Source: Micromonospora sp. NBC_00421 (GTDB lineage Bacteria > Actinomycetota > Actinomycetes > Mycobacteriales > Micromonosporaceae). Taken from it: a stretch of 64,000 nucleotides of DNA. This document shows, piece after piece, positions 1 through 64,000 of the stretch. Position 1 is the stretch's first letter; each line of letters starts with the position of its first letter. The notes under the pieces were generated by a model. That model did not search any database. It worked only from the letters and a program-made list of their open reading frames with translations, and was not told the origin of the DNA. The stretch covers positions 5,996,001-6,060,000 of the forward strand of contig NZ_CP107929.1 in assembly GCF_036017915.1 (NCBI RefSeq). Direction: 5' to 3'. Both the position numbers and the translations under genes were made by a program.

Positions 1-3000
1 CGTCGATCGACTGTTCTTCCACCGGCACCCCGTCGGCCGGCCCGCTGGACGCCCCGTCGGTCGGCCCGCTGACCGGCCCGTCGGACGGGCCGCCGGTCGG
101 CAGGTCGAGGACGGTGAGCAGGTGCTCGGCGAGCCCGGCCACCGTCGGATGGTCGAACACCGCCGTCTGGCCGAGCCGGACGGCGAACGCGCTCTGCAGC
201 CGGTTACGCAGCTCCAACGAGGCCAGCGAGTCCAGGCCGAGGGAGAAGAGCCCGGCGTCGGTTTCCACCTGGGCCACGCCGAGCACCTCCGCGACGATGT
301 CGTGGACGTACCCGTCGGCGAGTTTGCGCCGCTGGTCGGGCGGCGCCTCGCGCAGCCGGTCGGCCAGGCCGGCGGCGTCGGGCCGTGCCACCGGGTCGGC
401 GGGCAGCAGGTCACGCACCGGGCCCGGCGGTGTGGCGTGGTGCGCGGCGTAGCGCGGCCAGGTGTGCGCCAGGACGGCCACCACGCCGTCGTCCGGCGGC
501 GTGGCCAGGATGGCCCGCAGCGCCCCGGTGGCCTCGCCCAGCGGCAGCACGCCCTCACCGAGCCGGTCGAGGCGTTCCTCGATCCCGGCCCGGGCGGTCA
601 TGCCAGTCTGCGCCCACGACCCCCACTGGATCGACACCCCGGGGAGCCCGGCGGCACGCCGGGCCGCGGCGAGACCGTCGAGGTACGTGTTGGCCGCCGC
701 GTAGTTGCCCTGCCCGGCGGTGCCGAGCAGCCCGGACGACGACGAGAACAGGACGAAGTGGGTCAGGGGTAGGTGGGTGGTGGCCCGGTGGAGGGCGAAC
801 GCGCCACCCGCCTTGGCGGCCCATGCCTGGTCGAAGCGTTCGGGGGTCTGCGTCTCCAGCAGCCCGTCGGCGAGCACGCCGGCGAGGTGGTGCACCCCGG
901 TCAGCGGGGGCATCTCCTGCCCGACCCCGGCCACCAGCGCGGCGACCTGCCCGTCGTCGCTGACGTCGGCGGTGAAGGTACGCACCTCGACGCCTGCGGC
1001 GGTGAGCGTGGCGATCCGCTCCCGCGCCTGCTCGCCCGGCTCGCTCCGACCGACGAGGGCGAGGTGGCGTACGCCTGCGGCGACCAGCGTCGTGGCGACC
1101 TCGATTCCCAGACCACCCAGGCCGCCGGTGACGAGGTGGGTGCCGCCGGGGTCGATCGTCAGGTCGTCCGGCCGGTCGGTGTCCGGCCGCAGCCGCAGCA
1201 CCCGGCGTCGCCCGTCGTGCAGCGTCACCTCGTCGGCGACCCGGGCCGCCGTCTCCGCGACGATCGCGTCCGGATCCTCGCCGTGCGCGGGCAGGTCGAC
1301 CAGGGTCGGCAGGCTGTCGGGACGCTCCTGACCGAGGACCCGGGTGAGCCCCCAGAGCGCGGTCTGGGCGGGGCGCGGTGCACCGCCCCAGGCCTGCCGG
1401 GTGAGGACCGTCACCGACGGCGGGGACGGCAGCTCCAGCAGGCTCCGGAAGCAGTCCAGCAGCGACAGCGTCAGGTCCCGGGCCGGGCCGGCGTCGGGGC
1501 CCGGGTCGGGACGCTCCGCAGGCCAGGCGAGCAGTACGGCGTCCGGCTGCTCCCGGGACACGGCCCCGGCCAGGTCGGTGGCGTCGGCGACGACCCGGCA
1601 GCGCACCCCCTGACGCTCGGCCGCCTCCGCGACGGAGTGCGCCAGCTCGGTGCCGACGGCGATCCACGAGCCGACCCGTGCACCCGCCGGCAGGGCCGTC
1701 CGGGTGGTGCCAGGCGGCAGTGCCTGCTCCACCCACACCGGCCGGTACAGCCGACGTCGCCAGCGGGCGGCGTCCGCGTCCCCCGCCATCGCCTCGGCGG
1801 TCGCCTGGCGCAGCAGCACACCCGCCATGACGACAAGGACCCGTCCGTCGTCGTCGTAGAGGGTGATGTCCCCGACCAGCGAGCGCGGATCCGGGTCGTC
1901 GGTAGGCCGCAGCTCGGCGTGACACCAGGCGCTCCCCGACGTCCCGGCCCGGTGCAGGGTGACCCGCTGGGCGCCGACCGGGATGTACGTGCGCTCGGCG
2001 AACGGTCGCGGATAGGTCACCGTGAGCGCGAGCAGGCACGCCTCCAGCAGGATGGGATGCACCGCGTGCAGGTGGGCCGCCGAGGTCACCCGGGCCGGCA
2101 GTGCGATGCGGGACAGGCAGCCCGGACCGTCCCGCCACAGCTCCGTGGTGACCTGGAACCACTCGCCGAGGTCGATGAGCCGACCGCGTTCGCCACGGTA
2201 GATCTCCTCGGGGGAGACCGGTGTGACGAACCGCCGGCGCAGCGCCTCCAGGTCGGCGACCGGCGACGTCGAGCCGGCCGTGAGGGTGCCGGTGGCGTGC
2301 AGGGTCCACGGGCCCGTCTCGACCTCCGACCGGGAGTGGATCTCGACCGCGTGGCCGTCCGCCACCGGCTTCAGCACCACGTGCAGGTCGCGGGTCTCGG
2401 TGTCGTCGGCGAAGCGCATCGCCTGGTGGATGAGGAAGTCGTCGAGGGCGGGCCGGAGCAGCCCGATCTCCCCGGCGGCGGCGAAGGCGAGGTCCTGGTA
2501 CGCGACCCCGGGCATCACCACGCGCCGGAAGATGCGGTGCTGCGTCAACCACCGGGGGTGGCCCGGGTCGACCTGGGAGACGAACCGGATCTCGCTGCTA
2601 CCCGGCTGGTCCACCCGCTCCCCGAGGAAGACCCCGCCGGAGCGGCCCGGCCCGGTCCGCGTCGTCCGACGGGCGGGCTCGATCCAGTGCCGGGTGCGCT
2701 GCCACGGGTAGCCGGGCAACGCGACCGGTTCGCCGCGCCGCCTGTGCACGCCGGACCACGTCACCTGCCGACCGTCCAGGTAGAGCCGGCGCAGCGAGTC
2801 CAGCAGCTGTGCGCGTCCGGCGTCCTCGCGCAGGGTCGGCACCACCAGCACACCCTCGCGGGCGGCGAACCGGACCAGGGTCGGCTTCGGTGACACCTCG
2901 ACGATCGTGGTGACCGCGTGGTCGGCGACGGCGCTGTCCACGCAGCGGGCGAAGTGGACGGTGTCCCGGGCGTGCCGCACCCAGTGCTCGGCGTCGAAGG

Positions 3001-6000
3001 CCGACACGGCCGCCCCGGTGCGGCCGGCGAGCACCGGAATGCGGGGCGGCCGGTGGTCCACCTGCGCGGCGACCGCGCGGAACTCGTCGAGCATCGGGTC
3101 CATCAGCGCGGAGTGGAAGGCGTGCGAGACGCGCAGCCGGTGCGACCGCCAGCCGCGACGGTCCGCCTCGACGCCGACCCGTTCGATCAGCTCGGCGGCA
3201 CCGGAGAGCACCACCGAGTCATGGTCGTTGACCGCCGCCACGCTCACCTCGACGCCCAGCTCGGCGAGCAGGCCGGCGGCGGCGTCGGGTGGAGCGAGCA
3301 GCGACAACATCGCCCCACCGTCGGGCAACGCGTCCATCAGGCGACCCCGGGCCAGCACCAGGCGCAGCGCGTCCGGCAGGGACAGCACGTCGGCGAGGCA
3401 GGCCGCCACGAACTCACCCACGCTGTGCCCGGTCACGACGTCCGGCTGTACGCCCCAGGACTGCCAGAGCCGGGCGAGGGCGTACTGCACCGCGAACAGG
3501 GCGGGCTGGGCCCAGGCCGTCCGGTCCAGCTCGCCGCCGACCCCGTCGAAGACGAGTTCGCGCAGGTCGGTGCCGGTGGCCCGGCGGACCTCCTCGGCGC
3601 ACTCGTCGAAGGCCGACCGGAACACCGGGTAGCCGGCGTGGAGGTCCGCGCCCATGCCGACCCACTGGGAACCCTGGCCGGCGAAGACGAAGGCGAGCGC
3701 CCCCTCGGCGCGCGGCGCGTGCACGGTCGCCCGCCCCAGCAGCTCCGCCGCCTCCCGGGCGTCGGTGGCGAGCACGGCGACCCGGTAGGGGTGATGGGTC
3801 CGCCCGAGCGCCGCCGACCGGGCGATGCCGGCGAGGTCGGCCCCGTCCTGGGTGAGTAGCGCCTGGTACCGGGCGACCAACTCGTGCGCCGCCTCCGGGG
3901 CACGGGCGCTGATCGGCAGCAGCACCGAACCGTTCGGCGTGACTGTCGGGTCGGACTCCGGGGCGCGCTCCGGCGCCTGGGTGAGGACGAGGTGGCTGTT
4001 GGTGCCACCCATGCCGTGCGAGCTGACCGCCGCCACCCGGTGCCGCCCCGCCGGCCACCGTTCGGTGCCGGTCGGCACCCGCAGCGCGCTGGCCCCGAAG
4101 TCGATCTCCGGGTTGGGCGTACGGAAGTGCAGGCTCGCCGGGATCACCCCGTGGTGCACGGCGAGCGCGGCCTTGATCAGCCCGGCGATGCCGGCGGCCT
4201 CGTCGAGGTGCCCGATGTTGCTCTTGACCGAGCCGACCGCGACGCTGCCCGGCGCCGCCCCGCCCACCGCCCGCAGGGCCTGGTCGAGCCCGGCCACCTC
4301 GATCGGATCGCCGAGCGGCGTGCCGGTGCCGTGCGCTTCGAGGTAACCGAGCTCGGACGCGCGGACCCCGGCGTCGGTCAGGGCGGCGGCCACCACCTCG
4401 GCCTGCCGGGCGGCGCTCGGCGCGGTGAAACCGAGCTTGTCCACGCCGTCGTTGTTGACCGCGGAACCGGCCACCACGGCGTAGATGCGGTTGCCGTCGG
4501 CGATCGCCGCCGAGAGCCGTTTGAGCAGCACGACGCCGCAGCCGTTGCTGAAGATCGTGCCGGACGCGTCGGCGTCGAAGACCCGGCTCCGGCCGTCCCG
4601 CGAGCGGATCAGACCGTCCTCGTAGAGGTAGCCGGCGGCCTGCGGCACCACCACCGACACGCCACCGGCCAGGGCGAGGTCGCACTCGCCGGCCAGCAGG
4701 GCACGTCGGGCCAGGTGCACCGCGACCAGCGAGCTGGAACAGGCCGACTGCACGTTGATGCTCGGCCCGCCGAGGTCGAGCCGGTAGGAGACCCGGGTCG
4801 GCAGGTAGTTCCGGTCGTTGCCCAGCTTCACCATGAACTGCTGGGTGTCGGCCTCGGTGAGCGGCCGGTCGGCGGCGTAGCCGAAGTGCGGCACCAGGTT
4901 GTTCACCAGGTAGGTGCTGATGCTGCTGGAGGCGTACACCCCGGTACGCGAGCCGGCCGGCACCTCACCGGCGTCCTCGAACGCGTCGACCGCGCACTCC
5001 AGGAAGATCCGGTGCTGCGGGTCCATCAGCGCGGCTTCCTTGGCGTTGATGCCGAAGTACGCCGCGTCGAAACACTCGGGGTCGGCGATCGGGCCCGCCA
5101 TCCGGACGAAGTCCGGATCGGTCGACAGCGCCGGATCCTGGGACCGGACGTCCTCGTCGGAGCACTCCACGATCGCGTCGACGCCGTCGCACAGGTTGCG
5201 CCAGAACGTCGCCAGGTCGGGAGCGGCCGGGAAGCGGCCGGCCATGCCGACGACGGCCACCCGGTCGTCGTCGGCGCCGCCGGCCCGCCGCACGGCGACC
5301 GGTCCGGCGTCGGTGACTGTCGGGTCGTCCCCGCCGAGCCGCCGGGCCAGCGCCCGGATGGTCGGGTACTCGACCAGGTCGGTCGCGCCGACGCGGAGCC
5401 CCAACTCGGTGGTGAGCCGCCGCCGTACGGTGATCAGCTGGGCGGACACCCCGCCGAGGTCGAAGAAGCTGTCCCGGACCCCGACGTCGTCCAGCCCCAA
5501 CTCCTCCCGCCAGATCGCGGCGATCCGGCGTTCCAGCTCGCTGCGCGGCAGGGCGGTGGCCGTCGGTGCCGCGCGGACCAGCCGGTCCGGCGGTCGCAGG
5601 CGGTCCCGGGCCGTCTTGCCGCTCGCGGTGAGCGGCAGCTCGTCGACCACCGCGAAGCCGTACGGCTGCACCGCCACCGGCAGTCGTCCGGCGACGATCC
5701 CGGGCACCTCGCGCAGGACGTCCCCGGCGACCGCGTCCTCGCGGAGCACGACGTGTACGACCAGCCGCGACCGCCCGTCGATCTCGTGCAGCGCTGCGGC
5801 GGCCTGGTGGACAGCGGGGTGGGCGCAGGCGGCGGCCTCGATCTCGGCCGGCTCGATCCGGACCCCGTTGACCTTGAGCTGGGCGTCGACCCGGCCCTGG
5901 TGCACCAACCCCGCGTCGGTGCGGCGGGCCAGGTCACCGGTGCGGTACCACCGTCCGGAGAGCCCGGGGGGAGTGGTGAACCGCTCGGCGGTGAGCGCGG

Positions 6001-7183
6001 GCTGGTCGCGGTACCCGGGGGCGACGCCGGCCCCGCCGACGTACAGCTCACCGGGCTCGCCGGCGGGGACCGGCCGGTGCTGCCCGTCGAGGAGCGCGAC
6101 CTCGACGTTGTCGATGGGCCAGCCGATCGGGGCGATCAGCGGCCACCGCGTCACGTCGTCGGGCAGCGTGGCCACCGTCGCGTCCTGGAACTCGGTGGCG
6201 CCGTAGTGGTTGTGCAGCCGCACCCCGGTGCGTCCGGCGAGGACGCGCATCGGTTCGGTGAGCCGCAACTGCTCGCCCGTGGTGACGATGTGCCGCAGCG
6301 CCGGCGGCTCGGGCAGCTGCACGGCGGCCTCGGCGAACTGCGTCAGCGCCGGTACGGGGAGGAACACCCGCTCCACCCGCTGCGCCGCGACGAAGGTGGC
6401 CAGGGCGTACGGATCCCGGCGGTGGCCGTCGTCGGCGACGACGAGCGTGCCACCGAGGCAGAGCGCGGAGTAGATCTCGTGGAAGGAGAAGTCGAAGCTG
6501 ACGGCGCACACCTGGAGGGTCCGCGACCCGTGCACCCCCGGTCGGGCGCTCTCGTGCCAGCGGAGCAGGTTGACAAGTGCCCGGTGCGGCATCGCCACGC
6601 CCTTGGGACGTCCCGTCGATCCCGAGGTGTGGAGCAGGTAGGCGGCCGCGTCGGGGTCGTCGTGGTCGGGTGCCCGCAAGGTGTCGTCCGGGGTCCACCA
6701 CGAGGCGTCGAGGCGGTGCAGCCGCCCGTCACCCATGGTGGACGCCAGGCCCTCGGGGCCCGTCCCGGCGTCGTCGTCGGGGACGAGCAGGGCCGCCGGG
6801 TCGGCGTCGGTGAGCAGGTGACGATGGCGTTGCGCCGGGTCGGCCGGGTCGAGCGGCAGATAGGCGGCGCCGGTCGCCATGATGCCCAACTCGGCGGCGA
6901 AGAGGGCGGCTCCGCGTGGTATCCGGACGGCGACGACGTCGCCCGGACCCACACCGAGCCGGCGCAGCCGGTCGGTGACCGCGGCGGCGAGCCGACGCAG
7001 CGCCGCATAGCTGGTCTCGCCGGTGGCGTCGACGACCGCGACGTCCCCGGGGTGACGCTCGGCGGCAGCGGCGAACATCCCGTGCACGGTCTCCCCGGTA
7101 CGGGTGACCTCCGGTCCGCTCAGGACCTGGTCCGGCCCCGCGAGGCTGCCGGTGGCGGACGTCCGGTTCCTGGCACCGCTCAC
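1..7183 (-). CDS. Hybrid NRPS-PKS (A-PCP-KS-AT-DH-KR-ACP), 3' end outside window
   Basis: Open from a GTG at 7183 (AG-rich RBS just upstream) to the left edge, at least 2394 codons without a stop. Domains in order: adenylation about residues 30-530 (HTSGSTGRPKG near 184, SGKTAR near 521, LHNHYGATE); carrier protein with LGGVS near 578; KS about 640-1060 with QSACSSSL, EAHGTGT and NIGHL; AT with GHSVGE near 1252 and HAFH near 1356, the usual malonyl-CoA signature; DH with H near 1549 but HxxxR for HxxxG and HPILLEA where HPxLLDA is usual; KR with TGGLGGLG near 2021, an LxD-type loop (VLADG) and GQGNYAAAN; ACP with LGLDSL near 2317, then a Ser/Gly/Pro-rich linker. There is no condensation domain before the A domain, so this looks like a loading plus first extension module. 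It starts 37 bp after the YqcI/YcgG gene in the same operon. The product is unknown. Confidence 0.95.
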   Translation of the reverse strand, partial: MSGARNRTSATGSLAGPDQVLSGPEVTRTGETVHGMFAAAAERHPGDVAVVDATGETSYAALRRLAAAVTDRLRRLGVGPGDVVAVRIPRGAALFAAELGIMATGAAYLPLDPADPAQRHRHLLTDADPAALLVPDDDAGTGPEGLASTMGDGRLHRLDASWWTPDDTLRAPDHDDPDAAAYLLHTSGSTGRPKGVAMPHRALVNLLRWHESARPGVHGSRTLQVCAVSFDFSFHEIYSALCLGGTLVVADDGHRRDPYALATFVAAQRVERVFLPVPALTQFAEAAVQLPEPPALRHIVTTGEQLRLTEPMRVLAGRTGVRLHNHYGATEFQDATVATLPDDVTRWPLIAPIGWPIDNVEVALLDGQHRPVPAGEPGELYVGGAGVAPGYRDQPALTAERFTTPPGLSGRWYRTGDLARRTDAGLVHQGRVDAQLKVNGVRIEPAEIEAAACAHPAVHQAAAALHEIDGRSRLVVHVVLREDAVAGDVLREVPGIVAGRLPVAVQPYGFAVVDELPLTASGKTARDRLRPPDRLVRAAPTATALPRSELERRIAAIWREELGLDDVGVRDSFFDLGGVSAQLITVRRRLTTELGLRVGATDLVEYPTIRALARRLGGDDPTVTDAGPVAVRRAGGADDDRVAVVGMAGRFPAAPDLATFWRNLCDGVDAIVECSDEDVRSQDPALSTDPDFVRMAGPIADPECFDAAYFGINAKEAALMDPQHRIFLECAVDAFEDAGEVPAGSRTGVYASSSISTYLVNNLVPHFGYAADRPLTEADTQQFMVKLGNDRNYLPTRVSYRLDLGGPSINVQSACSSSLVAVHLARRALLAGECDLALAGGVSVVVPQAAGYLYEDGLIRSRDGRSRVFDADASGTIFSNGCGVVLLKRLSAAIADGNRIYAVVAGSAVNNDGVDKLGFTAPSAARQAEVVAAALTDAGVRASELGYLEAHGTGTPLGDPIEVAGLDQALRAVGGAAPGSVAVGSVKSNIGHLDEAAGIAGLIKAALAVHHGVIPASLHFRTPNPEIDFGASALRVPTGTERWPAGRHRVAAVSSHGMGGTNSHLVLTQAPERAPESDPTVTPNGSVLLPISARAPEAAHELVARYQALLTQDGADLAGIARSAALGRTHHPYRVAVLATDAREAAELLGRATVHAPRAEGALAFVFAGQGSQWVGMGADLHAGYPVFRSAFDECAEEVRRATGTDLRELVFDGVGGELDRTAWAQPALFAVQYALARLWQSWGVQPDVVTGHSVGEFVAACLADVLSLPDALRLVLARGRLMDALPDGGAMLSLLAPPDAAAGLLAELGVEVSVAAVNDHDSVVLSGAAELIERVGVEADRRGWRSHRLRVSHAFHSALMDPMLDEFRAVAAQVDHRPPRIPVLAGRTGAAVSAFDAEHWVRHARDTVHFARCVDSAVADHAVTTIVEVSPKPTLVRFAAREGVLVVPTLREDAGRAQLLDSLRRLYLDGRQVTWSGVHRRRGEPVALPGYPWQRTRHWIEPARRTTRTGPGRSGGVFLGERVDQPGSSEIRFVSQVDPGHPRWLTQHRIFRRVVMPGVAYQDLAFAAAGEIGLLRPALDDFLIHQAMRFADDTETRDLHVVLKPVADGHAVEIHSRSEVETGPWTLHATGTLTAGSTSPVADLEALRRRFVTPVSPEEIYRGERGRLIDLGEWFQVTTELWRDGPGCLSRIALPARVTSAAHLHAVHPILLEACLLALTVTYPRPFAERTYIPVGAQRVTLHRAGTSGSAWCHAELRPTDDPDPRSLVGDITLYDDDGRVLVVMAGVLLRQATAEAMAGDADAARWRRRLYRPVWVEQALPPGTTRTALPAGARVGSWIAVGTELAHSVAEAAERQGVRCRVVADATDLAGAVSREQPDAVLLAWPAERPDPGPDAGPARDLTLSLLDCFRSLLELPSPPSVTVLTRQAWGGAPRPAQTALWGLTRVLGQERPDSLPTLVDLPAHGEDPDAIVAETAARVADEVTLHDGRRRVLRLRPDTDRPDDLTIDPGGTHLVTGGLGGLGIEVATTLVAAGVRHLALVGRSEPGEQARERIATLTAAGVEVRTFTADVSDDGQVAALVAGVGQEMPPLTGVHHLAGVLADGLLETQTPERFDQAWAAKAGGAFALHRATTHLPLTHFVLFSSSSGLLGTAGQGNYAAANTYLDGLAAARRAAGLPGVSIQWGSWAQTGMTARAGIEERLDRLGEGVLPLGEATGALRAILATPPDDGVVAVLAHTWPRYAAHHATPPGPVRDLLPADPVARPDAAGLADRLREAPPDQRRKLADGYVHDIVAEVLGVAQVETDAGLFSLGLDSLASLELRNRLQSAFAVRLGQTAVFDHPTVAGLAEHLLTVLDLPTGGPSDGPVSGPTDGASSGPADGVPVEEQSID

Positions 7184-7220
7184 GATTCTCCCCCCGTTCG
7201 TACCAGCGCTCGGTGATCGC

Positions 7221-8396
7221 TCATGGGATGTCGATGGGCGCTTCGTACCACCGCACCGGCGGGTCGCCGGCACGCAACGGGAGGAGGAAGCGGTCGATCT
7301 CCCGGTCGGCCAGCTGGTACGGCTGGAACGCGTCCCGGAAGCGCTCACGGATCGCGGCGGAGCGGGCGCCGTAGTCGGCCACCGTGAGCTGCCGCAGGAT
7401 GGCCTTCTCCGGTTGCAACATGAACAGCAGCCATCCCTGCGCGCCGTGCAGGTAGCGGGAGTGGTCGTGCGGGTAGCAGGGCGCGAAGACGCTGACGAAG
7501 CACTCCTCACCCTCCAGCACGAGGTACCACTTCGGATCGGTGACCGTGGCCACGTCCAGGCCCGCCGGTGCCGCGCTGGTCAGCGTACGGATGAGGTGGT
7601 CGACGAACGCGCGGAACAGCCGGCCGAGGTCGTCGAGGGACTCGCCGAAGACGTCGGTCGGGAAGGCGAAGACGAAGCCGTCGAGGACGTCCCCGTCCAG
7701 GACCCGGACGAAGCGGCGTACCCAGGGCACGGCGGCGTCCATGTTCTGCGCGAACGACAGCGTCCGGTCGTACGCCGGCGGACCCCACAGGAACGACTTC
7801 TGGGCGAACGGACAGTACGTCTGGTCCTGCACGGGACGGATGAGCCGAACCGACTCGGCGCAGGACGGGTCGAACTCCACGTCGACGTCCCCGGTCGGGC
7901 GCCGCGCCGCCCGCAGCCGGGCCGTGAGCCGGTCGGCCAGGTCGTCGGCGGAGTCGAAACCGGCGCAGGCCGCGAGGATCAGTTCCGGCAGGACAGGGTG
8001 CAGCCCGGTGACGTCCGGCCGGGTGCCGGGCGACACGTCGGAGCGGTAGTAGGCCAGCGCCCGCACGACAGTCTGCGCCGGTTGCCGGAGCCGGTCGGGA
8101 AGGTCGGCGGGCGGGTGCGGTCCGGCCGTCGGGGCGATCGCGTCCGCCAGGTCGGCGCTTCCCGACGTGCTGGTGAGCGCGTGTTGGAGCACGCAACCGT
8201 ACTGGTTCGCCAGGCAGAGGGCGATGGCGACGATCTCGACGAGGGAGTCCCGCCGGGCGTGCTCGTCGGTGGCGGTGGTGAACGCCCGCACCTGCGCGGT
8301 CAGGTGGTCACCGGGCAGGCCGGGTGCCCAGCACTCGCCGGTGTCGACGACCATGCGGCGGAAAGCGTCCTGGAGGCGTTGGACGTGCAACTTCAT
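7221..8396 (-). CDS. YqcI/YcgG-family protein (GntA-like, putative heme N-oxygenase)
   Basis: 391 aa. The C-terminal half matches the YqcI/YcgG family: YCPFAQKS with Cys195, WGPPAYDR, FVFAFPTD, a DPKWYLVLEGEECFVSV block (about 287-303), then CYPHDHSRY (307-315) and FMLQPE. Family members include GntA, a heme-dependent N-hydroxylase of guanitoxin biosynthesis; this is recalled family knowledge, not shown here. The first 170 residues are a mostly helical extension longer than the usual family member. It sits between the ABC exporter genes and the NRPS-PKS on the same strand, which suggests it modifies the amino-acid monomer or the product. The specific reaction is inferred. An uncharacterised non-enzymatic role remains possible. 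Confidence 0.75.
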   Translation of the reverse strand: MKLHVQRLQDAFRRMVVDTGECWAPGLPGDHLTAQVRAFTTATDEHARRDSLVEIVAIALCLANQYGCVLQHALTSTSGSADLADAIAPTAGPHPPADLPDRLRQPAQTVVRALAYYRSDVSPGTRPDVTGLHPVLPELILAACAGFDSADDLADRLTARLRAARRPTGDVDVEFDPSCAESVRLIRPVQDQTYCPFAQKSFLWGPPAYDRTLSFAQNMDAAVPWVRRFVRVLDGDVLDGFVFAFPTDVFGESLDDLGRLFRAFVDHLIRTLTSAAPAGLDVATVTDPKWYLVLEGEECFVSVFAPCYPHDHSRYLHGAQGWLLFMLQPEKAILRQLTVADYGARSAAIRERFRDAFQPYQLADREIDRFLLPLRAGDPPVRWYEAPIDIP

Positions 8397-8457
8397 CGAT
8401 CATCCCTTCGCTTGAGGGTCGCGGCGGGGAGCACACCGATGCGGTGCCGGGTCGGCG

Positions 8458-9297
8458 TCAGCCCAGGAACATGCTCCTGAGGCGCGCACGGGCCACGGAC
8501 AGTCCGCCCACGGCCAGGACGACGAGATACGCCACGTGCAGCAGCGCGCTCGGCACGGGTGCACCGAGGAAGAACATCCGGGCCAGCTCGACGCCATGGT
8601 AGAGCGGCGACAACTGCACCAGCCACTGCAACGGCGCCGGATAGCTGGACAGCGGGAAGAAGGTGGTCGAGAAGAGGAACATCGCGGTCGAGGCCAGGGT
8701 CACGTAGTCCAGTTGGGCCTGGGAACGCAGCGTGGTGGCCCAGGCCATGCCGACGGCGGCGAAGGCGAAGGAGACCAGCAACCCCACCGGGACCAACACG
8801 ACGGCCCAGGGTGTCGAGACCAGACCCATGGCGGTGAGCACACCGAGGAAGACGGTGCCGTAGAACCCGCCGCGCAGGACCGCCCAGCCGACCTCACCGA
8901 GGACGATGTCGAGCGGGCCGACCGGGGTGGTGAGCATCGCCTCGTACAGCTTGTCGTAGCGCAGCTTGAAGTAGATGCTCATCGTCTCCGAGATCGCCCC
9001 GTTCATGGCGGAGGCCGCCAGCAGCGCGGGAGCGACGAAGTCCACGTAGGGCACCGTGCTGCCGTCGGCCAGCGTCACGTCCGGCACCAGCGAGCGGAAA
9101 CCCACAGTGACCGCGAGCAGGTAGAACAGCGGCTCGACGACACCGGAGATCAGCACCGCCCAGGCCCGCAGATAGAGCCGGGCCGAGCGCTCGACGATGA
9201 CCCGGGCGAGACCGGCGTACTCGTCGACCGGCAGTATCCGCCGCAGTACGCCGCGCCGCTGGTGCGGGATTCCCGGGCGGGTCTGGGTGGTCGTCAT
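8458..9297 (-). CDS. ABC-2 type permease (second of pair)
   Basis: 279 aa integral membrane protein with about six hydrophobic segments, of the ABC-2/DrrB/NodJ type. It carries a typical internal MTTPVGPLDIVLGE-like stretch after YFKLRYDKLYEA and a C-terminal ELARMFFLG. The ATG overlaps the stop of the preceding permease by 4 bp (ATGA), so translation is coupled. Together with the other permease and the ATPase it should form a heterodimeric exporter, probably for the natural product or for self-resistance. A longer frame upstream in the same phase is a shadow of the other permease. Confidence 0.9.
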   Translation of the reverse strand: MTTTQTRPGIPHQRRGVLRRILPVDEYAGLARVIVERSARLYLRAWAVLISGVVEPLFYLLAVTVGFRSLVPDVTLADGSTVPYVDFVAPALLAASAMNGAISETMSIYFKLRYDKLYEAMLTTPVGPLDIVLGEVGWAVLRGGFYGTVFLGVLTAMGLVSTPWAVVLVPVGLLVSFAFAAVGMAWATTLRSQAQLDYVTLASTAMFLFSTTFFPLSSYPAPLQWLVQLSPLYHGVELARMFFLGAPVPSALLHVAYLVVLAVGGLSVARARLRSMFLG

Positions 9298-10118
9298 ACG
9301 ACCAGCCGCCGGTAGAACTGGCGTCGCGCCGCGACGGCACCCACCGTGAGCAGCACGACGAGGTACGCGACGTGCAGGACGGCAGCCGGTGCCGACAGGC
9401 CGCCCAGCGTCAGGCCGCGCGCCAGTTCGTTGCCGTGCCACAGCGGGGAGATCCAGGCGATCGGCCGTACCGCGAGGGGCAGCGCCGAGATCGGGAAGAA
9501 CGTGCCGGCGAACAGGGTCATCGGCAGCACGACGAACCGGTTGATGGCGACCAGGCCGTGCCCGTCCCCGCGCACCGTCGCGGCGTAGGCGGCGACCGGC
9601 GCCGCGCAGGCCGCACCGGTGAGGACGGCGACCGGCACCGCGAGTACGGCCCACCCGTCGACCCAGCCGCCGAGGAGGATCCCGATCAGCAGGAAGACGA
9701 CGGCCCCGATGAGCAGCCGGAGCGTGATCCACAGCAGTTGCCCGGCGAGGAGCTGGCCCGGGGTCACCGGGGTGGCGGTCACCGCGATGAAGTCCCGCTG
9801 CCACTGGAAACTCGACAGGACCGGCTTGCCTGCCTCGGCGACTGCCGTGGTGAGGACGGTGCTCACCATGAGTGCCGGCGCGATGTACTGCACGTAGAGG
9901 TAACCGCCGGTCGCCGGGCCGGGCTGCACCTGCGAGCCGAAGCAGAGCCCCATCGCGCCGAGGAACAGCAACGGTTGCAGCGCGGAGGCCTGCAACGTGG
10001 TACGCCAGCTGCGCCGGTACCACCGCCAGCAGGCCTCGACCCGGAGCGTGGCCGCCCGCCAGACACCGACCACCCGGCCGGTGGCCTTCGGTGCGGTGGC
10101 CACCGTGGTCCCCGTCAT
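9294..10118 (-). CDS. ABC-2 type permease (first of pair)
   Basis: 274 aa with a short cytoplasmic N-terminus followed by about six membrane segments. Motifs VTATPVTPGQLLAGQ and NRFVVLPMTLFAGTFFPIS are typical of drug or Nod-factor type ABC-2 permeases. It starts 2 bp after the ATPase stop and overlaps the next permease by 4 bp. It is the membrane partner of the ATPase at 10121-11062. The substrate is unknown; the position next to the NRPS-PKS points to product export. Confidence 0.9.
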   Translation of the reverse strand: MTGTTVATAPKATGRVVGVWRAATLRVEACWRWYRRSWRTTLQASALQPLLFLGAMGLCFGSQVQPGPATGGYLYVQYIAPALMVSTVLTTAVAEAGKPVLSSFQWQRDFIAVTATPVTPGQLLAGQLLWITLRLLIGAVVFLLIGILLGGWVDGWAVLAVPVAVLTGAACAAPVAAYAATVRGDGHGLVAINRFVVLPMTLFAGTFFPISALPLAVRPIAWISPLWHGNELARGLTLGGLSAPAAVLHVAYLVVLLTVGAVAARRQFYRRLVV

Positions 10119-10120
10119 CG

Positions 10121-11062
10121 TCAGTCCACCAGCTTTCGGCCGGTCAACCTGAGGAAGACGTCCTCCAGGGAACTGCGCCGGACGAGGCTGGAGACGGGAT
10201 GCATGCCGGCGGCGGAGACCCGATCGAGGAGGTGCTCGCCGCTGTCGGAATACAACAGGAAACGGTCGGGCAGCGCCTCCACCCGCTCGGCGAGACCTTC
10301 GAGGGCAGTCCGTTCCATCGGTCGGTCGACGGGGAAACGGAGTTCGAGCACCTCGCGGCTCGAGTACCGGGCGATGAGGTCCGCCGGGGAGCCCTCCGCC
10401 ACGATACGACCACCGTCCATGACCACCAAGCGGTCGCAGAGCTGCTCCGCCTCGTCCATGTAGTGGGTGGTGATGATGAGGGTGACGCCGGCCTGCTTGA
10501 GCTGGTAGAGCCGCTCCCAGAGCAGGTGGCGGGCCTGCGGGTCGAGGCCCGTGGTGGGTTCGTCCAACAGGACCAGTTCGGGGTCGTTGACAAGCGCCCG
10601 GGCGATGGTGAGCCGGCGCTTCATGCCGCCGGACAACGGCTCCACATGGTCGTTGGCCCGGTCGGAGAGCCGGGCGAACTCCATCAACTCGGCGGCCTTC
10701 TCCGCCACGTGCGCCCGGGACAGCCCGAAGTAGCGCCCGTAGACGAGGAGGTTCTCCCGGACGGTGAGCTCGTTGTCGAGATTGTCCTGCTGGGGCACGA
10801 CGCCGATCCGGGCGCGGATGTGCGGCCCCTGGGCGTGCGGGTCCATGTCGAGGATCCGCAGCTCACCGCTGGATCGGGGGGAGATGCAGGAGATCATGCG
10901 CATCGTCGAGGACTTCCCCGCGCCGTTGGGTCCGAGAAATCCGAACACCTCGCCGCGCTGGACCTCGAAATCGATGCCGCGGACGGCCTCGAAGTCCCCG
11001 AAGCGTTTCTGGAGAGCCTTCGCCGACACGACCGGTGACGTCGGAAGAGCAGCATCAATCAT
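10121..11062 (-). CDS. ABC transporter ATP-binding protein, NodI/DrrA type
   Basis: 313 aa from the ATG at 11062, chosen because GAGGA lies about 10 nt upstream; a longer in-frame extension to 11203 is low-complexity and unlikely. Walker A GPNGAGKSS, Q-loop VVPQQDN, signature LSGGMKRR, Walker B LVLLDEPTTGLD and H-loop TTHYMDEA are all intact. The LDNELTVRENL segment is characteristic of NodI-like ATPases. The C-terminal 80 residues resemble the usual DUF4162-like accessory region of drug-exporter ATPases. It is the first gene of the operon leading into the two permeases, the YqcI/YcgG protein and the NRPS-PKS. Confidence 0.93.
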   Translation of the reverse strand: MIDAALPTSPVVSAKALQKRFGDFEAVRGIDFEVQRGEVFGFLGPNGAGKSSTMRMISCISPRSSGELRILDMDPHAQGPHIRARIGVVPQQDNLDNELTVRENLLVYGRYFGLSRAHVAEKAAELMEFARLSDRANDHVEPLSGGMKRRLTIARALVNDPELVLLDEPTTGLDPQARHLLWERLYQLKQAGVTLIITTHYMDEAEQLCDRLVVMDGGRIVAEGSPADLIARYSSREVLELRFPVDRPMERTALEGLAERVEALPDRFLLYSDSGEHLLDRVSAAGMHPVSSLVRRSSLEDVFLRLTGRKLVD

Positions 11063-11493
11063 GGTGTGGGGAACATCCTCGGATCCATCGCTCCGTGACC
11101 AACAGTGGACCTGTTCAGCAGGGCAGATCGGCTTCCGGTCGGCGTCCTGTCCAGGTGTCGACGTGTCGGAATTGCGAATGTCGAGGGCACGCCCACGCCC
11201 CATGGCTCTGCCTACCGATGTTCGTCACCCCCCAGTGGTCGGCGTCGCCACGCTACTACAGCGTTCTCCCTGCTCGCAAGCAAGATCATAAATGGACGGA
11301 GGGCTCGGTGAGCAGCTCCCGAGGGGGTGCTGAGCTCCGTCGATGGCGTCGGCGCGGGGGTGGCGGACGGGAACAGCCACGGTGCCGGCGATGGCCACCG
11401 TGGCTGTTCCTCGACGTCCCGGCGCTCAGCCGAGCGGTCTCCGGCCGCTGTCCCGTGGGGCGGCCGGCGTCAGGGGCGTGACCGTCTCGTCGG
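11063..11493. other. Intergenic region, leader of the ABC/NRPS-PKS operon
   Basis: 431 bp between the end of the xylanase gene and the ABC ATPase, both on the minus strand. Short frames here have no recognisable protein. The only readable signal is a minus-strand promoter-like pair near 11255-11283. No regulatory gene for the cluster is present here. Confidence 0.6.
11255..11283 (-). promoter_or_regulatory. Candidate promoter for the ABC-NRPS-PKS operon
   Basis: On the minus strand TTGCTT (11283-11278), a 17 bp spacer and TGTAGT (11260-11255). Each hexamer matches the housekeeping consensus at about four of six positions. The implied leader to the ATG at 11062 is about 185 nt. Confidence 0.35.
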
Positions 11494-13383
<1,890 letters not shown>

Positions 13384-16293
13384 CTACAGGGCGACGAGTT
13401 GCCACTCCTGGTTGGCCCCGGTGCCGGTCGGCCACTGGATGACGTTCGCCCCGTCGGCGGTCGACCCGCCGGACACGTCGGCACACCAACCGGTGCGGAC
13501 GTTGACCAGCCGGTGGTAACCGCTGCTGCCGGCGGGCACGAGCCTCCACCACTGGTTGTCGCTGTTGGCATCGGTCGACTGCTCCAGTGCCGCGCCCTGG
13601 GCGGAGCCGCCGGGGCTGCCGAGCACCTTGCCGCTGTGGGCGCTGCGCAGCCGGTAGGAACCGTCGGGGTTGGGTTCCAACGACCACCGTTGGTTGGCGG
13701 CGCCGGTCCAGGTCCACTGGATGACCCGTGCGCCGTCGGCGGTGGACGCGCCGTTGACGTCGAGCACCTTGCCGCTGTTGCGGTTGACCAGCCGGTAGCT
13801 GGCAGCCGGGGCGGTCGCGGTGAGGCCCAGGGTGAGCTGGACAGTGGTACCGGCGGGCAGCGTGACGACCCGGGCGTGGTCGCCGAGGGTGGAGGAGGTC
13901 ACCGTGATACCGGGGGTGGTCGTGACGGTGGCGATGCCCCGTCGGCAGATCAGGCTGATGTCCTGGGTGATCGCCGAGGTCAGGGTGACGGTGGTGGTAC
14001 GGCTGCCGGTGTCCCAGCTGAGCCGCTGGACGTGGATGCGGTTGCGGCCGCGTACCCCCGTGATGGTGCCCCGGGGGAGTTGGTCGGGTAGCGCGGGCAA
14101 CAGTTCCAGGACACCCGGCCGGGTGTAGACCAGCGCCTCGGCGAGTACTGCGGGGATGGCGTTGGCGGCGTCGGCGTTGTAGATGTCCAGGTTCGGGTTG
14201 TGGGAGGTCATCAGGGACCGGAACACCATGTTCCGGCCGAGGATCTTCAGCAGGTTGCCGTACACGCCGGGGCCGTCCTTGAGGCGGGCCCGGGCCAGGG
14301 CGCGGTGCAGGCTGCCGTGGGCCGAGAGGTTCTCGTCACCGCGCAGGTCCAGTGCCCGGCGGGCGGTGCGGACGAGGTCGGGCCGTTGCTCCGGGTTGAT
14401 CTCGTGCAACGGCCAGGCGCCGTACAGGTGGTGCACGTGCCGGTGGTTGTAGTTGTCGGTCAGGCCGGGCCAGGACCATTCGGCAAGCGCGCCGTCGCCG
14501 TTGACGGTGTAGCCGGGGAGCCTGGCCAGCAGCGCGGTCCAGCGTTGCACGCCCTGCCCGTTGCCCTGCTCGACGCCGAGCGTGTTGGCCGCGTCGATGG
14601 CGGCCGTCAACGCGTGTCGACCGGCCATGATGTCGCCTGTCGCGTTGATCGCGAGGAGCTGACCGGTGCTGGCCGGCCGGTTCTCCATCGAGAAGGACGG
14701 GACGAAGACCACCTTGCCGGCCGAGTCGGTACGGGTGAGGAAGTCCTCGTAGAAGAGGGCCAGCTCGATCAGGGCGGGGCCGAGCTGGTCACGCAGGAAG
14801 GCCGCGTCCCCGGTGGTCTGGTAGTACTCCAGCAGCGGGTAGAGCAGCCAGTCCGCACCGCCCGTCCAGCATTGCCCGGGGAAGCCCGTGTCGAAGTGCA
14901 GCATGTAGCCGTACTCGCCGTCGGTGCGGCTCGGGGCCAGGAAGCCGCGCGCTCCGTAGAGCCGGCGGGCGTTCTCCCGCCAGTGGGCGAGCTGCCCGAG
15001 GACCAGGGTGCGGTACCCCTGCATCGCGTCACCCAGGTCGAGGATGTTCCCGCCCGCGACCTGGAGGTTGATGTTGGCGTCGGTGGTGAAGTCGTCGGCC
15101 CAGGCTCCGGTCCAGGTGCCGGTCCAGATCCCGGTGAGGCGCGGCGGCAGGATCCCGCTGGAGCTGACGAAGAGGTACCGGCCCGAGTCGTACAGCCGCT
15201 CCAACAGGGCGATGTCGACGACGGAGGGGTTGGCCTTCTGGCGGGCGACCAGTTGACTGGTGGACAGTTGCCGGTCGGCGGCGGAGACGCCCAGGTCGAT
15301 ACCGGAGCGGTCGTACATCGCCTGGTGCTGCGGGGCGTGCCGGCCGAGCAGGGTGGCGTAGTCGACGGTCAGCGCGGCCAGTGCGGCCTGCAACGGCTGC
15401 CCGCTCCAACCACCGGCCGTCTCGTACCGGTCGAGCTTGGTCAGCAGCAGGATCCTGGTGGCCCGGGACACCACGAGCGCCGAACCGCTCACCGTGATCG
15501 ACGCCTGGCCACCGTCGGCCACGACGCGGGTGACCCCTTCGAACCCGTACGCGCCGCCGGACGGATAGGTGCCGCGCACGTCCAGGTACCCGGAACCACC
15601 GGCCAGCGTCGCGGAGACCGTGTAACCGACGTTGCCCGGTACGCCGTCCAACCCGGTGTTGACGCGCAGGGTCGCGTCCAGCGTCTGCCCGGCGGCCGGC
15701 AGCAGTTCGTGGACGACGACCCGGTCGGCGCGCGAGACGAAGGCGCGGCGTAGCCAGGTCCCCGAACCGTCGGTCCAGGCGTGGCTGACCTCGCCGGTGC
15801 GGAAGTCGGTGATCCGGGCGTAGTCGTTTGCCGTCGTCATCGCCGGCGTGCTGATCTGTAGCTCGTGGCCGGGGTGGTAGGTCTGCGTCCAGCGCAGCGC
15901 CCAGCCGTTGACGAAGGTCGCCGTGGCCCCGCTGTAGTTTCCGGACATGGCCTGGTCCCGGGCGCGGGAGAGCTGTCCGGAGGTCACCGGCGGCAGCACG
16001 CCGCGGGAGCCGTTCGGCAACACGAACCGGTGGTGGTTGAAGATCACCTTCTCCAGTGTCGGCGTTCCGTGGAGCACCGCACCGTACTCACCGTTGCCGG
16101 TCAGGAAACCATCGGTCCACGCGGTCGCCGCCGCCGTGTCGTGGATCCCCCGCTCGGGCAGCGTGACCTGCGCCGGGACGGCCGCGTCCGCCCGTGCGGG
16201 CAGCAACCCACCGGACAGCGCGGCAGCGCCGGCCGACAGCCCCGCGCCCGCGAGCAGTTGCCTGCGCCTGATGGGATGTTCGGAAAGACCCAC
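13384..16293 (-). CDS. Secreted GH95 alpha-L-fucosidase-like protein with ricin-type lectin domain
   Basis: 969 aa from a GTG. The N-terminus IRRRQLLAGAGLSAG is a twin-arginine-like signal ending near ADAAVP. The GH95 family is indicated by DGFLTGNGEYGAVLHG, FNHHRFVLPNGSRG, the TNINLQVAGGN-like segment (DANINLQVAGG) and SAHGSLHRALAR in the (alpha/alpha)6 barrel. Residues about 830-969 form a ricin B/CBM13-like domain with three QW-like repeats (NQRWSLEP, NQWWRLVP, NQEWQLV). The likely role is removal of fucose or galactose from plant polysaccharides. No clear RBS precedes the GTG, but a strong promoter lies 70 bp upstream. Confidence 0.85.
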   Translation of the reverse strand: MGLSEHPIRRRQLLAGAGLSAGAAALSGGLLPARADAAVPAQVTLPERGIHDTAAATAWTDGFLTGNGEYGAVLHGTPTLEKVIFNHHRFVLPNGSRGVLPPVTSGQLSRARDQAMSGNYSGATATFVNGWALRWTQTYHPGHELQISTPAMTTANDYARITDFRTGEVSHAWTDGSGTWLRRAFVSRADRVVVHELLPAAGQTLDATLRVNTGLDGVPGNVGYTVSATLAGGSGYLDVRGTYPSGGAYGFEGVTRVVADGGQASITVSGSALVVSRATRILLLTKLDRYETAGGWSGQPLQAALAALTVDYATLLGRHAPQHQAMYDRSGIDLGVSAADRQLSTSQLVARQKANPSVVDIALLERLYDSGRYLFVSSSGILPPRLTGIWTGTWTGAWADDFTTDANINLQVAGGNILDLGDAMQGYRTLVLGQLAHWRENARRLYGARGFLAPSRTDGEYGYMLHFDTGFPGQCWTGGADWLLYPLLEYYQTTGDAAFLRDQLGPALIELALFYEDFLTRTDSAGKVVFVPSFSMENRPASTGQLLAINATGDIMAGRHALTAAIDAANTLGVEQGNGQGVQRWTALLARLPGYTVNGDGALAEWSWPGLTDNYNHRHVHHLYGAWPLHEINPEQRPDLVRTARRALDLRGDENLSAHGSLHRALARARLKDGPGVYGNLLKILGRNMVFRSLMTSHNPNLDIYNADAANAIPAVLAEALVYTRPGVLELLPALPDQLPRGTITGVRGRNRIHVQRLSWDTGSRTTTVTLTSAITQDISLICRRGIATVTTTPGITVTSSTLGDHARVVTLPAGTTVQLTLGLTATAPAASYRLVNRNSGKVLDVNGASTADGARVIQWTWTGAANQRWSLEPNPDGSYRLRSAHSGKVLGSPGGSAQGAALEQSTDANSDNQWWRLVPAGSSGYHRLVNVRTGWCADVSGGSTADGANVIQWPTGTGANQEWQLVAL

Positions 16294-16364
16294 GCGTCGA
16301 ACCCGCTGTCTGCCAGGAAACCCGACCCGGATTTCATCGATGACTATCGACTCAATTCGCCGCC

Positions 16365-16394
16365 ATCCTAAGAAGTTTTGTCGATATGTGTCAA
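16365..16394 (-). promoter_or_regulatory. Strong promoter of the GH95 gene
   Basis: On the minus strand a perfect TTGACA (16394-16389), 18 bp, and TAGGAT (16370-16365), giving a leader of about 65 nt. Several TCGATA/ATCGAT half-sites lie in and around it (16336-16386) and could be repressor contacts. Confidence 0.6.
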
Positions 16395-16449
16395 TGTGTT
16401 GTGGGGCGTGTGCGCAGGCCCGCGGGCCGAGGGTGCCGACCGGTGGGGG

Positions 16450-17319
16450 TCACGGGGTGAAGCTGGCGTAGTAGGACGCCGCCATGTCCTCGTCGCCGTG
16501 TCCCTGCTCGGCCGCGCGCCGGAACCGTTCGGCGCCGGCGGCCACGACGTCGAGGCGTACGCCGTGGTCCAGGCCCGCGGCGACGATCAACCGGGCGTCC
16601 TTCTCGGCGGTCCCCACCGCGAAGCTCGCCGGTGACAGCCGGCCCTGCCGCACGAGGTCGGTCTTGGTGTGCAGGTAACCCAGGTCGAGCGGGCCGTCCT
16701 TGATCACCTCGAAGAAGCGGTCCGGGTCGACGCCGAGCGCCCCGGCCAATGCGAGCAGCTCGGCCGCGCCGTGCGTCACCGTGAGCACCCAGCCGTTAGC
16801 CACCAGCTTCAACCGGGTGCTGTCCCCCCGCGCGCCGTCCTCGCCCAGCCACACCACCCGGGCCGCGATCGCGTCGAGCACCGGGGCGAGCCGCTCCCGA
16901 CCGGAGGCCGGCCCGGCGGCGAGCACTGTCAGTCGACCGGCCTCGGCGGGCTCCCGGGTGCCGAGCACCGGCGCGTCGTAGAAGGCCACCCCGTGTTCGG
17001 CGGCGACCCCGGCCAGCCCGGCCACGTCGGCCAGGCTCGCGGTGGTCGTCTGGAGCCAGAGCGCACCCGCCTTCAACCCGGGCGTCGCCTGCCTGATCAC
17101 GTCGCGGACGGTCCCGCCGTCGTACAGCATCGTGATGATCACGTCGGCGTCGCGTACCGCGTCGGACGGGGAGGCCGCCACTGTCGCACCGGTCCCCGCC
17201 GCCTTGTCCGGCGAGCGGTTCCACACGCGTACGGCATGGCCCGCCCGGACGAGATTGCGGGCCATGGCGGCGCCCATGATGCCCGCGCCCAGAACACCCA
17301 CGGTCGGTTCATCGGTCAT
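16450..17319 (-). CDS. NAD(P)-dependent beta-hydroxyacid dehydrogenase (3-hydroxyisobutyrate dehydrogenase family)
   Basis: 289 aa from the ATG at 17319. The N-terminal Rossmann fold begins VGVLGAGIMGAAMARNL, followed by RVWNRSPDKA. The substrate region DAPVLGTREPAEAGRLTVLAAG corresponds to the family DAPVSGG motif, and the catalytic lysine is likely in RLKLVANGWV. The C-terminal helical domain contains TAEKDARL. The role is oxidation or reduction of a small hydroxy acid or aldehyde in the cytosol; the substrate is unknown. It is divergent from the CE4 gene and shares the 17320-17497 region, so a role in sugar-acid handling is possible. Confidence 0.85.
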   Translation of the reverse strand: MTDEPTVGVLGAGIMGAAMARNLVRAGHAVRVWNRSPDKAAGTGATVAASPSDAVRDADVIITMLYDGGTVRDVIRQATPGLKAGALWLQTTTASLADVAGLAGVAAEHGVAFYDAPVLGTREPAEAGRLTVLAAGPASGRERLAPVLDAIAARVVWLGEDGARGDSTRLKLVANGWVLTVTHGAAELLALAGALGVDPDRFFEVIKDGPLDLGYLHTKTDLVRQGRLSPASFAVGTAEKDARLIVAAGLDHGVRLDVVAAGAERFRRAAEQGHGDEDMAASYYASFTP

Positions 17320-17364
17320 GGACCCATCCTTACCGACGGCGGGGTGGCGGCATCCTCGACACGG

Positions 17365-17419
17365 CATCTCGAAAGTTTTCCGAAACTCGTTGACACTTTC
17401 GAAATGCCGCTGCAATACT
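17365..17419 (+). promoter_or_regulatory. CE4 gene promoter with a long interrupted palindrome
   Basis: A perfect -35 TTGACA (17390-17395), 18 bp, and AATACT (17414-17419). Overlapping it are inverted arms CATCTCGAAAGT (17365-17376) and ACTTTCGAAATG (17395-17406), and between them TCCGAAACT (17379-17387), which recurs at 19408-19416 and 19430-19438. CGAAA/TTTCG repeats have been reported upstream of streptomycete xylanase genes. A repressor site is likely. Confidence 0.6.
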
Positions 17420-17497
17420 CCGAGCACAGTGACATCAACGCATCTCAATAGATATCCGCCTCGTCAGGTGTGTCCCAGTTCTCAGGAGGACCTGCGC

Positions 17498-18556
17498 ATG
17501 ATCGCCAGTATCGGTGGCTCCCGCCGCCCGTCCGTCCCCCGAGCATCGCGCCGCACCGTCCGGTTGGCCGCGCTCGTCACCACCGTGGCGCTGGGTGCCG
17601 TCGGTCTCGCGGTCGCCGCGACCCCGTCCAGCGCCGCCGCCTGCAACGGCTACGTCGGCCTCACCTTCGACGACGGTCCGACCGGCAGCACCGGCGCACT
17701 GCTGTCCGTGCTGCGCGCAAACAACGTCCGGGCCACCATGTTCAACGTCGGGCAGAACGTGCAGGGCAACCAGGCCGCCGCGCGGGCCCAGGTCGACGCC
17801 GGCATGTGGGTCGGCAACCACAGCTGGAACCACGCGCACATGACCTCGATGGGTCAGAGCCAGATGCAGTCGGACCTCTCCCAGACCAACTCGGCGATCC
17901 AGGCGGCCACCGGTGTCCGGCCGCAGCTGTTCCGCCCGCCCTACGGGGAGACCAACTCGACCCTCCAGTCGGTCGCCTCGTCGCTCGGCCTGCGACAGGT
18001 GATCTGGGACGTCGACTCCCAGGACTGGAACGGTGCCAGCGTCGGCCAGATCGTCTCCAACGCCGGCCGGCTCCAGGCCGGCCAGGTGATCCTGATGCAC
18101 GACGGCATCCAGAACACCCGTGACGCGATCCCGCAGATCGTGGCCAACCTGAACAGCCGCAACCTCTGCCCGGGGATGATCTCGCCGAGCACCGGCCGGG
18201 CGGTGGCCCCGGACGGCACCCCGCCGACCACCGGCACTCCGACCACCCCGCCCGGCAACCCGACCACCCCGCCGCCCAGCGGGGGCTGCACCGCGACGGC
18301 GACGTACCCCAACGTCTGGGGCGACAGGTACAACACGTCGGTGACGGTCCAGGGGGCCGGCAACTGGACGGTGGTCGTGGCGGTGACCGCGCCGCAGAAG
18401 ATCACCACCACCTGGAACGGCGCCCCCAGCTGGGACGGCACCGGCAACGTGATGACGATGCGGTCCAACGGCAGTGGCAACACCTTCGGCTTCACCACGA
18501 TGATGAACGGCAACAGCGGCGCCAGACCGCAGATCCGGTCCTGCACCACGGGCTGA
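17498..18556 (+). CDS. Secreted CE4 polysaccharide deacetylase (acetylxylan esterase type) with C-terminal CBM
   Basis: 352 aa. The ATG is set by AGGAGG 8 nt upstream. The signal peptide is residues 1-47 (cleavage near SSAAACN). The NodB/CE4 domain has TFDDGP (Asp58, Asp59), HSWNH (His108, His112), RPPYGE and LMHDG, so the metal triad and catalytic Asp and His are present. A Pro-Thr linker (about 237-260) leads to a CBM2-like beta domain (about 262-352) closed by Cys residues. It removes acetyl groups from xylan or chitin oligomers. It is monocistronic with its own promoter and a bidirectional terminator. Confidence 0.93.
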   Translation: MIASIGGSRRPSVPRASRRTVRLAALVTTVALGAVGLAVAATPSSAAACNGYVGLTFDDGPTGSTGALLSVLRANNVRATMFNVGQNVQGNQAAARAQVDAGMWVGNHSWNHAHMTSMGQSQMQSDLSQTNSAIQAATGVRPQLFRPPYGETNSTLQSVASSLGLRQVIWDVDSQDWNGASVGQIVSNAGRLQAGQVILMHDGIQNTRDAIPQIVANLNSRNLCPGMISPSTGRAVAPDGTPPTTGTPTTPPGNPTTPPPSGGCTATATYPNVWGDRYNTSVTVQGAGNWTVVVAVTAPQKITTTWNGAPSWDGTGNVMTMRSNGSGNTFGFTTMMNGNSGARPQIRSCTTG

Positions 18557-18618
18557 TCGCGGGTGGCCCGCCGAGGCCACCGGTACGGCTCGGGTGAGGG
18601 GCCGTCAATCCCACCTCG

Positions 18619-18672
18619 CCGGCCGACCCTCCCCGGATGCAGGATCCGTCGCATCCGGGGAGGGCCGGCCGG
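18619..18672. terminator. Bidirectional terminator
   Basis: A long hairpin with arms CCCTCCCCGGATGC (18627-18640) and GCATCCGGGGAGGG (18651-18664), extended outward by CCGGCC/GGCCGG, and a 10-nt loop. It lies between convergent genes ending at 18556 and 18681. Confidence 0.85.
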
Positions 18673-18680
18673 CGGTGGTG

Positions 18681-19379
18681 CTATCCGGGCAGGTGGGGGG
18701 TGGCGGCGAACTCGACGAGCTGGAGACGACCGCGGGCATGGGCGTAGCGGGTCAGTGAAGTGTTGGCGATCGGGGTGGTGGCGAGGATCGCGTCGAGGTC
18801 GGTGAACGACAGTCCGTCGAGGAGGTGACGCACGGCGACGACCACGGCGTCGTGGGCCACCACCCACACCCGGCGGCCGGCGTGGCGGCTGCCGAGGTCG
18901 GCCAGGGCGGCACGGACGCGGGCGACGACGTCGTCGAACGTCTCCCCGTCCGGTGGCCGGTAGGCGTAGAGGCCGTCGGCGGCGAGCCGGGCCGCCTCGG
19001 TGGGGAAGCGCTCGGCGATCATGAGGGGCGTCAGGAGCTCCAGGTCACCCATGCCCCGGTCGACCAGCCGGTCGTCGAGGTCGGCCGGTGGGTGGGTGAC
19101 ACCGAGGGCGGCGGCGGTGTCCGCTACCCGGGCCCAGGTCTGGCGGGCCCGCAGGTAGGGGGAGCAGACGACGTGCTCCGGGAGCTGGTCGGCGGGCTGC
19201 GCCGCGAGCCAGTGGCCGAGCCGGGTGGCCTGCCGCCGGCCCAGCGGGGACAGGTCGATGTCGGCGTCGCGCCCGGTAAGGCCGTGCGCGGCGACGCCAC
19301 GGGTGTGGGCCTCGGCGAAGGCGACGTTGGCGAGGCTCTGCCCGTGCCGAACGACTGTCAACTCTGCGACGGTGTCCAT
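18681..19379 (-). CDS. Histidine phosphatase (phosphoglycerate mutase-like) family protein
   Basis: 232 aa cytosolic protein. VVRHGQSLANVA near the N-terminus carries the catalytic RHG motif. LTGRDADIDLSPLGRRQA and VVCSPYLRARQTW are the next conserved blocks, and VVAHDAVVVAVRH holds the second histidine. It resembles alpha-ribazole or broad-specificity phosphatases. The substrate is not predictable. It is divergent from the cutinase-like gene at 19549. Confidence 0.85.
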   Translation of the reverse strand: MDTVAELTVVRHGQSLANVAFAEAHTRGVAAHGLTGRDADIDLSPLGRRQATRLGHWLAAQPADQLPEHVVCSPYLRARQTWARVADTAAALGVTHPPADLDDRLVDRGMGDLELLTPLMIAERFPTEAARLAADGLYAYRPPDGETFDDVVARVRAALADLGSRHAGRRVWVVAHDAVVVAVRHLLDGLSFTDLDAILATTPIANTSLTRYAHARGRLQLVEFAATPHLPG

Positions 19380-19405
19380 GGGTGATCCGCGGGCCCTCCG
19401 GGCTG

Positions 19406-19439
19406 CGTCCGAAACTATCGAGTCACACGTCCGAAACTA
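19406..19439. repeat. Direct repeat upstream of the cutinase-like gene
   Basis: CGTCCGAAACTA occurs at 19406-19417 and 19428-19439, a period of 22 bp or two helical turns. The TCCGAAACT core is also in the CE4 promoter (17379-17387). It is probably a regulator binding site. Confidence 0.5.
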
Positions 19440-19488
19440 CCGGTTGAAAAACCCGGACATGTCTGCCAGCCTGAAACGCATCGATGTC

Positions 19489-20970
<1,482 letters not shown>

Positions 20971-21032
20971 CTCCCGACCGACCCGGCGGACAGGCCCCTG
21001 ACCCACCGGGTGCGTCCACCGTTTCGCAGGGC

Positions 21033-21080
21033 CCGTGCCGGGCCGTGCCCTCCCGCACGGGAGGGCACGGCCCGGCACGG
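21033..21080. terminator. Terminator after the cutinase-like gene
   Basis: A near-perfect 22-bp stem. The left arm runs 21033-21054 and the right arm 21059-21080, with loop GCAC. No U tract follows. Confidence 0.8.
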
Positions 21081-21179
21081 TGCCGTACGCCAGCTGGTGA
21101 CTTCTTCTCAGATTCGGCCGTTCGCACTGCTAATCGAGGTTGGCGGGACAAGCTGTGTCCGGTTTGCGAGGCTTAGCGG

Positions 21180-23618
21180 GTGCGGAGGGATGATCCCGCG
21201 CCACACCCGACGGCCGGGGGGCGGCGTCTGGTGGCCCGTGACCCCGGGGCCATCGGCGATGTGAGCTGGGTCGAACTCTTCGTCGATCTGCTCTTCGTGT
21301 TCGCGTTCCTGGCCGTCACCACGCTGATGGGCGAGCACTTCAGCCCTCTCGGGCTGGTCCAGGGCGTGCTCGTGATCCTGCTCATCTGGCACTGCTGGAC
21401 GCCGTGTGTCTGGCTCGGCAACGTGGTGCACCTCGACCGGGGGGTCATGCCCCCGATCATGCTCGGCATCGCCGCCGCCCTGCTGGTGATCGGGGTCGCG
21501 ATACCCGAGGCGTTCACCGACCGGCAGGGCGGGCTGCCCGGCCCGCTGGTGCTGATCTGTGGGTATCTGCTGATCCGGGCGACCGCCATGGTCATCCTCA
21601 CGTTCGTCCGTCACCGGGGCGAGGGTGGACGGCGGTCGGCGGTCGCCGCATGGTTGATCTTCATCGCCGGCGGGCTGGTGCTGCTCGCCTCCGCCCTGGT
21701 GCCGCCCCTGCTGCCGGCGACCGTCGATGCCGCACTGGTGCAGGTGGCGCTGTTCGCGTGCGCTCTCCTGATCGACTCTCTCATCCTCGTGGTGGCCAGC
21801 AGGGGCGGCTGGCGGGTCGTCTCGCCGTGGCATCTGGCCGAACGGCACGCCCTGATCGTGCTCATCGCGCTCGGCGAGACGATCATCTCGATCGGTGCCA
21901 GCGAAGGGCTCGGGGTGGACCGCCCGGTGACCCCCCAGTTGGCCGCCGGGGCCGTGCTGGGCATCATCGTGGTCTTCGCGCTGTGGTGGAGCTACTTCGA
22001 CCTGGCCAAGGTGATCATCGAACGTGCGCTGCACGCCAGCGCCGGGAAGGACCGCACCAGGGTCGGGCGCGACGTCTACAGCGGGCTGCACCTGCCCATG
22101 ATCGGCGGGTTGATCTTCTTCGCGCTGGGACTGAAGCATCTCAACACGCACGCCACCCCGGAGAGCGCGCACCCGTGGCCCTCAGCCGGCACCACCATCC
22201 TGTACGGCGGCGTGCTGCTCTATCTGGGAGCGCTCGTCGCGGTGGAGTGGCGGGCGGTCCGGCTGCTGGGCCGGGGTCCGCTGACGGGGGTGGGGCTGCT
22301 GCTGGCGCTACTGACGGTGGTCGGTCGGATCTCCGAGGTGCAGGCCCTGGTGGTGCTGGTCGTCGCCACCTGCGCGATGGTGGTGCTGGACAACACCGCC
22401 TTCCGGCAGCGGCACCGGCAACTCCACGAGTCGGTCGAGTCGGACAAGATCCCCGTCGGGGCGGTCGACCCCCGGGGACTCTTCGTCGACCTCGTGTTCG
22501 TGTACGCCTTCATCGAGGTCACCGCGGTGATGAACCGCTTCCCGACCCTGCTCGGGCTCGCCCAGGGCATGATCCTGCTGGCCCTGCTCTGGTGGGCCTG
22601 GACGTCGTACACCTGGCTCGCCAACGCGGTCCGGCACGACAGCACGGTGGTGCGACTGAGCACGGCAGGCATCATGACGGCGGTGCTGCTGATCGGGCTG
22701 GCGATCCCGCAGGCCTTCGAACCCCTGCCCGGCAGCCTGCCCGGCCCGCTGCTGGTCATCGGGTGTTACATCGCCATCCAGCTCATGCAGGCGTTGATCT
22801 TCCGGCAGATCGTCCGGGAGAACGCCGAGCTGCAGGGCACCCGCAACCGGTTCGGCGCCACGGGGGCGACCATCGTCATCCTGCTGGCGATCGCCGTCGT
22901 CGAGTTGACCGCCCCCGACACGGTGACCCGGCACCCCGCCATGACGCTGCTCTGGGTGGCCGCGCTGCTCGTGCAGTACGTCGCCGGTTACCGGGCCGGT
23001 GGGCGGCTGTGGCGGATCAGGCTGGTCCGGCACTGGGCCGACCGGCACGCCCTGGTCATCCTGATCGCCTTCGGCGAAGCGGTCCTCTCCGTCGGCGTCG
23101 CCATCGACGAGGAACCGATCGCCGCCCCTACCCTGGTCGTCGTCGTCGCGTCCGTCGTCGCCCTCGGCACCATCTGGTGGAGCTACTTCACCGGCATCGA
23201 CGCTGCCCGGATCACGCTCGCGGCCTACGAGGGGGACCGTCAGGTCCGCGCCGCGCGGGACGCGTACACCTATCTGCACCTGCCGATGGTGGCCGGCATC
23301 GTCCTGGTGGCCTACGGCCTGCACCAGACCCTTGCCGCGTCCCAGGACCGCGACAGTGCCCTGCTGGGCCACTACACGCTGTTCCTCGGCGTGGCGTTGT
23401 ACCTGCTCGGCAACCAGATGTTCTGGCTGCGGATCTTCCGGACCGTCAGCCGTCACCGGCTCATCGGCGCCGGCGTGGTGACCGTCCTGGCGCCGGTGAC
23501 CGTCGCGCTGCCCTCCGTCGTCTCACTGGTGCTGCTGACCGTCATCGGCGTCGTCTTCGCCGTCGTCGAGGCGGTGCAGGAGGGCGACCCGCGTACCCGG
23601 CGGCCGGCCCGGACGTGA
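21180..23618 (+). CDS. Tandem-duplicated LtrA (low temperature requirement A) membrane protein
   Basis: 812 aa from a GTG with GAGG upstream. Two homologous halves (about 20-400 and 415-800) each show the LtrA layout: an opening DLLFVFAF or DLVFVYAF segment, W-rich W(T/W)SYTWLAN-type helices, GLAIPxAF, an RHALIV(L)IA(L/F)GE motif, and WWSYF. The two RHAL...GE signatures are ERHALIVLIALGE and DRHALVILIAFGE. There are about 20 membrane helices in all. LtrA was named from Listeria cold sensitivity; its biochemical function is unknown. Single-domain LtrA proteins are about 380-400 aa, so this is a fusion or internal duplication. Confidence 0.88.
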   Translation: MRRDDPAPHPTAGGRRLVARDPGAIGDVSWVELFVDLLFVFAFLAVTTLMGEHFSPLGLVQGVLVILLIWHCWTPCVWLGNVVHLDRGVMPPIMLGIAAALLVIGVAIPEAFTDRQGGLPGPLVLICGYLLIRATAMVILTFVRHRGEGGRRSAVAAWLIFIAGGLVLLASALVPPLLPATVDAALVQVALFACALLIDSLILVVASRGGWRVVSPWHLAERHALIVLIALGETIISIGASEGLGVDRPVTPQLAAGAVLGIIVVFALWWSYFDLAKVIIERALHASAGKDRTRVGRDVYSGLHLPMIGGLIFFALGLKHLNTHATPESAHPWPSAGTTILYGGVLLYLGALVAVEWRAVRLLGRGPLTGVGLLLALLTVVGRISEVQALVVLVVATCAMVVLDNTAFRQRHRQLHESVESDKIPVGAVDPRGLFVDLVFVYAFIEVTAVMNRFPTLLGLAQGMILLALLWWAWTSYTWLANAVRHDSTVVRLSTAGIMTAVLLIGLAIPQAFEPLPGSLPGPLLVIGCYIAIQLMQALIFRQIVRENAELQGTRNRFGATGATIVILLAIAVVELTAPDTVTRHPAMTLLWVAALLVQYVAGYRAGGRLWRIRLVRHWADRHALVILIAFGEAVLSVGVAIDEEPIAAPTLVVVVASVVALGTIWWSYFTGIDAARITLAAYEGDRQVRAARDAYTYLHLPMVAGIVLVAYGLHQTLAASQDRDSALLGHYTLFLGVALYLLGNQMFWLRIFRTVSRHRLIGAGVVTVLAPVTVALPSVVSLVLLTVIGVVFAVVEAVQEGDPRTRRPART

Positions 23619-23650
23619 CCCCGGGGTCCACCGGGCCCGTCGGTGCGCTC

Positions 23651-24871
23651 TCAGCCCACGGTGCAGGGGATGCCGTTGAGCACGAAGCTGGCCGGCGGCG
23701 CGTTGCTGGCGGTCCATCTTCCCTGGATGCCGAAGCTCGCGGAGCCGTTCGCCGCGAGGACGCGGTTCCAGTCGACGTTGCGGGCCGTCACCGTGGCGTC
23801 GCTCTGGCTGGTCGTGGCGTTCCAGGCGGAGGTGATCTGCTGGTCGCCCCGGAAGCTGAAGGTGAGCGTCCAGCCGTCGACCGGAGCGGTCGCGGTGTTC
23901 TGGACCGTCACGGCGGTGACGAACCCGCCCTGCCACTCGGACTGGTTCTGGTAGGTCACCCGGCAGGTGGACGGCGGCGGGGTGGTCGGCGGGGTGGGCG
24001 TCGTCGGCGCGGTGACCGTGTTGGAGGCGATCGACACGTTGCCCACCGCGTCGCGGGCCCGCACGTAGAAAAGGTTGCGCAGCGGCGTCGACAGCGCGAG
24101 GGCGACGGTGTACGTCGTCGCCGGCACCGTGGCGACCAGGACCGAGGTGTACCAGCCGTCGAAGCGGTAGACGTTGTAGCCGCTCACCCCGACGTCGTCC
24201 GTCGACGGTGACCAGGAGAGCGTGGCGGTGGAGTCGGTCACGTCGCCCAGGGTCAGGTTCTGCGGAGCGCTCGGTGGGGTGGTGTCCGGTCCGGTGTCGG
24301 TCACCGGGGTCACCACGGTCACCGTGTCCGACGAGGCGGAGCGGTGGCCGACGACGTCCCGGGCGGAGACCCGGAACGAGTACTGCCGGCCCGCGCGGAG
24401 GTAGTTGCTGATCGTGGTGGTGGTGACGTTCCCGACGCTGGCCGCGACGACGACGTCGTCGAAGGCCATGTAGTAGGTGATGTCGTAGCCCGCGATGGCG
24501 CAGCAGCCGGGCGTCGCGGCCGTCCAGGTGAGGGTGACCGACCCCGCCCGGACCTGGCTGGCGGTGACGTTCGTGGGCGCGCTCGGCGGGAAGGGCGAGG
24601 TGTCCGGCGTGCTGGGCGGCGTCGTGGGTGCCGGGGTCGGCGTGGACGGGGGTGTCGTAGCCGCTCCCGGGAGGGAATCCGCCGCACCGGCGGGCATGGG
24701 GGCGACCTCGGGGTGGCTGCCGGCGACCGGCCCGGCGGGCGTCGCGGTGCCGGCACCGGCGGCCGGTACGGCGATCAGCCCGACGCCGAGCATCGCGATC
24801 GACGAGACGACGGCGGCCAGCAGGCCGGGCCGCACGCGGCGGCGCAGGGAGGACGAGCGCATGCCTGCCAT
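23651..24871 (-). CDS. Secreted non-catalytic FN3-FN3-CBM2 protein
   Basis: 406 aa. The signal peptide covers 1-40 (VPAAGAGTATP). A Pro/Thr-rich stretch (about 60-95) is followed by two fibronectin type III domains (about 97-190 and 198-290) and a CBM2 (about 305-406) with CRVTYQNQSEW and IPCTVG end cysteines. No enzymatic domain or catalytic motif is visible. The first FN3 has an unusual CC pair (TPGCCAIAGYD). A second ATG at 24862 is an equally possible start. It may act as a cellulose-surface adhesin or a helper for secreted enzymes. The stop lies 33 bp from that of the convergent LtrA gene. Confidence 0.85.
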   Translation of the reverse strand: MAGMRSSSLRRRVRPGLLAAVVSSIAMLGVGLIAVPAAGAGTATPAGPVAGSHPEVAPMPAGAADSLPGAATTPPSTPTPAPTTPPSTPDTSPFPPSAPTNVTASQVRAGSVTLTWTAATPGCCAIAGYDITYYMAFDDVVVAASVGNVTTTTISNYLRAGRQYSFRVSARDVVGHRSASSDTVTVVTPVTDTGPDTTPPSAPQNLTLGDVTDSTATLSWSPSTDDVGVSGYNVYRFDGWYTSVLVATVPATTYTVALALSTPLRNLFYVRARDAVGNVSIASNTVTAPTTPTPPTTPPPSTCRVTYQNQSEWQGGFVTAVTVQNTATAPVDGWTLTFSFRGDQQITSAWNATTSQSDATVTARNVDWNRVLAANGSASFGIQGRWTASNAPPASFVLNGIPCTVG

Positions 24872-24952
24872 GGGTCAACGGTGCGACAGCACATCGACGC
24901 TTGTCAACAAACTGCACCAGCCGGTGGGTTGGCCCGGGCACCAACTGCGGCG

Positions 24953-26806
24953 TCAGCGCCGCCGGGTCGGAAACGCCGGCAGGTCGGTGTTCCGGGGCAC
25001 GGCGTCGTGGTGCTGCTGCGCGACGAGGGTGGCGGTGATCTGGTGGGGCGGCACCGGACGGCCGAAGTGCCAGCCCTGCCCGTTGTCGCAGCCGGTCGCG
25101 GTCAGCTGGTGGGCCTGCTGGGCGGTTTCGATGCCCTCGGCGGTCACGACGAGGCCGAGCTTGTGCCCGAGCGACACGACGGTGCTGAGGAAGTCGTCAT
25201 CCGCGCCGGGGCGGCGGGCCCCCGGTCGTCGGGTCGGTTGCGTCGACGGACGGGTCAGGCTGGCGTCGAGTTTCAGACCGTGCAGGGGGAGGGAACGGAG
25301 GTTGGCCAGGTTGGCATAGCCGATGCCGAAGTCGTCGATGACGATCCGGACGCCGAGTGTCATCAGCGCGGCGAGGGTCTGTGTCACCGGGTCGGTCAGG
25401 TCGATCACGGCCTGTTCGGTGACTTCCAGGTGGAGCAGGTGCGGTGGCAGGCCGGTCCGGTCGAGGATCTGTGCCACCGCCCCGGCCAGGCCGTTCTGGT
25501 GGAGTTGGCGTACCGAGACGTTCACGCTCACGTACAGGCCGGGTTGGATCCGTTGCCAACGGCTGGCCTGCCGGCACGCCTGTTCCAGCAGTTGGCGGCC
25601 GAGCGGCACCACGAGGCCGGTGCGTTCGGCGAGGTCGATGAACCGGCCGGCGGTCAGCAGGCCGAGTTGGGGATGCCGCCAGCGGGCCAGGGCTTCCACC
25701 CCGGCCAACTGCCCGGACCGGAGCGCGGCGATGGGCTGGTAGGCGGCGGTGAACTCGCCCCGGCGCAGCGCCGCCGGCATGGCCGCCGACAGCCGGTACC
25801 GGGTGGCGTCGGCGTTGCTGCGGTCCTGGTCGAACTGGCGCAGGGTGGCCTTCCCGTCCGCCTTGGCCCAGTGCAGCGCGATCTCGCTGGCGCGCATCAG
25901 GGTCGCGGCGCCACCGTCGGCGACGGTGCCCTCGGCCACTCCCGCGCTCGCCGTCAACGGCACCTCGGTGCCGTTGACGCGGAACGGGGTGGCGAGCGCG
26001 GCGAGCGCCTGATCGGCGATCTTGGTGGTGTCCTCGGCGCAGGTGGTGTCCCGGACCAGGATCGCGAACCGGTCGCTGTCCAGCCGCGCCACCAGGTCGA
26101 TCCGCCGGTCGGTGAGCGCGTCGAGCCGGTCGGCGATCTCGCGGAGCAACAGGTCACCCACCTGATGCCCGAGTACGTCGTTGACCGCCGCGAAGTCGTC
26201 GACGTCGAGGCAGCAGACCCCGACCCGGCCGATCGGCACCTCGTCGGCGGACAGCCGTCCCAACTGCTCGGTGAACAGGGTCAGGTTCGGCAGTCCGGTC
26301 AACTGGTCGTGGGTGGCGAAGCGACGGAACCTGGCCTCGCTGACCCGTAGCGCCTCCTCGGCCCGGGTGCGGGCGGCCAGCGCGGCCAGCCGGACGGTGT
26401 CCTGGGCGCGCAGGCTGCGATCGTGTGCGGCCGCCGCGAAGCCCGCCGCGAGTTCCGCCAGCAGGCCGTTCAGCCGGGCGGTACGGGTGGGGTCGGCGGC
26501 GATGCCCAGGTCGCCGGGCAACCGCGAGCCGATGACCGCGATCGTCCCACCGAGCGCCTCCGGCGCCCCGAAGCCAGCCGCCACCAGATCGGCGCCGATC
26601 CGTTGCCCGTCGCCGGGTTCGCCCGGTGCGGCGAGGATCGCGGCGACCACGCGGTCCGCCAGCCCGGCCACGATGCGGTGCCGCTGCTCGGCGCTGATCG
26701 GCACGTAGTGGGCCCGGTGCAGGGCCGTGGCCCATGCCGTGACGAACTCCTCGACGCCCGGACCGCTCCGGTCGTCGACCCCGTCGGCATCGGGCCGGTC
26801 ACTCAC
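24953..26806 (-). CDS. Degenerate GGDEF plus EAL domain protein (probable c-di-GMP phosphodiesterase)
   Basis: 617 aa from a GTG whose first bases overlap the methyltransferase stop (GTGA). The N-terminal 150 residues are a helical sensor-like region with no known fold. The GGDEF domain (about 160-330) has LDSDRF at 242-247 instead of GGDEF, so cyclase activity is unlikely. The EAL domain (about 345-600) keeps EAL at 371-373, NVSVRQ, EVTEQ, DDFGIGYANL and TAEGIET, so hydrolysis of c-di-GMP is plausible. A Pro/Arg-rich insertion (TRPSTQPTRRPGARRP) interrupts the region after KLDASL. A longer in-frame start at 26896 would overlap the methyltransferase by 94 bp and is not preferred. Confidence 0.9.
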   Translation of the reverse strand: MSDRPDADGVDDRSGPGVEEFVTAWATALHRAHYVPISAEQRHRIVAGLADRVVAAILAAPGEPGDGQRIGADLVAAGFGAPEALGGTIAVIGSRLPGDLGIAADPTRTARLNGLLAELAAGFAAAAHDRSLRAQDTVRLAALAARTRAEEALRVSEARFRRFATHDQLTGLPNLTLFTEQLGRLSADEVPIGRVGVCCLDVDDFAAVNDVLGHQVGDLLLREIADRLDALTDRRIDLVARLDSDRFAILVRDTTCAEDTTKIADQALAALATPFRVNGTEVPLTASAGVAEGTVADGGAATLMRASEIALHWAKADGKATLRQFDQDRSNADATRYRLSAAMPAALRRGEFTAAYQPIAALRSGQLAGVEALARWRHPQLGLLTAGRFIDLAERTGLVVPLGRQLLEQACRQASRWQRIQPGLYVSVNVSVRQLHQNGLAGAVAQILDRTGLPPHLLHLEVTEQAVIDLTDPVTQTLAALMTLGVRIVIDDFGIGYANLANLRSLPLHGLKLDASLTRPSTQPTRRPGARRPGADDDFLSTVVSLGHKLGLVVTAEGIETAQQAHQLTATGCDNGQGWHFGRPVPPHQITATLVAQQHHDAVPRNTDLPAFPTRRR

Positions 26807-27609
26807 CTGCGGCGTCCGACTCCGACATAGAAACTCATCCGCTCCGGGTGCTCCCCGACCTCGGCCGGTGACTCGGGACGCCACAGCGGTGACCACACCA
26901 CACCGGGGTCCACCAGGTCGAGACCGGCGAAGAAGTCCTCCACCTGAGCGCGGGTGCGGGCGGTGACCGGCGTGTTCGTCCGGCCACTGAGCCGGGCGCC
27001 CTCGCCCATCTCGTCCGGCCGACTGTCGGTGGTGACGTGGCTGATCGCCACGCAGCTACCCGGGGCCAGCGCCGTCCACAACCGCCTGATCAGCCCGTAC
27101 GGGTCGTCGTGGTCGGGAACCGCGTGCACGACCGAGACGAGCAGCAGCCCGACCGGCTGGTCGAGATCCAGCAGCCGACGGGTCTCCGGGTGGTCCAGGA
27201 TGACCTCCGGATGACGCAGGTCCTCGAGTAGCGCGACCGCGTTCGGCTGGTCGGCGAGGATGTGCGTGCTGTGCGTCACCGCCACCGGATCGATGTCCAC
27301 ATAGACCACCCGGGTGTCTGGATCCACCTGCTGGGCGATCTCGTGCACATTGCCCACCGTCGGAATACCGGACCCGATGTCCAGGAACTGCCGGATCCCC
27401 TCGTCGAGCATGAACCGCACCGCCCGGTGCAGGAACTCACGGTTCGCCCGCGCGACCAGGCGGAGATCCGGCACCGCCGCCAGCGCCTGCCGGGCGAACT
27501 CCCGGTCGACCTCGAAGTTGTGCGACCCCCCGAGCCAGTAGTCGTAGGCTCGCGCCACGCTCGGCCGGCTGAGATCAACATCTGCTGGCGCCCACTCCGG
27601 CCGTTCCAT
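26803..27609 (-). CDS. DUF574-family SAM-dependent methyltransferase
   Basis: 268 aa. VDLSRPSVARAYDYWLGGSHNFEVDR at the N-terminus is the hallmark of the actinobacterial DUF574/Methyltransf_19 family, followed by FLDIGSGIPTVGNVHEIAQ (SAM-binding loop), VVYVDIDPVA and PVGLLLVSVVHAVPD. The substrate is unknown. GGGAAGG lies before the ATG. Overlap with the EAL gene couples the two. A paralogue is at 36859-37749. Confidence 0.88.
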   Translation of the reverse strand: MERPEWAPADVDLSRPSVARAYDYWLGGSHNFEVDREFARQALAAVPDLRLVARANREFLHRAVRFMLDEGIRQFLDIGSGIPTVGNVHEIAQQVDPDTRVVYVDIDPVAVTHSTHILADQPNAVALLEDLRHPEVILDHPETRRLLDLDQPVGLLLVSVVHAVPDHDDPYGLIRRLWTALAPGSCVAISHVTTDSRPDEMGEGARLSGRTNTPVTARTRAQVEDFFAGLDLVDPGVVWSPLWRPESPAEVGEHPERMSFYVGVGRRR

Positions 27610-27650
27610 CGCTGCCCTTCCCCACCACCACAGGTGACGTGACCGCCGCC

Positions 27651-27656
27651 ACTATA
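27651..27656 (-). promoter_or_regulatory. Candidate -10 element of the methyltransferase/EAL operon
   Basis: TATAGT on the minus strand in the only AT-rich patch upstream, about 42 nt from the ATG. No convincing -35 is present. Confidence 0.3.
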
Positions 27657-27689
27657 AACGGAACTCTCCCCTGCCGCACCGCACCGAGA

Positions 27690-28025
27690 TCAGGACGCCC
27701 GCCCCGCAGGTCCACTGACGCCGCCGCCGTCCGTCCACACGGTACAGACAACGGGGCTCTCCTGCTCCGGAGCGGCGGCCGGCAGCCGCGGTCCGGCCAC
27801 CGCGGCCTTCCTTTGCGCCCGCCAGGTACGTGTCCACCGGTCGGCCCGTGCCGACCACGTCTCGGCGACCGCCTCGACCAGGCCGTCCTTGTCGCCGAAG
27901 AGGCGGTAGATCGTGGGCGCCCGGACCCGCGCCCGCTCCGCGACGCCCCGGGTCGTGACTGCCCGGGCGCCGCCCCAGGTGACCAGCCGCCGCCGGTCGA
28001 TGCCACGTCCGGTATCCGAATCCAT
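27690..28025 (-). pseudogene. Truncated TetR-family regulator fragment
   Basis: 111 aa from an ATG at 28025. [29 protein letters not shown] is a recognisable TetR recognition helix and following helix. The usual first helix is shortened, and after about 25 further residues the sequence becomes low-complexity Ala/Pro/Gly and ends, so the ligand-binding domain (normally about 120 aa) is missing. It is best read as a gene remnant. A minimal HTH protein cannot be excluded. Confidence 0.5.
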
Positions 28026-28191
28026 GCTCACGCTCCTTGCCCGGTCGACGAGTCGTGCGCTGGCAGTGATGCGCTCTGCTCCATCCCCGCAGTCAAGACG
28101 CACGGACGTCGCGGTGGCGTATGCGTTCGAAAGTGACGACGGTCACAGAAAAGTGGGATCCGGCCCGGATCGCCCCGTCGTCTTACCGGGT

Positions 28192-28761
28192 GTGAGAACC
28201 GACCTGGACGCGGCCGACGAGGGTGAACTCGTGCGGCGCGTCGCCCGTGGTGAACGACGGGCGTTCGACGAGCTCTACCGGCGTACCGCGCCGTGGTTGG
28301 AGGTGCGGCTGCGTCGGCGCTGCGCCGACCCCGACGTGGTCGCCGAGGTGCTCCAGGACACCTACCTGACGGTCTGGCGGGCGGCGGGCAGCTTCGCGGG
28401 CACCTCGGCCAGGGGCGGCGGCGGGGCACCGGGAAGTGCCGTGGGCTGGCTGTGGACCATCGCCGCCCACCGTCTGGTCGATGCGTTCCGCCACCGGGCG
28501 CGGAAGGGTCGGGTGCCGCAGGTGCAGCTGATGCCGAGCACGGCCCCCGCCGCCGAGGACGAGGTGATGGCCGCCCGGATCGGCCAGGAACTGGAGCAGG
28601 CCCTGCTCGTCCTGCCGCCCGGGGTCCGGGCCGCCCTGCGGGCCACGGTCCTCGACGGGCTCTCCACCCGCGAAGCCTCGGTGCTGCTCGGCATACCGGA
28701 GAACACCGTGAAGTCCCGCGTCCGCCGTGCCCGGATCGCCCTACGGGAGGCGCTGTCATGA
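28192..28761 (+). CDS. ECF-type RNA polymerase sigma factor
   Basis: 189 aa from a GTG, chosen because the sigma fold begins directly (TDLDAADEGELVRRVARGERRAFDELYRR). Region 2 includes VVAEVLQDTYLTVWRAAGSF and WLWTIAAHRLVDAFRHRAR; region 4 includes LDGLSTREASVLLGIPENTVKSRVRRARIALREAL. No strong RBS is seen, so the start is uncertain. The ATG of the anti-sigma gene overlaps its stop (ATGA). The operon order implies it controls the downstream ABC system. Confidence 0.9.
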   Translation: MRTDLDAADEGELVRRVARGERRAFDELYRRTAPWLEVRLRRRCADPDVVAEVLQDTYLTVWRAAGSFAGTSARGGGGAPGSAVGWLWTIAAHRLVDAFRHRARKGRVPQVQLMPSTAPAAEDEVMAARIGQELEQALLVLPPGVRAALRATVLDGLSTREASVLLGIPENTVKSRVRRARIALREALS

Positions 28762-29561
28762 CTACCCATCCCAGTCTGACCCAGATCGACCGCTATGCCG
28801 CCGGGGATCCGGGCCTCGACGAGCCCGGCGTCTGGGCGATCGAGGTGCACCTCGAGGACTGCGCCGACTGTCGCGCCCGCCTGGCCGGCAGCACCACCGT
28901 GGAGAGCCGCGCGGTGATCGATCGGGTCGCGATGGTGCTGGACCGCGAGCTCGCGGCCACGCCGACGCCCACCGGCCGGAGCCGGCCCTGGTCGGTGCTG
29001 CGCCACCGCTGGTTCGTCGGCACGCTGCTGCCGTGGCTGGCGATGACCGCCACGGTGCTCGCGTGTGCTGCTCTGCTCGGCGCGCTGTGGGTCGGGGTTC
29101 CCTCGCTGGTGCTGCTTGTCGCACCACTCGCTCCGTTGCCCGGTGTGGCCGTCGCCTGGCATCGTCGGGCCGACCCGGCCTGGGAGTTGATCGCCGCTAC
29201 TCCCGCCGCCGGTCTGACGATGCTGCTGCGGCGTACGGCTGCGGTGCTGGCGTTCGTCATTCCCGCGCTGGCTCTGGTCGGCGCCGGCACCGGGGTGTCG
29301 CTGGCCCTGATGCTGCTGCCCTGCCTGGCGTTCACCGCCGCCACGCTGCTGCTGGGAACCCTCGTCGGGGTGCGCCGCGCCGCAATCGGGGTGATCACGG
29401 TCTGGACGCTCGCGGTGATCGCCCCCAGCCTCGCCGCCGCCCGGATGCCGGTGCTGCTGTCGGCGGAGAGCGCCCGCAGCTGGGCGCTGGCCACGGTCCT
29501 CCTGACCGTCATGGCCCTGCTGCGGGTCAACGGAGCCCGGCGGCTTTCCCACCACGACTAG
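28758..29561 (+). CDS. Zinc-finger anti-sigma-like membrane protein
   Basis: 267 aa. The N-terminus has a zinc-binding anti-sigma motif: VHLEDCADCRARL (H-x3-C-x2-C). After about residue 75 come six or so hydrophobic segments. The size of the membrane part and its ABC-2-permease-like topology are larger than in a classical single-span anti-sigma. It probably holds the preceding sigma factor until a membrane signal is received. It is translationally coupled to the sigma gene. Confidence 0.85.
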   Translation: MTTHPSLTQIDRYAAGDPGLDEPGVWAIEVHLEDCADCRARLAGSTTVESRAVIDRVAMVLDRELAATPTPTGRSRPWSVLRHRWFVGTLLPWLAMTATVLACAALLGALWVGVPSLVLLVAPLAPLPGVAVAWHRRADPAWELIAATPAAGLTMLLRRTAAVLAFVIPALALVGAGTGVSLALMLLPCLAFTAATLLLGTLVGVRRAAIGVITVWTLAVIAPSLAAARMPVLLSAESARSWALATVLLTVMALLRVNGARRLSHHD

Positions 29562-29664
29562 CACCCGCACCGACGGGAGCCCGCGACCGGCTCCCGGACC
29601 CGAGATGCGGCCACCCACGCCGTGTCACCACGCTGCCCTGTGGCGACTACTGAAGGAGATGACG

Positions 29665-30468
29665 ATGATGCGCGCCGTGAGTGCGGTCGAGACGACCGCC
29701 ACCACCAATCCCTGGGCGATCCACGCGGAGGGCCTACAGGTACGGGCCGGACGGCATCTGGCCGTCGACGGCCTGGATCTGACCCTCTCCACGGGCGTGC
29801 ACGGGTTGCTCGGCCCGAACGGTGCGGGAAAGACCACGCTGATGCGTGCCCTGGCAACCGTCCTGGCGCCGGCCGGCGGTCGGCTGACGCTGCTCGGACA
29901 CCCGGTCGACGGCCGCTCCGAACTGCGATCGGTGCGCCGCGCCCTGGGCTATCTTCCGCAGCAGTTCGGCTACTACCCGCGGTTCACCGTGCGTGAGTTC
30001 GTCGGCTACCTGGCCTGGCTCAAGGAGATGCCGAAGGCGGGCATCCCGGCGGCGGTGCAGCGGGCCATCGACCGGGTCGGGCTCACCGCCAAGGCCGACG
30101 CCCGACTGAAGACCCTCTCCGGCGGCATGCTGCGCCGGGCCGGCATCGCACAGGCCATCGTCAACGACCCACGGCTCCTGCTGCTCGACGAGCCGACCGT
30201 CGGCCTCGACCCGGAACAGCGCCTCGACTTCCGCGAGCTGCTGCGTGACCTCGGCACCGACAGTTGCGTGCTGGTCTCCACCCATCTGGTCGAGGACGTG
30301 GTGGCAGCCTGCACCGACGTCGTACTGCTGAACGAGGGTCGCCTGGTGTGGCGGGGCACCCCGGACGTGCTCTCCGCCCGGGGCGACCAGGGCCACGCCG
30401 GCGACAGCCCCGCCGAGCGGGGCTACTCCGCGCTCCTTCGTCAGCACCGCGCGGAGACCGCCCGATGA
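29665..30468 (+). CDS. ABC transporter ATP-binding protein
   Basis: 267 aa. AAGGAG at 29653-29658 best fits the ATG at 29665, with the next ATG at 29668 equally possible. Walker A GPNGAGKTT, Q-loop LPQQFGYYP, signature LSGGMLRRAG, Walker B LLLLDEPTVGLD and STHLVEDV are present. The YLPQQFGYYPRFTVREF block is typical of the ABC-2 antibiotic-export or bacitracin-type subfamily. Its stop overlaps the next gene by 4 bp. The partners are the membrane proteins at 30465 and 31862. Confidence 0.92.
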   Translation: MMRAVSAVETTATTNPWAIHAEGLQVRAGRHLAVDGLDLTLSTGVHGLLGPNGAGKTTLMRALATVLAPAGGRLTLLGHPVDGRSELRSVRRALGYLPQQFGYYPRFTVREFVGYLAWLKEMPKAGIPAAVQRAIDRVGLTAKADARLKTLSGGMLRRAGIAQAIVNDPRLLLLDEPTVGLDPEQRLDFRELLRDLGTDSCVLVSTHLVEDVVAACTDVVLLNEGRLVWRGTPDVLSARGDQGHAGDSPAERGYSALLRQHRAETAR

Positions 30469-31865
30469 GCGGCCGTACGGTGCCGACCGGCACCGCACGA
30501 CAGCACGACGCGAAGCCGGGTGCCGGCACGCGCATCCTGGCGGTCGAACTGCGCCGCTCAGCCGCGCTCGGCGCCGCGTTGATCACGGTGGTGGTCGGGG
30601 TCGGCGCGCTGTACGCGGCGACCGGCCGGTGGTCGAGTGGCTGGATGGCCCTGGCCCTGGCCGTCCGGGAATACCTGCTCCTGTTGTGGCCGCTGGCCCT
30701 CGCGGCCGGGGCCTGGCAGGGCCGCCGCGAACACCGGGCGAGGGTCGGCGAGTTGTTCGCCACCACCGCCCGACCGCGCGCCGCACGGATGCTGCCGGTG
30801 CTCGGCGCGATGGCCCTCACCCTCGCGGTCGCCTACCTGCTGGTCACCGCGGCGGGCGTCGCCTGGATCATCACCACCGCCTCGTACGTGCCCCTGCTGA
30901 ACTTCGTCGTCGTGACCGGGGTCGGTGCGCTCTCCCTGATCGCCGCGGCGTGGCTCGGACTGGGGCTCGGGCGGTTGCTTCCTGCCCTGGTGACCGCCCC
31001 GGCGCTGGGGGTGGGCGGCGTACTGCTTGTCTTCTTCGCCACCATCGGGCCGTCCGACCGGGTGGCCGCGGTGATCTCTCCGGCCCACGGCTCCGGCCCG
31101 TTCCACGACTACCAGACCATCGACAACCGGGTCAGCGGCGCGCTGGCGATCTCGATGATCGCGCTCGCCGTCACCGGTCTGCTGCTGTTCGTCGCCGGTG
31201 GCTGGCGGGCGCGGCTGACGGCGGTGCTGCCGGTGCTGCTCGGGTTCGTGGTGGCGCTGGTGGTCGTCCCCCGCGACCGCGACGTGCTCAACTGGCCGGT
31301 CGACCCGGTCGCGCGGGAACTGGTGTGTACCGACGACACCCCGAGGGTGTGCGTCAGCCGCGTCCATGCCAACGTGCTCGACACGGTGACCCCGCTGGCC
31401 CGGGAGGGCCTGACGGCGCTGGCGAAACTGCCGGACGCACCGACCGCCGTGCACGAGGACACCCGCACGATCGGGTTCGACGAGGCCTGGCCGGTTCCCG
31501 AGGACGGTGTCGTCACGATCGAGGTCCGGCTGGACAGGCGTGGCCGGCTCGCCCACCCGGCCGCCGTGGTTCCCGAGATCGTCAGAAGGCTGGGCGTGCC
31601 GTACGACGGGAAGTGCGACAAGGGCGACGAGGTGGTCGAACGGGCGGCGGCCTACTGGCTCCTGGACCGTGAGCCGCAGTCCGACGTCGAGGTGGTGCCC
31701 GGGATGGTCGAGGAGGAGCCCGGGATCAACCCCGCAGCGGTCACCCTGTGGCGGGGGCTACGCGACCTGCCCGAGTCGGAGGCACTGGCCCGGGTCACGG
31801 CGGTCCGCGACGCCCTCGCGGCCTGCACGGACCCCGCCGGGATGCTGTCCGGGACCGGCAGGTGA
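30465..31865 (+). CDS. Membrane protein with extracytoplasmic domain, ABC-transporter partner
   Basis: 466 aa. Residues about 35-285 hold six membrane segments (LLLLWPLALAAGAWQGRREH resembles ABC-2 permeases). The C-terminal 180 residues form a soluble domain with LVCTDDTPRVCVSRVH and KCDKGDEVVERAAAYWLLD. That domain has four cysteines and could lie outside. It is sandwiched between the ATPase and a second small permease with GTGA/ATGA overlaps. The function beyond the transporter complex is unknown. Confidence 0.8.
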   Translation: MSGRTVPTGTARQHDAKPGAGTRILAVELRRSAALGAALITVVVGVGALYAATGRWSSGWMALALAVREYLLLLWPLALAAGAWQGRREHRARVGELFATTARPRAARMLPVLGAMALTLAVAYLLVTAAGVAWIITTASYVPLLNFVVVTGVGALSLIAAAWLGLGLGRLLPALVTAPALGVGGVLLVFFATIGPSDRVAAVISPAHGSGPFHDYQTIDNRVSGALAISMIALAVTGLLLFVAGGWRARLTAVLPVLLGFVVALVVVPRDRDVLNWPVDPVARELVCTDDTPRVCVSRVHANVLDTVTPLAREGLTALAKLPDAPTAVHEDTRTIGFDEAWPVPEDGVVTIEVRLDRRGRLAHPAAVVPEIVRRLGVPYDGKCDKGDEVVERAAAYWLLDREPQSDVEVVPGMVEEEPGINPAAVTLWRGLRDLPESEALARVTAVRDALAACTDPAGMLSGTGR

Positions 31866-32452
31866 CCTGGACCCTGCTGTACCTGCGCTCGCGACGCGTA
31901 CCGCTGGCCCTGGCGACGGCGCTCGGCGGCGCGGCGCTGGTCTGGGCGCTGTACCTGGTCTATGCCGAGGAGCGGGACGCCACCCCGATGGTGGTCGTGC
32001 TGACCGTCCTGTTGATGGTCTCGGCGCTCGCACCCACCCTCGCCGGCCCGGACGGAAACCTGGACCGGACCGCGTCCTTCCGCTGGTCCTGGCGGCGTGC
32101 TGTGCACCTGCTCGCCGGGTTGGTGCTCGTCCTCGTGGTCCTGCTCGCCACCCGGCACACCGGGGCCCGGTTCGGACCGGCCGCTCTGGTGGCGCGCGAC
32201 GCCGCCGGTCTGCTCGGCCTGACGGCACTGTGCGCCACGGTGCTCGGCGCCGCCCGGTCGTGGTTCCTGCCGCTGGGCTGGACCACCATCGCGGCCATCT
32301 ACCCGCAGGAGGGCACCTGGGGGGCGACCGCGACGTGGCAGGGCCAGCCGCCCGACAGTCGGGCCGCCACGGTGGCGGCGGCGGTGCTCGCCCTCGGTGG
32401 GCTGATCACCTATGCGATCGCCGGCCCGGCCCGACAGGAACCGTCGGAGTGA
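31862..32452 (+). CDS. Small integral membrane protein, last gene of sigma/ABC operon
   Basis: 196 aa from a GTG overlapping the previous stop (GTGA). It has about six hydrophobic helices and little soluble sequence. It ends with AGPARQEPSE. No named family is recognised. The position and topology suggest a second membrane subunit of the ABC system. A terminator follows at 32460-32503. Confidence 0.75.
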   Translation: MTWTLLYLRSRRVPLALATALGGAALVWALYLVYAEERDATPMVVVLTVLLMVSALAPTLAGPDGNLDRTASFRWSWRRAVHLLAGLVLVLVVLLATRHTGARFGPAALVARDAAGLLGLTALCATVLGAARSWFLPLGWTTIAAIYPQEGTWGATATWQGQPPDSRAATVAAAVLALGGLITYAIAGPARQEPSE

Positions 32453-32459
32453 CCCGGAG

Positions 32460-32503
32460 CCACCGGTACGCCTCCCGGCAGTGTCCGTCAGGCGTGCCGG
32501 TGG
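32460..32503. terminator. Terminator of the sigma/ABC operon
   Basis: Arms CCACCGGTACGCCT (32460-32473) and AGGCGTGCCGGTGG (32490-32503) with one mismatch and a 16-nt loop. Confidence 0.7.
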
Positions 32504-32677
32504 GATCAGGGCCGGGCCGCCGTCACCGAGCCCCACCCGGGGCGACCACGATCGTCTACACTCGACGGTCAGTCACGCATGCCCCACGAATCCGCGCCTG
32601 TTGCCCCGTCGGGTCAGGCCCTCGCGGCACGAGACGACGGTGTGCGGTCCGGGGCGGAGCCTCGAAGAGGAGTTGCC

Positions 32678-33616
32678 TTGCGCACAGCGCGTCACGTCAT
32701 GCCGATCGCCCTGGCCCTTGCCCTTGCTCTGGTCCCGTCCCTGGACGCCGCGGCCAAACCCGTCGCCCAGCCCGTCGGCCAGCCGGTTCATCAGGTCCAG
32801 CCCGACCACCGCCGGCTGCGCATCATGATCACCAACGACGACGGCTGGATCGGGCCGGGCGGAGCGAGCACCCCGCTGATCGTGGCACTGCGCGACGCCC
32901 TGGCCGCCGACGGCCACGACGTCACGGTCGTCGCCCCGGCGACCAACCAGAGCGGCACCGGCACGTTGATCACCTATCCGACGGTGAACCTCGCCAACCC
33001 CGAACCCCGGGTGTGGACCGTGACCGGCACCCCCAGCGACGCGGTGATCGTCGGTCTCGACGCCCTGTTCCGCAGCGGACCGCCCGACCTCGTCGTGTCC
33101 GGGATCAACCCCGGCGGGAACTACACCTCCGTCGTCAACCACTCCGGGACCGTCGGCGCGGCGATCGCCGCCCTGGAGAACGACGTTCCGGCCATCGCCG
33201 TCAGCATCGACGGCAAGACCGTCGACCAGTCCCTGGCGCTCAAGGACCGGGTCGCCGCGTACACCGGTGACGTGGTGGCGGCGCTGGCCCGCAACGCCCG
33301 GGGCGGTGCCCTCCTTCCCGAGGGTCTCGGTCTGAACATCAACTACCCCGGCGGCACCGCGGTCACCGGGACGAGCCTGACCCGGGTGGACCGGAACGGC
33401 TACCTCCGCTTCGGGTTCACCAACACCACGGGGGCGCCCGGCCAGCCCGGGACGTACGCGCTGTCGATCGGTGGGCCGACGGGTACGCCTGCTCCCGGCA
33501 GCGACTGGAGCGCACTCCAGGCCGGCAGGATCAGCATCAGCCCGATCGACGCCGACCTGAGCGCGAACCCGCGCGGTGCGACCCGGCTGCACTTCCTGGA
33601 GCGGCTCACCCCCTGA
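32678..33616 (+). CDS. Secreted SurE-like 5'/3'-nucleotidase
   Basis: 312 aa from a TTG start placed by GAGGAG 6 nt upstream. The resulting N-terminus (RTARHVMPIALALALALVP) is a signal peptide with cleavage near DAAAKP. The SurE fold follows: RIMITNDDGW (the NDDG metal motif), VVAPATNQSGTG, VTGTPSDAV, LVVSGINPGGN and SGTVGAAI. Cytosolic SurE proteins lack an export signal, so this copy probably scavenges phosphate from nucleotides outside the cell. It is monocistronic. Confidence 0.88.
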   Translation: MRTARHVMPIALALALALVPSLDAAAKPVAQPVGQPVHQVQPDHRRLRIMITNDDGWIGPGGASTPLIVALRDALAADGHDVTVVAPATNQSGTGTLITYPTVNLANPEPRVWTVTGTPSDAVIVGLDALFRSGPPDLVVSGINPGGNYTSVVNHSGTVGAAIAALENDVPAIAVSIDGKTVDQSLALKDRVAAYTGDVVAALARNARGGALLPEGLGLNINYPGGTAVTGTSLTRVDRNGYLRFGFTNTTGAPGQPGTYALSIGGPTGTPAPGSDWSALQAGRISISPIDADLSANPRGATRLHFLERLTP

Positions 33617-34121
33617 CGCCCCTGGCCGTCACCTCCCGTCCTCGGACGGATCGACGGCAGGTCGCCCCACGGCTGGCGGGACGATGCGTAGCGCGCGGGG
33701 TGGTCAGGGCTGAGGATGACGATCGCGCCGGCGTCGATGCCCCTCGGGGCGTCGACGCCGGCCTCGTCACCACCGGTGTTGCCGGGGCAGGCATCGACAT
33801 GCTGGAATGGCTGAGAGCGCCGCGGCACGGGGGCAACCGCGCTGGGAACGGCGAGCGCGGGAGCAGCGCAGGCCGGCAACGCGCCGCTTCGGCGTATGTG
33901 CCGCCGCGGCACCGGGCCGGTCCACGACGACGGGCGGTCTGTCCCGCCGTACGTGACCCCGCCACATTTTCCGCGACCACCGAGACGTTCGGCCGCTGCT
34001 GGCCGGAGGTGCCCGACGCGAACCTGTCGACGCCCGCCGACCGGCACCGCAGTGACCGACGCTCGCCGAGCCCGTTCTGCTTCCACCCAACGGTGGGAAC
34101 GCGATGTCATGGAGGACGACC
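33617..34121. other. Intergenic region, no convincing gene
   Basis: 505 bp. Apart from the hairpin at 33727-33762, nothing is supported. Several frames stay open, but their composition is Arg/Pro/Ala-rich, and no family is recognised. A minus-strand frame around 33640-33820 has a more protein-like composition (DAGAIVILSPDHPARYA) and might be a degraded gene. Confidence 0.5.
33727..33762. terminator. Long GC hairpin downstream of the SurE-like gene
   Basis: A 17-bp stem, GCCGGCGTCGATGCCCC (33727-33743) with GGGGCGTCGACGCCGGC (33746-33762), one wobble and a tiny loop. It is about 110 bp after the stop, so a late terminator or a structured 3' end. Confidence 0.55.
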
Positions 34122-34904
34122 ATGCGCAGTTTCCTCGCGGTGTTCACCGCCGCCCTGATCCTCGGCACCACGGCCGGCAGCGCCCCGGCCGGTGCGGCCG
34201 GTCCGACCGGTGCCGCCCCGCGCTCCTGCCCGCGTGGCGTGCTCTTCTGTGAAGACTTCGAACGGCTGCCCCGGGGTGGCCCCAGCACGTTGAACTGGGG
34301 TGTCGACACCCGCAACGGCACCCTCACCGTGGAGCGTGCCCGCCACGGCAACCAGGTCCTGCACATCCACACGGTCGACAACGGACGCGCCTTCCTGCGG
34401 GTCGACGACTTCGCGGCGCCCGGCAACCGTTTCTACGGCCGGATGCGGCTGCGCGTCGATGCCTTTCCCACCGCTCCCGACTGGGCGCACTTCACGCTGG
34501 TGGAGGCCACCGGCACCGACAGTTCGGAGGTCGTCCGCCCGATCGGCGGCCAGTACGCGCCCACGGTCCCCGGGACCTTCTGGGGGGTGGGCGCCGACGG
34601 CGGCCCGACCGGCGACTGGACCAACTGGCGGGAGTCCGCCCCGGTCACCGAGGACGCCTGGCAGTGCTTCGAGTGGAAACTCGACCCGACGGACAACCAG
34701 GTAGCGGTGTGGATCGACGGCGTGGCGAACCCGGAACTGACCGCCTCCACCACGGCCCACGGAGGCAACGACGTCCCGTTCGTGCTGCCGAAGGTCGACA
34801 CCGTGAAGATCGGCTGGCAGCTCTACCAGGGTGGCACCACGCCGGGCGAGTTTGACCTCTGGATCGACGACATCGCCCTGTCCACCAAGCGGCTCGGCTG
34901 CTGA
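34122..34904 (+). CDS. Secreted Cip1-like concanavalin-type protein
   Basis: 260 aa from the ATG at 34122, set by GGAGG 6 nt upstream. The signal peptide ends near GAAGPTG. The mature part opens with CPRGVLFCEDFE, then GVDTRNGTLTVE, a GRAFLRVDDF strand, FYGRMRLRV, APDWAHFTLVEATG, and a WQCFEWKLDPTDNQVAVWIDG motif. This pattern resembles the Cip1/polysaccharide-lyase-like jelly roll found in biomass-degrading fungi and actinomycetes. Lyase activity is not shown; a carbohydrate-binding role is equally likely. It is monocistronic with a terminator at 34910. Confidence 0.7.
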   Translation: MRSFLAVFTAALILGTTAGSAPAGAAGPTGAAPRSCPRGVLFCEDFERLPRGGPSTLNWGVDTRNGTLTVERARHGNQVLHIHTVDNGRAFLRVDDFAAPGNRFYGRMRLRVDAFPTAPDWAHFTLVEATGTDSSEVVRPIGGQYAPTVPGTFWGVGADGGPTGDWTNWRESAPVTEDAWQCFEWKLDPTDNQVAVWIDGVANPELTASTTAHGGNDVPFVLPKVDTVKIGWQLYQGGTTPGEFDLWIDDIALSTKRLGC

Positions 34905-34909
34905 CGCCG

Positions 34910-34946
34910 GTCCGGTCAGGACGATGGACCGTCGTCCTGACCGGAC
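34910..34946. terminator. Terminator after the Cip1-like gene
   Basis: A perfect 15-bp stem, GTCCGGTCAGGACGA (34910-34924) with TCGTCCTGACCGGAC (34932-34946), 7-nt loop, 6 bp after the stop. Confidence 0.85.
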
Positions 34947-35072
34947 TGAGGCCGGGCCCGTCGAGCCCCGGAGCCCGTAGATCAGGTGCGCCCGGGCGGG
35001 CAGGGGTTTCCCGACCGGGTCGCCGGGGGTAGAGATCGCACCGTCATCAGCCAACCCCCGAAGGAGACTCTC

Positions 35073-35219
35073 ATGTCGGCGCAGGCGTTTCTCTATGTCG
35101 TCGCGGTCATCCTGCTCGTGCTCGCCGCGCTGCCCATCCCGACCCGTGGTTTCTCGCTCGCCCTGCTCGGGGCGGCGTGCGCCCTGCTGGCCTACGCCTG
35201 GCCGGTGATCACCGGCTAG
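35073..35219 (+). CDS. Small two-helix membrane protein
   Basis: 48 aa with AAGGAG 6 nt before the ATG. Two hydrophobic helices (about 6-20 and 26-46) are joined by PIPTRGFS. No family name is recognised, but short proteins of this layout are common in actinomycetes. Its end overlaps the convergent XRE-cupin gene by 11 bp. Confidence 0.7.
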   Translation: MSAQAFLYVVAVILLVLAALPIPTRGFSLALLGAACALLAYAWPVITG

Positions 35220-35799
35220 CCGTCGTCGGTGGGTCCGGGACCGGGCGGTGCGGGCCGAGGTGGCTGCGCTCGCCCTCGTGGTCGAGGATGCAGAGGATCT
35301 CGGCCGGACCGTCGTGTGCGCCGAAGGCGTGCGGGACCAGGGTGGAGAACTCGGCCGCCTCGTTCGTGCCGACGAGGATCGTCCGCTCGCCGAGACGTAG
35401 CTCGATCGTGCCGGAGAGCACGGTGAACCAGTCCCGGCCCGGGTGCACCCGTAGGTCCGCCGGCACCTCCCGGCTGATCCGCATCTTGGCGACCGTCTGG
35501 TTGCTGCCCCGGGAGAGCAGCCAGGTGGTGACGCCGCGGTCCTCGTCGCAGTGCGGACGGATCACCACGTCGTCGTCGGTGTCGGACTCGACCAACCGGT
35601 CGAGCGTGATGCCCAGCACCCGGGCGATGGTGGCCACCTGGTCCAGCGCCACCCGTCGGTGCCCGGTCTCGATCCGACTGAGCGTGGAGGGGCTGATCAG
35701 GCAACGGTGGGCCAGCTCGTCAAGCGACCAGCCGCGCGCCACCCGCAGGCTGCGGATCCGCTGGCGTACCAGGGTCTCCAGATCCTTGTCTTGCTTCAT
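35209..35799 (-). CDS. XRE-family transcriptional regulator with C-terminal cupin
   Basis: 196 aa from the ATG at 35799; the longer frame to 35853 would run into the divergent gene. The HTH_3 domain (about 10-66) contains RVARGWSLDELAHRCLISPSTLSRIETGHR. The cupin (about 110-185) contains HPGRDWFTVLSGTIELRLGER and a HAFGAHDGP strand, so it probably binds a small molecule. An inverted repeat lies over the start codon (35790-35806). It is divergent from the methyltransferase at 35847, its likely target. Confidence 0.88.
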   Translation of the reverse strand: MKQDKDLETLVRQRIRSLRVARGWSLDELAHRCLISPSTLSRIETGHRRVALDQVATIARVLGITLDRLVESDTDDDVVIRPHCDEDRGVTTWLLSRGSNQTVAKMRISREVPADLRVHPGRDWFTVLSGTIELRLGERTILVGTNEAAEFSTLVPHAFGAHDGPAEILCILDHEGERSHLGPHRPVPDPPTTASR

Positions 35800-35806
35800 A
35801 AGCAAG
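35790..35806. promoter_or_regulatory. Inverted repeat over the XRE start codon
   Basis: CTTGCTT-CAT-AAGCAAG, a perfect 7-bp repeat centred on the start codon of the regulator. It is likely an operator for autoregulation, lying 41 bp from the divergent methyltransferase start. Confidence 0.55.
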
Positions 35807-35846
35807 ATGCTATGCCCAAGAGGCATGACGGGGCTACCGTCTGCCC

Positions 35847-36632
35847 ATGGCACACGACTCCCTGATCGAGCTGCTCGACCTGGACGCAGAGGTCCTGCAC
35901 GACTACTTCCGCGACGTGATCGGCTGGGTCGGCCGCGAGGCCACCGAGCGACCTCACGTCGTCGACCTCGGCGCCGGTAGCGGCACCGCCTCCCTCGCCC
36001 TCGCCCGGCAACTGCCCGGTGCGACGATCACCGCGGTCGACCTCTCCCCGGAGATGCTCGCCCACCTGCGCGCCCGGGCCGATTCCGCCGGGCTGCGCGA
36101 CCGGATCCGTACCGTCGAAGCGGACCTCGACCAGCCCTGGCCCGACCTCGGACCGGTCGAGGTGATCTGGGCCGCCGCATCGATGCACCACCTGGCCGAT
36201 CCGGCGGGCGCGCTCGCGTCGGCGTTCGGCGCGCTGCGGCCGGGTGGGTTGCTGGTGATCGCCGAACTGGACTCGTTCCCCCGCTTCCTGGCCGGCACGC
36301 CGGACGAGGAGGTGGAGCTGCGTGGTCACGCCGAGGCGGCGAAGCGTCGGCACGAGGCGGGTCTGCACATGCACGAACACTGGGGGGACCGGATGAGGCA
36401 GGCCGGGTTCAGCTCGGTGACCGAGCGGCACTTCGAGATCGACCTGCGCCCTCCGCTGCCCGCCGCCACCGTCCGTTACGCGCAGGTGTCGCTGAGCCGG
36501 ATGCGCCACGGCTTGGAGGGGCGGCTCTCCGCCGTCGAAGTCGACAGCCTGGAGCGGATCGTCGCGGGCCTGTCGGACCGGGCCGACCTGAGCGTCCGCA
36601 CCGAGCGGACGGTCTGGCTGGGCCGCCGCTGA
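35847..36632 (+). CDS. Class I SAM-dependent methyltransferase
   Basis: 261 aa. The Rossmann core shows VVDLGAGSGTASLALA (motif I), ITAVDLSPEML (acidic loop), VIWAAASMHHLADP and LRPGGLLVIAELD. The C-terminus has no known accessory domain. The substrate is not predictable; the family includes small-molecule and UbiE-like enzymes. It is transcribed away from the XRE-cupin regulator, with 47 bp between the starts. Confidence 0.87.
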   Translation: MAHDSLIELLDLDAEVLHDYFRDVIGWVGREATERPHVVDLGAGSGTASLALARQLPGATITAVDLSPEMLAHLRARADSAGLRDRIRTVEADLDQPWPDLGPVEVIWAAASMHHLADPAGALASAFGALRPGGLLVIAELDSFPRFLAGTPDEEVELRGHAEAAKRRHEAGLHMHEHWGDRMRQAGFSSVTERHFEIDLRPPLPAATVRYAQVSLSRMRHGLEGRLSAVEVDSLERIVAGLSDRADLSVRTERTVWLGRR

Positions 36633-36784
36633 CCAACCGACCTGCGACGGCCGTGCCGCCGCCGGGGACCGGCCGTTGTTGTCGAGGTCGCCGCGATGCC
36701 GGTCAGCTTCCGGTCCGACCCGGTCGCACCAACCGGTCGAGCAGGTCGACGAGGGCGTGCGTGCTCTGCGGGGGCGGACCACCT

Positions 36785-36863
36785 CCTGAGGCACCGGTAG
36801 GCGGTAGCCGGCGGCGAGCCGGACTGGCTCCTAACCCTGCCGCCGGCCTCGCCGGTGCTCAGG
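36785..36863. terminator. Bidirectional terminator structure
   Basis: Nested inverted repeats between convergent genes. Outer arms are CCTGAG (36785-36790) and CTCAGG near 36858-36863, with inner arms GCCGGCGG and CCGCCGGC and a small GAGCC/GGCTC loop. The outer arm overlaps the stop codon of the minus-strand gene. Confidence 0.45.
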
Positions 36864-37749
36864 CTTTGCGGGCCACCCCGCCGACGATGGTGTGGTAGGT
36901 GGCGGTCTGCCTGGTGTCCTCCTCGCCGTCCGGGTGCCACTCGGCCAGCGGGACCAACCCGGGCGGCAGCAGCTCCAGGTCGCCGAAGAAGCCCAGGATC
37001 TCGTCACGGGTACGCCAGCGACCGGTGCCGAGGGTCTCGTTGAAGACCTTCTCCACCGCCCGCGCCTTCTCGGACAACTCCGGCTGGGCCGCACCTGGGT
37101 CGTAGAAGTGCGAGATGGCCAGGTAGCTCCCCGAGGGGAGGGCGTCGATCAGCCGCCGGGCGACGGCGGTCGGATCGTCGTCGTCGTGGAGGTGGTGCAG
37201 GATCGCCAGGAGGAGCAGCCCGACCGGCTGGTCGAAGTCGATCAGCTTGTGTTCGCGCAGGTGCGCCAGCAACTCCTCCGGCTGCCGGACGTCGGCCCCG
37301 ACCACGGTGGTGGTCCGGGCGTCCGCGAGCAGGGCCCGGCCGTGCGCGAGGGCCATCGGGTCGTTGTCCACGTAGACCACCCGGGCGTCCGGGTCGACCT
37401 GGTGGGCGATCTCGTGCACGTTGCCCCGGGTCGGCAGCCCGGAGCCGAGGTCGAGGAACTGGCGGATGCCGGCCTCGGCGGCCAGGTAACGGACCGATCG
37501 ACGGAGGAAGGCCCGGCAGGCCCGCCCAGCCTCGGGGCCGTCCGGCGTGACCTGCATCGCCATCTCGGCGGCGTGTCGATCAACCGCGAAGTTGTCCTTG
37601 CCGCCGAGATAGTAGTCGTACACCCGGGCGATGCTGGGTCGGGTGGTGTCGACGCCCGGCGGCGCCGCCTTCTCGCTCGTCAACGGTTCGATCCCTCCGA
37701 ACGGGGGCCATGGTCGGTCGCAGATTGGCGGGGAGACCAGGACGCTCAT
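36859..37749 (-). CDS. DUF574-family SAM-dependent methyltransferase (second copy)
   Basis: 296 aa from the ATG at 37749. The same hallmarks appear as in the copy at 26803: DTTRPSIARVYDYYLGGKDNFAVDR, FLDLGSGLPTRGNVHEIAHQ, VVYVDNDPMA and PVGLLLLAILHHLHDDDDP. A 30-residue N-terminal extension precedes the conserved part, so the true start may lie further in. The substrate is unknown. It is monocistronic. Confidence 0.85.
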   Translation of the reverse strand: MSVLVSPPICDRPWPPFGGIEPLTSEKAAPPGVDTTRPSIARVYDYYLGGKDNFAVDRHAAEMAMQVTPDGPEAGRACRAFLRRSVRYLAAEAGIRQFLDLGSGLPTRGNVHEIAHQVDPDARVVYVDNDPMALAHGRALLADARTTTVVGADVRQPEELLAHLREHKLIDFDQPVGLLLLAILHHLHDDDDPTAVARRLIDALPSGSYLAISHFYDPGAAQPELSEKARAVEKVFNETLGTGRWRTRDEILGFFGDLELLPPGLVPLAEWHPDGEEDTRQTATYHTIVGGVARKA

Positions 37750-38139
37750 GGCTGCCAAGCCGATGCCGCCCACGAGAGTGGGACGGATGTGTCCTGAGGG
37801 TAGATGAGCACGCTCCCAACGTCGATTCCGCGGGTGTCGGCTACTCGGCAGGGATGCGTGCCAACCAGGACCGCTGGCCCGCTCCCCGGCCCTCACCGTC
37901 TCCACAGTCGACGTCCCGACGGTGCCCGGGGCGGCGACCCGTGAGCTGGGGCATCGACGAGCTTGTGTCGAGGATCGGGGTCGAGGGGTCGGGGTGGAGC
38001 GGTGGAGCGGTTGGGTCGGAACCCATGCGGACCGGTGTTTCCTGATTTATGCTGCCCAGGTTACATCGATACAGTTAGATTAATGCCGTAACACCCGCGA
38101 CCCGCCGACGGCGGGCCCGCTCGCCGATCGGAGCTCTCG
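37750..38139. other. Divergent intergenic region
   Basis: 390 bp between the DUF574 methyltransferase and the SMP-30 gene. An AT-rich patch at about 38038-38090, with ACATCGATACAGTTAGATTAATG-like composition, probably holds the promoter and operator of the SMP-30/PQQ operon. No gene is supported. Confidence 0.5.
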
Positions 38140-39222
38140 ATGGTCCTGCACCCGGCCGCCACCGCGCTGGCCAGTCTCCTCCTCGCTCTGCCCGCCGCCG
38201 TCCCGGCGGGCACCGCCGCCTCGTCCGTGCCGCTTGGCCGGACCGGTCATGTGAACGGTCACAGCAGCGCCGAACAGGCGGTCGACGCCCTGGCCGGGCC
38301 GCCCGGCGCACCGCCCGGCGTCTGCCCGACCGGCACCGGTTACGGCCCGCCGTTGCCCTCGACGTCGGTCGTGGCCACGAAGATCCGCGGCGGTTTCTCG
38401 TTCCTCGAAGGGCCCGTCTGGATCGCTGACCGGGGCTACCTGCTCTTCTCCGACATGGGCGCGGGCACCGGGTCGGAGAACGTCCAACCGTCGACGATCC
38501 GGCGCTTCACGCCGCCTGCCACGTTCGACACGTTCATCGCCAACGCGGGCAGCAACGGGCTCGCACTCACCCCCGACGGGCAGCAGCTCGTCGCCGCCAC
38601 GCACGACCAGCGCAGCGTCTCGACGTACCGGCTCGACAACCTGGCCCGGGGCGTCGTCGCCGGAAACTACCAGGGCCGGGCGTTCAACTCGCCGAACGAC
38701 GTGGCGGTCCGCTCGGACGGCGTCGTCTACTTCACCGACCCGAACTTCCAGCGCGGCAACCGTCCCGACCAGATGAGCGGGCGGACCAGCGTCTTCCGCG
38801 TCTCGGGCGGCCAGGTGTCGCTTGTCGACGACGCGCTGCGCCAGCCCAACGGCATCGCGCTCTCCCCGGACGGCAGCACCCTCTACGTGGGCGCCTACGG
38901 CGAGAACAAGATCTACAAGTACGCCGTCGCGCCCGACGGCAGCACCGGGCCCCGCAGCGTGTTCGTCAACTACGTCGGCGGCCCGGACGGCGGCACGATC
39001 GACTGCGCCGGAAACGTGTACTGGACCTCCGGCGGCGACGGCCTGGTGCACGTCTACTCGCCCACGGGCACCCAGCTCGGCACGATCCGGTCCGGCTCCT
39101 CGGGCACCACCAACGTGGCGTTCGGCGGGTCCGACCGGCGGACCCTCTACGTCACCTCGGGCCGCACCAACGACTCCGGTCTGTACAGCGTGCGGCTCAA
39201 CGTGCCCGGTTACCCGTACTGA
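38140..39222 (+). CDS. Secreted SMP-30/gluconolactonase-family lactonase
   Basis: 360 aa; GGAG precedes the ATG. The signal peptide covers about 1-27. The six-bladed propeller has the conserved metal Glu in SFLEGPVW, then NAGSNGLALTPDG, FNSPNDVAVRSDGVVYFTDPNF (NDV and TDP metal and substrate residues) and PNGIALSPDGSTLYV. It should open aldonolactones, for example gluconolactone, outside the cell. The next gene is a PQQ-type sugar dehydrogenase whose product would be such a lactone; only 31 bp separate the two. Confidence 0.87.
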   Translation: MVLHPAATALASLLLALPAAVPAGTAASSVPLGRTGHVNGHSSAEQAVDALAGPPGAPPGVCPTGTGYGPPLPSTSVVATKIRGGFSFLEGPVWIADRGYLLFSDMGAGTGSENVQPSTIRRFTPPATFDTFIANAGSNGLALTPDGQQLVAATHDQRSVSTYRLDNLARGVVAGNYQGRAFNSPNDVAVRSDGVVYFTDPNFQRGNRPDQMSGRTSVFRVSGGQVSLVDDALRQPNGIALSPDGSTLYVGAYGENKIYKYAVAPDGSTGPRSVFVNYVGGPDGGTIDCAGNVYWTSGGDGLVHVYSPTGTQLGTIRSGSSGTTNVAFGGSDRRTLYVTSGRTNDSGLYSVRLNVPGYPY

Positions 39223-39253
39223 CCACCATGTTCCGCAGGAAGGGACGTATCGC

Positions 39254-40984
39254 GTGCGAAAAGGTCCTCGTCATCCCGGCCATCTCGTCACCGTTGCCCT
39301 GCTGACCAGCGCCTGTGCCGTCCTGGCCAGCGCGCCGGTCACCGCGGGCCCGCCGACGCCGCCGGCCGGAACGACGGCCACCACGGCTGCCGCCGGCCGG
39401 GCCCTCGCCGACACCCGGGCGCCCACCCCGCCGACCAACCTGCGCAGCAGCAGGCTGACCTGCCAGTCCGTCACGCTCACCTGGTCGGCGTCCCGGGACG
39501 ACGTCGGCGTGGCGTACTACGACATCTACCACGACGGCCAGCTGGTCACCTCGGTCGCCGGCAGGACGCTGACCGCCACGCTCACCGTCGCCCAGGGCGT
39601 CACCTGGGGCTGGTACGTCAACGCCCGGGACGCCGCCGGCAACGTGTCGCAGGCCAGTGCCACGCTCCCCGTCACGCCGCCGTTCTGCCAGTCCGACACC
39701 CAGCGGCCCACCACCCCGACCAACCTCGCGGCCACCGCCAACGGCACCGACGTCACGCTGACCTGGACGGCCGCCACCGACAACGTCGCGGTCACCCGGT
39801 ACGACGTCCTGCGCGGTGGGGTGACGGTCGGCTCGGTCACCGGCACGGCCACCAACCCGCCGGCGACCTCGTTCACCGACACCGGGCTGACCGCCGACAC
39901 CGAATACCGGTACACGGTGGTCGCCCGGGACGCGCAGGGCAACGCCTCGGCGGCGAGCAGCGCGGTGACCGTACGTACCGGGTCGGGCTGTACCAGCGCG
40001 GTCTGCGGCACCACGGTGGTCACCACCGAGCGGGACCTGCCGTGGGGGCTGGTGCAGTTGCCCGACGGCACCGTGCTCTACGGCCGGCGTGACCTGTTCG
40101 ACGTGGTCGCGATGAACCCGGACGGCAGCAACAAGCGCAGCATCGGCACGGTGCCCAACGTCGCCGGCACCAACGGCGAGGGCGGGGTGCTCGGTCTGGC
40201 CGTGTCGTCGAGTTTCGCCACCGACCGGTGGCTGTACATCTACCACACCACCACGACCGACAACCGGATCGTCCGCATCCGCTACGAGGGCACCCTGCAG
40301 ACCGGCACCGTGCAGGTGCTGCTGACCGGCATCCCGCGCAACAAGTACCACAACGGCGGGCGGCTGCGGTTCGGCCCGGACGGGATGCTCTACGCCGCCA
40401 CCGGTGACGGGCAGAGCCCGGACCGCGCCCAGGACGTCAACGACCTGGGCGGCAAGGTGCTCCGGATCCGCCCCGACGGCACCGTGCCGTCCGACAACCC
40501 CTTCGGCAACGCGGTCTGGAGCTACGGCCACCGCAACCCGCAGGGGCTGGCGTTCGACTCCCGGGGTCGGCTCTTCGAGCAGGAGTTCGGCAACAACGTG
40601 ATGGACGAGACCAACATCATCGTCCGGGGTGGCAACTACGGCTGGCCGGCCTGCGAGGGCACCGTGGGCAGCTGCGCCAACCCGAACTACCTCGCGCCCG
40701 TGCACACCTATCCGGTCGCCGACGGCTCGTGCAGCGGTCTGGCCATCGTCCGGGACGTGGTCTATCTCGCCTGCCTGCGGGGCAACCGGATGTACCGGGC
40801 CGTGATCAGCGGTAACACGCTCACCGACGTGCAGCAGTACTTCGTCGGCACGTACAGCCGGCTGCGGACCGTCGAGCCGACCCTCGACGGGAACCTGTGG
40901 CTGACCACGAGCACCGGGGGCGACAAGGACAGCGTCCCGAACAACAGCAACGAGCGGATTCTCAAGGTGACCCTCGGCAGGTAG
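39254..40984 (+). CDS. Secreted FN3-FN3-PQQ-dependent sugar dehydrogenase
   Basis: 576 aa from a GTG with GGAAGGG upstream. The signal peptide covers 1-32. Two fibronectin type III domains (about 55-145 and 150-245) are followed by a soluble aldose-dehydrogenase-type beta-propeller (about 255-576). Landmarks are LPWGLVQLPDG, GEGGVLGLAVSSSF, YHNGGRLRFGPDGMLYAATGD, VWSYGHRNPQGLAFD (His and Arg of the PQQ site), EQEFGNNVMDETN and GGNYGWPACEG. It oxidises sugars with PQQ, using an unknown electron acceptor. No PQQ synthesis gene is in the window. Confidence 0.87.
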   Translation: MRKGPRHPGHLVTVALLTSACAVLASAPVTAGPPTPPAGTTATTAAAGRALADTRAPTPPTNLRSSRLTCQSVTLTWSASRDDVGVAYYDIYHDGQLVTSVAGRTLTATLTVAQGVTWGWYVNARDAAGNVSQASATLPVTPPFCQSDTQRPTTPTNLAATANGTDVTLTWTAATDNVAVTRYDVLRGGVTVGSVTGTATNPPATSFTDTGLTADTEYRYTVVARDAQGNASAASSAVTVRTGSGCTSAVCGTTVVTTERDLPWGLVQLPDGTVLYGRRDLFDVVAMNPDGSNKRSIGTVPNVAGTNGEGGVLGLAVSSSFATDRWLYIYHTTTTDNRIVRIRYEGTLQTGTVQVLLTGIPRNKYHNGGRLRFGPDGMLYAATGDGQSPDRAQDVNDLGGKVLRIRPDGTVPSDNPFGNAVWSYGHRNPQGLAFDSRGRLFEQEFGNNVMDETNIIVRGGNYGWPACEGTVGSCANPNYLAPVHTYPVADGSCSGLAIVRDVVYLACLRGNRMYRAVISGNTLTDVQQYFVGTYSRLRTVEPTLDGNLWLTTSTGGDKDSVPNNSNERILKVTLGR

Positions 40985-41090
40985 CCCCGGGCCGAGGCGT
41001 ACCGGCACACCACCACCTGCGGTGCGGTCGCCGACCAACCGGTCGGTGACCGCACCGCACCCCCGTCCCCCTAGATCGGAGACCCTGCCC

Positions 41091-42485
41091 GTGAGACGTC
41101 TACTCAGGGCGGTGACGGCCGTCGTCAGCGCGGTCGTGCCGCTGCTGGCGATGACCGTGCTGATGACGGCACAACCGGCCGCGGCGGCATCGCTGACCCA
41201 GGTCACCAACTTCGGCAACAACCCCAGCGGCCTCAACATGTACCTCTACGTTCCCGACAACGTCGGGCCGAGGCCGGCGTTGCTGGTGCTGATCCACTAC
41301 TGCGGCGGGTCCGGGCCGGCGATCTTCAACGGCAACGGACGCGACTACGTCACCGCCGCCGACCGGTACGGCTACGTGATCGTGCTGCCGGAGGTCACCC
41401 GGAGCAGCAAGTGCTTCGACGTGTACTCGCCGCAGGGGCTGCGGCGCGGCGGCGGCAGCGACTCCGACGGCATCATCTCGATGGTCAACTACGCCAAGCA
41501 GCGGCAGAACGTCGACCCGAACCGGGTGTTCGTCAGCGGGTTCTCCTCCGGCGCGATGATGACCAACGTGATGGCGGCGCAGTACCCGGACGTGTTCGCC
41601 GCCGGCTCGTCGTTCAGCGGGGTGCCCGCCACCTGCTTCGCCACCGGCAGCAGCAGCAACACCTGGAACGGCCAGTGTGCCGGCGGTCAGCTCACCAAGA
41701 CCGCCCAGCAGTGGGGCGACGCCGCCCGGGGGATGTATCCCGGCTACACCGGCCGGTACCCCCGGATGCAGTTTCTGCACGGGACGACCGACACCACCCT
41801 GTCGTACGTGAACTTCGGTGAAGAGATCAAGCAGTGGACCAACCTGACCGGGCTGAGCCAGACCCCGGCCTCCACCGACCGCCCGCAGTCGAACTGGACC
41901 AGGACCCGGTACGGCGACACCGGCACCCGGGCGACGGTTGAGGGGATCAGCATCAGCGGGGTGGGGCACGAGCTGCCGCAGGCCGGTCAGATCGCGTACG
42001 CCATCGCCTTTCTCGGCCTCGACGGCACCGGCACCACCCCGACCCCCACACCGACCACGTCCACCACCCCCACCCCCACGCCGACCACGCCGACGGCCGG
42101 GGTCAGCATCGTGGGGGAGCAGTCGGGCCGCTGCCTGGAGGTGCCGAACGCCAGCACCACCAACGGCGTCCAGACGCAGCTGTGGGACTGTGCCGGCACC
42201 GTCGGGCAGCGGTGGACCCGCACCTCGGGACGACAGCTCACGGTCTACGGCAGCAAGTGCCTGGACGCCAGCGGGTCGGGCACCGGCAACGGCACCCAGG
42301 TGATCATCTGGGACTGCCACGGCGGCACCAACCAGCAGTGGAACGTCAACACCAACGGCACCATCACCAACGCGCAGTCCGGGTTGTGCCTGGACGCCAA
42401 TGCGGCCGGCACCGGCAACGGCACGAAGCTGATCCTCTGGACGTGCAACGGTCAGGCCAACCAGCGGTGGGCGCTGCGGAGCTGA
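41091..42485 (+). CDS. Secreted CE1/PHB-depolymerase-type esterase with ricin-type domain
   Basis: 464 aa from a GTG with GGAGA 9 nt upstream. The signal peptide covers 1-33. The esterase domain (about 34-310) has LIHYCGGSG (oxyanion strand), GFSSGAMM (Ser152), HGTTDTT (Asp234) and GVGHELP (His293). This layout is shared by acetylxylan, feruloyl and PHB-type esterases of CE1. A Thr-Pro linker leads to three ricin B repeats (about 340-464) with CLEVPNAS, CLDASGSG and CLDANAAG. It probably debranches xylan. A terminator lies at 42506. Confidence 0.9.
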   Translation: MRRLLRAVTAVVSAVVPLLAMTVLMTAQPAAAASLTQVTNFGNNPSGLNMYLYVPDNVGPRPALLVLIHYCGGSGPAIFNGNGRDYVTAADRYGYVIVLPEVTRSSKCFDVYSPQGLRRGGGSDSDGIISMVNYAKQRQNVDPNRVFVSGFSSGAMMTNVMAAQYPDVFAAGSSFSGVPATCFATGSSSNTWNGQCAGGQLTKTAQQWGDAARGMYPGYTGRYPRMQFLHGTTDTTLSYVNFGEEIKQWTNLTGLSQTPASTDRPQSNWTRTRYGDTGTRATVEGISISGVGHELPQAGQIAYAIAFLGLDGTGTTPTPTPTTSTTPTPTPTTPTAGVSIVGEQSGRCLEVPNASTTNGVQTQLWDCAGTVGQRWTRTSGRQLTVYGSKCLDASGSGTGNGTQVIIWDCHGGTNQQWNVNTNGTITNAQSGLCLDANAAGTGNGTKLILWTCNGQANQRWALRS

Positions 42486-42505
42486 GCCACCCTGCCCGGG
42501 ACCAC

Positions 42506-42543
42506 GGGTGCGTCCCCCACCAGAGCCGGCGGGGGACGCACCC
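42506..42543. terminator. Terminator after the CE1-like esterase
   Basis: A perfect 13-bp stem, GGGTGCGTCCCCC (42506-42518) with GGGGGACGCACCC (42531-42543), 12-nt loop. Confidence 0.85.
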
Positions 42544-42689
42544 GGAACCGCCGCGGCGGAGCACGGCGGACCGTCGCCCCGGGACGACGGGGGACGAGGG
42601 CGCACGTTCGCGGGCGGTCGGCTGGCGAAACGGGCGCGCTGACCGGGGGCGGATCCGGGGCGAGGTGGACCGGACCGTCACAAAGAATT

Positions 42690-44020
<1,331 letters not shown>

Positions 44021-44066
44021 CTCACCCGGCCGGCCCCGGCCTGTCTGATCGAAGGAGAAGCGAGAA

Positions 44067-45437
44067 GTGAACCTGCCAACAGCGCAAGCCCCGCCACCGG
44101 GGACCGCACACCGTACGCCGTCCGTCCGCCGGTCCGGTGTCGCCAGGTGGCTGACGGCCGGGCTCGCGGTGGTCCTCGGCCTGGCGGTGTCCGCGACGAC
44201 GCCGCACGCGGCGGCCGCGGACAGCCCGTACCAGCGGGGTCCGGATCCGACCCTGGCGAGCGTGGCCGCCACCCGGGGCCCGTTCGCCACGACGCAGGCG
44301 ACCGTGCCGGCGGGCAACGGCTTCAACGGCGGGTACGTCTACTACCCGACCGACACCAGCCTGGGCACCTGGGGCGCGGTGGCGATCGTCCCCGGCTACT
44401 CCGCCCTGTTCGCCAACGAGGAGGCCTGGATGGGCCCCTGGCTGGCGTCCTTCGGGTTCGTGGTGCTCGGGATCGAGACCAACAGCCGTACCGACGGGGC
44501 CGACGCCCGCGCCACCCAACTGCTGGCCGGGCTGGACTACCTGACCCGGACCAGCCCGGTGCGCACCCGGGTGGACGCCAACCGGCTCGGCGTGATGGGC
44601 CACTCCGCGGGCGGGGCCGGGACGCTCCTGGCGGCGCTGCGGCGGTCGTCGCTCAAGACGGCGGTCGGCCTCGCCCCCGGCACGCCCGGCAACAACCTGA
44701 ACATGTCCACCACCCAGGTCCCCACCCTGCTGCTGTCGGGCCAGAACGACGGCACCGTCACCCCCTCCTACGTGCAGGGCATCTACAACACGCTGCCCGC
44801 CGGTGTGGAGCACGCCTGGGCGGAGTTGGCCGGCAACGACCACCTGTCGTTCACCAGGTCGAACCCGACCGAAATGCGGCTCCTGATCCCCTGGCTCAAG
44901 ATCTTCCTGGACAACGACACCCGCTACACCCAGTTCCTCTGCCCGCTGGCGGACAGCACCGGCGTCTCCCGGTACAGCTCCACCTGCCCGCTGGTGCCGC
45001 CGGGCGGGCCGACCACCCCGCCCACCACCACCCCGCCGCCGACGACCACCCCGCCACCCACCACCACCCCGCCACCCACCACCACTGCGCCACCCACCAC
45101 CCCGCCGGCCACGACTCCACCGGCGACCACTCCGCCCGCCGGTACCGGCTGCACCGCGACCTACCGCACCGTCAACTCGTGGTCCGGCGGCTTCCAGGGT
45201 GAGGTCACGGTGACCGCCGGCGCCGCCGCCACCAACGGGTGGACCGTCCGCTGGAGTCTGGGCAACGGCCAGAGCGTCAGCCAGGTCTGGAACGGCACCC
45301 TGAGCACCAGCGGCACGACCGCGACCGTACGCAACGCCACCTACAACGGCGCGCTCGCCCCGGGCACCTCGACGACGTTCGGCTTCCTCGGCTCCGGCAC
45401 GCCGACCAGCCCGTCGCCGACCTGCACCAGCCCCTGA
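44067..45437 (+). CDS. Secreted cutinase/PETase-like hydrolase with C-terminal CBM2
   Basis: 456 aa from a GTG with GAAGGAG upstream, 46 bp after the CE3 gene, so possibly cotranscribed. The signal peptide covers about 1-51. The core (about 52-300) parallels the protein at 19549: [24 protein letters not shown] (Ser180, with Ala where Met is usual), GQNDGTV (Asp228), GNDHLSF (His259) and FLDNDTRYTQFLCP. The PETase substrate-Trp position is Gly205 (LAPGTPG). A linker of PPTTT units is followed by a CBM2 (about 355-456). It is probably a cutinase acting on plant biomass. Confidence 0.9.
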   Translation: MNLPTAQAPPPGTAHRTPSVRRSGVARWLTAGLAVVLGLAVSATTPHAAAADSPYQRGPDPTLASVAATRGPFATTQATVPAGNGFNGGYVYYPTDTSLGTWGAVAIVPGYSALFANEEAWMGPWLASFGFVVLGIETNSRTDGADARATQLLAGLDYLTRTSPVRTRVDANRLGVMGHSAGGAGTLLAALRRSSLKTAVGLAPGTPGNNLNMSTTQVPTLLLSGQNDGTVTPSYVQGIYNTLPAGVEHAWAELAGNDHLSFTRSNPTEMRLLIPWLKIFLDNDTRYTQFLCPLADSTGVSRYSSTCPLVPPGGPTTPPTTTPPPTTTPPPTTTPPPTTTAPPTTPPATTPPATTPPAGTGCTATYRTVNSWSGGFQGEVTVTAGAAATNGWTVRWSLGNGQSVSQVWNGTLSTSGTTATVRNATYNGALAPGTSTTFGFLGSGTPTSPSPTCTSP

Positions 45438-45465
45438 CCGAGGGCCGTCCGCCGGCCCCTGACCT

Positions 45466-45503
45466 GAGGCCGCCCACCTGCTCGACGTGAGGTGGGCGGC
45501 CTC
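45466..45503. terminator. Terminator after the cutinase-CBM2 gene
   Basis: A perfect 14-bp stem, GAGGCCGCCCACCT (45466-45479) with AGGTGGGCGGCCTC (45490-45503), 10-nt loop. Confidence 0.85.
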
Positions 45504-45648
45504 GCCGCGCGGATGCGGCGCCACCGGACCCGTACGTCGGCTCGGGGACGAACGATCGTCAGATCCCGTGTCGCATTGATCGCGGAAGGCGTTCCTCACG
45601 TGTAGGACGACGTGGGCGCGGTTGCGCCCGTCCGAACGGAGGAATCGA

Positions 45649-46227
45649 ATGCTCCGCATGTCTCGCTCCCGGGTCCGGGCTCTCGCGGTGACCGGCATGG
45701 CCGGTGTGCTGGCGGCGGTCGGCGCGGTGACCCATCAGGCGTCCGCCGCAGAGGTGGCCGCGCCGGTCGCCGTGGCCCCCGACGCCCGCCGGGTCGACGT
45801 CCCGCGGATCGCCCCGGCCATCGCCCCACCGGCGGGGTCCCGCCTCGTCGGCGCGTACGTCGTCACCCGTGGCACGCAGACCTACACGTGTGCCGGCGGC
45901 GTGTTCACCGGCGCGTCCGTGCCGGAGGCCCAGTTGATCGGCACCGGTGGCCGGATCCACCACTTCAAGGGCCCGAGTTGGCAGTCCGAGCGCGACGGCT
46001 CCCTCGTCACGGCGAAGAAGACAGCGGAGAGGCCGCGTCGGGGCAGCATCCCCGAGTTGCTGCTGACGGTGGACACCCACTCCGGCACCGGCATCCTCGA
46101 CGACGTCGCCTACATCAACCGTCTGCTGACCTCCGGCGGGGTCGCCCCGACCGGCTCCTGCGTCGACGGTGCGACGACCGCTGTGCCGTACGGCGCGGTC
46201 TACGTCCTCTGGGCCGCGAAGCGGTAG
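45649..46227 (+). CDS. Secreted DUF3455-family protein
   Basis: 192 aa from the ATG at 45649, set by GGAGG 6 nt upstream. The signal peptide ends near QASAAEV. DUF3455 hallmarks: VPRIAPAIAPPAGSRLVGAYVV, TRGTQTYTCAGG, GTGGRIHHFKGPSWQSERDGS, IPELLLTVDTHSGTGILDDV and a final CVDGATTAVPYGAVYVLWA. The family is widespread in actinomycetes and fungi, with no known function. It is monocistronic. Confidence 0.8.
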   Translation: MLRMSRSRVRALAVTGMAGVLAAVGAVTHQASAAEVAAPVAVAPDARRVDVPRIAPAIAPPAGSRLVGAYVVTRGTQTYTCAGGVFTGASVPEAQLIGTGGRIHHFKGPSWQSERDGSLVTAKKTAERPRRGSIPELLLTVDTHSGTGILDDVAYINRLLTSGGVAPTGSCVDGATTAVPYGAVYVLWAAKR

Positions 46228-46329
46228 CGTCGCGCGCCGCAGGACCGCCTCGCCCGGGGCGTACGGACCGCGTCGTCGCGCCGTTCCACGGGGAGGAGGA
46301 CCGGGTGCCACTGGTCCGGGGCGAACCGG

Positions 46330-47190
46330 TCACGTACGCCCCGCGTGGATCGTCGAGGCGTCCCGGTCGTCCAAGATCCCGTCGCGACGGTGGCCCGTCG
46401 TGGCCGTCGCCGCAGGCGGGCTGCCGGCGGGCGTGAAGTGCCGCCTCAGGGTGCGCCGCCAGCGGACGGCGGGCAGTTCGGGGTCGAGGGCGGCCAGCCC
46501 GGTCGCGTACTTGGAGATGGCCACCGGGCGGTGCCCCCGACTCCAGAGCAGGCGGTCGACGTGCGAGGCGGTGGAGCCGGTCTTCGTCTCGACGATCGCC
46601 AGCTCGGGCAGCGCCAGCCGACGACCGAGACTGTCCTCCCAGTGCAGTGCGACGTCGATGGTCGCCCGGCTTCCGGTCGTGGGCAGATAGAGCGTGCTGC
46701 GCAGGTAGCCGGTGGTGAGAGTCGGCGCGAACGTCAGGGCGGGCCCGGTGTCGACGGCCGTGAGCACACCGTCGACGAACGACCGTCCGGGGGTGAGGGT
46801 GCGGCTGTCGTCGGGGCGGTAGGGCAGCCGCTGCTTGACCGTGCCGCCGCGGGTGCCCTCGGTCTTCACCTCCAACCAGCAGAGACCGGAGTCGAGGTAC
46901 GTCCGTGTTCTGATCTTGAATCGGCGGCGACGTCGGCGGGCGGTGAGTCGGAAGCTGATCAGGTCGGCGGTGTCGAAGTAGATCGACTCGTAGCGGAAGG
47001 ACCGCCTGCCGTCGATCTCCAGCACCTGGTCGGTCCGGTCGAGCCCGGCGATCAGGTGGGGGATCTCGGCGAGCGGAAGCAGGTACTTGCGGTCGAACCG
47101 GGTCTGTAGGGCGGCGCGCTCGGTCAGCTCCGCCAGCCCGATCGGCGTGAGGTGGGCCAGTGCGGCGGTGGACGGGCCGAAGGGGGTCAT
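46330..47190 (-). CDS. VTC-domain protein (polyphosphate polymerase-like)
   Basis: 286 aa; the ATG overlaps the stop of the DUF4956 gene (ATGA). The triphosphate-tunnel-type VTC domain is shown by LQTRFDRKYLLP, RYESIYFDTADLISFRLTARRRRRRFKIRTRTY, LCWLEVKTEGTRGGTVKQRLPY, LPELAIVETKTG and RPVAISKYATGL. In yeast, the VTC catalytic domain makes polyphosphate; bacterial copies are mostly untested. It is associated with DUF4956 and a Cthe_2159-type protein, a recurring operon. Confidence 0.85.
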   Translation of the reverse strand: MTPFGPSTAALAHLTPIGLAELTERAALQTRFDRKYLLPLAEIPHLIAGLDRTDQVLEIDGRRSFRYESIYFDTADLISFRLTARRRRRRFKIRTRTYLDSGLCWLEVKTEGTRGGTVKQRLPYRPDDSRTLTPGRSFVDGVLTAVDTGPALTFAPTLTTGYLRSTLYLPTTGSRATIDVALHWEDSLGRRLALPELAIVETKTGSTASHVDRLLWSRGHRPVAISKYATGLAALDPELPAVRWRRTLRRHFTPAGSPPAATATTGHRRDGILDDRDASTIHAGRT

Positions 47191-47780
47191 CGCGCCGTAC
47201 CCGTCTGGGTCGGGCGTCGCCCGCCGGCCGCGGTGACCCTCGGCCGCGAGTAGCGGACGTCGACGACAGTGGTGTCGTTGACCAGGTCGATCCGCTCCAC
47301 GTTGACGTTGTGCACCCGGGCGCCGAGCAGTTGCTCCAGGTGGGCGGTGAGGGCGACGGAGTCGGTGACCGCGCTGTCCAACACGATGACGTGCCGGCGG
47401 TACCGGCGCAGCAGCCTGGGGTGGTCCCCGACGTACATCACGGCGAGGATCAGCGCCGTCAGCGCGCCGACCATCCAGACCGAGGTGCCGGAGAGCGGGC
47501 CGAGGATGCCGAGTGCGAGCGCCGAGAAGTAGTACGCCACCTCGTGCTGGTCGAGTTCGGTGGAGCGGAGCCGGATGATCGACAGCACCCCGAACAGCCC
47601 CAGCCCGAGGCCGGCGCCGACGGTGCTGCTGCTGAGCGAGCTGGCTACGGCGAACACGCCGACGTTGACGCCGAGGTAGGCCACCACCAGGTCCCGCCGC
47701 CGGTGGCGTGGGAAGTACAGCGCGAAGACGAGCAGGACCACGGCGACCAGGTCCACTCCGGCCAGGACCATGCGCGACAT
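47187..47780 (-). CDS. DUF4956-family membrane protein
   Basis: 197 aa with four to five membrane helices in the first 125 residues, including GLGLGLFGVLSIIRLRSTELDQHEVAYYF, the conserved cytosolic loop of DUF4956. The C-terminal 70 residues form a soluble alpha/beta ACT-like tail (VTAHLEQLL-type helix then VERIDLVNDTTVVDV). It is coupled to the VTC gene by ATGA overlap. It probably anchors or gates the VTC enzyme at the membrane; that role is inferred. Confidence 0.85.
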   Translation of the reverse strand: MSRMVLAGVDLVAVVLLVFALYFPRHRRRDLVVAYLGVNVGVFAVASSLSSSTVGAGLGLGLFGVLSIIRLRSTELDQHEVAYYFSALALGILGPLSGTSVWMVGALTALILAVMYVGDHPRLLRRYRRHVIVLDSAVTDSVALTAHLEQLLGARVHNVNVERIDLVNDTTVVDVRYSRPRVTAAGGRRPTQTGTAR

Positions 47781-47990
47781 ATTTCTCCTTCGGGTCTCCG
47801 CCCGCCGTCTTCCCGGTCCCCGGCGTCCGACGGATGGGCAGCAGATCGATGAGTGAAAGATTGGTGAGCACCCGACCGGGCCGTCGGATGCGGAGGCCCT
47901 GTGGGCCGGGAGCCGGGGGAACGAGGGGGGCCACCGTCGTCCGGGGTGCCGGTCAGGGCCGATCGGACCCTGACCGGCGAGCCCGACGAC

Positions 47991-49385
47991 TCAGAACCGC
48001 CCGTACTTGCCGGCGGTGACGCCGGTCAGCACCCGGGTGGCGCCGGTGATGCTGCCGCCGGTGTACAGGCCGCCGACGTTGGTGCCGCTCACGCTGCCAC
48101 CGGTGTAGATGTCGTACCGCTGACCGTTGGTGATCCGGTTGGACGAGAAGACGACCTCCCGGACGGTGGCCGAGGTCCGGTACGAGGCCAGCACCGTGCT
48201 GCCGGACACGACGTGCACGATGGTGTTGGCGGCCAGGTTGGCGTTGAACCGGGGGGCCACCCAGCCCTGACCGGTGTTCGGCACCGCCCGGAAGACCGCC
48301 AACGAGGTCAGCGCGGCGCCCACCACCGTGCCGCCGGTGAAGGCGATCGGTCCGTCGGCGTCGATGGCGCCCTCGCCACCGCCCCTGGTGCTGGAGCCCC
48401 GGGCCACCACGGTGCCCCCGGCGAAGGTGAGCGATCCGTTGGAGTCGAAGCCGTCGGTGCCACCGGTGGCCACCACCGTGCCCCCGGTGACCTTGATGAA
48501 CGCGATCGCGGAGGGCTCCATCTCACCGAGGCCCTCCTCCGCGGCGTTGACCGCGTCGTCGCTTGCCACGACGGTGATGTTGCCGCCGCTGATGGTGGTC
48601 TGGAGCCCCTCCAGCGCCTCGTAGGACCGGGTGACGTTGATGGTGCCGCCGGAGATGTCCAGCACGTTCTCGCCCTTGATGGCGTCGTCGGCGACGGAGG
48701 CCGTGATCGTGCCGTTGGTGATGGTGAGGACGCCCTTGCCGGCCTCGGTGTCGTTGGACTTGAGCCCGTCGCCGCCGGAGGAGGTCACGTTGATCGTGCC
48801 GCCGTTGACGGTGAGCGAGTCCTTGCCCCGGATCGCGTCGTCCACCGCGTTGACGGTGATGGTGCCGGACTGGATCACCAGGTCGTCCTTGCTGACGATG
48901 CCGTCGGCGTGGTTGGCGCGCACGGTCAACGAGCCGGTGCCGCCGATGGTCAGGTCGGCGGCGCTGAACAGTGCGGAGTCCGGCTCGCCGCTGTTGGTGT
49001 ACGTCGTCGCGTCGGTGAGGTTGTTGCTGGTCCCGGCGGCGAGCGTGACGGTGACCGCGCTGGCCCTGGTCACGTACAACGGCGAGGAGGTCGAGTTGGT
49101 GATCGACGCGCCCGCGAGGACGAGTTCCACGGTGCCGGTGACGGCGGAGTCCACCCTGACGTAGCCGTTGTTCAACGTGCCCCTGATCTCGTACGAGCCG
49201 GGGGCGGTGATGGTGACGGCGCTGCCGGCGACGGTGACGTTGCTGCCGGAGACGCTTGCGCCGGTGCCGTTGAGGGTGATCGTGGCGGTCGCTGCGGCGG
49301 CGACGGCCGCGACGGCGAGCGGGCCGGCCAGCAGGGCTGCCGTGAGTCCGGCCAGGGCGGTGGTGCGGCGTGCGGTGGCTTTCAT
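47991..49385 (-). CDS. Secreted Cthe_2159-like carbohydrate-binding beta-helix protein
   Basis: 464 aa from the ATG at 49385; the frame to 49478 is a non-coding extension. The signal peptide covers about 1-32. Short beta-strand turns repeat throughout: ADGIVSKDDLVI, DDAIRGKDSLTV, GDGLKSNDTE, DDAIKGENVLDI, YEALEGLQTTI and DDAVNAAEEG. This alternating D-D/G pattern is that of the Cthe_2159 family, polysaccharide-binding parallel beta-helices with calcium sites. It is first in the operon with DUF4956 and VTC genes 210 bp downstream. Confidence 0.85.
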   Translation of the reverse strand: MKATARRTTALAGLTAALLAGPLAVAAVAAAATATITLNGTGASVSGSNVTVAGSAVTITAPGSYEIRGTLNNGYVRVDSAVTGTVELVLAGASITNSTSSPLYVTRASAVTVTLAAGTSNNLTDATTYTNSGEPDSALFSAADLTIGGTGSLTVRANHADGIVSKDDLVIQSGTITVNAVDDAIRGKDSLTVNGGTINVTSSGGDGLKSNDTEAGKGVLTITNGTITASVADDAIKGENVLDISGGTINVTRSYEALEGLQTTISGGNITVVASDDAVNAAEEGLGEMEPSAIAFIKVTGGTVVATGGTDGFDSNGSLTFAGGTVVARGSSTRGGGEGAIDADGPIAFTGGTVVGAALTSLAVFRAVPNTGQGWVAPRFNANLAANTIVHVVSGSTVLASYRTSATVREVVFSSNRITNGQRYDIYTGGSVSGTNVGGLYTGGSITGATRVLTGVTAGKYGRF

Positions 49386-49540
49386 GGTGGTCCTGCTCCT
49401 CGGTGGGGGCGGTGGCCGATGGGTGCCCCGAACGCGGGCTTCCGCCAGGGTGAACGGAAGGTGAACGAGGCTCAACATCGAGGATCGTAAATGAAAGGCC
49501 GATCGCTCCGATAGCTCTTGAGGCGCAGAATCCGGCGTAT

Positions 49541-49569
49541 ATATATGGATGACAGCCTATTCACAGCAA
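49541..49569 (-). promoter_or_regulatory. Promoter of the Cthe_2159-type operon
   Basis: On the minus strand TTGCTG (49569-49564), 17 bp, ATATAT (49546-49541) in a TA-rich run, about 155 nt upstream of the ATG. Confidence 0.5.
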
Positions 49570-49596
49570 TGTCATGAAGGGGTGGGTCGGGGCGGC

Positions 49597-50577
49597 TCAG
49601 ATGACGATGACCACCTTCGCGCGGGCGTGTCCACCTTCGAGATGGCCGATGGCCAGGGGCGCCTCGTGGAGCGGATAGGTCCGGTCGACGACCGGGGTGA
49701 GGTGGCCGGCCTCGGCGTGGTGGCGGAGTGTGTCGAGCTGTTCCGGGTCGGGGGTCGCGGTGGGGACGACGATGCGCTGCCGGACGAAGGGCGCCAGCAG
49801 CCGCCCCCGCAGGAGAAGCCGGACGGGCCCGAGGAGGCTGCCGCCGTGGTAGCCGCCCCCACCGGAGAGCACCAGCGTCCCGGTGGGGGTCAGGGCCCGC
49901 CGGAGCGCGGTGAGGGAGCGGTTGCCGACCAGGTCGAACACGACGTCGTGGCGGGGGCCGTGGCTGAAGTCCGCCCGGGTGTAGTCGACGACCCGGTCGG
50001 CGCCGAGCGAGCGGACCAGGTCGACGTTTCGGCTGCTGCAGACCCCGGTCACGGTCGCGCCGAGCGCCGTGGCGAGCTGGACGGCGAGGGTGCCGACGCC
50101 ACCGGCGGCGCCGTTGACGAGCACCCGGTGGCCGGGCCCGACCCGCCCGGCGTCGCGCAGTCCCGCCAGTGCGGTGCAGCCGGCCAGCGGCAGGGCGGCG
50201 GCCTGCTGCGACGTCAGGTTCGCCGGCCTCGGTGCGACCCGGGTCACCGGGGCGCACACGTACTCGGCGAACGCCCCGTTTGCGTCCCCGAGGTCACCGA
50301 ACACGTGGTCGCCCGGACGTAGCTGTCGCACGTCGACGCCGACGGCCTCGACCCGACCGGCGAAGTCGCGGCCGCGGACGCGCGCCCGGGGCCGCGTCAC
50401 GCCCAGGGCCAACCGCGCCATCCGGGGATCGCCCCGCATCACATGCCAGTCGTACGCGTTGACTGCCGCGGCCTCGACCCGCACCAGCACCTCGTCTGCG
50501 GCGGGCACCGGCACGTCGACGTCCGCCAGCGACAACGTCTCCGGTGACCCGTATCGATCCTGGACGATCGCCTTCAT
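49597..50577 (-). CDS. NAD(P)H quinone oxidoreductase-like zinc-independent alcohol dehydrogenase
   Basis: 326 aa medium-chain dehydrogenase. GRDFAGRVEAVG and PGDHVFGDLGDANGAFAEYV lie in the N-terminal GroES fold. VLVNGAAGGVGTLAVQLATALGATVTGVCSSRN is the NADPH-binding Rossmann motif. Catalytic zinc ligands are absent, as in quinone or enone reductases. It is divergent from a TetR gene and two operator palindromes cover its promoter, so it is likely induced by the TetR ligand. Confidence 0.9.
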   Translation of the reverse strand: MKAIVQDRYGSPETLSLADVDVPVPAADEVLVRVEAAAVNAYDWHVMRGDPRMARLALGVTRPRARVRGRDFAGRVEAVGVDVRQLRPGDHVFGDLGDANGAFAEYVCAPVTRVAPRPANLTSQQAAALPLAGCTALAGLRDAGRVGPGHRVLVNGAAGGVGTLAVQLATALGATVTGVCSSRNVDLVRSLGADRVVDYTRADFSHGPRHDVVFDLVGNRSLTALRRALTPTGTLVLSGGGGYHGGSLLGPVRLLLRGRLLAPFVRQRIVVPTATPDPEQLDTLRHHAEAGHLTPVVDRTYPLHEAPLAIGHLEGGHARAKVVIVI

Positions 50578-50594
50578 CCATCCCCTCCTCGCTA

Positions 50595-50643
50595 GTGTAC
50601 GCCGTACACCTAACGCTCATCACGGTAGGTGTACGGCGTACAC
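50595..50643. promoter_or_regulatory. Twin TetR operators
   Basis: GTGTACGCCGTACAC (50595-50609) and its exact reverse complement GTGTACGGCGTACAC (50629-50643), centres 34 bp apart, between divergent genes. Each is a perfect palindrome around one central base. They almost certainly bind the TetR protein encoded at 50692. Confidence 0.88.
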
Positions 50644-50691
50644 CTGTCAATGCGGATATGGTCTCTCCGCCGACCGAGGACGGGAACCGAG

Positions 50692-51399
50692 ATGGTTGAG
50701 CAGGCTGAGACGCTGCGCCGGACGCCCCTGAGCAGGGACCGGGTGCTGCGCGCCGCCGTGGCGCTCGCCGACGGGGCCGGGATCGAGTCGCTCAGCATGC
50801 GCAACCTCGCGCAGGATCTGGGCGTCGTGCCGATGGCCCTCTACAAGCACGTGGCGAACAAGGACGAACTGCTCGACGGCATGGTCGACGTGATAATCGA
50901 CGAGATCGACCCGCTGGTGCCGGACGTCGACTGGAAGCGGGCGATCCGCCGACGCGTCCTGTCGGCGCGGCGGGTGCTCCGGCGTCACCCCTGGGCGCCT
51001 CTCGCGATCGAGTCGCGGAACATGGCGACGCCTGCCGTCCTCGCCTACCTCGACTCGATGATCGGGACGCTGCGGGCCGGCGGGCTCTCGGTCGACCTCA
51101 CCCACCACGTCATGCACGCGATGGGCAGCCGGATCCTGGGTTTCAGCCAGGAGTTGTTCGACGCCTCCCGGCAAGCGGGTCGGTCCGGTCCGACCGACCC
51201 GGAACCTCCGGCGCCCCTACCGCCGGAGGTCGCGGCCCGGTTTCCCCACGTCGCGGAGATCGCCCTGGCGGCGTCCCACGACGACGGGTCCGTCGTGGGA
51301 CAGGGCTGCGACGACCAGTTCGAGTTCGAGTTCGCGCTGGACCTGCTGCTGGACGGCATCGAACGGCTACGCCGGCAGGGCTGGACGTCGGCACGCTGA
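50692..51399 (+). CDS. TetR-family repressor
   Basis: 235 aa. The ATG at 50692 is preferred over in-frame codons at 50629 and 50650, because the former lies in the operator and GAGGACGGGAACCGAG precedes 50692. HTH: LSRDRVLRAAVALADGAGIESLSMRNLAQDLGVVPMALYKHVANKDELLDGMVDV. The C-terminal domain (about 80-230) has the TetR_C layout seen in tetracycline-type repressors. It controls the divergent oxidoreductase and itself. Confidence 0.92.
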   Translation: MVEQAETLRRTPLSRDRVLRAAVALADGAGIESLSMRNLAQDLGVVPMALYKHVANKDELLDGMVDVIIDEIDPLVPDVDWKRAIRRRVLSARRVLRRHPWAPLAIESRNMATPAVLAYLDSMIGTLRAGGLSVDLTHHVMHAMGSRILGFSQELFDASRQAGRSGPTDPEPPAPLPPEVAARFPHVAEIALAASHDDGSVVGQGCDDQFEFEFALDLLLDGIERLRRQGWTSAR

Positions 51400-51470
51400 T
51401 CCGCCGGGCGTGCTGCGCGATCCGGCCCACCAGCCGGCCGTCGTCACCGGCGGCTTTTCAGGGGACGGTC

Positions 51471-51698
51471 TCAGCCGACCCGGATCGCGCCGGCCGGGCA
51501 GAGGTCGACGGCCCGGTCGAGGCGCTCCCGGAGGGCTGCGCGCGGTGCGGGGTCGCGCAGCAGCACCAGGCCGTCCGCGTCGTCCTGCTCGAAGACCTCC
51601 GGTACGGCGAGGACGCAGTTGCCCGATCCACAGCAGCGCGCCCGATCGACTGCCACCCGCAACGTCGTCCCCTCGTCCGCCCGCGGGCCGGGCGTCAC
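51471..51698 (-). CDS. Single-cluster ferredoxin (P450 partner)
   Basis: 75 aa from a GTG overlapping the P450 stop (GTGA). DRARCCGSGNCVLAVPEVF and VDLCPAGAI give the C-x5-C...CP pattern of the [3Fe-4S]/[4Fe-4S] ferredoxins that accompany actinomycete P450s, with one extra Cys after the first ligand. It transfers electrons to the P450 encoded upstream. A reductase gene is not present here. Confidence 0.9.
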   Translation of the reverse strand: MTPGPRADEGTTLRVAVDRARCCGSGNCVLAVPEVFEQDDADGLVLLRDPAPRAALRERLDRAVDLCPAGAIRVG

Positions 51699-52918
51699 CA
51701 GGTCACCGGGAGGGCGTCGAGGCCGAACACGATCGAGTTGTCCCGGGTGCTCAGCTCCTGCGGGTCCGCCGTCACGCGGAGGTCGGGGAAACGGCGGGCC
51801 AGCTCCACCAGCGCGATGCGCAGTTCGGCGCGGGCGAGCGGTTGCCCGATGCACTGGTGCATCCCGAACCCGAAGGCCAGGTGCCGGTGGGCCTGCCGGT
51901 ACGGGTCGAACCCGTCGGGTTCGTCGAAGACCTCGGCGTCCCGGTTGGCCAGCGCGATCAGGACGATGGCACCCTCGCCGGCCCGGATCAGCCGGCCGCC
52001 GATCTCGACGTCCTCGGTGGCCACTCGGAGCAGACCGGTCCGGACGATGCTGAGGTAGCGCAGCAGTTCGTCGACCAGCCCGGCCGCGAGTTCGGGTCGG
52101 TCGCGCAGGAGCGCGTACTGCTCGGGGTGGCGGGTCAGCAGCAGGACGCTCAGGCCGATCATGTTGGCGGTGGTCTCGTGGCCGGCGATGAGCAGCAGCA
52201 GCGCCATCCCCACCAACTCGTCGACGCCGAGCTCGCCCGGCTCGACGCGTTCCCGGATCAACCGGATGAGGAGGTCGTCCGCCTCGTCGAGACGAACCCG
52301 CTTACGGTCGATCAGCGCCCGGAGGTAGTCCCGCAGCTCCCCGACGGTGTGCTGGATCTCCTCCGGCGACGTCCCGCGGTCGAGCAGGACGCGGCTGCGG
52401 GACTGGAAGAAGTCGTGATCGGCATAGGGGACGCCGAGCAGGTGGCAGATCACCTTGGACGGCATGGGCAGGGCGAACGTCGACACGAGGTCGGCCGGGG
52501 CGCCGGCGGCGGCCAGGTCGGCCAGGGCCTCGTCTACGGTCTGTGCGATCAGCGGCTCGATCCGACGCACGTTCTTGATCATGAACTCGGCGGTGAGCAT
52601 CCGTCGTAGTCGGAAGTGCGCATCGCCGTCCAGCTGGATGAACGTGCCCTCGGAGTTCCGCGTCGCCTCGGGTGGCAGCGGGCGGAGCAGCGGAAAACCG
52701 GGGCGGCTGAGGTCGGAGCTGAACGCCGGGTGGCGCAGCAGTTGACGTACGTCGGTGTGCCGACTGACCAGCCAGGCGGTCGCGCCGGTGGGCAGCAGCA
52801 CCCGGGTCACCGGGCCGACGTACCGCTGCCGTTCGGCGTCGTCGAGCGGGGTGAACGGGCTGCGGGCCGAGTTGACCGGCGGCCACTGGGGCAGCTCGGT
52901 CTTCGTGGACTGTGTCAT
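51695..52918 (-). CDS. Cytochrome P450
   Basis: 407 aa from the ATG at 52918, with AGGAG 9 nt upstream; the longer frame to 53095 crosses a terminator. I-helix AGHETTAN (245-252), ExxR at Glu284-Arg287, and the heme loop HLAFGFGMHQCIGQPLARAEL with Cys356. It is a soluble actinobacterial class I P450. The substrate is unknown. It forms an operon with the ferredoxin. An inverted repeat (52943-52974) lies just upstream. Confidence 0.95.
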   Translation of the reverse strand: MTQSTKTELPQWPPVNSARSPFTPLDDAERQRYVGPVTRVLLPTGATAWLVSRHTDVRQLLRHPAFSSDLSRPGFPLLRPLPPEATRNSEGTFIQLDGDAHFRLRRMLTAEFMIKNVRRIEPLIAQTVDEALADLAAAGAPADLVSTFALPMPSKVICHLLGVPYADHDFFQSRSRVLLDRGTSPEEIQHTVGELRDYLRALIDRKRVRLDEADDLLIRLIRERVEPGELGVDELVGMALLLLIAGHETTANMIGLSVLLLTRHPEQYALLRDRPELAAGLVDELLRYLSIVRTGLLRVATEDVEIGGRLIRAGEGAIVLIALANRDAEVFDEPDGFDPYRQAHRHLAFGFGMHQCIGQPLARAELRIALVELARRFPDLRVTADPQELSTRDNSIVFGLDALPVTW

Positions 52919-52942
52919 GTGGAACATCTCCTGCCATGACCC

Positions 52943-52974
52943 TGAGTAATCGTATCGATGCATGACGTTACTCA
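52943..52974. promoter_or_regulatory. Inverted repeat upstream of the P450
   Basis: TGAGTAA (52943-52949) and TTACTCA (52968-52974), 18 bp apart, 25 bp before the P450 start. It includes ATCGATGCAT at the centre. A probable operator for an unknown regulator. Confidence 0.45.
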
Positions 52975-53010
52975 TCGGCCGGGGTCCACACAACCCTGCG
53001 CCGTCGACGA

Positions 53011-53050
53011 CCCCACGGCCCGCGCCGACGGATCGGCGCGGGCCGTGGGG
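53011..53050. terminator. Terminator upstream of the P450 promoter
   Basis: An 18-bp stem, CCCCACGGCCCGCGCCGA (53011-53028) with TCGGCGCGGGCCGTGGGG (53033-53050), loop CGGA. It ends the gene at 53085-53957. Confidence 0.88.
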
Positions 53051-53084
53051 CCGGTGGGTAGCGGTCGACCCGAGGGTCGACCGC

Positions 53085-53957
53085 TCAGCTCGCACAGACG
53101 GCGTACGCGCGTACCTTCCAGTTGCCGCTGAAACCGCTCTCGTCCTCCGCCGCGCGGACGGTCGCCGTCGTCGACGAGGTGGGCCGTAGTTCGGTCAGAC
53201 GTACCTGACCCTCACCGCCGACGATCTCGCCACCCACCCCGTGCACCCGGGTGCCGGCCGGGCAGGTCGCGGTGACCGTGCGGCTGGCCGTCGAGTTGTC
53301 AGCGCTGTCCACGGTCACCCGCTGCTCCCCGGCGAGCGGGTCGACGCAGATCACCGAGGCGTCCACCGACCAGTTGCCCGCGAAGGCGTTGCCGGCCTCG
53401 ACCCCCGCCACCGTCACGCTGCTCTGGTGGATCCGCAGGTCCTCCAGGAGCACGTCACTCGCCCCCGAGCCGACGGCCGCACCGCCCCCGCCGATCGCCC
53501 GCTTGCCCGCCGGGCAGAACAACTCCAGGAACTTCGGGTTGGTCGAGTTGACCGCCGAGTGGCCGGTCACCACCTCCAGACCCGCCGGTGCCGGGGCACA
53601 GATCGCGGTGGCGGTGACCGCCCAGTTCCCGGCGACACCGTTCGGGTCCTCGCGCCCGGTCACCGAGTAGAGCGCGGCGTCGGCCAGCGGCTGCACGATG
53701 TCCATGCCCACCTGGCCGAGGCCCGACCCGGTGATCGCCCCACCGCCGCCGATGACCGCGGTGCCCGTCGGGCAGACCGCGCTCTGCGACTTGGCGACGC
53801 TGTTGCTCGGCCCGGTCGTCGTACGGATCGACAGGCCGGGCACCGCCGCCACCGGCCCGCTGAGCGCGACCTGACCGAGCACGACCGTGCTCAGCAGGGC
53901 GCCGCCCAGGGTGACCGCCCGACGCGTCCACCGGTGTCGGTGCAGTTCCTTGCGCAT
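53085..53957 (-). CDS. Secreted triple-repeat protein of unknown function
   Basis: 290 aa from the ATG at 53957, with AAGGAG 5 nt upstream. The signal peptide ends near VAAVPG. Three repeats of about 80 residues each open with a CP(T/A)G motif and close with a Trp/Cys motif: CPTGTAVIGGGGAI to NWAVTATAICA, CPAGKRAIGGGGAA to NWSVDASVICV, CPAGTRVHGVGGEI to NWKVRAYAVCA. Each repeat has two cysteines, probably a disulfide. No family name is recognised. It lies downstream of the subtilase in the same orientation, 71 bp away. Confidence 0.8.
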   Translation of the reverse strand: MRKELHRHRWTRRAVTLGGALLSTVVLGQVALSGPVAAVPGLSIRTTTGPSNSVAKSQSAVCPTGTAVIGGGGAITGSGLGQVGMDIVQPLADAALYSVTGREDPNGVAGNWAVTATAICAPAPAGLEVVTGHSAVNSTNPKFLELFCPAGKRAIGGGGAAVGSGASDVLLEDLRIHQSSVTVAGVEAGNAFAGNWSVDASVICVDPLAGEQRVTVDSADNSTASRTVTATCPAGTRVHGVGGEIVGGEGQVRLTELRPTSSTTATVRAAEDESGFSGNWKVRAYAVCAS

Positions 53958-54028
53958 GGTGTCTCCTTGTTCGTTCGGTCCGGCACCGGTCGGTCCCGGT
54001 TCGTCTGGGATGTGCGGGGAACGGTCGG

Positions 54029-56548
54029 TCAGGGGGTGAGCCGCCGGATCCGGACCGGCACGGAGTCCGTGCCGACCAGTCCCGTCGAGTCGAAGACCTC
54101 CAGCCAGACCGACCAGGTGGTGGTGTCGGTGCCACTGGTCAGCTGGGCCAGCGCCGCGGTGAAGGACGCACAGTTCTTCGGCGTGCCCTTGTCGTCGACC
54201 GGCTCGCCGGTGGGCACCCCGCTGCCCTGGCACAGCACCTGCTTGACGCCACCGTCGCCGTACGCGGTCCACCGGAAGCGGGTCCCGGCGACCGCGCCGT
54301 CCTCGACGTCGACCCCGGTCCCGGCCAACGCGACCGACTTCGGCCCGGCCTCGATCGTGGTCAACTCCAGGGCCGACGCCGGCAGGGTGATCGTGGCGGT
54401 CGGCCGGGACTGCCCGGCCGGTGCCGAGGTGACCGAGAAGGCACGCTGCACGCTCGCGCCACCCGCCGCGAACGTCACGGTGTACGCCCCCGGCGTGACC
54501 GCGTTCGCCGGCAGCAGCGCCTGGTGGCCGGTCTTCTCCAGGACCACCGTGTTGCCACGCCGGACCGTCCACGACACCTTCGCGTCCGGGAGTTGCCCGA
54601 AGAGGTCCGGATCGTTCGAGGTGCCGAGCAGCCCGACCGGCTGCCCCGCCGGGAGGGTCGACCCCGCCGGTGGCGAGATGATCCCCACCGTCGTCGGGCT
54701 GTCCACCACCGTGACGGTCACCGACGCCGACCCGGTACGCCCGAGGCTGTCGGTGGCGCTGGCGGTGATGACGTGGCTGCCGGCGGAGAGCGACGGCACG
54801 AACGTCTGCGACCCGGTGGCCAGTTCACCGTCGATGCTGCTGGTCCAGGTGAGCGGGATCTCCTTGCCCAGGAAGTCGGTGGCGGTGCCCCACAGGTCCA
54901 CCGACTGGTTCACCCCGAACTTCTGCTTGGTCTTCGGGGTGCTGATGTGCACCGTGGGCTTGCCCACGGTGACGCCCAGCGCCTCGGCGACGGCGGCCAG
55001 CGCGTCGACCCGGCGCTGGCTGCCTGTCACCTTGGCGCCCAGCCCGCCGACGTGGGCGGTGCCGTTGAGGATGGCCCGGACCTGCTCGGAGGTGAGCGTC
55101 GGGTCGGCGGCCATCACCAGGGCAGCGACCCCGCCCACGAACGGCGAGGCCACGCTGGTGCCGCAGGTGGTCTTCGTGGTGTTGACCGCCGGCGTGCCCG
55201 GATCGGTCAGGCCCGCCACACACATCGGACCGTAGATCTCCACCGACGTGGTGAGGTCCTTGGTGCCCCAGTTCGACCCGCCCGCCACCGTCGCGTTCGT
55301 GTTCATCCCGCCCACGCACATGACGTGGGTGCTCTCGCAGGGCACCCAGAGGGTGTCGCCGTCGACGTTCGTGCCGTTGTTGCCGGCGGCGGCGACGATC
55401 AGCGCACCGGTGTCCCTGACGTGCTTCATCCGGCGGTCGGTCCATGTGCGCGCGTGGTTGCCGCCGAGGTTGACGTCCCGGCTGAAGCTGAGGTTGACCA
55501 CGTCCGGGTGGGTCGCCTCGGCGGCCTTCTCCAGCCGCCGCAGGACCGTCCAGTAGTCGATGCCGTTGCGGACGCCCACCAGCTCCTGGACCACCGGACC
55601 GGCCGGACCGGCGGTGCCGTAGTCGTTGTCGACCCGACCCATCCCGGCGAGCACCACGTCGGTGGCGTGCCACGGGCAGGCCGAACCACCGGTGCAGTCG
55701 TTGGTGTTGGTCTCGCCCCACTCCGCCTTGTGCAGCGACACCTTGCTCGGGAAGTCGGCGTTGGACTGGAACCCGCCGTCCTGCACCAGGTACTTCACCT
55801 GCTTGGTCAGCTTGCCCTTGCTCTCGAGTAGCTGCCAGGCCGGCGCGACCCCGATGTCCAGCGCGCCACCGGCCCGCATGAACGTCCAGTCGAAGACGTT
55901 CTTGCCGATGTCGGGAGCCTCGAACACCTGGCCGTCGACGATGCCGGACGGCTCCACCAGCCAGTCGAGGACCAGTTCGGTGCCCGTCCGCCACTCGGCG
56001 GCGGCCAGCGCGAGCAGCCGCAGCGCCCGCTCGTCACCGACCCGGTACCCGCCGGACTGACGCGGCTCGGCGGCGAGCAGGTCGGCGACCAGTCCCGCCG
56101 GGTCGGCCCGACCGGCGTCCACCCGGACCAGGTGGTCCTGCCCCTCGGCGTCCGGTGCGAACGAATCGAGCACCTGACCACCCCAGCGGGCCAGGAAGGC
56201 GTCCAGTTCGGCCTGGCCGGCGACGTGCACCATGACCTCGTCGAGCACCAGGCCGGCGGGGGAGCCGTCCGGTCCGGCCACCACGCCGACCTCGCGACCG
56301 GTGCCGGTGCGGCCGACGGGGTCGAGCGACAGCCGTGGCGCGGCCAGGCCCGGGTCGACCCGGAAGGCCAGTGGCTCGGCACTGGTGGTGCCCGGCACCC
56401 CGGCCGGTCCGCCCGGCACGGTGGCGGCGGTGGCGTCCACCGAGGTGGTCGCGACGAGTCCGGCGGCGAGCGTCGCCACCACTACGGTGGCCAGGTACCG
56501 GCGTCTCCCGGCGCCCGGTCGGTGTGTCGCGGAACGTGTCCTGTCCAT
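54029..56548 (-). CDS. Secreted subtilisin-family (S8) serine protease with Ig-like C-terminus
   Basis: 839 aa from the ATG at 56548, preceded by GGGGAG. The signal peptide covers about 1-42. A large N-terminal region (about 43-245) may be a propeptide. The catalytic domain has Asp257 in VQDGGF, His294 in CPWHATD, oxyanion Asn390 in AAAGNNG and Ser465 in GTSVASPFVGGVAALV. His-Ala-Thr for the usual His-Gly-Thr and Asp-Gly-Gly for Asp-Ser/Thr-Gly are notable substitutions. The C-terminal 320 residues hold two or three Ig-like beta domains. It shares a divergent promoter with the sigma fusion at 56679. Confidence 0.9.
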   Translation of the reverse strand: MDRTRSATHRPGAGRRRYLATVVVATLAAGLVATTSVDATAATVPGGPAGVPGTTSAEPLAFRVDPGLAAPRLSLDPVGRTGTGREVGVVAGPDGSPAGLVLDEVMVHVAGQAELDAFLARWGGQVLDSFAPDAEGQDHLVRVDAGRADPAGLVADLLAAEPRQSGGYRVGDERALRLLALAAAEWRTGTELVLDWLVEPSGIVDGQVFEAPDIGKNVFDWTFMRAGGALDIGVAPAWQLLESKGKLTKQVKYLVQDGGFQSNADFPSKVSLHKAEWGETNTNDCTGGSACPWHATDVVLAGMGRVDNDYGTAGPAGPVVQELVGVRNGIDYWTVLRRLEKAAEATHPDVVNLSFSRDVNLGGNHARTWTDRRMKHVRDTGALIVAAAGNNGTNVDGDTLWVPCESTHVMCVGGMNTNATVAGGSNWGTKDLTTSVEIYGPMCVAGLTDPGTPAVNTTKTTCGTSVASPFVGGVAALVMAADPTLTSEQVRAILNGTAHVGGLGAKVTGSQRRVDALAAVAEALGVTVGKPTVHISTPKTKQKFGVNQSVDLWGTATDFLGKEIPLTWTSSIDGELATGSQTFVPSLSAGSHVITASATDSLGRTGSASVTVTVVDSPTTVGIISPPAGSTLPAGQPVGLLGTSNDPDLFGQLPDAKVSWTVRRGNTVVLEKTGHQALLPANAVTPGAYTVTFAAGGASVQRAFSVTSAPAGQSRPTATITLPASALELTTIEAGPKSVALAGTGVDVEDGAVAGTRFRWTAYGDGGVKQVLCQGSGVPTGEPVDDKGTPKNCASFTAALAQLTSGTDTTTWSVWLEVFDSTGLVGTDSVPVRIRRLTP

Positions 56549-56616
56549 GGGTGTCTCCCCGGTGTCGGCGGTGCGATGACACCGGTAGGAGCGCCGTCGG
56601 GTCGGCATGCCAACAG

Positions 56617-56635
56617 AAAGTTCCCGGAGAACTTT
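56617..56635. promoter_or_regulatory. Palindrome between subtilase and sigma-fusion genes
   Basis: AAAGTTC-CCGGA-GAACTTT, a perfect 7-bp inverted repeat, centred 78 bp from the subtilase ATG and 53 bp from the sigma ATG. A candidate shared operator. Confidence 0.5.
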
Positions 56636-56678
56636 TTCTTCGCTCTACTGGACCGGTAGACGAGCGGTGGGGGCACGG

Positions 56679-58397
56679 ATGGACGTGACGGCGCAGGACG
56701 ACCGGGCGATCGTCGAGTTGCTGCGGCGGGGGGACCGGGCCGGCCTGGAGGGCATCTACCGGCGGTACGCCGACCGGCTCTACACGTACGCCCGGATGAT
56801 GCTGGGCGAGCCGGAGGCGGCGGCGGACGCCGTCCACGACGCGTTCCTCCTCGCTGGTCAGCGCATCGACCAGCTGCGCGACCCGGACCGGCTGCGGCCC
56901 TGGCTGTACGCGATCGTGCGGACCGAGTGCCTGCGGCAGTTGCGGCAGCGGTCCCGTTCCGCGCCCCTGACGGAGGCGGCCGAGCCGGTGGCCGACGCCG
57001 CCGACCCGGCCGCTGCCGTCAATGCCGACCAGGTACGCGACCTGGTGCACCTGGCGATCGCCGCACTCAACCCCGGCGACCGTGAGGTGGTGCACCTGGC
57101 GATCCGCCACGACCTGTCCTCCGTCGACGTCGGCGCGGCGCTCGGGGTGTCCGCCAACCATGCGCACGCCCGGCTGTCCCGGGCCCGCTCCCAGCTCGAA
57201 CGGGCGCTCGGTGCGCTGCTCGTCGCCCGCAGCGGAGCCCGGGACTGCCCGGCCCTGGCCGACCTGCTCGACGGTTGGCAGGGCCGGCTCACCCCGACCC
57301 TGCGCAAGCGGGTCGCCCGACACGTCGACGACTGCGCCCGGTGCGGGCTGCTCCGACGCGAACAGTGCAACCCGGCGGCGCTGCTGACCGCGTACACGGC
57401 ACCGGGCTTCCTCGTGGTCGCCGAGACGGTGTGGCCGAGACTCGCGGACGCTGACCCGACCGCCCTCCAGGCCGTTGCCGCCGGGCCGCCTGCGGAGGTG
57501 CCTGCCGGGCCACCCGCCGACGTGCCTGTCGGGTCGGGAGACGGGGCCGGTGCCGTACCGGCTGTCGGACCCGTGCCGGTGGTGCCCCCGGACGATGCGG
57601 TGGCCCCGGATGAATCTGCGCCCCCGGGCAATGCGGTGGTTCCGGGCGATGTGGTGGCCCGGGGCGATGCGGTGGCCCGGGGCGGATCGGTGGCCCGGGG
57701 CGGATCGGTGGCGTCGCGTGCCGCCGTCCAGTCGGTCCGGGTGACTCCGGTGGCGACCGCCGCGACCGCGGCCCGGGGCCGGCGGGACCGGCGGCGGTGG
57801 CTCACGCTCGCCGGCGTTCTGTTGTTCCTCGTCGCGGTCGGTACCTGGGCGCTCGCACCTGGCAGGCCGGTCGCCGAGCGGGTGGCGGACACGTCCGGCG
57901 CGCCGTTCAACGGATTGGCGGGGCCGTCGGTCGCTGCCACCACCGCCGGTGCCCCCGGCCGGACGGTGCCGACCTCCGGCCCGCCCGGTGTCGATGGCCC
58001 GCCCACGCCCGGTGCGCTGCCGGTTGACGCCACCACGATCGCCGGGTCGGGCCCGGGCCGCCCGCCGGCCGCGTCCCGGCCGGCCGGGACGCCGCAGATC
58101 GCCGCCCCTTTCACGGTGTCGGCGAACGCACACGTGCGCTGCGGTGCGGGCACCTACAGCCTGGTCGTCCGCGTCACCGGCAGCGCCACGATCGACAGCG
58201 CCTGGGTGCGGTGGACCCCTGCCGACGGCGCACCGGAGAGCCGGGCCATGACGGTGGACGGGTCGTCCGCGCGGGCGACCGTCGGGCAGCTGCGCGCGTC
58301 GGCTGTTACCTGGTCGGTACGGCTGACCGCCGCCGACGGCCGGGTGGCGGGAAGCCGGTCGTACACGGTGCAGGACACGTGTGTGCGGCCGGGCTGA
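56679..58397 (+). CDS. Membrane-tethered ECF sigma factor fused to zinc-finger and extracellular domain
   Basis: 572 aa from the ATG at 56679. Sigma region 2 (about 10-90) has LEGIYRRYADRLYTYARMML and AVHDAFLLAGQRI. Region 4 (about 120-180) has LNPGDREVVHLAIRHDLSSVDVGAALGVSANHAHARLSRAR. A zinc-finger-like HVDDCARC (His215, Cys219, Cys222) follows. A Pro/Ala/Val-rich linker runs about 265-365, then a membrane helix (374-392), a Pro-rich segment and a C-terminal domain (about 480-572) with two Cys (VRCGAGTY, DTCVRPG). Sigma and anti-sigma functions are therefore on one chain. It is divergent from the subtilase, a possible target or activating protease. Confidence 0.88.
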   Translation: MDVTAQDDRAIVELLRRGDRAGLEGIYRRYADRLYTYARMMLGEPEAAADAVHDAFLLAGQRIDQLRDPDRLRPWLYAIVRTECLRQLRQRSRSAPLTEAAEPVADAADPAAAVNADQVRDLVHLAIAALNPGDREVVHLAIRHDLSSVDVGAALGVSANHAHARLSRARSQLERALGALLVARSGARDCPALADLLDGWQGRLTPTLRKRVARHVDDCARCGLLRREQCNPAALLTAYTAPGFLVVAETVWPRLADADPTALQAVAAGPPAEVPAGPPADVPVGSGDGAGAVPAVGPVPVVPPDDAVAPDESAPPGNAVVPGDVVARGDAVARGGSVARGGSVASRAAVQSVRVTPVATAATAARGRRDRRRWLTLAGVLLFLVAVGTWALAPGRPVAERVADTSGAPFNGLAGPSVAATTAGAPGRTVPTSGPPGVDGPPTPGALPVDATTIAGSGPGRPPAASRPAGTPQIAAPFTVSANAHVRCGAGTYSLVVRVTGSATIDSAWVRWTPADGAPESRAMTVDGSSARATVGQLRASAVTWSVRLTAADGRVAGSRSYTVQDTCVRPG

Positions 58398-58613
58398 TCG
58401 GAAGGACATGGTGGTGGAGTCAGGCACCGCGCCGCTGCCGGGTGCCACCACCGGCCACACGATGGGCCCATGTCCGGACTGGGAGATATTCCTGTTATAG
58501 GCATTTAGTGCCGTTAAGTGTGTCAAAGTCCGATTGCATCCGCCTTGGTTCCCCACCAGACGACAAACCGGGTCACCGAAGTGCGGCGAAACGCATTCGT
58601 GAAAGGGCACACC

Positions 58614-59678
58614 TTGACTGTCACCACATCGCGCCGCCCACGACGCGCCGTCCTGGCGGCGCTGGCTACCATCGCCGCCGGCGTCACCGCCACCGCCGTG
58701 CTGATTCTCAGCGGCACCGGCGCGAGCGCCGCGGAAGCGCCGGTCGGCCTGGGCACCGCCGCGAACTTCTCCGTACTCGCCGGTTCCACCGTGACCAACA
58801 CCGGCGCGACGTTCCTCGAACAGAGCCTGGGCGTCTCTCCCGGCAACACCGCGCCCGGCTTCCCGCCGGGCACCGTCGGCGGCGAGATCCACCTCGGCGA
58901 CGCCGTGGCCCTCCAGGCCAAGAACGACCTCACCACCGCCTACAACGACGCCGCCGGACGCACACCCTTCACCGTCCTGCCTGCGGAACTCGGCGGCACC
59001 ACCCTCACCCCCGGCGTCTACCGCCTCGCCGCCGCACAACTGACCGGGCAGCTCACCCTGGACACCCAGGGCGACCCGGCAGCCGTGTTCATCTTCCAGA
59101 TCGAGTCGACCCTCACCACCGCCTCCAACAGCAGCGTGGTCTTCATCAACGGCGCCTCACCCTGCAACGTCTACTGGCAGGTCGGTAGCTCGGCGACCAT
59201 CGGCACCGGCACCCAGTTCGTCGGCAACATCCTCGCCCAGACGTCGATCACGATGACCACCGGCGCCACCCTCCAGGGCCGCGCGCTCGCCCAGACCGGT
59301 GCCGTCACCCTCGACACCAACACCATCACCACCCCTGCCTGCCTGCAACCCACCGGCACCCCCACCACCGGCACGCCGACGGCCACGCCGACGGCCACGC
59401 CGACGGCCACGCCGACGGCCACGCCGACGGCCACGCCGACGGGCACGCCGACGGGCACCCCGACCGGCACCCCGACCGGGCAGCCGACGGGCACGCCGAC
59501 GGGGCAGCCCACCGGCACCCCGACCGGGCAGCCCACCCCCAGCCGCACCAAACTGCCCGTCACGGGTGGCAGTGGTGGCAGCACGTTGGTGCCCGTCCTG
59601 ACCGGTGTCGGCAGCCTCGCCGTCGCCACCGGTGCGGCACTGCTGACACTGCTGCACCGACGCCGTAGGACGTCCTGA
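58614..59678 (+). CDS. DUF3494 ice-binding-like protein with LPXTG cell-wall anchor
   Basis: 354 aa. A TTG at 58614 is chosen with GAAAGG 7 nt upstream; upstream GTGs (58581, 58599) are alternatives. The signal peptide covers about 1-40. The DUF3494 beta-helix (about 42-245) shows VGLGTAANFSVLAGSTVTNTG, FLEQSLGVSPG, LTPGVYRLAAAQLTGQLTLD and FIFQIESTLTTASNSSVVFINGA. A Thr-Pro repeat stalk (about 255-310) is followed by LPVTG, a membrane helix and RRRRTS, a sortase signal. Known family members bind ice; others may act as adhesins. Confidence 0.9.
   Translation: MTVTTSRRPRRAVLAALATIAAGVTATAVLILSGTGASAAEAPVGLGTAANFSVLAGSTVTNTGATFLEQSLGVSPGNTAPGFPPGTVGGEIHLGDAVALQAKNDLTTAYNDAAGRTPFTVLPAELGGTTLTPGVYRLAAAQLTGQLTLDTQGDPAAVFIFQIESTLTTASNSSVVFINGASPCNVYWQVGSSATIGTGTQFVGNILAQTSITMTTGATLQGRALAQTGAVTLDTNTITTPACLQPTGTPTTGTPTATPTATPTATPTATPTATPTGTPTGTPTGTPTGQPTGTPTGQPTGTPTGQPTPSRTKLPVTGGSGGSTLVPVLTGVGSLAVATGAALLTLLHRRRRTS
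59372..59540. repeat. 12-bp tandem repeat encoding the Thr-Pro stalk
   Basis: About six units of CACGCCGACGGC (TPTA), then related TPTG and PTGQ units. Near-identical codons suggest copy-number variability. Confidence 0.85.
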
Positions 59679-59684
59679 CCCTCG

Positions 59685-59717
59685 GGTCCGGCGGCCGGTC
59701 ACCGGCCGCCGGACCCG
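59685..59717. terminator. Terminator after the ice-binding-like gene (first hairpin)
   Basis: A perfect 15-bp stem, GGGTCCGGCGGCCGG (59685-59699) with CCGGCCGCCGGACCC (59703-59717), loop TCA. Confidence 0.88.
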
Positions 59718-59729
59718 CTGGCGTCACCC

Positions 59730-59760
59730 ACCGAACCGCTGCCGAGCAGCGGTTCGGTGC
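59730..59760. terminator. Second tandem hairpin
   Basis: A perfect 14-bp stem, CACCGAACCGCTGC (59730-59743) with GCAGCGGTTCGGTG (59747-59760), loop CGA. It follows the first hairpin by 12 bp. Confidence 0.75.
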
Positions 59761-59814
59761 GTTTCGGACGGCAACCCGCCCCGACGACCGAGCGACGGGA
59801 AGGAGAGCGGACAT

Positions 59815-59830
59815 GTAACCGATGGGTTAC
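59815..59830. promoter_or_regulatory. ArsR autoregulatory operator
   Basis: GTAACC-GATG-GGTTAC, a perfect 6-bp inverted repeat covering one candidate start codon of the ArsR gene. Similar sites precede ArsR-SRPBCC pairs in other actinomycetes. Confidence 0.65.
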
Positions 59831-60202
59831 GCTTCAATGGTGGACGAGGTGGCGGCGGCGATCGCCGATCCGATCCGCCGCGGCATCCTCGAACTGCTGC
59901 GGGACGGCGATCTGCCCGCCGGGGAGATCGCCGACCGCTTCCCGGTCAGCAGGCCGGCGGTCAGCCGCCACCTACGGGTGCTCAGGGAGAGCGGCCTGGT
60001 GCGGAGCGAGCTGGTGGGCCGGCAGCGGCTCTACCGGCTCGACGCCGACCGGTTCACCGCGCTCGTCGACTGGCTCGCCGGGTTCCGCCGCCCACGCGGC
60101 TGGGCGCACCACCTCGACGCGCTGGAGACGGAGGTGCACCGCACCCGCCGTGAGCGCCGCACCCGCGACAGGCCGCACCGAGCAGTAGGAGAGACCGCAT
60201 GA
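59822..60202 (+). CDS. ArsR-family regulator
   Basis: 126 aa (121 aa if the ATG at 59837 is used). The winged helix: IADPIRRGILELLRDGDLPAGEIADRFPVSRPAVSRHLRVLRESGLVRSELVGRQRLYRLD. No metal-binding cysteines. It overlaps the SRPBCC gene by 4 bp, a standard pairing in which the regulator represses its own operon. Confidence 0.9.
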   Translation: MGYASMVDEVAAAIADPIRRGILELLRDGDLPAGEIADRFPVSRPAVSRHLRVLRESGLVRSELVGRQRLYRLDADRFTALVDWLAGFRRPRGWAHHLDALETEVHRTRRERRTRDRPHRAVGETA

Positions 60203-60744
60203 CAGGCACCCCCAGCGGGCAGCTGTTCCGCACCGTCACCGGCACCGACCTGGTGCTGGTGCGTACCTTCCGCGCCCCGATCGAGGACGTCTGGGCGAGC
60301 GTCACCGAACCCGACCGGACAGCCCGCTGGTTCGGGCGGTGGGAGGGGGACGCCGGCCCCGGCCGGACGATCCGGTTGCAGATGGCGTTCGAGGAGGGGA
60401 CGCCCTGGACCGAGCTGAGGATCGAGTCGTGCGAGGCCCCCCGGCACCTGGCCGTGTCGGCGACCGACGAGTCCGGCGGTTGGCGGATCGAGCTGGTGCT
60501 GACCGAGACGGCCGGCACCACCGAGCTGCGGTTCACCCACCACCTCGACAGCGAGGTGCACGTGGGCGAGATCGGCCCCGGCTGGGAGTACTACCTCGAC
60601 CTGCTGGTGGCCGCCGGTACCGACGCCGTCGCCGGTACCGACGCGCTGATGGCCGCCGGTACCGCCACCCCGAGGGTCGACTTCGGCGACTACTACCCGG
60701 CGATGAAGCCGTACTTCGAGGAGCTGCGTACCCGGCGCACCTGA
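60199..60744 (+). CDS. SRPBCC (AHSA1-like) domain protein
   Basis: 181 aa. VRTFRAPIEDVWASVTEPDRTARWFGRWEG at the N-terminus and TTELRFTHHLDS with GPGWEYYLDLL at the C-terminal helix are the START-like AHSA1 pattern. It probably binds a hydrophobic ligand; the ligand is unknown. It is coupled to the ArsR gene (ATGA). Confidence 0.88.
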   Translation: MTGTPSGQLFRTVTGTDLVLVRTFRAPIEDVWASVTEPDRTARWFGRWEGDAGPGRTIRLQMAFEEGTPWTELRIESCEAPRHLAVSATDESGGWRIELVLTETAGTTELRFTHHLDSEVHVGEIGPGWEYYLDLLVAAGTDAVAGTDALMAAGTATPRVDFGDYYPAMKPYFEELRTRRT

Positions 60745-60749
60745 CCATC

Positions 60750-60786
60750 GGGAAGTCGCGTCCGACCTGGTCGGACGCGACTTCCC
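60750..60786. terminator. Terminator, convergent ArsR-SRPBCC operon and argS
   Basis: A perfect 16-bp stem, GGGAAGTCGCGTCCGA (60750-60765) with TCGGACGCGACTTCCC (60771-60786), 5-nt loop. It serves both strands. Confidence 0.88.
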
Positions 60787-60812
60787 GGAGCACCTGTCCG
60801 GCGGCCGTCCGC

Positions 60813-62564
60813 TCACATCCGTTCGACCGTGCGGATGCCGAGCAGGTGCAGCCCCTGCCGCAGGGTCCGCCCGGTCAGCTCGGTCAGCAGCAGTCGGCTC
60901 GCCCGCAGTTCCCCGTCCGCCCGCAGCACCGGGCACCGTTCGTAGAACGCGCTGAACCGGGTGGCCAGCCGGTGCAGGTAGCCGGCGAGGTGGTGGAACT
61001 CCGCCGTCCGGGCCACCTCGTCGACGACGGCGGCGAACCCGAGCAGCTCGAACGCCAGCGCCCGTTCGGCCGGCTCTCCGAGCACGATCCGGGCGTCCGC
61101 GCCGACCTGCGTGCCGGCCCGCCGCGACACCGCCCTGGTCCGGGCGTACGCGTACTGGAGGTAGGGGGCGGTGTTGCCGTCCAGGGCGAGCATCCGCTCC
61201 CAGTCCAGCACGTAGTCGCGGGTCCGGTCGGTGGACAGGTCGGCGTACTTGATCGCCCCGATGCCGACGACCCGGCCGATCTCGGCCGCGCTCGCCTCGT
61301 CCAGCTCGGGGTTCTTGGTCCGGGCCAGTGCGGTCGCCCGGGTCACCGCCTCCGTCAGCAGGTCGACCAGCTTCACCGACTCCCCGGCCCGGCTGCGCAG
61401 CATCCGCCCGTCCGGGCCGAGGACCGAGCCGAAGCCGAGGTGCTCGGCGCGGGCCTGCGGCCCCAACCAACCGGCCTGCCCGGCCACCGCGAACACCATC
61501 GCGAAGTGCTGCCGCTGCGGCAGGCCGACCACGTAGAGCAGCCGGGTCGCGCCCAGCTCGCCGGTGCGCAGCCGCAGCGCGGCCAGGTCCGTCGCGGGGT
61601 AGCCGTAGCCGCCGTCGCCCTTGCGCACGATCAACGGCAGCGGGGCGCCGTCCCGTCCGGTGAACCCGGGAGGGAAGGCACAGGTCGCCCCGGCGCTGTC
61701 GGTCAGCAACCCGAGCCGGTCGAGGTCGGCCACCACCGTGCCGAGCCGGTCGTCGTAGGCGCTCTCGCCCCGGAAGTCGTCCTCGGTCAGGGTCACGTCG
61801 AGCAGCCGGTACACGGTCAGGAAGTACCGCTGGGACTGCGCGACCAGCAGCCGCCACAGCCGCCGGGCCTCCTGGTCACCGCCCTGCAACGCGACCACCT
61901 GCTGCCGGGCCCGCGCCCGGAACTCCGGGTCGGCGTCGAACTTCGAGCGGGCCGCCCGGTAGAACCCGTCCAGGTCGCCGATGGACAGCTCCTGCGCCGC
62001 CCCGGCCTCACCGAGGTCCACCAGGTGCGCGATCAGCATCCCGAAGGGGGTGCCCCAGTCGCCCAGGTGGTTGACCCGGACGACCCGGTGCCCGAGCCAG
62101 CCCAGCAGCCGTACCGCCGCGTCGCCGATGACAGTCGAGCGCAGGTGCCCGACGTGCATCTCCTTCGCCACGTTGGGCCCCGAGTAGTCGACCACCACGG
62201 TCTCCGGATCGGCGGCCACCGGCACCCCGAGCCGGTCGTCGCCGGCCAGGGCGGCGACCATCGCGGCCAACGCGTCGTCGGCGATCGTCAGGTTGACGAA
62301 GCCGGGCCCGGAAACCTCCACCGCCGCACAGACGTCGTCGAGGACCGCGCGGTCCAGCACCGCCCCGGCGATCTCGCGCGGCGGCCGGCCGAGCCGCCGC
62401 GCCAGCGCCAGCGCCGCGTCGGACTGGAAGTCCGCGCGCGACGAGCGCCGTACCACCGGGGCGACCGGTTCGCCGGCCACGGCGGTGAACGCCGGCGTCA
62501 GCCGGTCGGTGAGCAGCCTTTCAAGATCCATGGGTACGCCGATCTGCTCGGATCCGTCGGTCAC
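60813..62564 (-). CDS. argS: Arginyl-tRNA synthetase
   Basis: 583 aa from a GTG with GGAG upstream (the ATG 11 codons in is an alternative). Class I signature NVAKEMHVGHLRSTVIGD with HVGH at 137-140. The Arg-specific N-terminal domain (about 20-105), LGDWGTPFGMLIAHL, the KMSK-equivalent loop GRMLRSRAGESVKL, and the C-terminal DALR anticodon-binding region ending in LHLLGIRTVERM are all present. It charges tRNA-Arg. It is preceded by the Arg-rich leader and attenuator at 62616-62744, so synthesis is probably tied to arginyl-tRNA supply. Confidence 0.97.
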   Translation of the reverse strand: MTDGSEQIGVPMDLERLLTDRLTPAFTAVAGEPVAPVVRRSSRADFQSDAALALARRLGRPPREIAGAVLDRAVLDDVCAAVEVSGPGFVNLTIADDALAAMVAALAGDDRLGVPVAADPETVVVDYSGPNVAKEMHVGHLRSTVIGDAAVRLLGWLGHRVVRVNHLGDWGTPFGMLIAHLVDLGEAGAAQELSIGDLDGFYRAARSKFDADPEFRARARQQVVALQGGDQEARRLWRLLVAQSQRYFLTVYRLLDVTLTEDDFRGESAYDDRLGTVVADLDRLGLLTDSAGATCAFPPGFTGRDGAPLPLIVRKGDGGYGYPATDLAALRLRTGELGATRLLYVVGLPQRQHFAMVFAVAGQAGWLGPQARAEHLGFGSVLGPDGRMLRSRAGESVKLVDLLTEAVTRATALARTKNPELDEASAAEIGRVVGIGAIKYADLSTDRTRDYVLDWERMLALDGNTAPYLQYAYARTRAVSRRAGTQVGADARIVLGEPAERALAFELLGFAAVVDEVARTAEFHHLAGYLHRLATRFSAFYERCPVLRADGELRASRLLLTELTGRTLRQGLHLLGIRTVERM

Positions 62565-62615
62565 GCGGATCTCCGGAGGGGGAGAGTCTGCGGACGGACC
62601 GAGGGCAGCGGAGGT

Positions 62616-62687
62616 GACCGGCGGCTCGATCCGCCGGTCGCAGGGGAATGGTCAGCGCGGGCGGGCGACGGATCGCCGGCGTCGCCC
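62616..62687 (-). promoter_or_regulatory. Putative ribosome-mediated attenuator of argS
   Basis: Minus-strand RNA order. Arm 1 GGGCGACG (62687-62680) and arm 2 CGTCGCCC (62670-62663) enclose the Arg codons of the leader peptide. Arm 3 GACCGGCGG (62639-62631) and arm 4 CCGCCGGTC (62624-62616) form a terminator-like hairpin 12 nt after the leader stop. CGATCCG (62675-62669) next to arm 2 can pair with CGGATCG (62633-62627) in hairpin 3:4, giving an antiterminator if a ribosome stalls. No U tract follows, as usual at this GC content. Confidence 0.6.
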
Positions 62688-62744
62688 GGCACCGACCTGG
62701 ACGTCGTACGACGTTCCGGTGTGCCGAGCTGTCACGCTGGTCAT
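62652..62744 (-). CDS. Arg-rich leader peptide of argS
   Basis: 30 aa, ATG to TGA. It begins MTSVTARHTG and ends GAGRRRRSVARPR; seven of 30 residues are Arg, six of them in the last ten. The stretch CGA-CGC-CGG-CGA is four consecutive Arg codons. The -10-like TACGCT (62757-62752) is 7 nt before the ATG, so the transcript may be leaderless. It is too short for standard gene callers. Together with the hairpins it looks like an attenuation control peptide. Confidence 0.6.
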   Translation of the reverse strand: MTSVTARHTGTSYDVQVGAGRRRRSVARPR

Positions 62745-62751
62745 GTCCGCC

Positions 62752-62757
62752 AGCGTA
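62752..62757 (-). promoter_or_regulatory. Candidate -10 of the argS leader transcript
   Basis: TACGCT on the minus strand, with TGTACC about 18 bp upstream as a weak -35. The implied start of transcription coincides with the leader ATG. It lies after the trpS stop, so argS has its own promoter. Confidence 0.4.
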
Positions 62758-62818
62758 GCGGGCCGGCCGGCGGCGGGTACACCGCGATCGCCGACCGGCC
62801 CGGTGGCCGTACGTCGGC

Positions 62819-63862
62819 TCAGGACGATCCGGTCGCGACGGCCCGGCGGCGGACCTGCTGGTAGGCGGCGGTCAACCCCATTGCCCGGCGGACCTCCACC
62901 AGGGTGGCCCGGACCCGCTCCCGGGTCCGTTCGGTGCCCTCGACGATCAGCTGGTCGACCAGCCCGGGTTGCGCCTCGATCCGGGCGCGGCGCTCCCGGA
63001 TCGGGTCGAGGAACCGGTTGAGCGCGCCCGCCAGGGCCTCCTTGACCTCCACGTCACCGATCCGGCCGGCCCGGTACCGCGCGGCGAACTCCGCGACCTG
63101 CTCCCGGTCCGGATTGAACACCGCGTGGTACGCGAAGACCGGGTTCCCCTCCACCGTCCCCGGTACGTCGGCCCGGACCCGGTTCGGGTCGGTGTACATC
63201 CCCATGACCTTGCGGCGGACCGTGGCCGGGTCGTCGGAGAGCGCGATGGCGTTGCCCCGGGACTTGCTCATCTTGGCCTGTCCGTCGGTGCCGACCAGGG
63301 TCGGCGTGGCCGACATGATCAGCTCCGGCACCGGGAAGACGTCGCCGTAGAGGTGGTTGAACCGCCTGGCGATCTCCCGGGTCACCTCGACGTGCGCGGC
63401 GTTGTCCCTGCCGACCGGTACCACGTGCGCCCGGACACACAGGATGTCGGCGGCCTGGAGGACGGGATAACCGAGCAGCCCGTACGGGATCTCGTCGCGT
63501 CCCGCGTCCCGGGCCATCTCCCGCACCGACGGCACCCGTTCCAGCCGGGGCACGGTCACCAGGTTCTGCAACAGCGTGTTGAGGTCGCCGACCTCGGGAA
63601 TGGCCGACTGCAGATAGAACGCCGCCCTCGCGGGGTCGACACCGCAGGAGAGGATGTCGGTGACCATCTCCCGGGCGTTGCCGGACACCGCGGCGATGTC
63701 GTCCCGGCTGTTACGGGTGGTCAACATGTGCAGGTCGGCGATGATGAAGAAACTCTCGTGCCGATGGTGCAGCGCCACCCGGTTGGCGATGCTGCCGACG
63801 TAGTGGCCGAGGTGCAGTCGCCCGGTCGGGCGGTCGCCGGTGAGCATCCGTGAGACGGACAT
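62819..63862 (-). CDS. trpS: Tryptophanyl-tRNA synthetase
   Basis: 347 aa; GAAAGG lies about 11 nt before the ATG. TGDRPTGRLHLGHYVGS contains HLGH (17-20), then LLGYPVLQAADIL, PVGRDNAAHVEVTREIA, and KMSKSRGN with KMSKS at 197-201. The GDRPTGRLHLGHYVGSI type resembles the auxiliary TrpRS form of actinomycetes, which in Streptomyces can confer resistance to indolmycin; whether this is the main or second copy cannot be told here. It is followed by argS on the same strand. Confidence 0.95.
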   Translation of the reverse strand: MSVSRMLTGDRPTGRLHLGHYVGSIANRVALHHRHESFFIIADLHMLTTRNSRDDIAAVSGNAREMVTDILSCGVDPARAAFYLQSAIPEVGDLNTLLQNLVTVPRLERVPSVREMARDAGRDEIPYGLLGYPVLQAADILCVRAHVVPVGRDNAAHVEVTREIARRFNHLYGDVFPVPELIMSATPTLVGTDGQAKMSKSRGNAIALSDDPATVRRKVMGMYTDPNRVRADVPGTVEGNPVFAYHAVFNPDREQVAEFAARYRAGRIGDVEVKEALAGALNRFLDPIRERRARIEAQPGLVDQLIVEGTERTRERVRATLVEVRRAMGLTAAYQQVRRRAVATGSS

Positions 63863-64000
63863 GCTGGTACGCCTTTCGTGCCGGAGGAACGGTGCGGGAC
63901 GCGCGGACGCGCGACCGACCCGGGGCGGTCGTCGCCCATCGAGGTCGGGAGGAGCGGCTCGTCAGAGCACGGGCCGCCATCGCCCGCCGGCGCGGAACCG

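Follow-up and report, generated by a model that had tools for sequence, protein, structure and literature searches.

The 5′ region of the spare argS in the window (the whole 64,000-nucleotide stretch of DNA analysed here) is probably a cis-acting, arginine-specific leader-peptide attenuator, mediated by the ribosome and acting mainly on transcription termination. Its interpretation as a leader-peptide sensor of arginyl-tRNA is well supported, and the most likely effect of the leader switch is that more ArgRS is made when charged tRNA-Arg is low. The sequence-only reading had described a 30-codon frame with the residues RRRR between trpS and argS, together with a stem and a 9-bp hairpin, and had compared the arrangement to trp-type attenuation. 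All of these features were present in the sequence, and the comparison gained support from the conserved frame, its Arg codons and the competing helices, the output step being what we infer. Beyond this, we recognized a probable leaderless mRNA, the status of argS as a second copy, a third partner for region 3 of the structure, and a putative exchange of the leader for the tail of gltX2. The features of the locus are as follows.

62819..63862, minus strand: trpS, second copy (TIGR00233), the upstream neighbour of the element
62752..62757, minus strand: -10 box TACGCT of the putative promoter, 7 nt before the leader start codon
62652..62744, minus strand: leader ORF of 30 codons, MTSVTARHTGTSYDVQVGAGRRRRSVARPR and stop, from translation, with counterparts in relatives
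62673..62684, minus strand: region 1, the four Arg codons CGA CGC CGG CGA, from the sequence and relatives
62663..62687, minus strand: helix 1:2, a protector-type stem of GGGCGACG (62680..62687) and CGTCGCCC (62663..62670)
62660..62668, minus strand: region 2, TCGCCCGCC, which can pair with region 3 (antiterminator 2:3)
62616..62639, minus strand: hairpin 3:4, GACCGGCGG-ATCGAG-CCGCCGGTC, 9 bp, terminator-like
62593..62603, minus strand: region 5, CTCGGTCCGTC, partner of region 3 and the loop (62625..62635), a pairing that excludes 3:4 and 2:3
62547..62558, minus strand: region 6, GACGGATCCGAG, which can pair with region 5 instead; 15 nt separate its end from the argS ATG
60813..62531, minus strand: argS, second copy (TIGR00456), with an ATG conserved in relatives

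Along the minus strand the order is -10 box (62757-62752), leader (62744-62652), hairpin (62639-62616) and argS ATG (62531), and 12 nt separate the leader stop codon from the hairpin at 62616..62639. A GTG at 62564 was rejected as the general argS start: aligned relatives keep the ATG at 62531, and in one relative (L071) the GTG frame was, by inspection, out of phase with argS.

In the mechanism that we propose, transcription would start at or beside the leader ATG, and the leader would be read from a leaderless mRNA. With charged tRNA-Arg plentiful, the ribosome would reach the stop codon and cover region 2, upon which region 3 would pair with region 4, forming the terminator-like hairpin, or with region 5, and argS expression would be low. 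With tRNA-Arg uncharged, the ribosome would stall on the Arg run and region 2 would be free; helix 2:3 would then form before region 4 is made, the repressive hairpin would be delayed or prevented, and argS would be made. We infer the ribosome stalling, this direction of control and an output mainly by transcription termination; the dependence of helix 2:3 on the stall is a modelled one.

A conserved Arg leader before a spare argS

The genome (G000, one contig, 7.23 Mb) encodes a second argS at C1:7008509 that is 31% identical to the element-linked argS, and a second trpS with 33% identity to the trpS of the window. Translations of both argS and both trpS exceeded the curated cut-offs of TIGR00456 and TIGR00233, the other argS and the other trpS having been translated only over their matched part. 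Before the housekeeping argS, which itself appears leaderless, no Arg leader was seen by inspection, and the element therefore belongs to the spare synthetase.

We searched for the argS protein in 160 genomes of the window's genus and took 110 upstream segments from among the matches listed, some of which were left out. An exact 11-base core of Arg codons, CGACGCCGGCG, stood within a frame in 81 of these segments. The other 29 comprised five slightly altered leaders, 14 cases of another leader followed by the same hairpin, four argS (64-66% identity) with no leader seen in the segment, and six more distant argS. Among the 14, the hairpin was located behind gltX-derived sequence in eight, and the leader was of a Salinispora type in six (VSSIELRRTVLDRLS and stop, or near variants). 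Type-A loci number 86 in all, the 81 that carry the core and the five slightly altered; alignment A1 holds 85 rows. A trpS was found upstream of argS in 44 of the 110 segments, most of which reached 1.5 or 2.3 kb upstream.

Of the 86 type-A loci, 85 had the leader ORF, and the longest Arg run was 4 or 5 in 81 of these. All 28 Actinoplanes-type loci had a leader ORF too, 27 of them with an Arg run of 4. Mean Arg fractions of 0.24 (type A) and 0.38 (Actinoplanes-type) compare with 0.074 in 20 window ORFs. The run opens with CGA, a rare codon that accounted for 32 of 654 Arg codons (4.9%) in 20 window ORFs.

A covariance model of the element core (R1), built from 37 rows, matched 171 of 354 genomes of the family, spread over 7 of 44 genera, at E 0.01 or better. 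The element preceded argS in 36 of 40 chosen matches, two of the 36 being before argS fragments. In the genus of Actinoplanes relatives (g4) we inspected 28 among about 50 matches listed. Each of the 28 was followed, after 33-96 nt, by an argS match (59-67% identity), and their leaders were such as MHSTFSERRRRLHGRR and stop. Among 296 genomes drawn from the class, two members of the window's genus matched strongly, at least one further member of the genus gave no match among the remaining 294 genomes, and three of the 294 scored 36-38 bits (E 0.003-0.006), about what chance gives.

The frame goes beyond chance, given the core kept in 81 of 110 segments and the model matches in 171 of the 354 genomes of the family. 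Two genera keep the short frame with its Arg codons, whose loss in relatives would have counted against the sequence-only reading. With both strands counted, the window has a single ORF of 8-50 codons that starts 6-7 nt after a TAnnnT box, namely the argS leader. Ten first-order Markov resamplings (64 kb, one strand each) yielded 24 such box-spaced ORFs, none with RRRR. A chance ORF in GC-rich DNA is ruled out by this conservation and resampling.

The position of the box is itself conserved. Of 92 parsed genus rows, 91 had a TAnnnT 6-7 nt upstream of the leader start, the remaining row being parsed at 4 nt, and all 28 inspected Actinoplanes-type loci had their -10 box at 6-7 nt. In a wider set of loci with the hairpin, the spacing was found in 122 of 132; the ten loci without a spaced box were L109, where the box was off consensus by inspection, and nine with a gltX2 tail before the hairpin. 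According to PMC8079986, a -10 spacing of 6-7 nt is typical of leaderless transcripts in Streptomyces, and several synthetase leaders are leaderless. Because of this spacing, the leader is probably translated from a leaderless mRNA with transcription starting at or beside its ATG. The putative promoter lies upstream of the leader, and not downstream of 62650, where a start would have spoken against attenuation.

Other Arg-rich frames precede argS elsewhere. In 15 of 16 loci, a more distant argS of the same genus (53-55% identity; loci L191-L195 and L267-L276) was preceded by a different, unrelated leader rich in Arg, suggesting more than one evolutionary origin for Arg sensing upstream of argS. 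This leader reads RRSRLRRR, or a variant, before its stop and ends CGACGACGATAG (CGA CGA CGA TAG); it is preceded by AGGCGGTG-type sequence that could serve as a Shine-Dalgarno, and in most loci its Arg codons form a stem with bases after the stop (by eye). In Catellatospora (L012, L017), other Arg-rich short frames of different sequence were seen by eye before argS, for example MTPQWLRDRRPGRSLPASGSRVVRRRVPAAR and stop. The spare argS was a fragment or split in eight genomes (G069, G134, G017, G121, G066, G118, G145 and G002), and some of the broken genes retain the leader or its hairpin, as if the gene were readily lost.

The neighbouring trpS has a conserved leader of its own, an ORF of 47, 48 or 55 codons that starts 6-7 nt after a -10 box. 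Among 30 relatives whose sequence reached far enough, 29 had this leader and one was masked there; the box was TACCGT in 27 of 29. Its tail is conserved around DGREQILDVLRAGGLRFRAGGRWR, with exactly one Trp codon near the end (loci L116-L168), and can be compared with trpL2 of S. lividans, which ends LWRAA before the stop (PMC8079986). Only its last 12 codons, RFRAGGRWRPVL and stop, are visible in the window (63962..64000, minus strand). About 5 kb past the window end, beyond a masked stretch and upstream of trpS-argS, sequence resembling 23S and 5S rRNA was noted by eye (L085, 10005..11340).

Competing helices and the position of the ribosome

Region 3 (GACCGGCGGAUCGAG) can pair with region 2 in the tail of the leader ORF, with region 4, the 3′ arm of the hairpin, or with region 5 further downstream. 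The sequence-only reading had proposed mutually exclusive folds. The pairings of region 3 with regions 2, 4 and 5, which share this one arm, were retained in 96.2, 94.9 and 95.1% of cells. The values for 3:4 and 3:5 come from a cross-genus alignment (A3) of 64 chosen rows, 63 of them distinct, which holds 18 of the 86 type-A loci; that for 2:3 is over the 63 distinct rows. Slid versions of the two A3 helices were paired in at most 60.0% (3:4) and 52.2% (3:5) of cells. Within A1, 3:4 was paired in 99.9% of cells, and helix 1:2, which reads GGCGGTC/GACCGCC in most rows, was paired in that register in 89.1% of cells over 85 rows.

Covariation of the stems, which the sequence-only reading had named as a check, stood for 3:4 in one measure and failed in another. 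By cells changed on both sides, 3:4 had 21 and 3:5 had 55 in A3, numbers reached in 0 of 500 shuffles each. By pairs changed on both sides, the counts of three (3:4) and two (3:5) were reached in 170 and 354 of 500 shuffles, and by further pair types in 125 and 500 of 500; the covariation therefore comes from few positions in many related rows. Helix 2:3 showed no change on both sides in the 63 distinct rows. Within the genus, 1:2, 2:3, 3:4 and 3:5 covaried little because their arms hardly vary there.

In the window, 2:3 had an energy of -11.9 kcal/mol compared with -18.6 kcal/mol for 3:4; in the window's clade region 2 is altered and 2:3 is weaker, with about five strong pairs. On average, 12% of shuffled leader tails in type A and 27% in Actinoplanes-type loci equalled the 2:3 energy. 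As a swap control, region 3 was paired with its own downstream region, at -20.7 kcal/mol in the 86 type-A loci and -21.3 kcal/mol in the 28 Actinoplanes-type loci, and with that of the other group, at -15.1 and -15.9 kcal/mol, respectively. Swaps among the Salinispora, gltX2 and g24 groups, which have like sequences, did not discriminate; for example, the Salinispora region 3 gave -18.3 with its own and -20.7 with gltX2-type sequence.

We then folded the RNA with the footprint of a ribosome barred from pairing, taking Arg1 as the first Arg codon of the longest run. In nascent RNA ending at region 3, a ribosome at Arg1 gave a probability of 2:3 above 0.5 in all 122 loci. The ribosome-free RNA passed this value in 27 of 122, and RNA with a ribosome on the stop codon in none of 122, a zero imposed by the mask. 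In the window's clade, 2:3 was already likely in ribosome-free nascent RNA (0.67 in the window). Equilibrium folding of the full RNA gave a mean probability of 2:3 of 0.48 at Arg1 compared with 0.01 without a ribosome in 83 type-A loci; at Arg1 it was 0.36 in the window and on average 0.07 in Actinoplanes-type loci. In the latter, the expected switch was absent from whole-RNA equilibrium folds and present in nascent folds. A stall at the last Arg of the run produced no switch (0.06 in type A, 0.00 in Actinoplanes-type). As modelled, the element would work as a switch under kinetic control, with the ribosome at the first Arg codons, and would perform less well at equilibrium. Once region 5 had emerged and the argS start had not, 3:5 reached a mean of 0.91 with the ribosome at the stop codon compared with 0.52 at Arg1 (type A). 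Because it is commonest with the ribosome at the stop codon, 3:5 is in these models more likely another OFF helix than an ON helix.

No U-tract follows hairpin 3:4 (sequence inspected), and a consensus terminator scan found no hairpin with a T-run in 62300-63200. The lack of a U-tract makes intrinsic termination less secure and control of translation possible. In such a scheme, which we regard as unlikely, the same Arg leader would govern translation: 5:6 would sequester the argS start region, competition among 3:4, 3:5 and 2:3 would set whether region 5 is available, and 3:4 would be a switch element and not a terminator. It would fit with 3:5 having the most cells changed on both sides (55) and with helix 5:6, which was predicted in the window fold and in A1 was paired in 93.2% (inner) and 94.0% (outer) of cells, with six inner cells changed on both sides. 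In type A this helix comes to within 15 nt (inner) or, in the consensus, 6 nt (outer) of the argS ATG. The predicted fold of one Actinoplanes-type locus (L252) likewise joins region 5 to the Shine-Dalgarno region GGGGTTGATC. The modelled states argue against this scheme, in that the mean openness of the start region was alike at all ribosome positions, at 0.38-0.39 in 83 type-A and 0.30-0.31 in 28 Actinoplanes-type loci. Moreover, a ribosome on the leader directly touches only regions 1 and 2, and 2:3 leaves region 5 free to repress. Hairpin 5:6 was formed in every modelled state, with no response to ribosome position, and the attenuation model, which we prefer, leaves this persistent pairing unexplained. 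A small start-proximal hairpin carried a UA-to-CG change in 19 of 85 rows.

Leader length varies by whole codons, from 15 to 35 over type-A and Actinoplanes-type loci, while the start keeps its frame and its distance from the -10 box. This is hard to reconcile with a conserved argS 5′ region that serves mRNA stability or as a fixed terminator, in which the Arg-rich ORF would be a by-product of GC-rich paired RNA and no sensor, and we hold that account to be very improbable. The recurrence of Arg-codon runs before argS in two genera, the unrelated Arg leader of a different argS subfamily and the resamplings without any RRRR frame also oppose it. In its favour, CGN Arg codons are GC-rich, conservation of the Arg-codon core extends to third positions, and elsewhere in the peptide purifying selection at the protein level is lacking, with a pN/pS of the N-terminal part of 2.0 (55 sequences) and 1.15 (20 sequences). 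Such values are expected if being translated is all that matters for the attenuator. Being above 1 in the set frame, they leave a functional leader peptide unsupported.

A T-box or other known regulatory RNA before argS is next to impossible. PMC1262725 mentions T-boxes at arginine genes of other bacteria; here no Rfam family matched at its gathering score, the best permissive match to the region (E 0.38) being to an unrelated family.

A possible exchange of the leader with gltX2

A gltX, encoding glutamyl-tRNA synthetase, stands immediately before the element in several genomes, and 13 of 16 such or related genomes checked have two gltX. The element-linked copy, gltX2, ends in GRERTLARLRAALDRLS before its stop, or in a close variant, and the promoter stretch TTCGGTAGCCTGCTA.CC before its GTG start was shared by 9 of 10 copies compared. 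A tentative extension of our model, which we would not yet favour, is a leader-exchanging Arg attenuator: the leader would be a dedicated, leaderless RRRR mini-ORF in most of the genus and in Actinoplanes relatives, and in sister lineages the Arg-rich tail of a complete gltX2, or a remnant of it, before the same hairpins. The hairpin arm with its three partners would then give a switch of three states that controls termination as well as the argS start.

The leader of G072 aligned with the gltX2 of G083 in two blocks, one covering promoter and start (81% over 64 nt, E 1.6e-12) and the other at the 3′ end (88% over 225 nt, E 1.4e-76); between them about 1.25 kb of gltX2 is missing. A gltX2 3′ end was matched by all four Salinispora-type leaders tested (87-91% over 83-91 nt). 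A match to a gltX2 start region was present in three of these leaders, at 78-82% over 38-41 nt with E from 4e-5 to 0.006. Promoter scores of the Salinispora type were 30-43, compared with shuffled 95% levels of 22-23 and maxima of 26-38. The Salinispora and G072 leader ORFs are 15 and 48 codons long and would have kept the gltX2 start region, tail and stop. From these sequences, our reading is that an internal deletion may have shrunk gltX2 in the Salinispora-type and G072 lineages. In an argS tree of 42 rows, drawn with a midpoint root, the Salinispora sequences grouped within the gltX2 clade (support 100/99, with 93/83 at the inner fork), which was sister to type A and G332 (81/48). Because the gltX2 clade stands beside type A and G332, the RRRR leader may be the older state.

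A descent of the window leader from gltX2 is unsupported, its promoter score of 16 being below the shuffled 95% level of 22; its match to the gltX2 3′ end (78.6% over 70 nt) falls within the shared stretch from region 2 to the hairpin. Among six type-A rows, the promoter score was clearly high in L151 (39, shuffled maximum 26), just above the 95% level in L128 and L117, and below it in L001, L106 and L124. At three further loci, L227 (G117), L231 (G025) and L234 (G022), the same hairpin stood behind gltX2, and the 3 kb of sequence retrieved contained no argS match; there the hairpin may simply terminate gltX2.

If leader exchange is real, a whole protein gene also serves as leader for the gene behind it, and gene reduction can give rise to leader peptides; the gltX2 lineages would then form a step-by-step record of a leader peptide made from a protein gene.

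Comparison with known attenuators

If our interpretation is right, the element is an arginine-specific attenuator in Actinobacteria and a natural sensor for uncharged tRNA-Arg. The spare argS, and perhaps the adjoining spare trpS as well, would be wired to synthetase failure, and this would hint at natural inhibitors of ArgRS or arginine analogues. No argS leader peptide appeared, by title or abstract, among the papers listed in literature searches that covered few subscription papers, so that an earlier report is possible.

The trpS1 gene of S. coelicolor, studied by Vecchione and Sello, reportedly encodes a spare, indolmycin-resistant TrpRS under ribosome-mediated attenuation. It would share with our argS the design of a spare synthetase gene behind a leader peptide; trpS1 is said to sense Trp and to resist indolmycin, whereas the argS leader would sense Arg. 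Mycobacteria have leaderless polycysteine short ORFs in which a codon run serves as amino-acid sensor. These resemble the argS leader as leaderless short ORFs with a codon run and differ from it in amino acid and target genes.

Predicted attenuators of Actinobacteria were described by Seliverstov et al. 2005 for the trp operon, trpS, leuS, ilvB and cys genes (PMC1262725). They are alike to the argS element in combining leader codons with competing helices; the trp and leuS terminators given there carry poly-U, unlike the argS hairpin. The same survey reports having seen no conserved RNA structure ahead of arginine operons, and argS is unnamed in PMC2965389 as far as the text available to us extends. 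Attenuators in other Actinobacteria are referred by PMC8079986 to Wolf et al. 2017.

Further close parallels are those of S. lividans, for which PMC8079986 describes the leader-peptide attenuators leuL2-leuS, trpL2-trpS, alaL-alaS and thrL-thrS. The RNA-seq re-annotation there gives eight leader peptides, none arginine-specific, argS is not among the genes, and the word arginine occurs 0 times in the main text (PMC8079986). That set derives from RNA-seq (PMC8079986), whereas the argS leader is known from sequence. In S. lividans, leuL2, trpL2 and thrL are described as leaderless, and trpL2 and thrL are without a U-tract (PMC8079986). The S. lividans attenuators and the argS leader have the same plan, a short ORF with cognate codons before a synthetase gene and hairpins after it.
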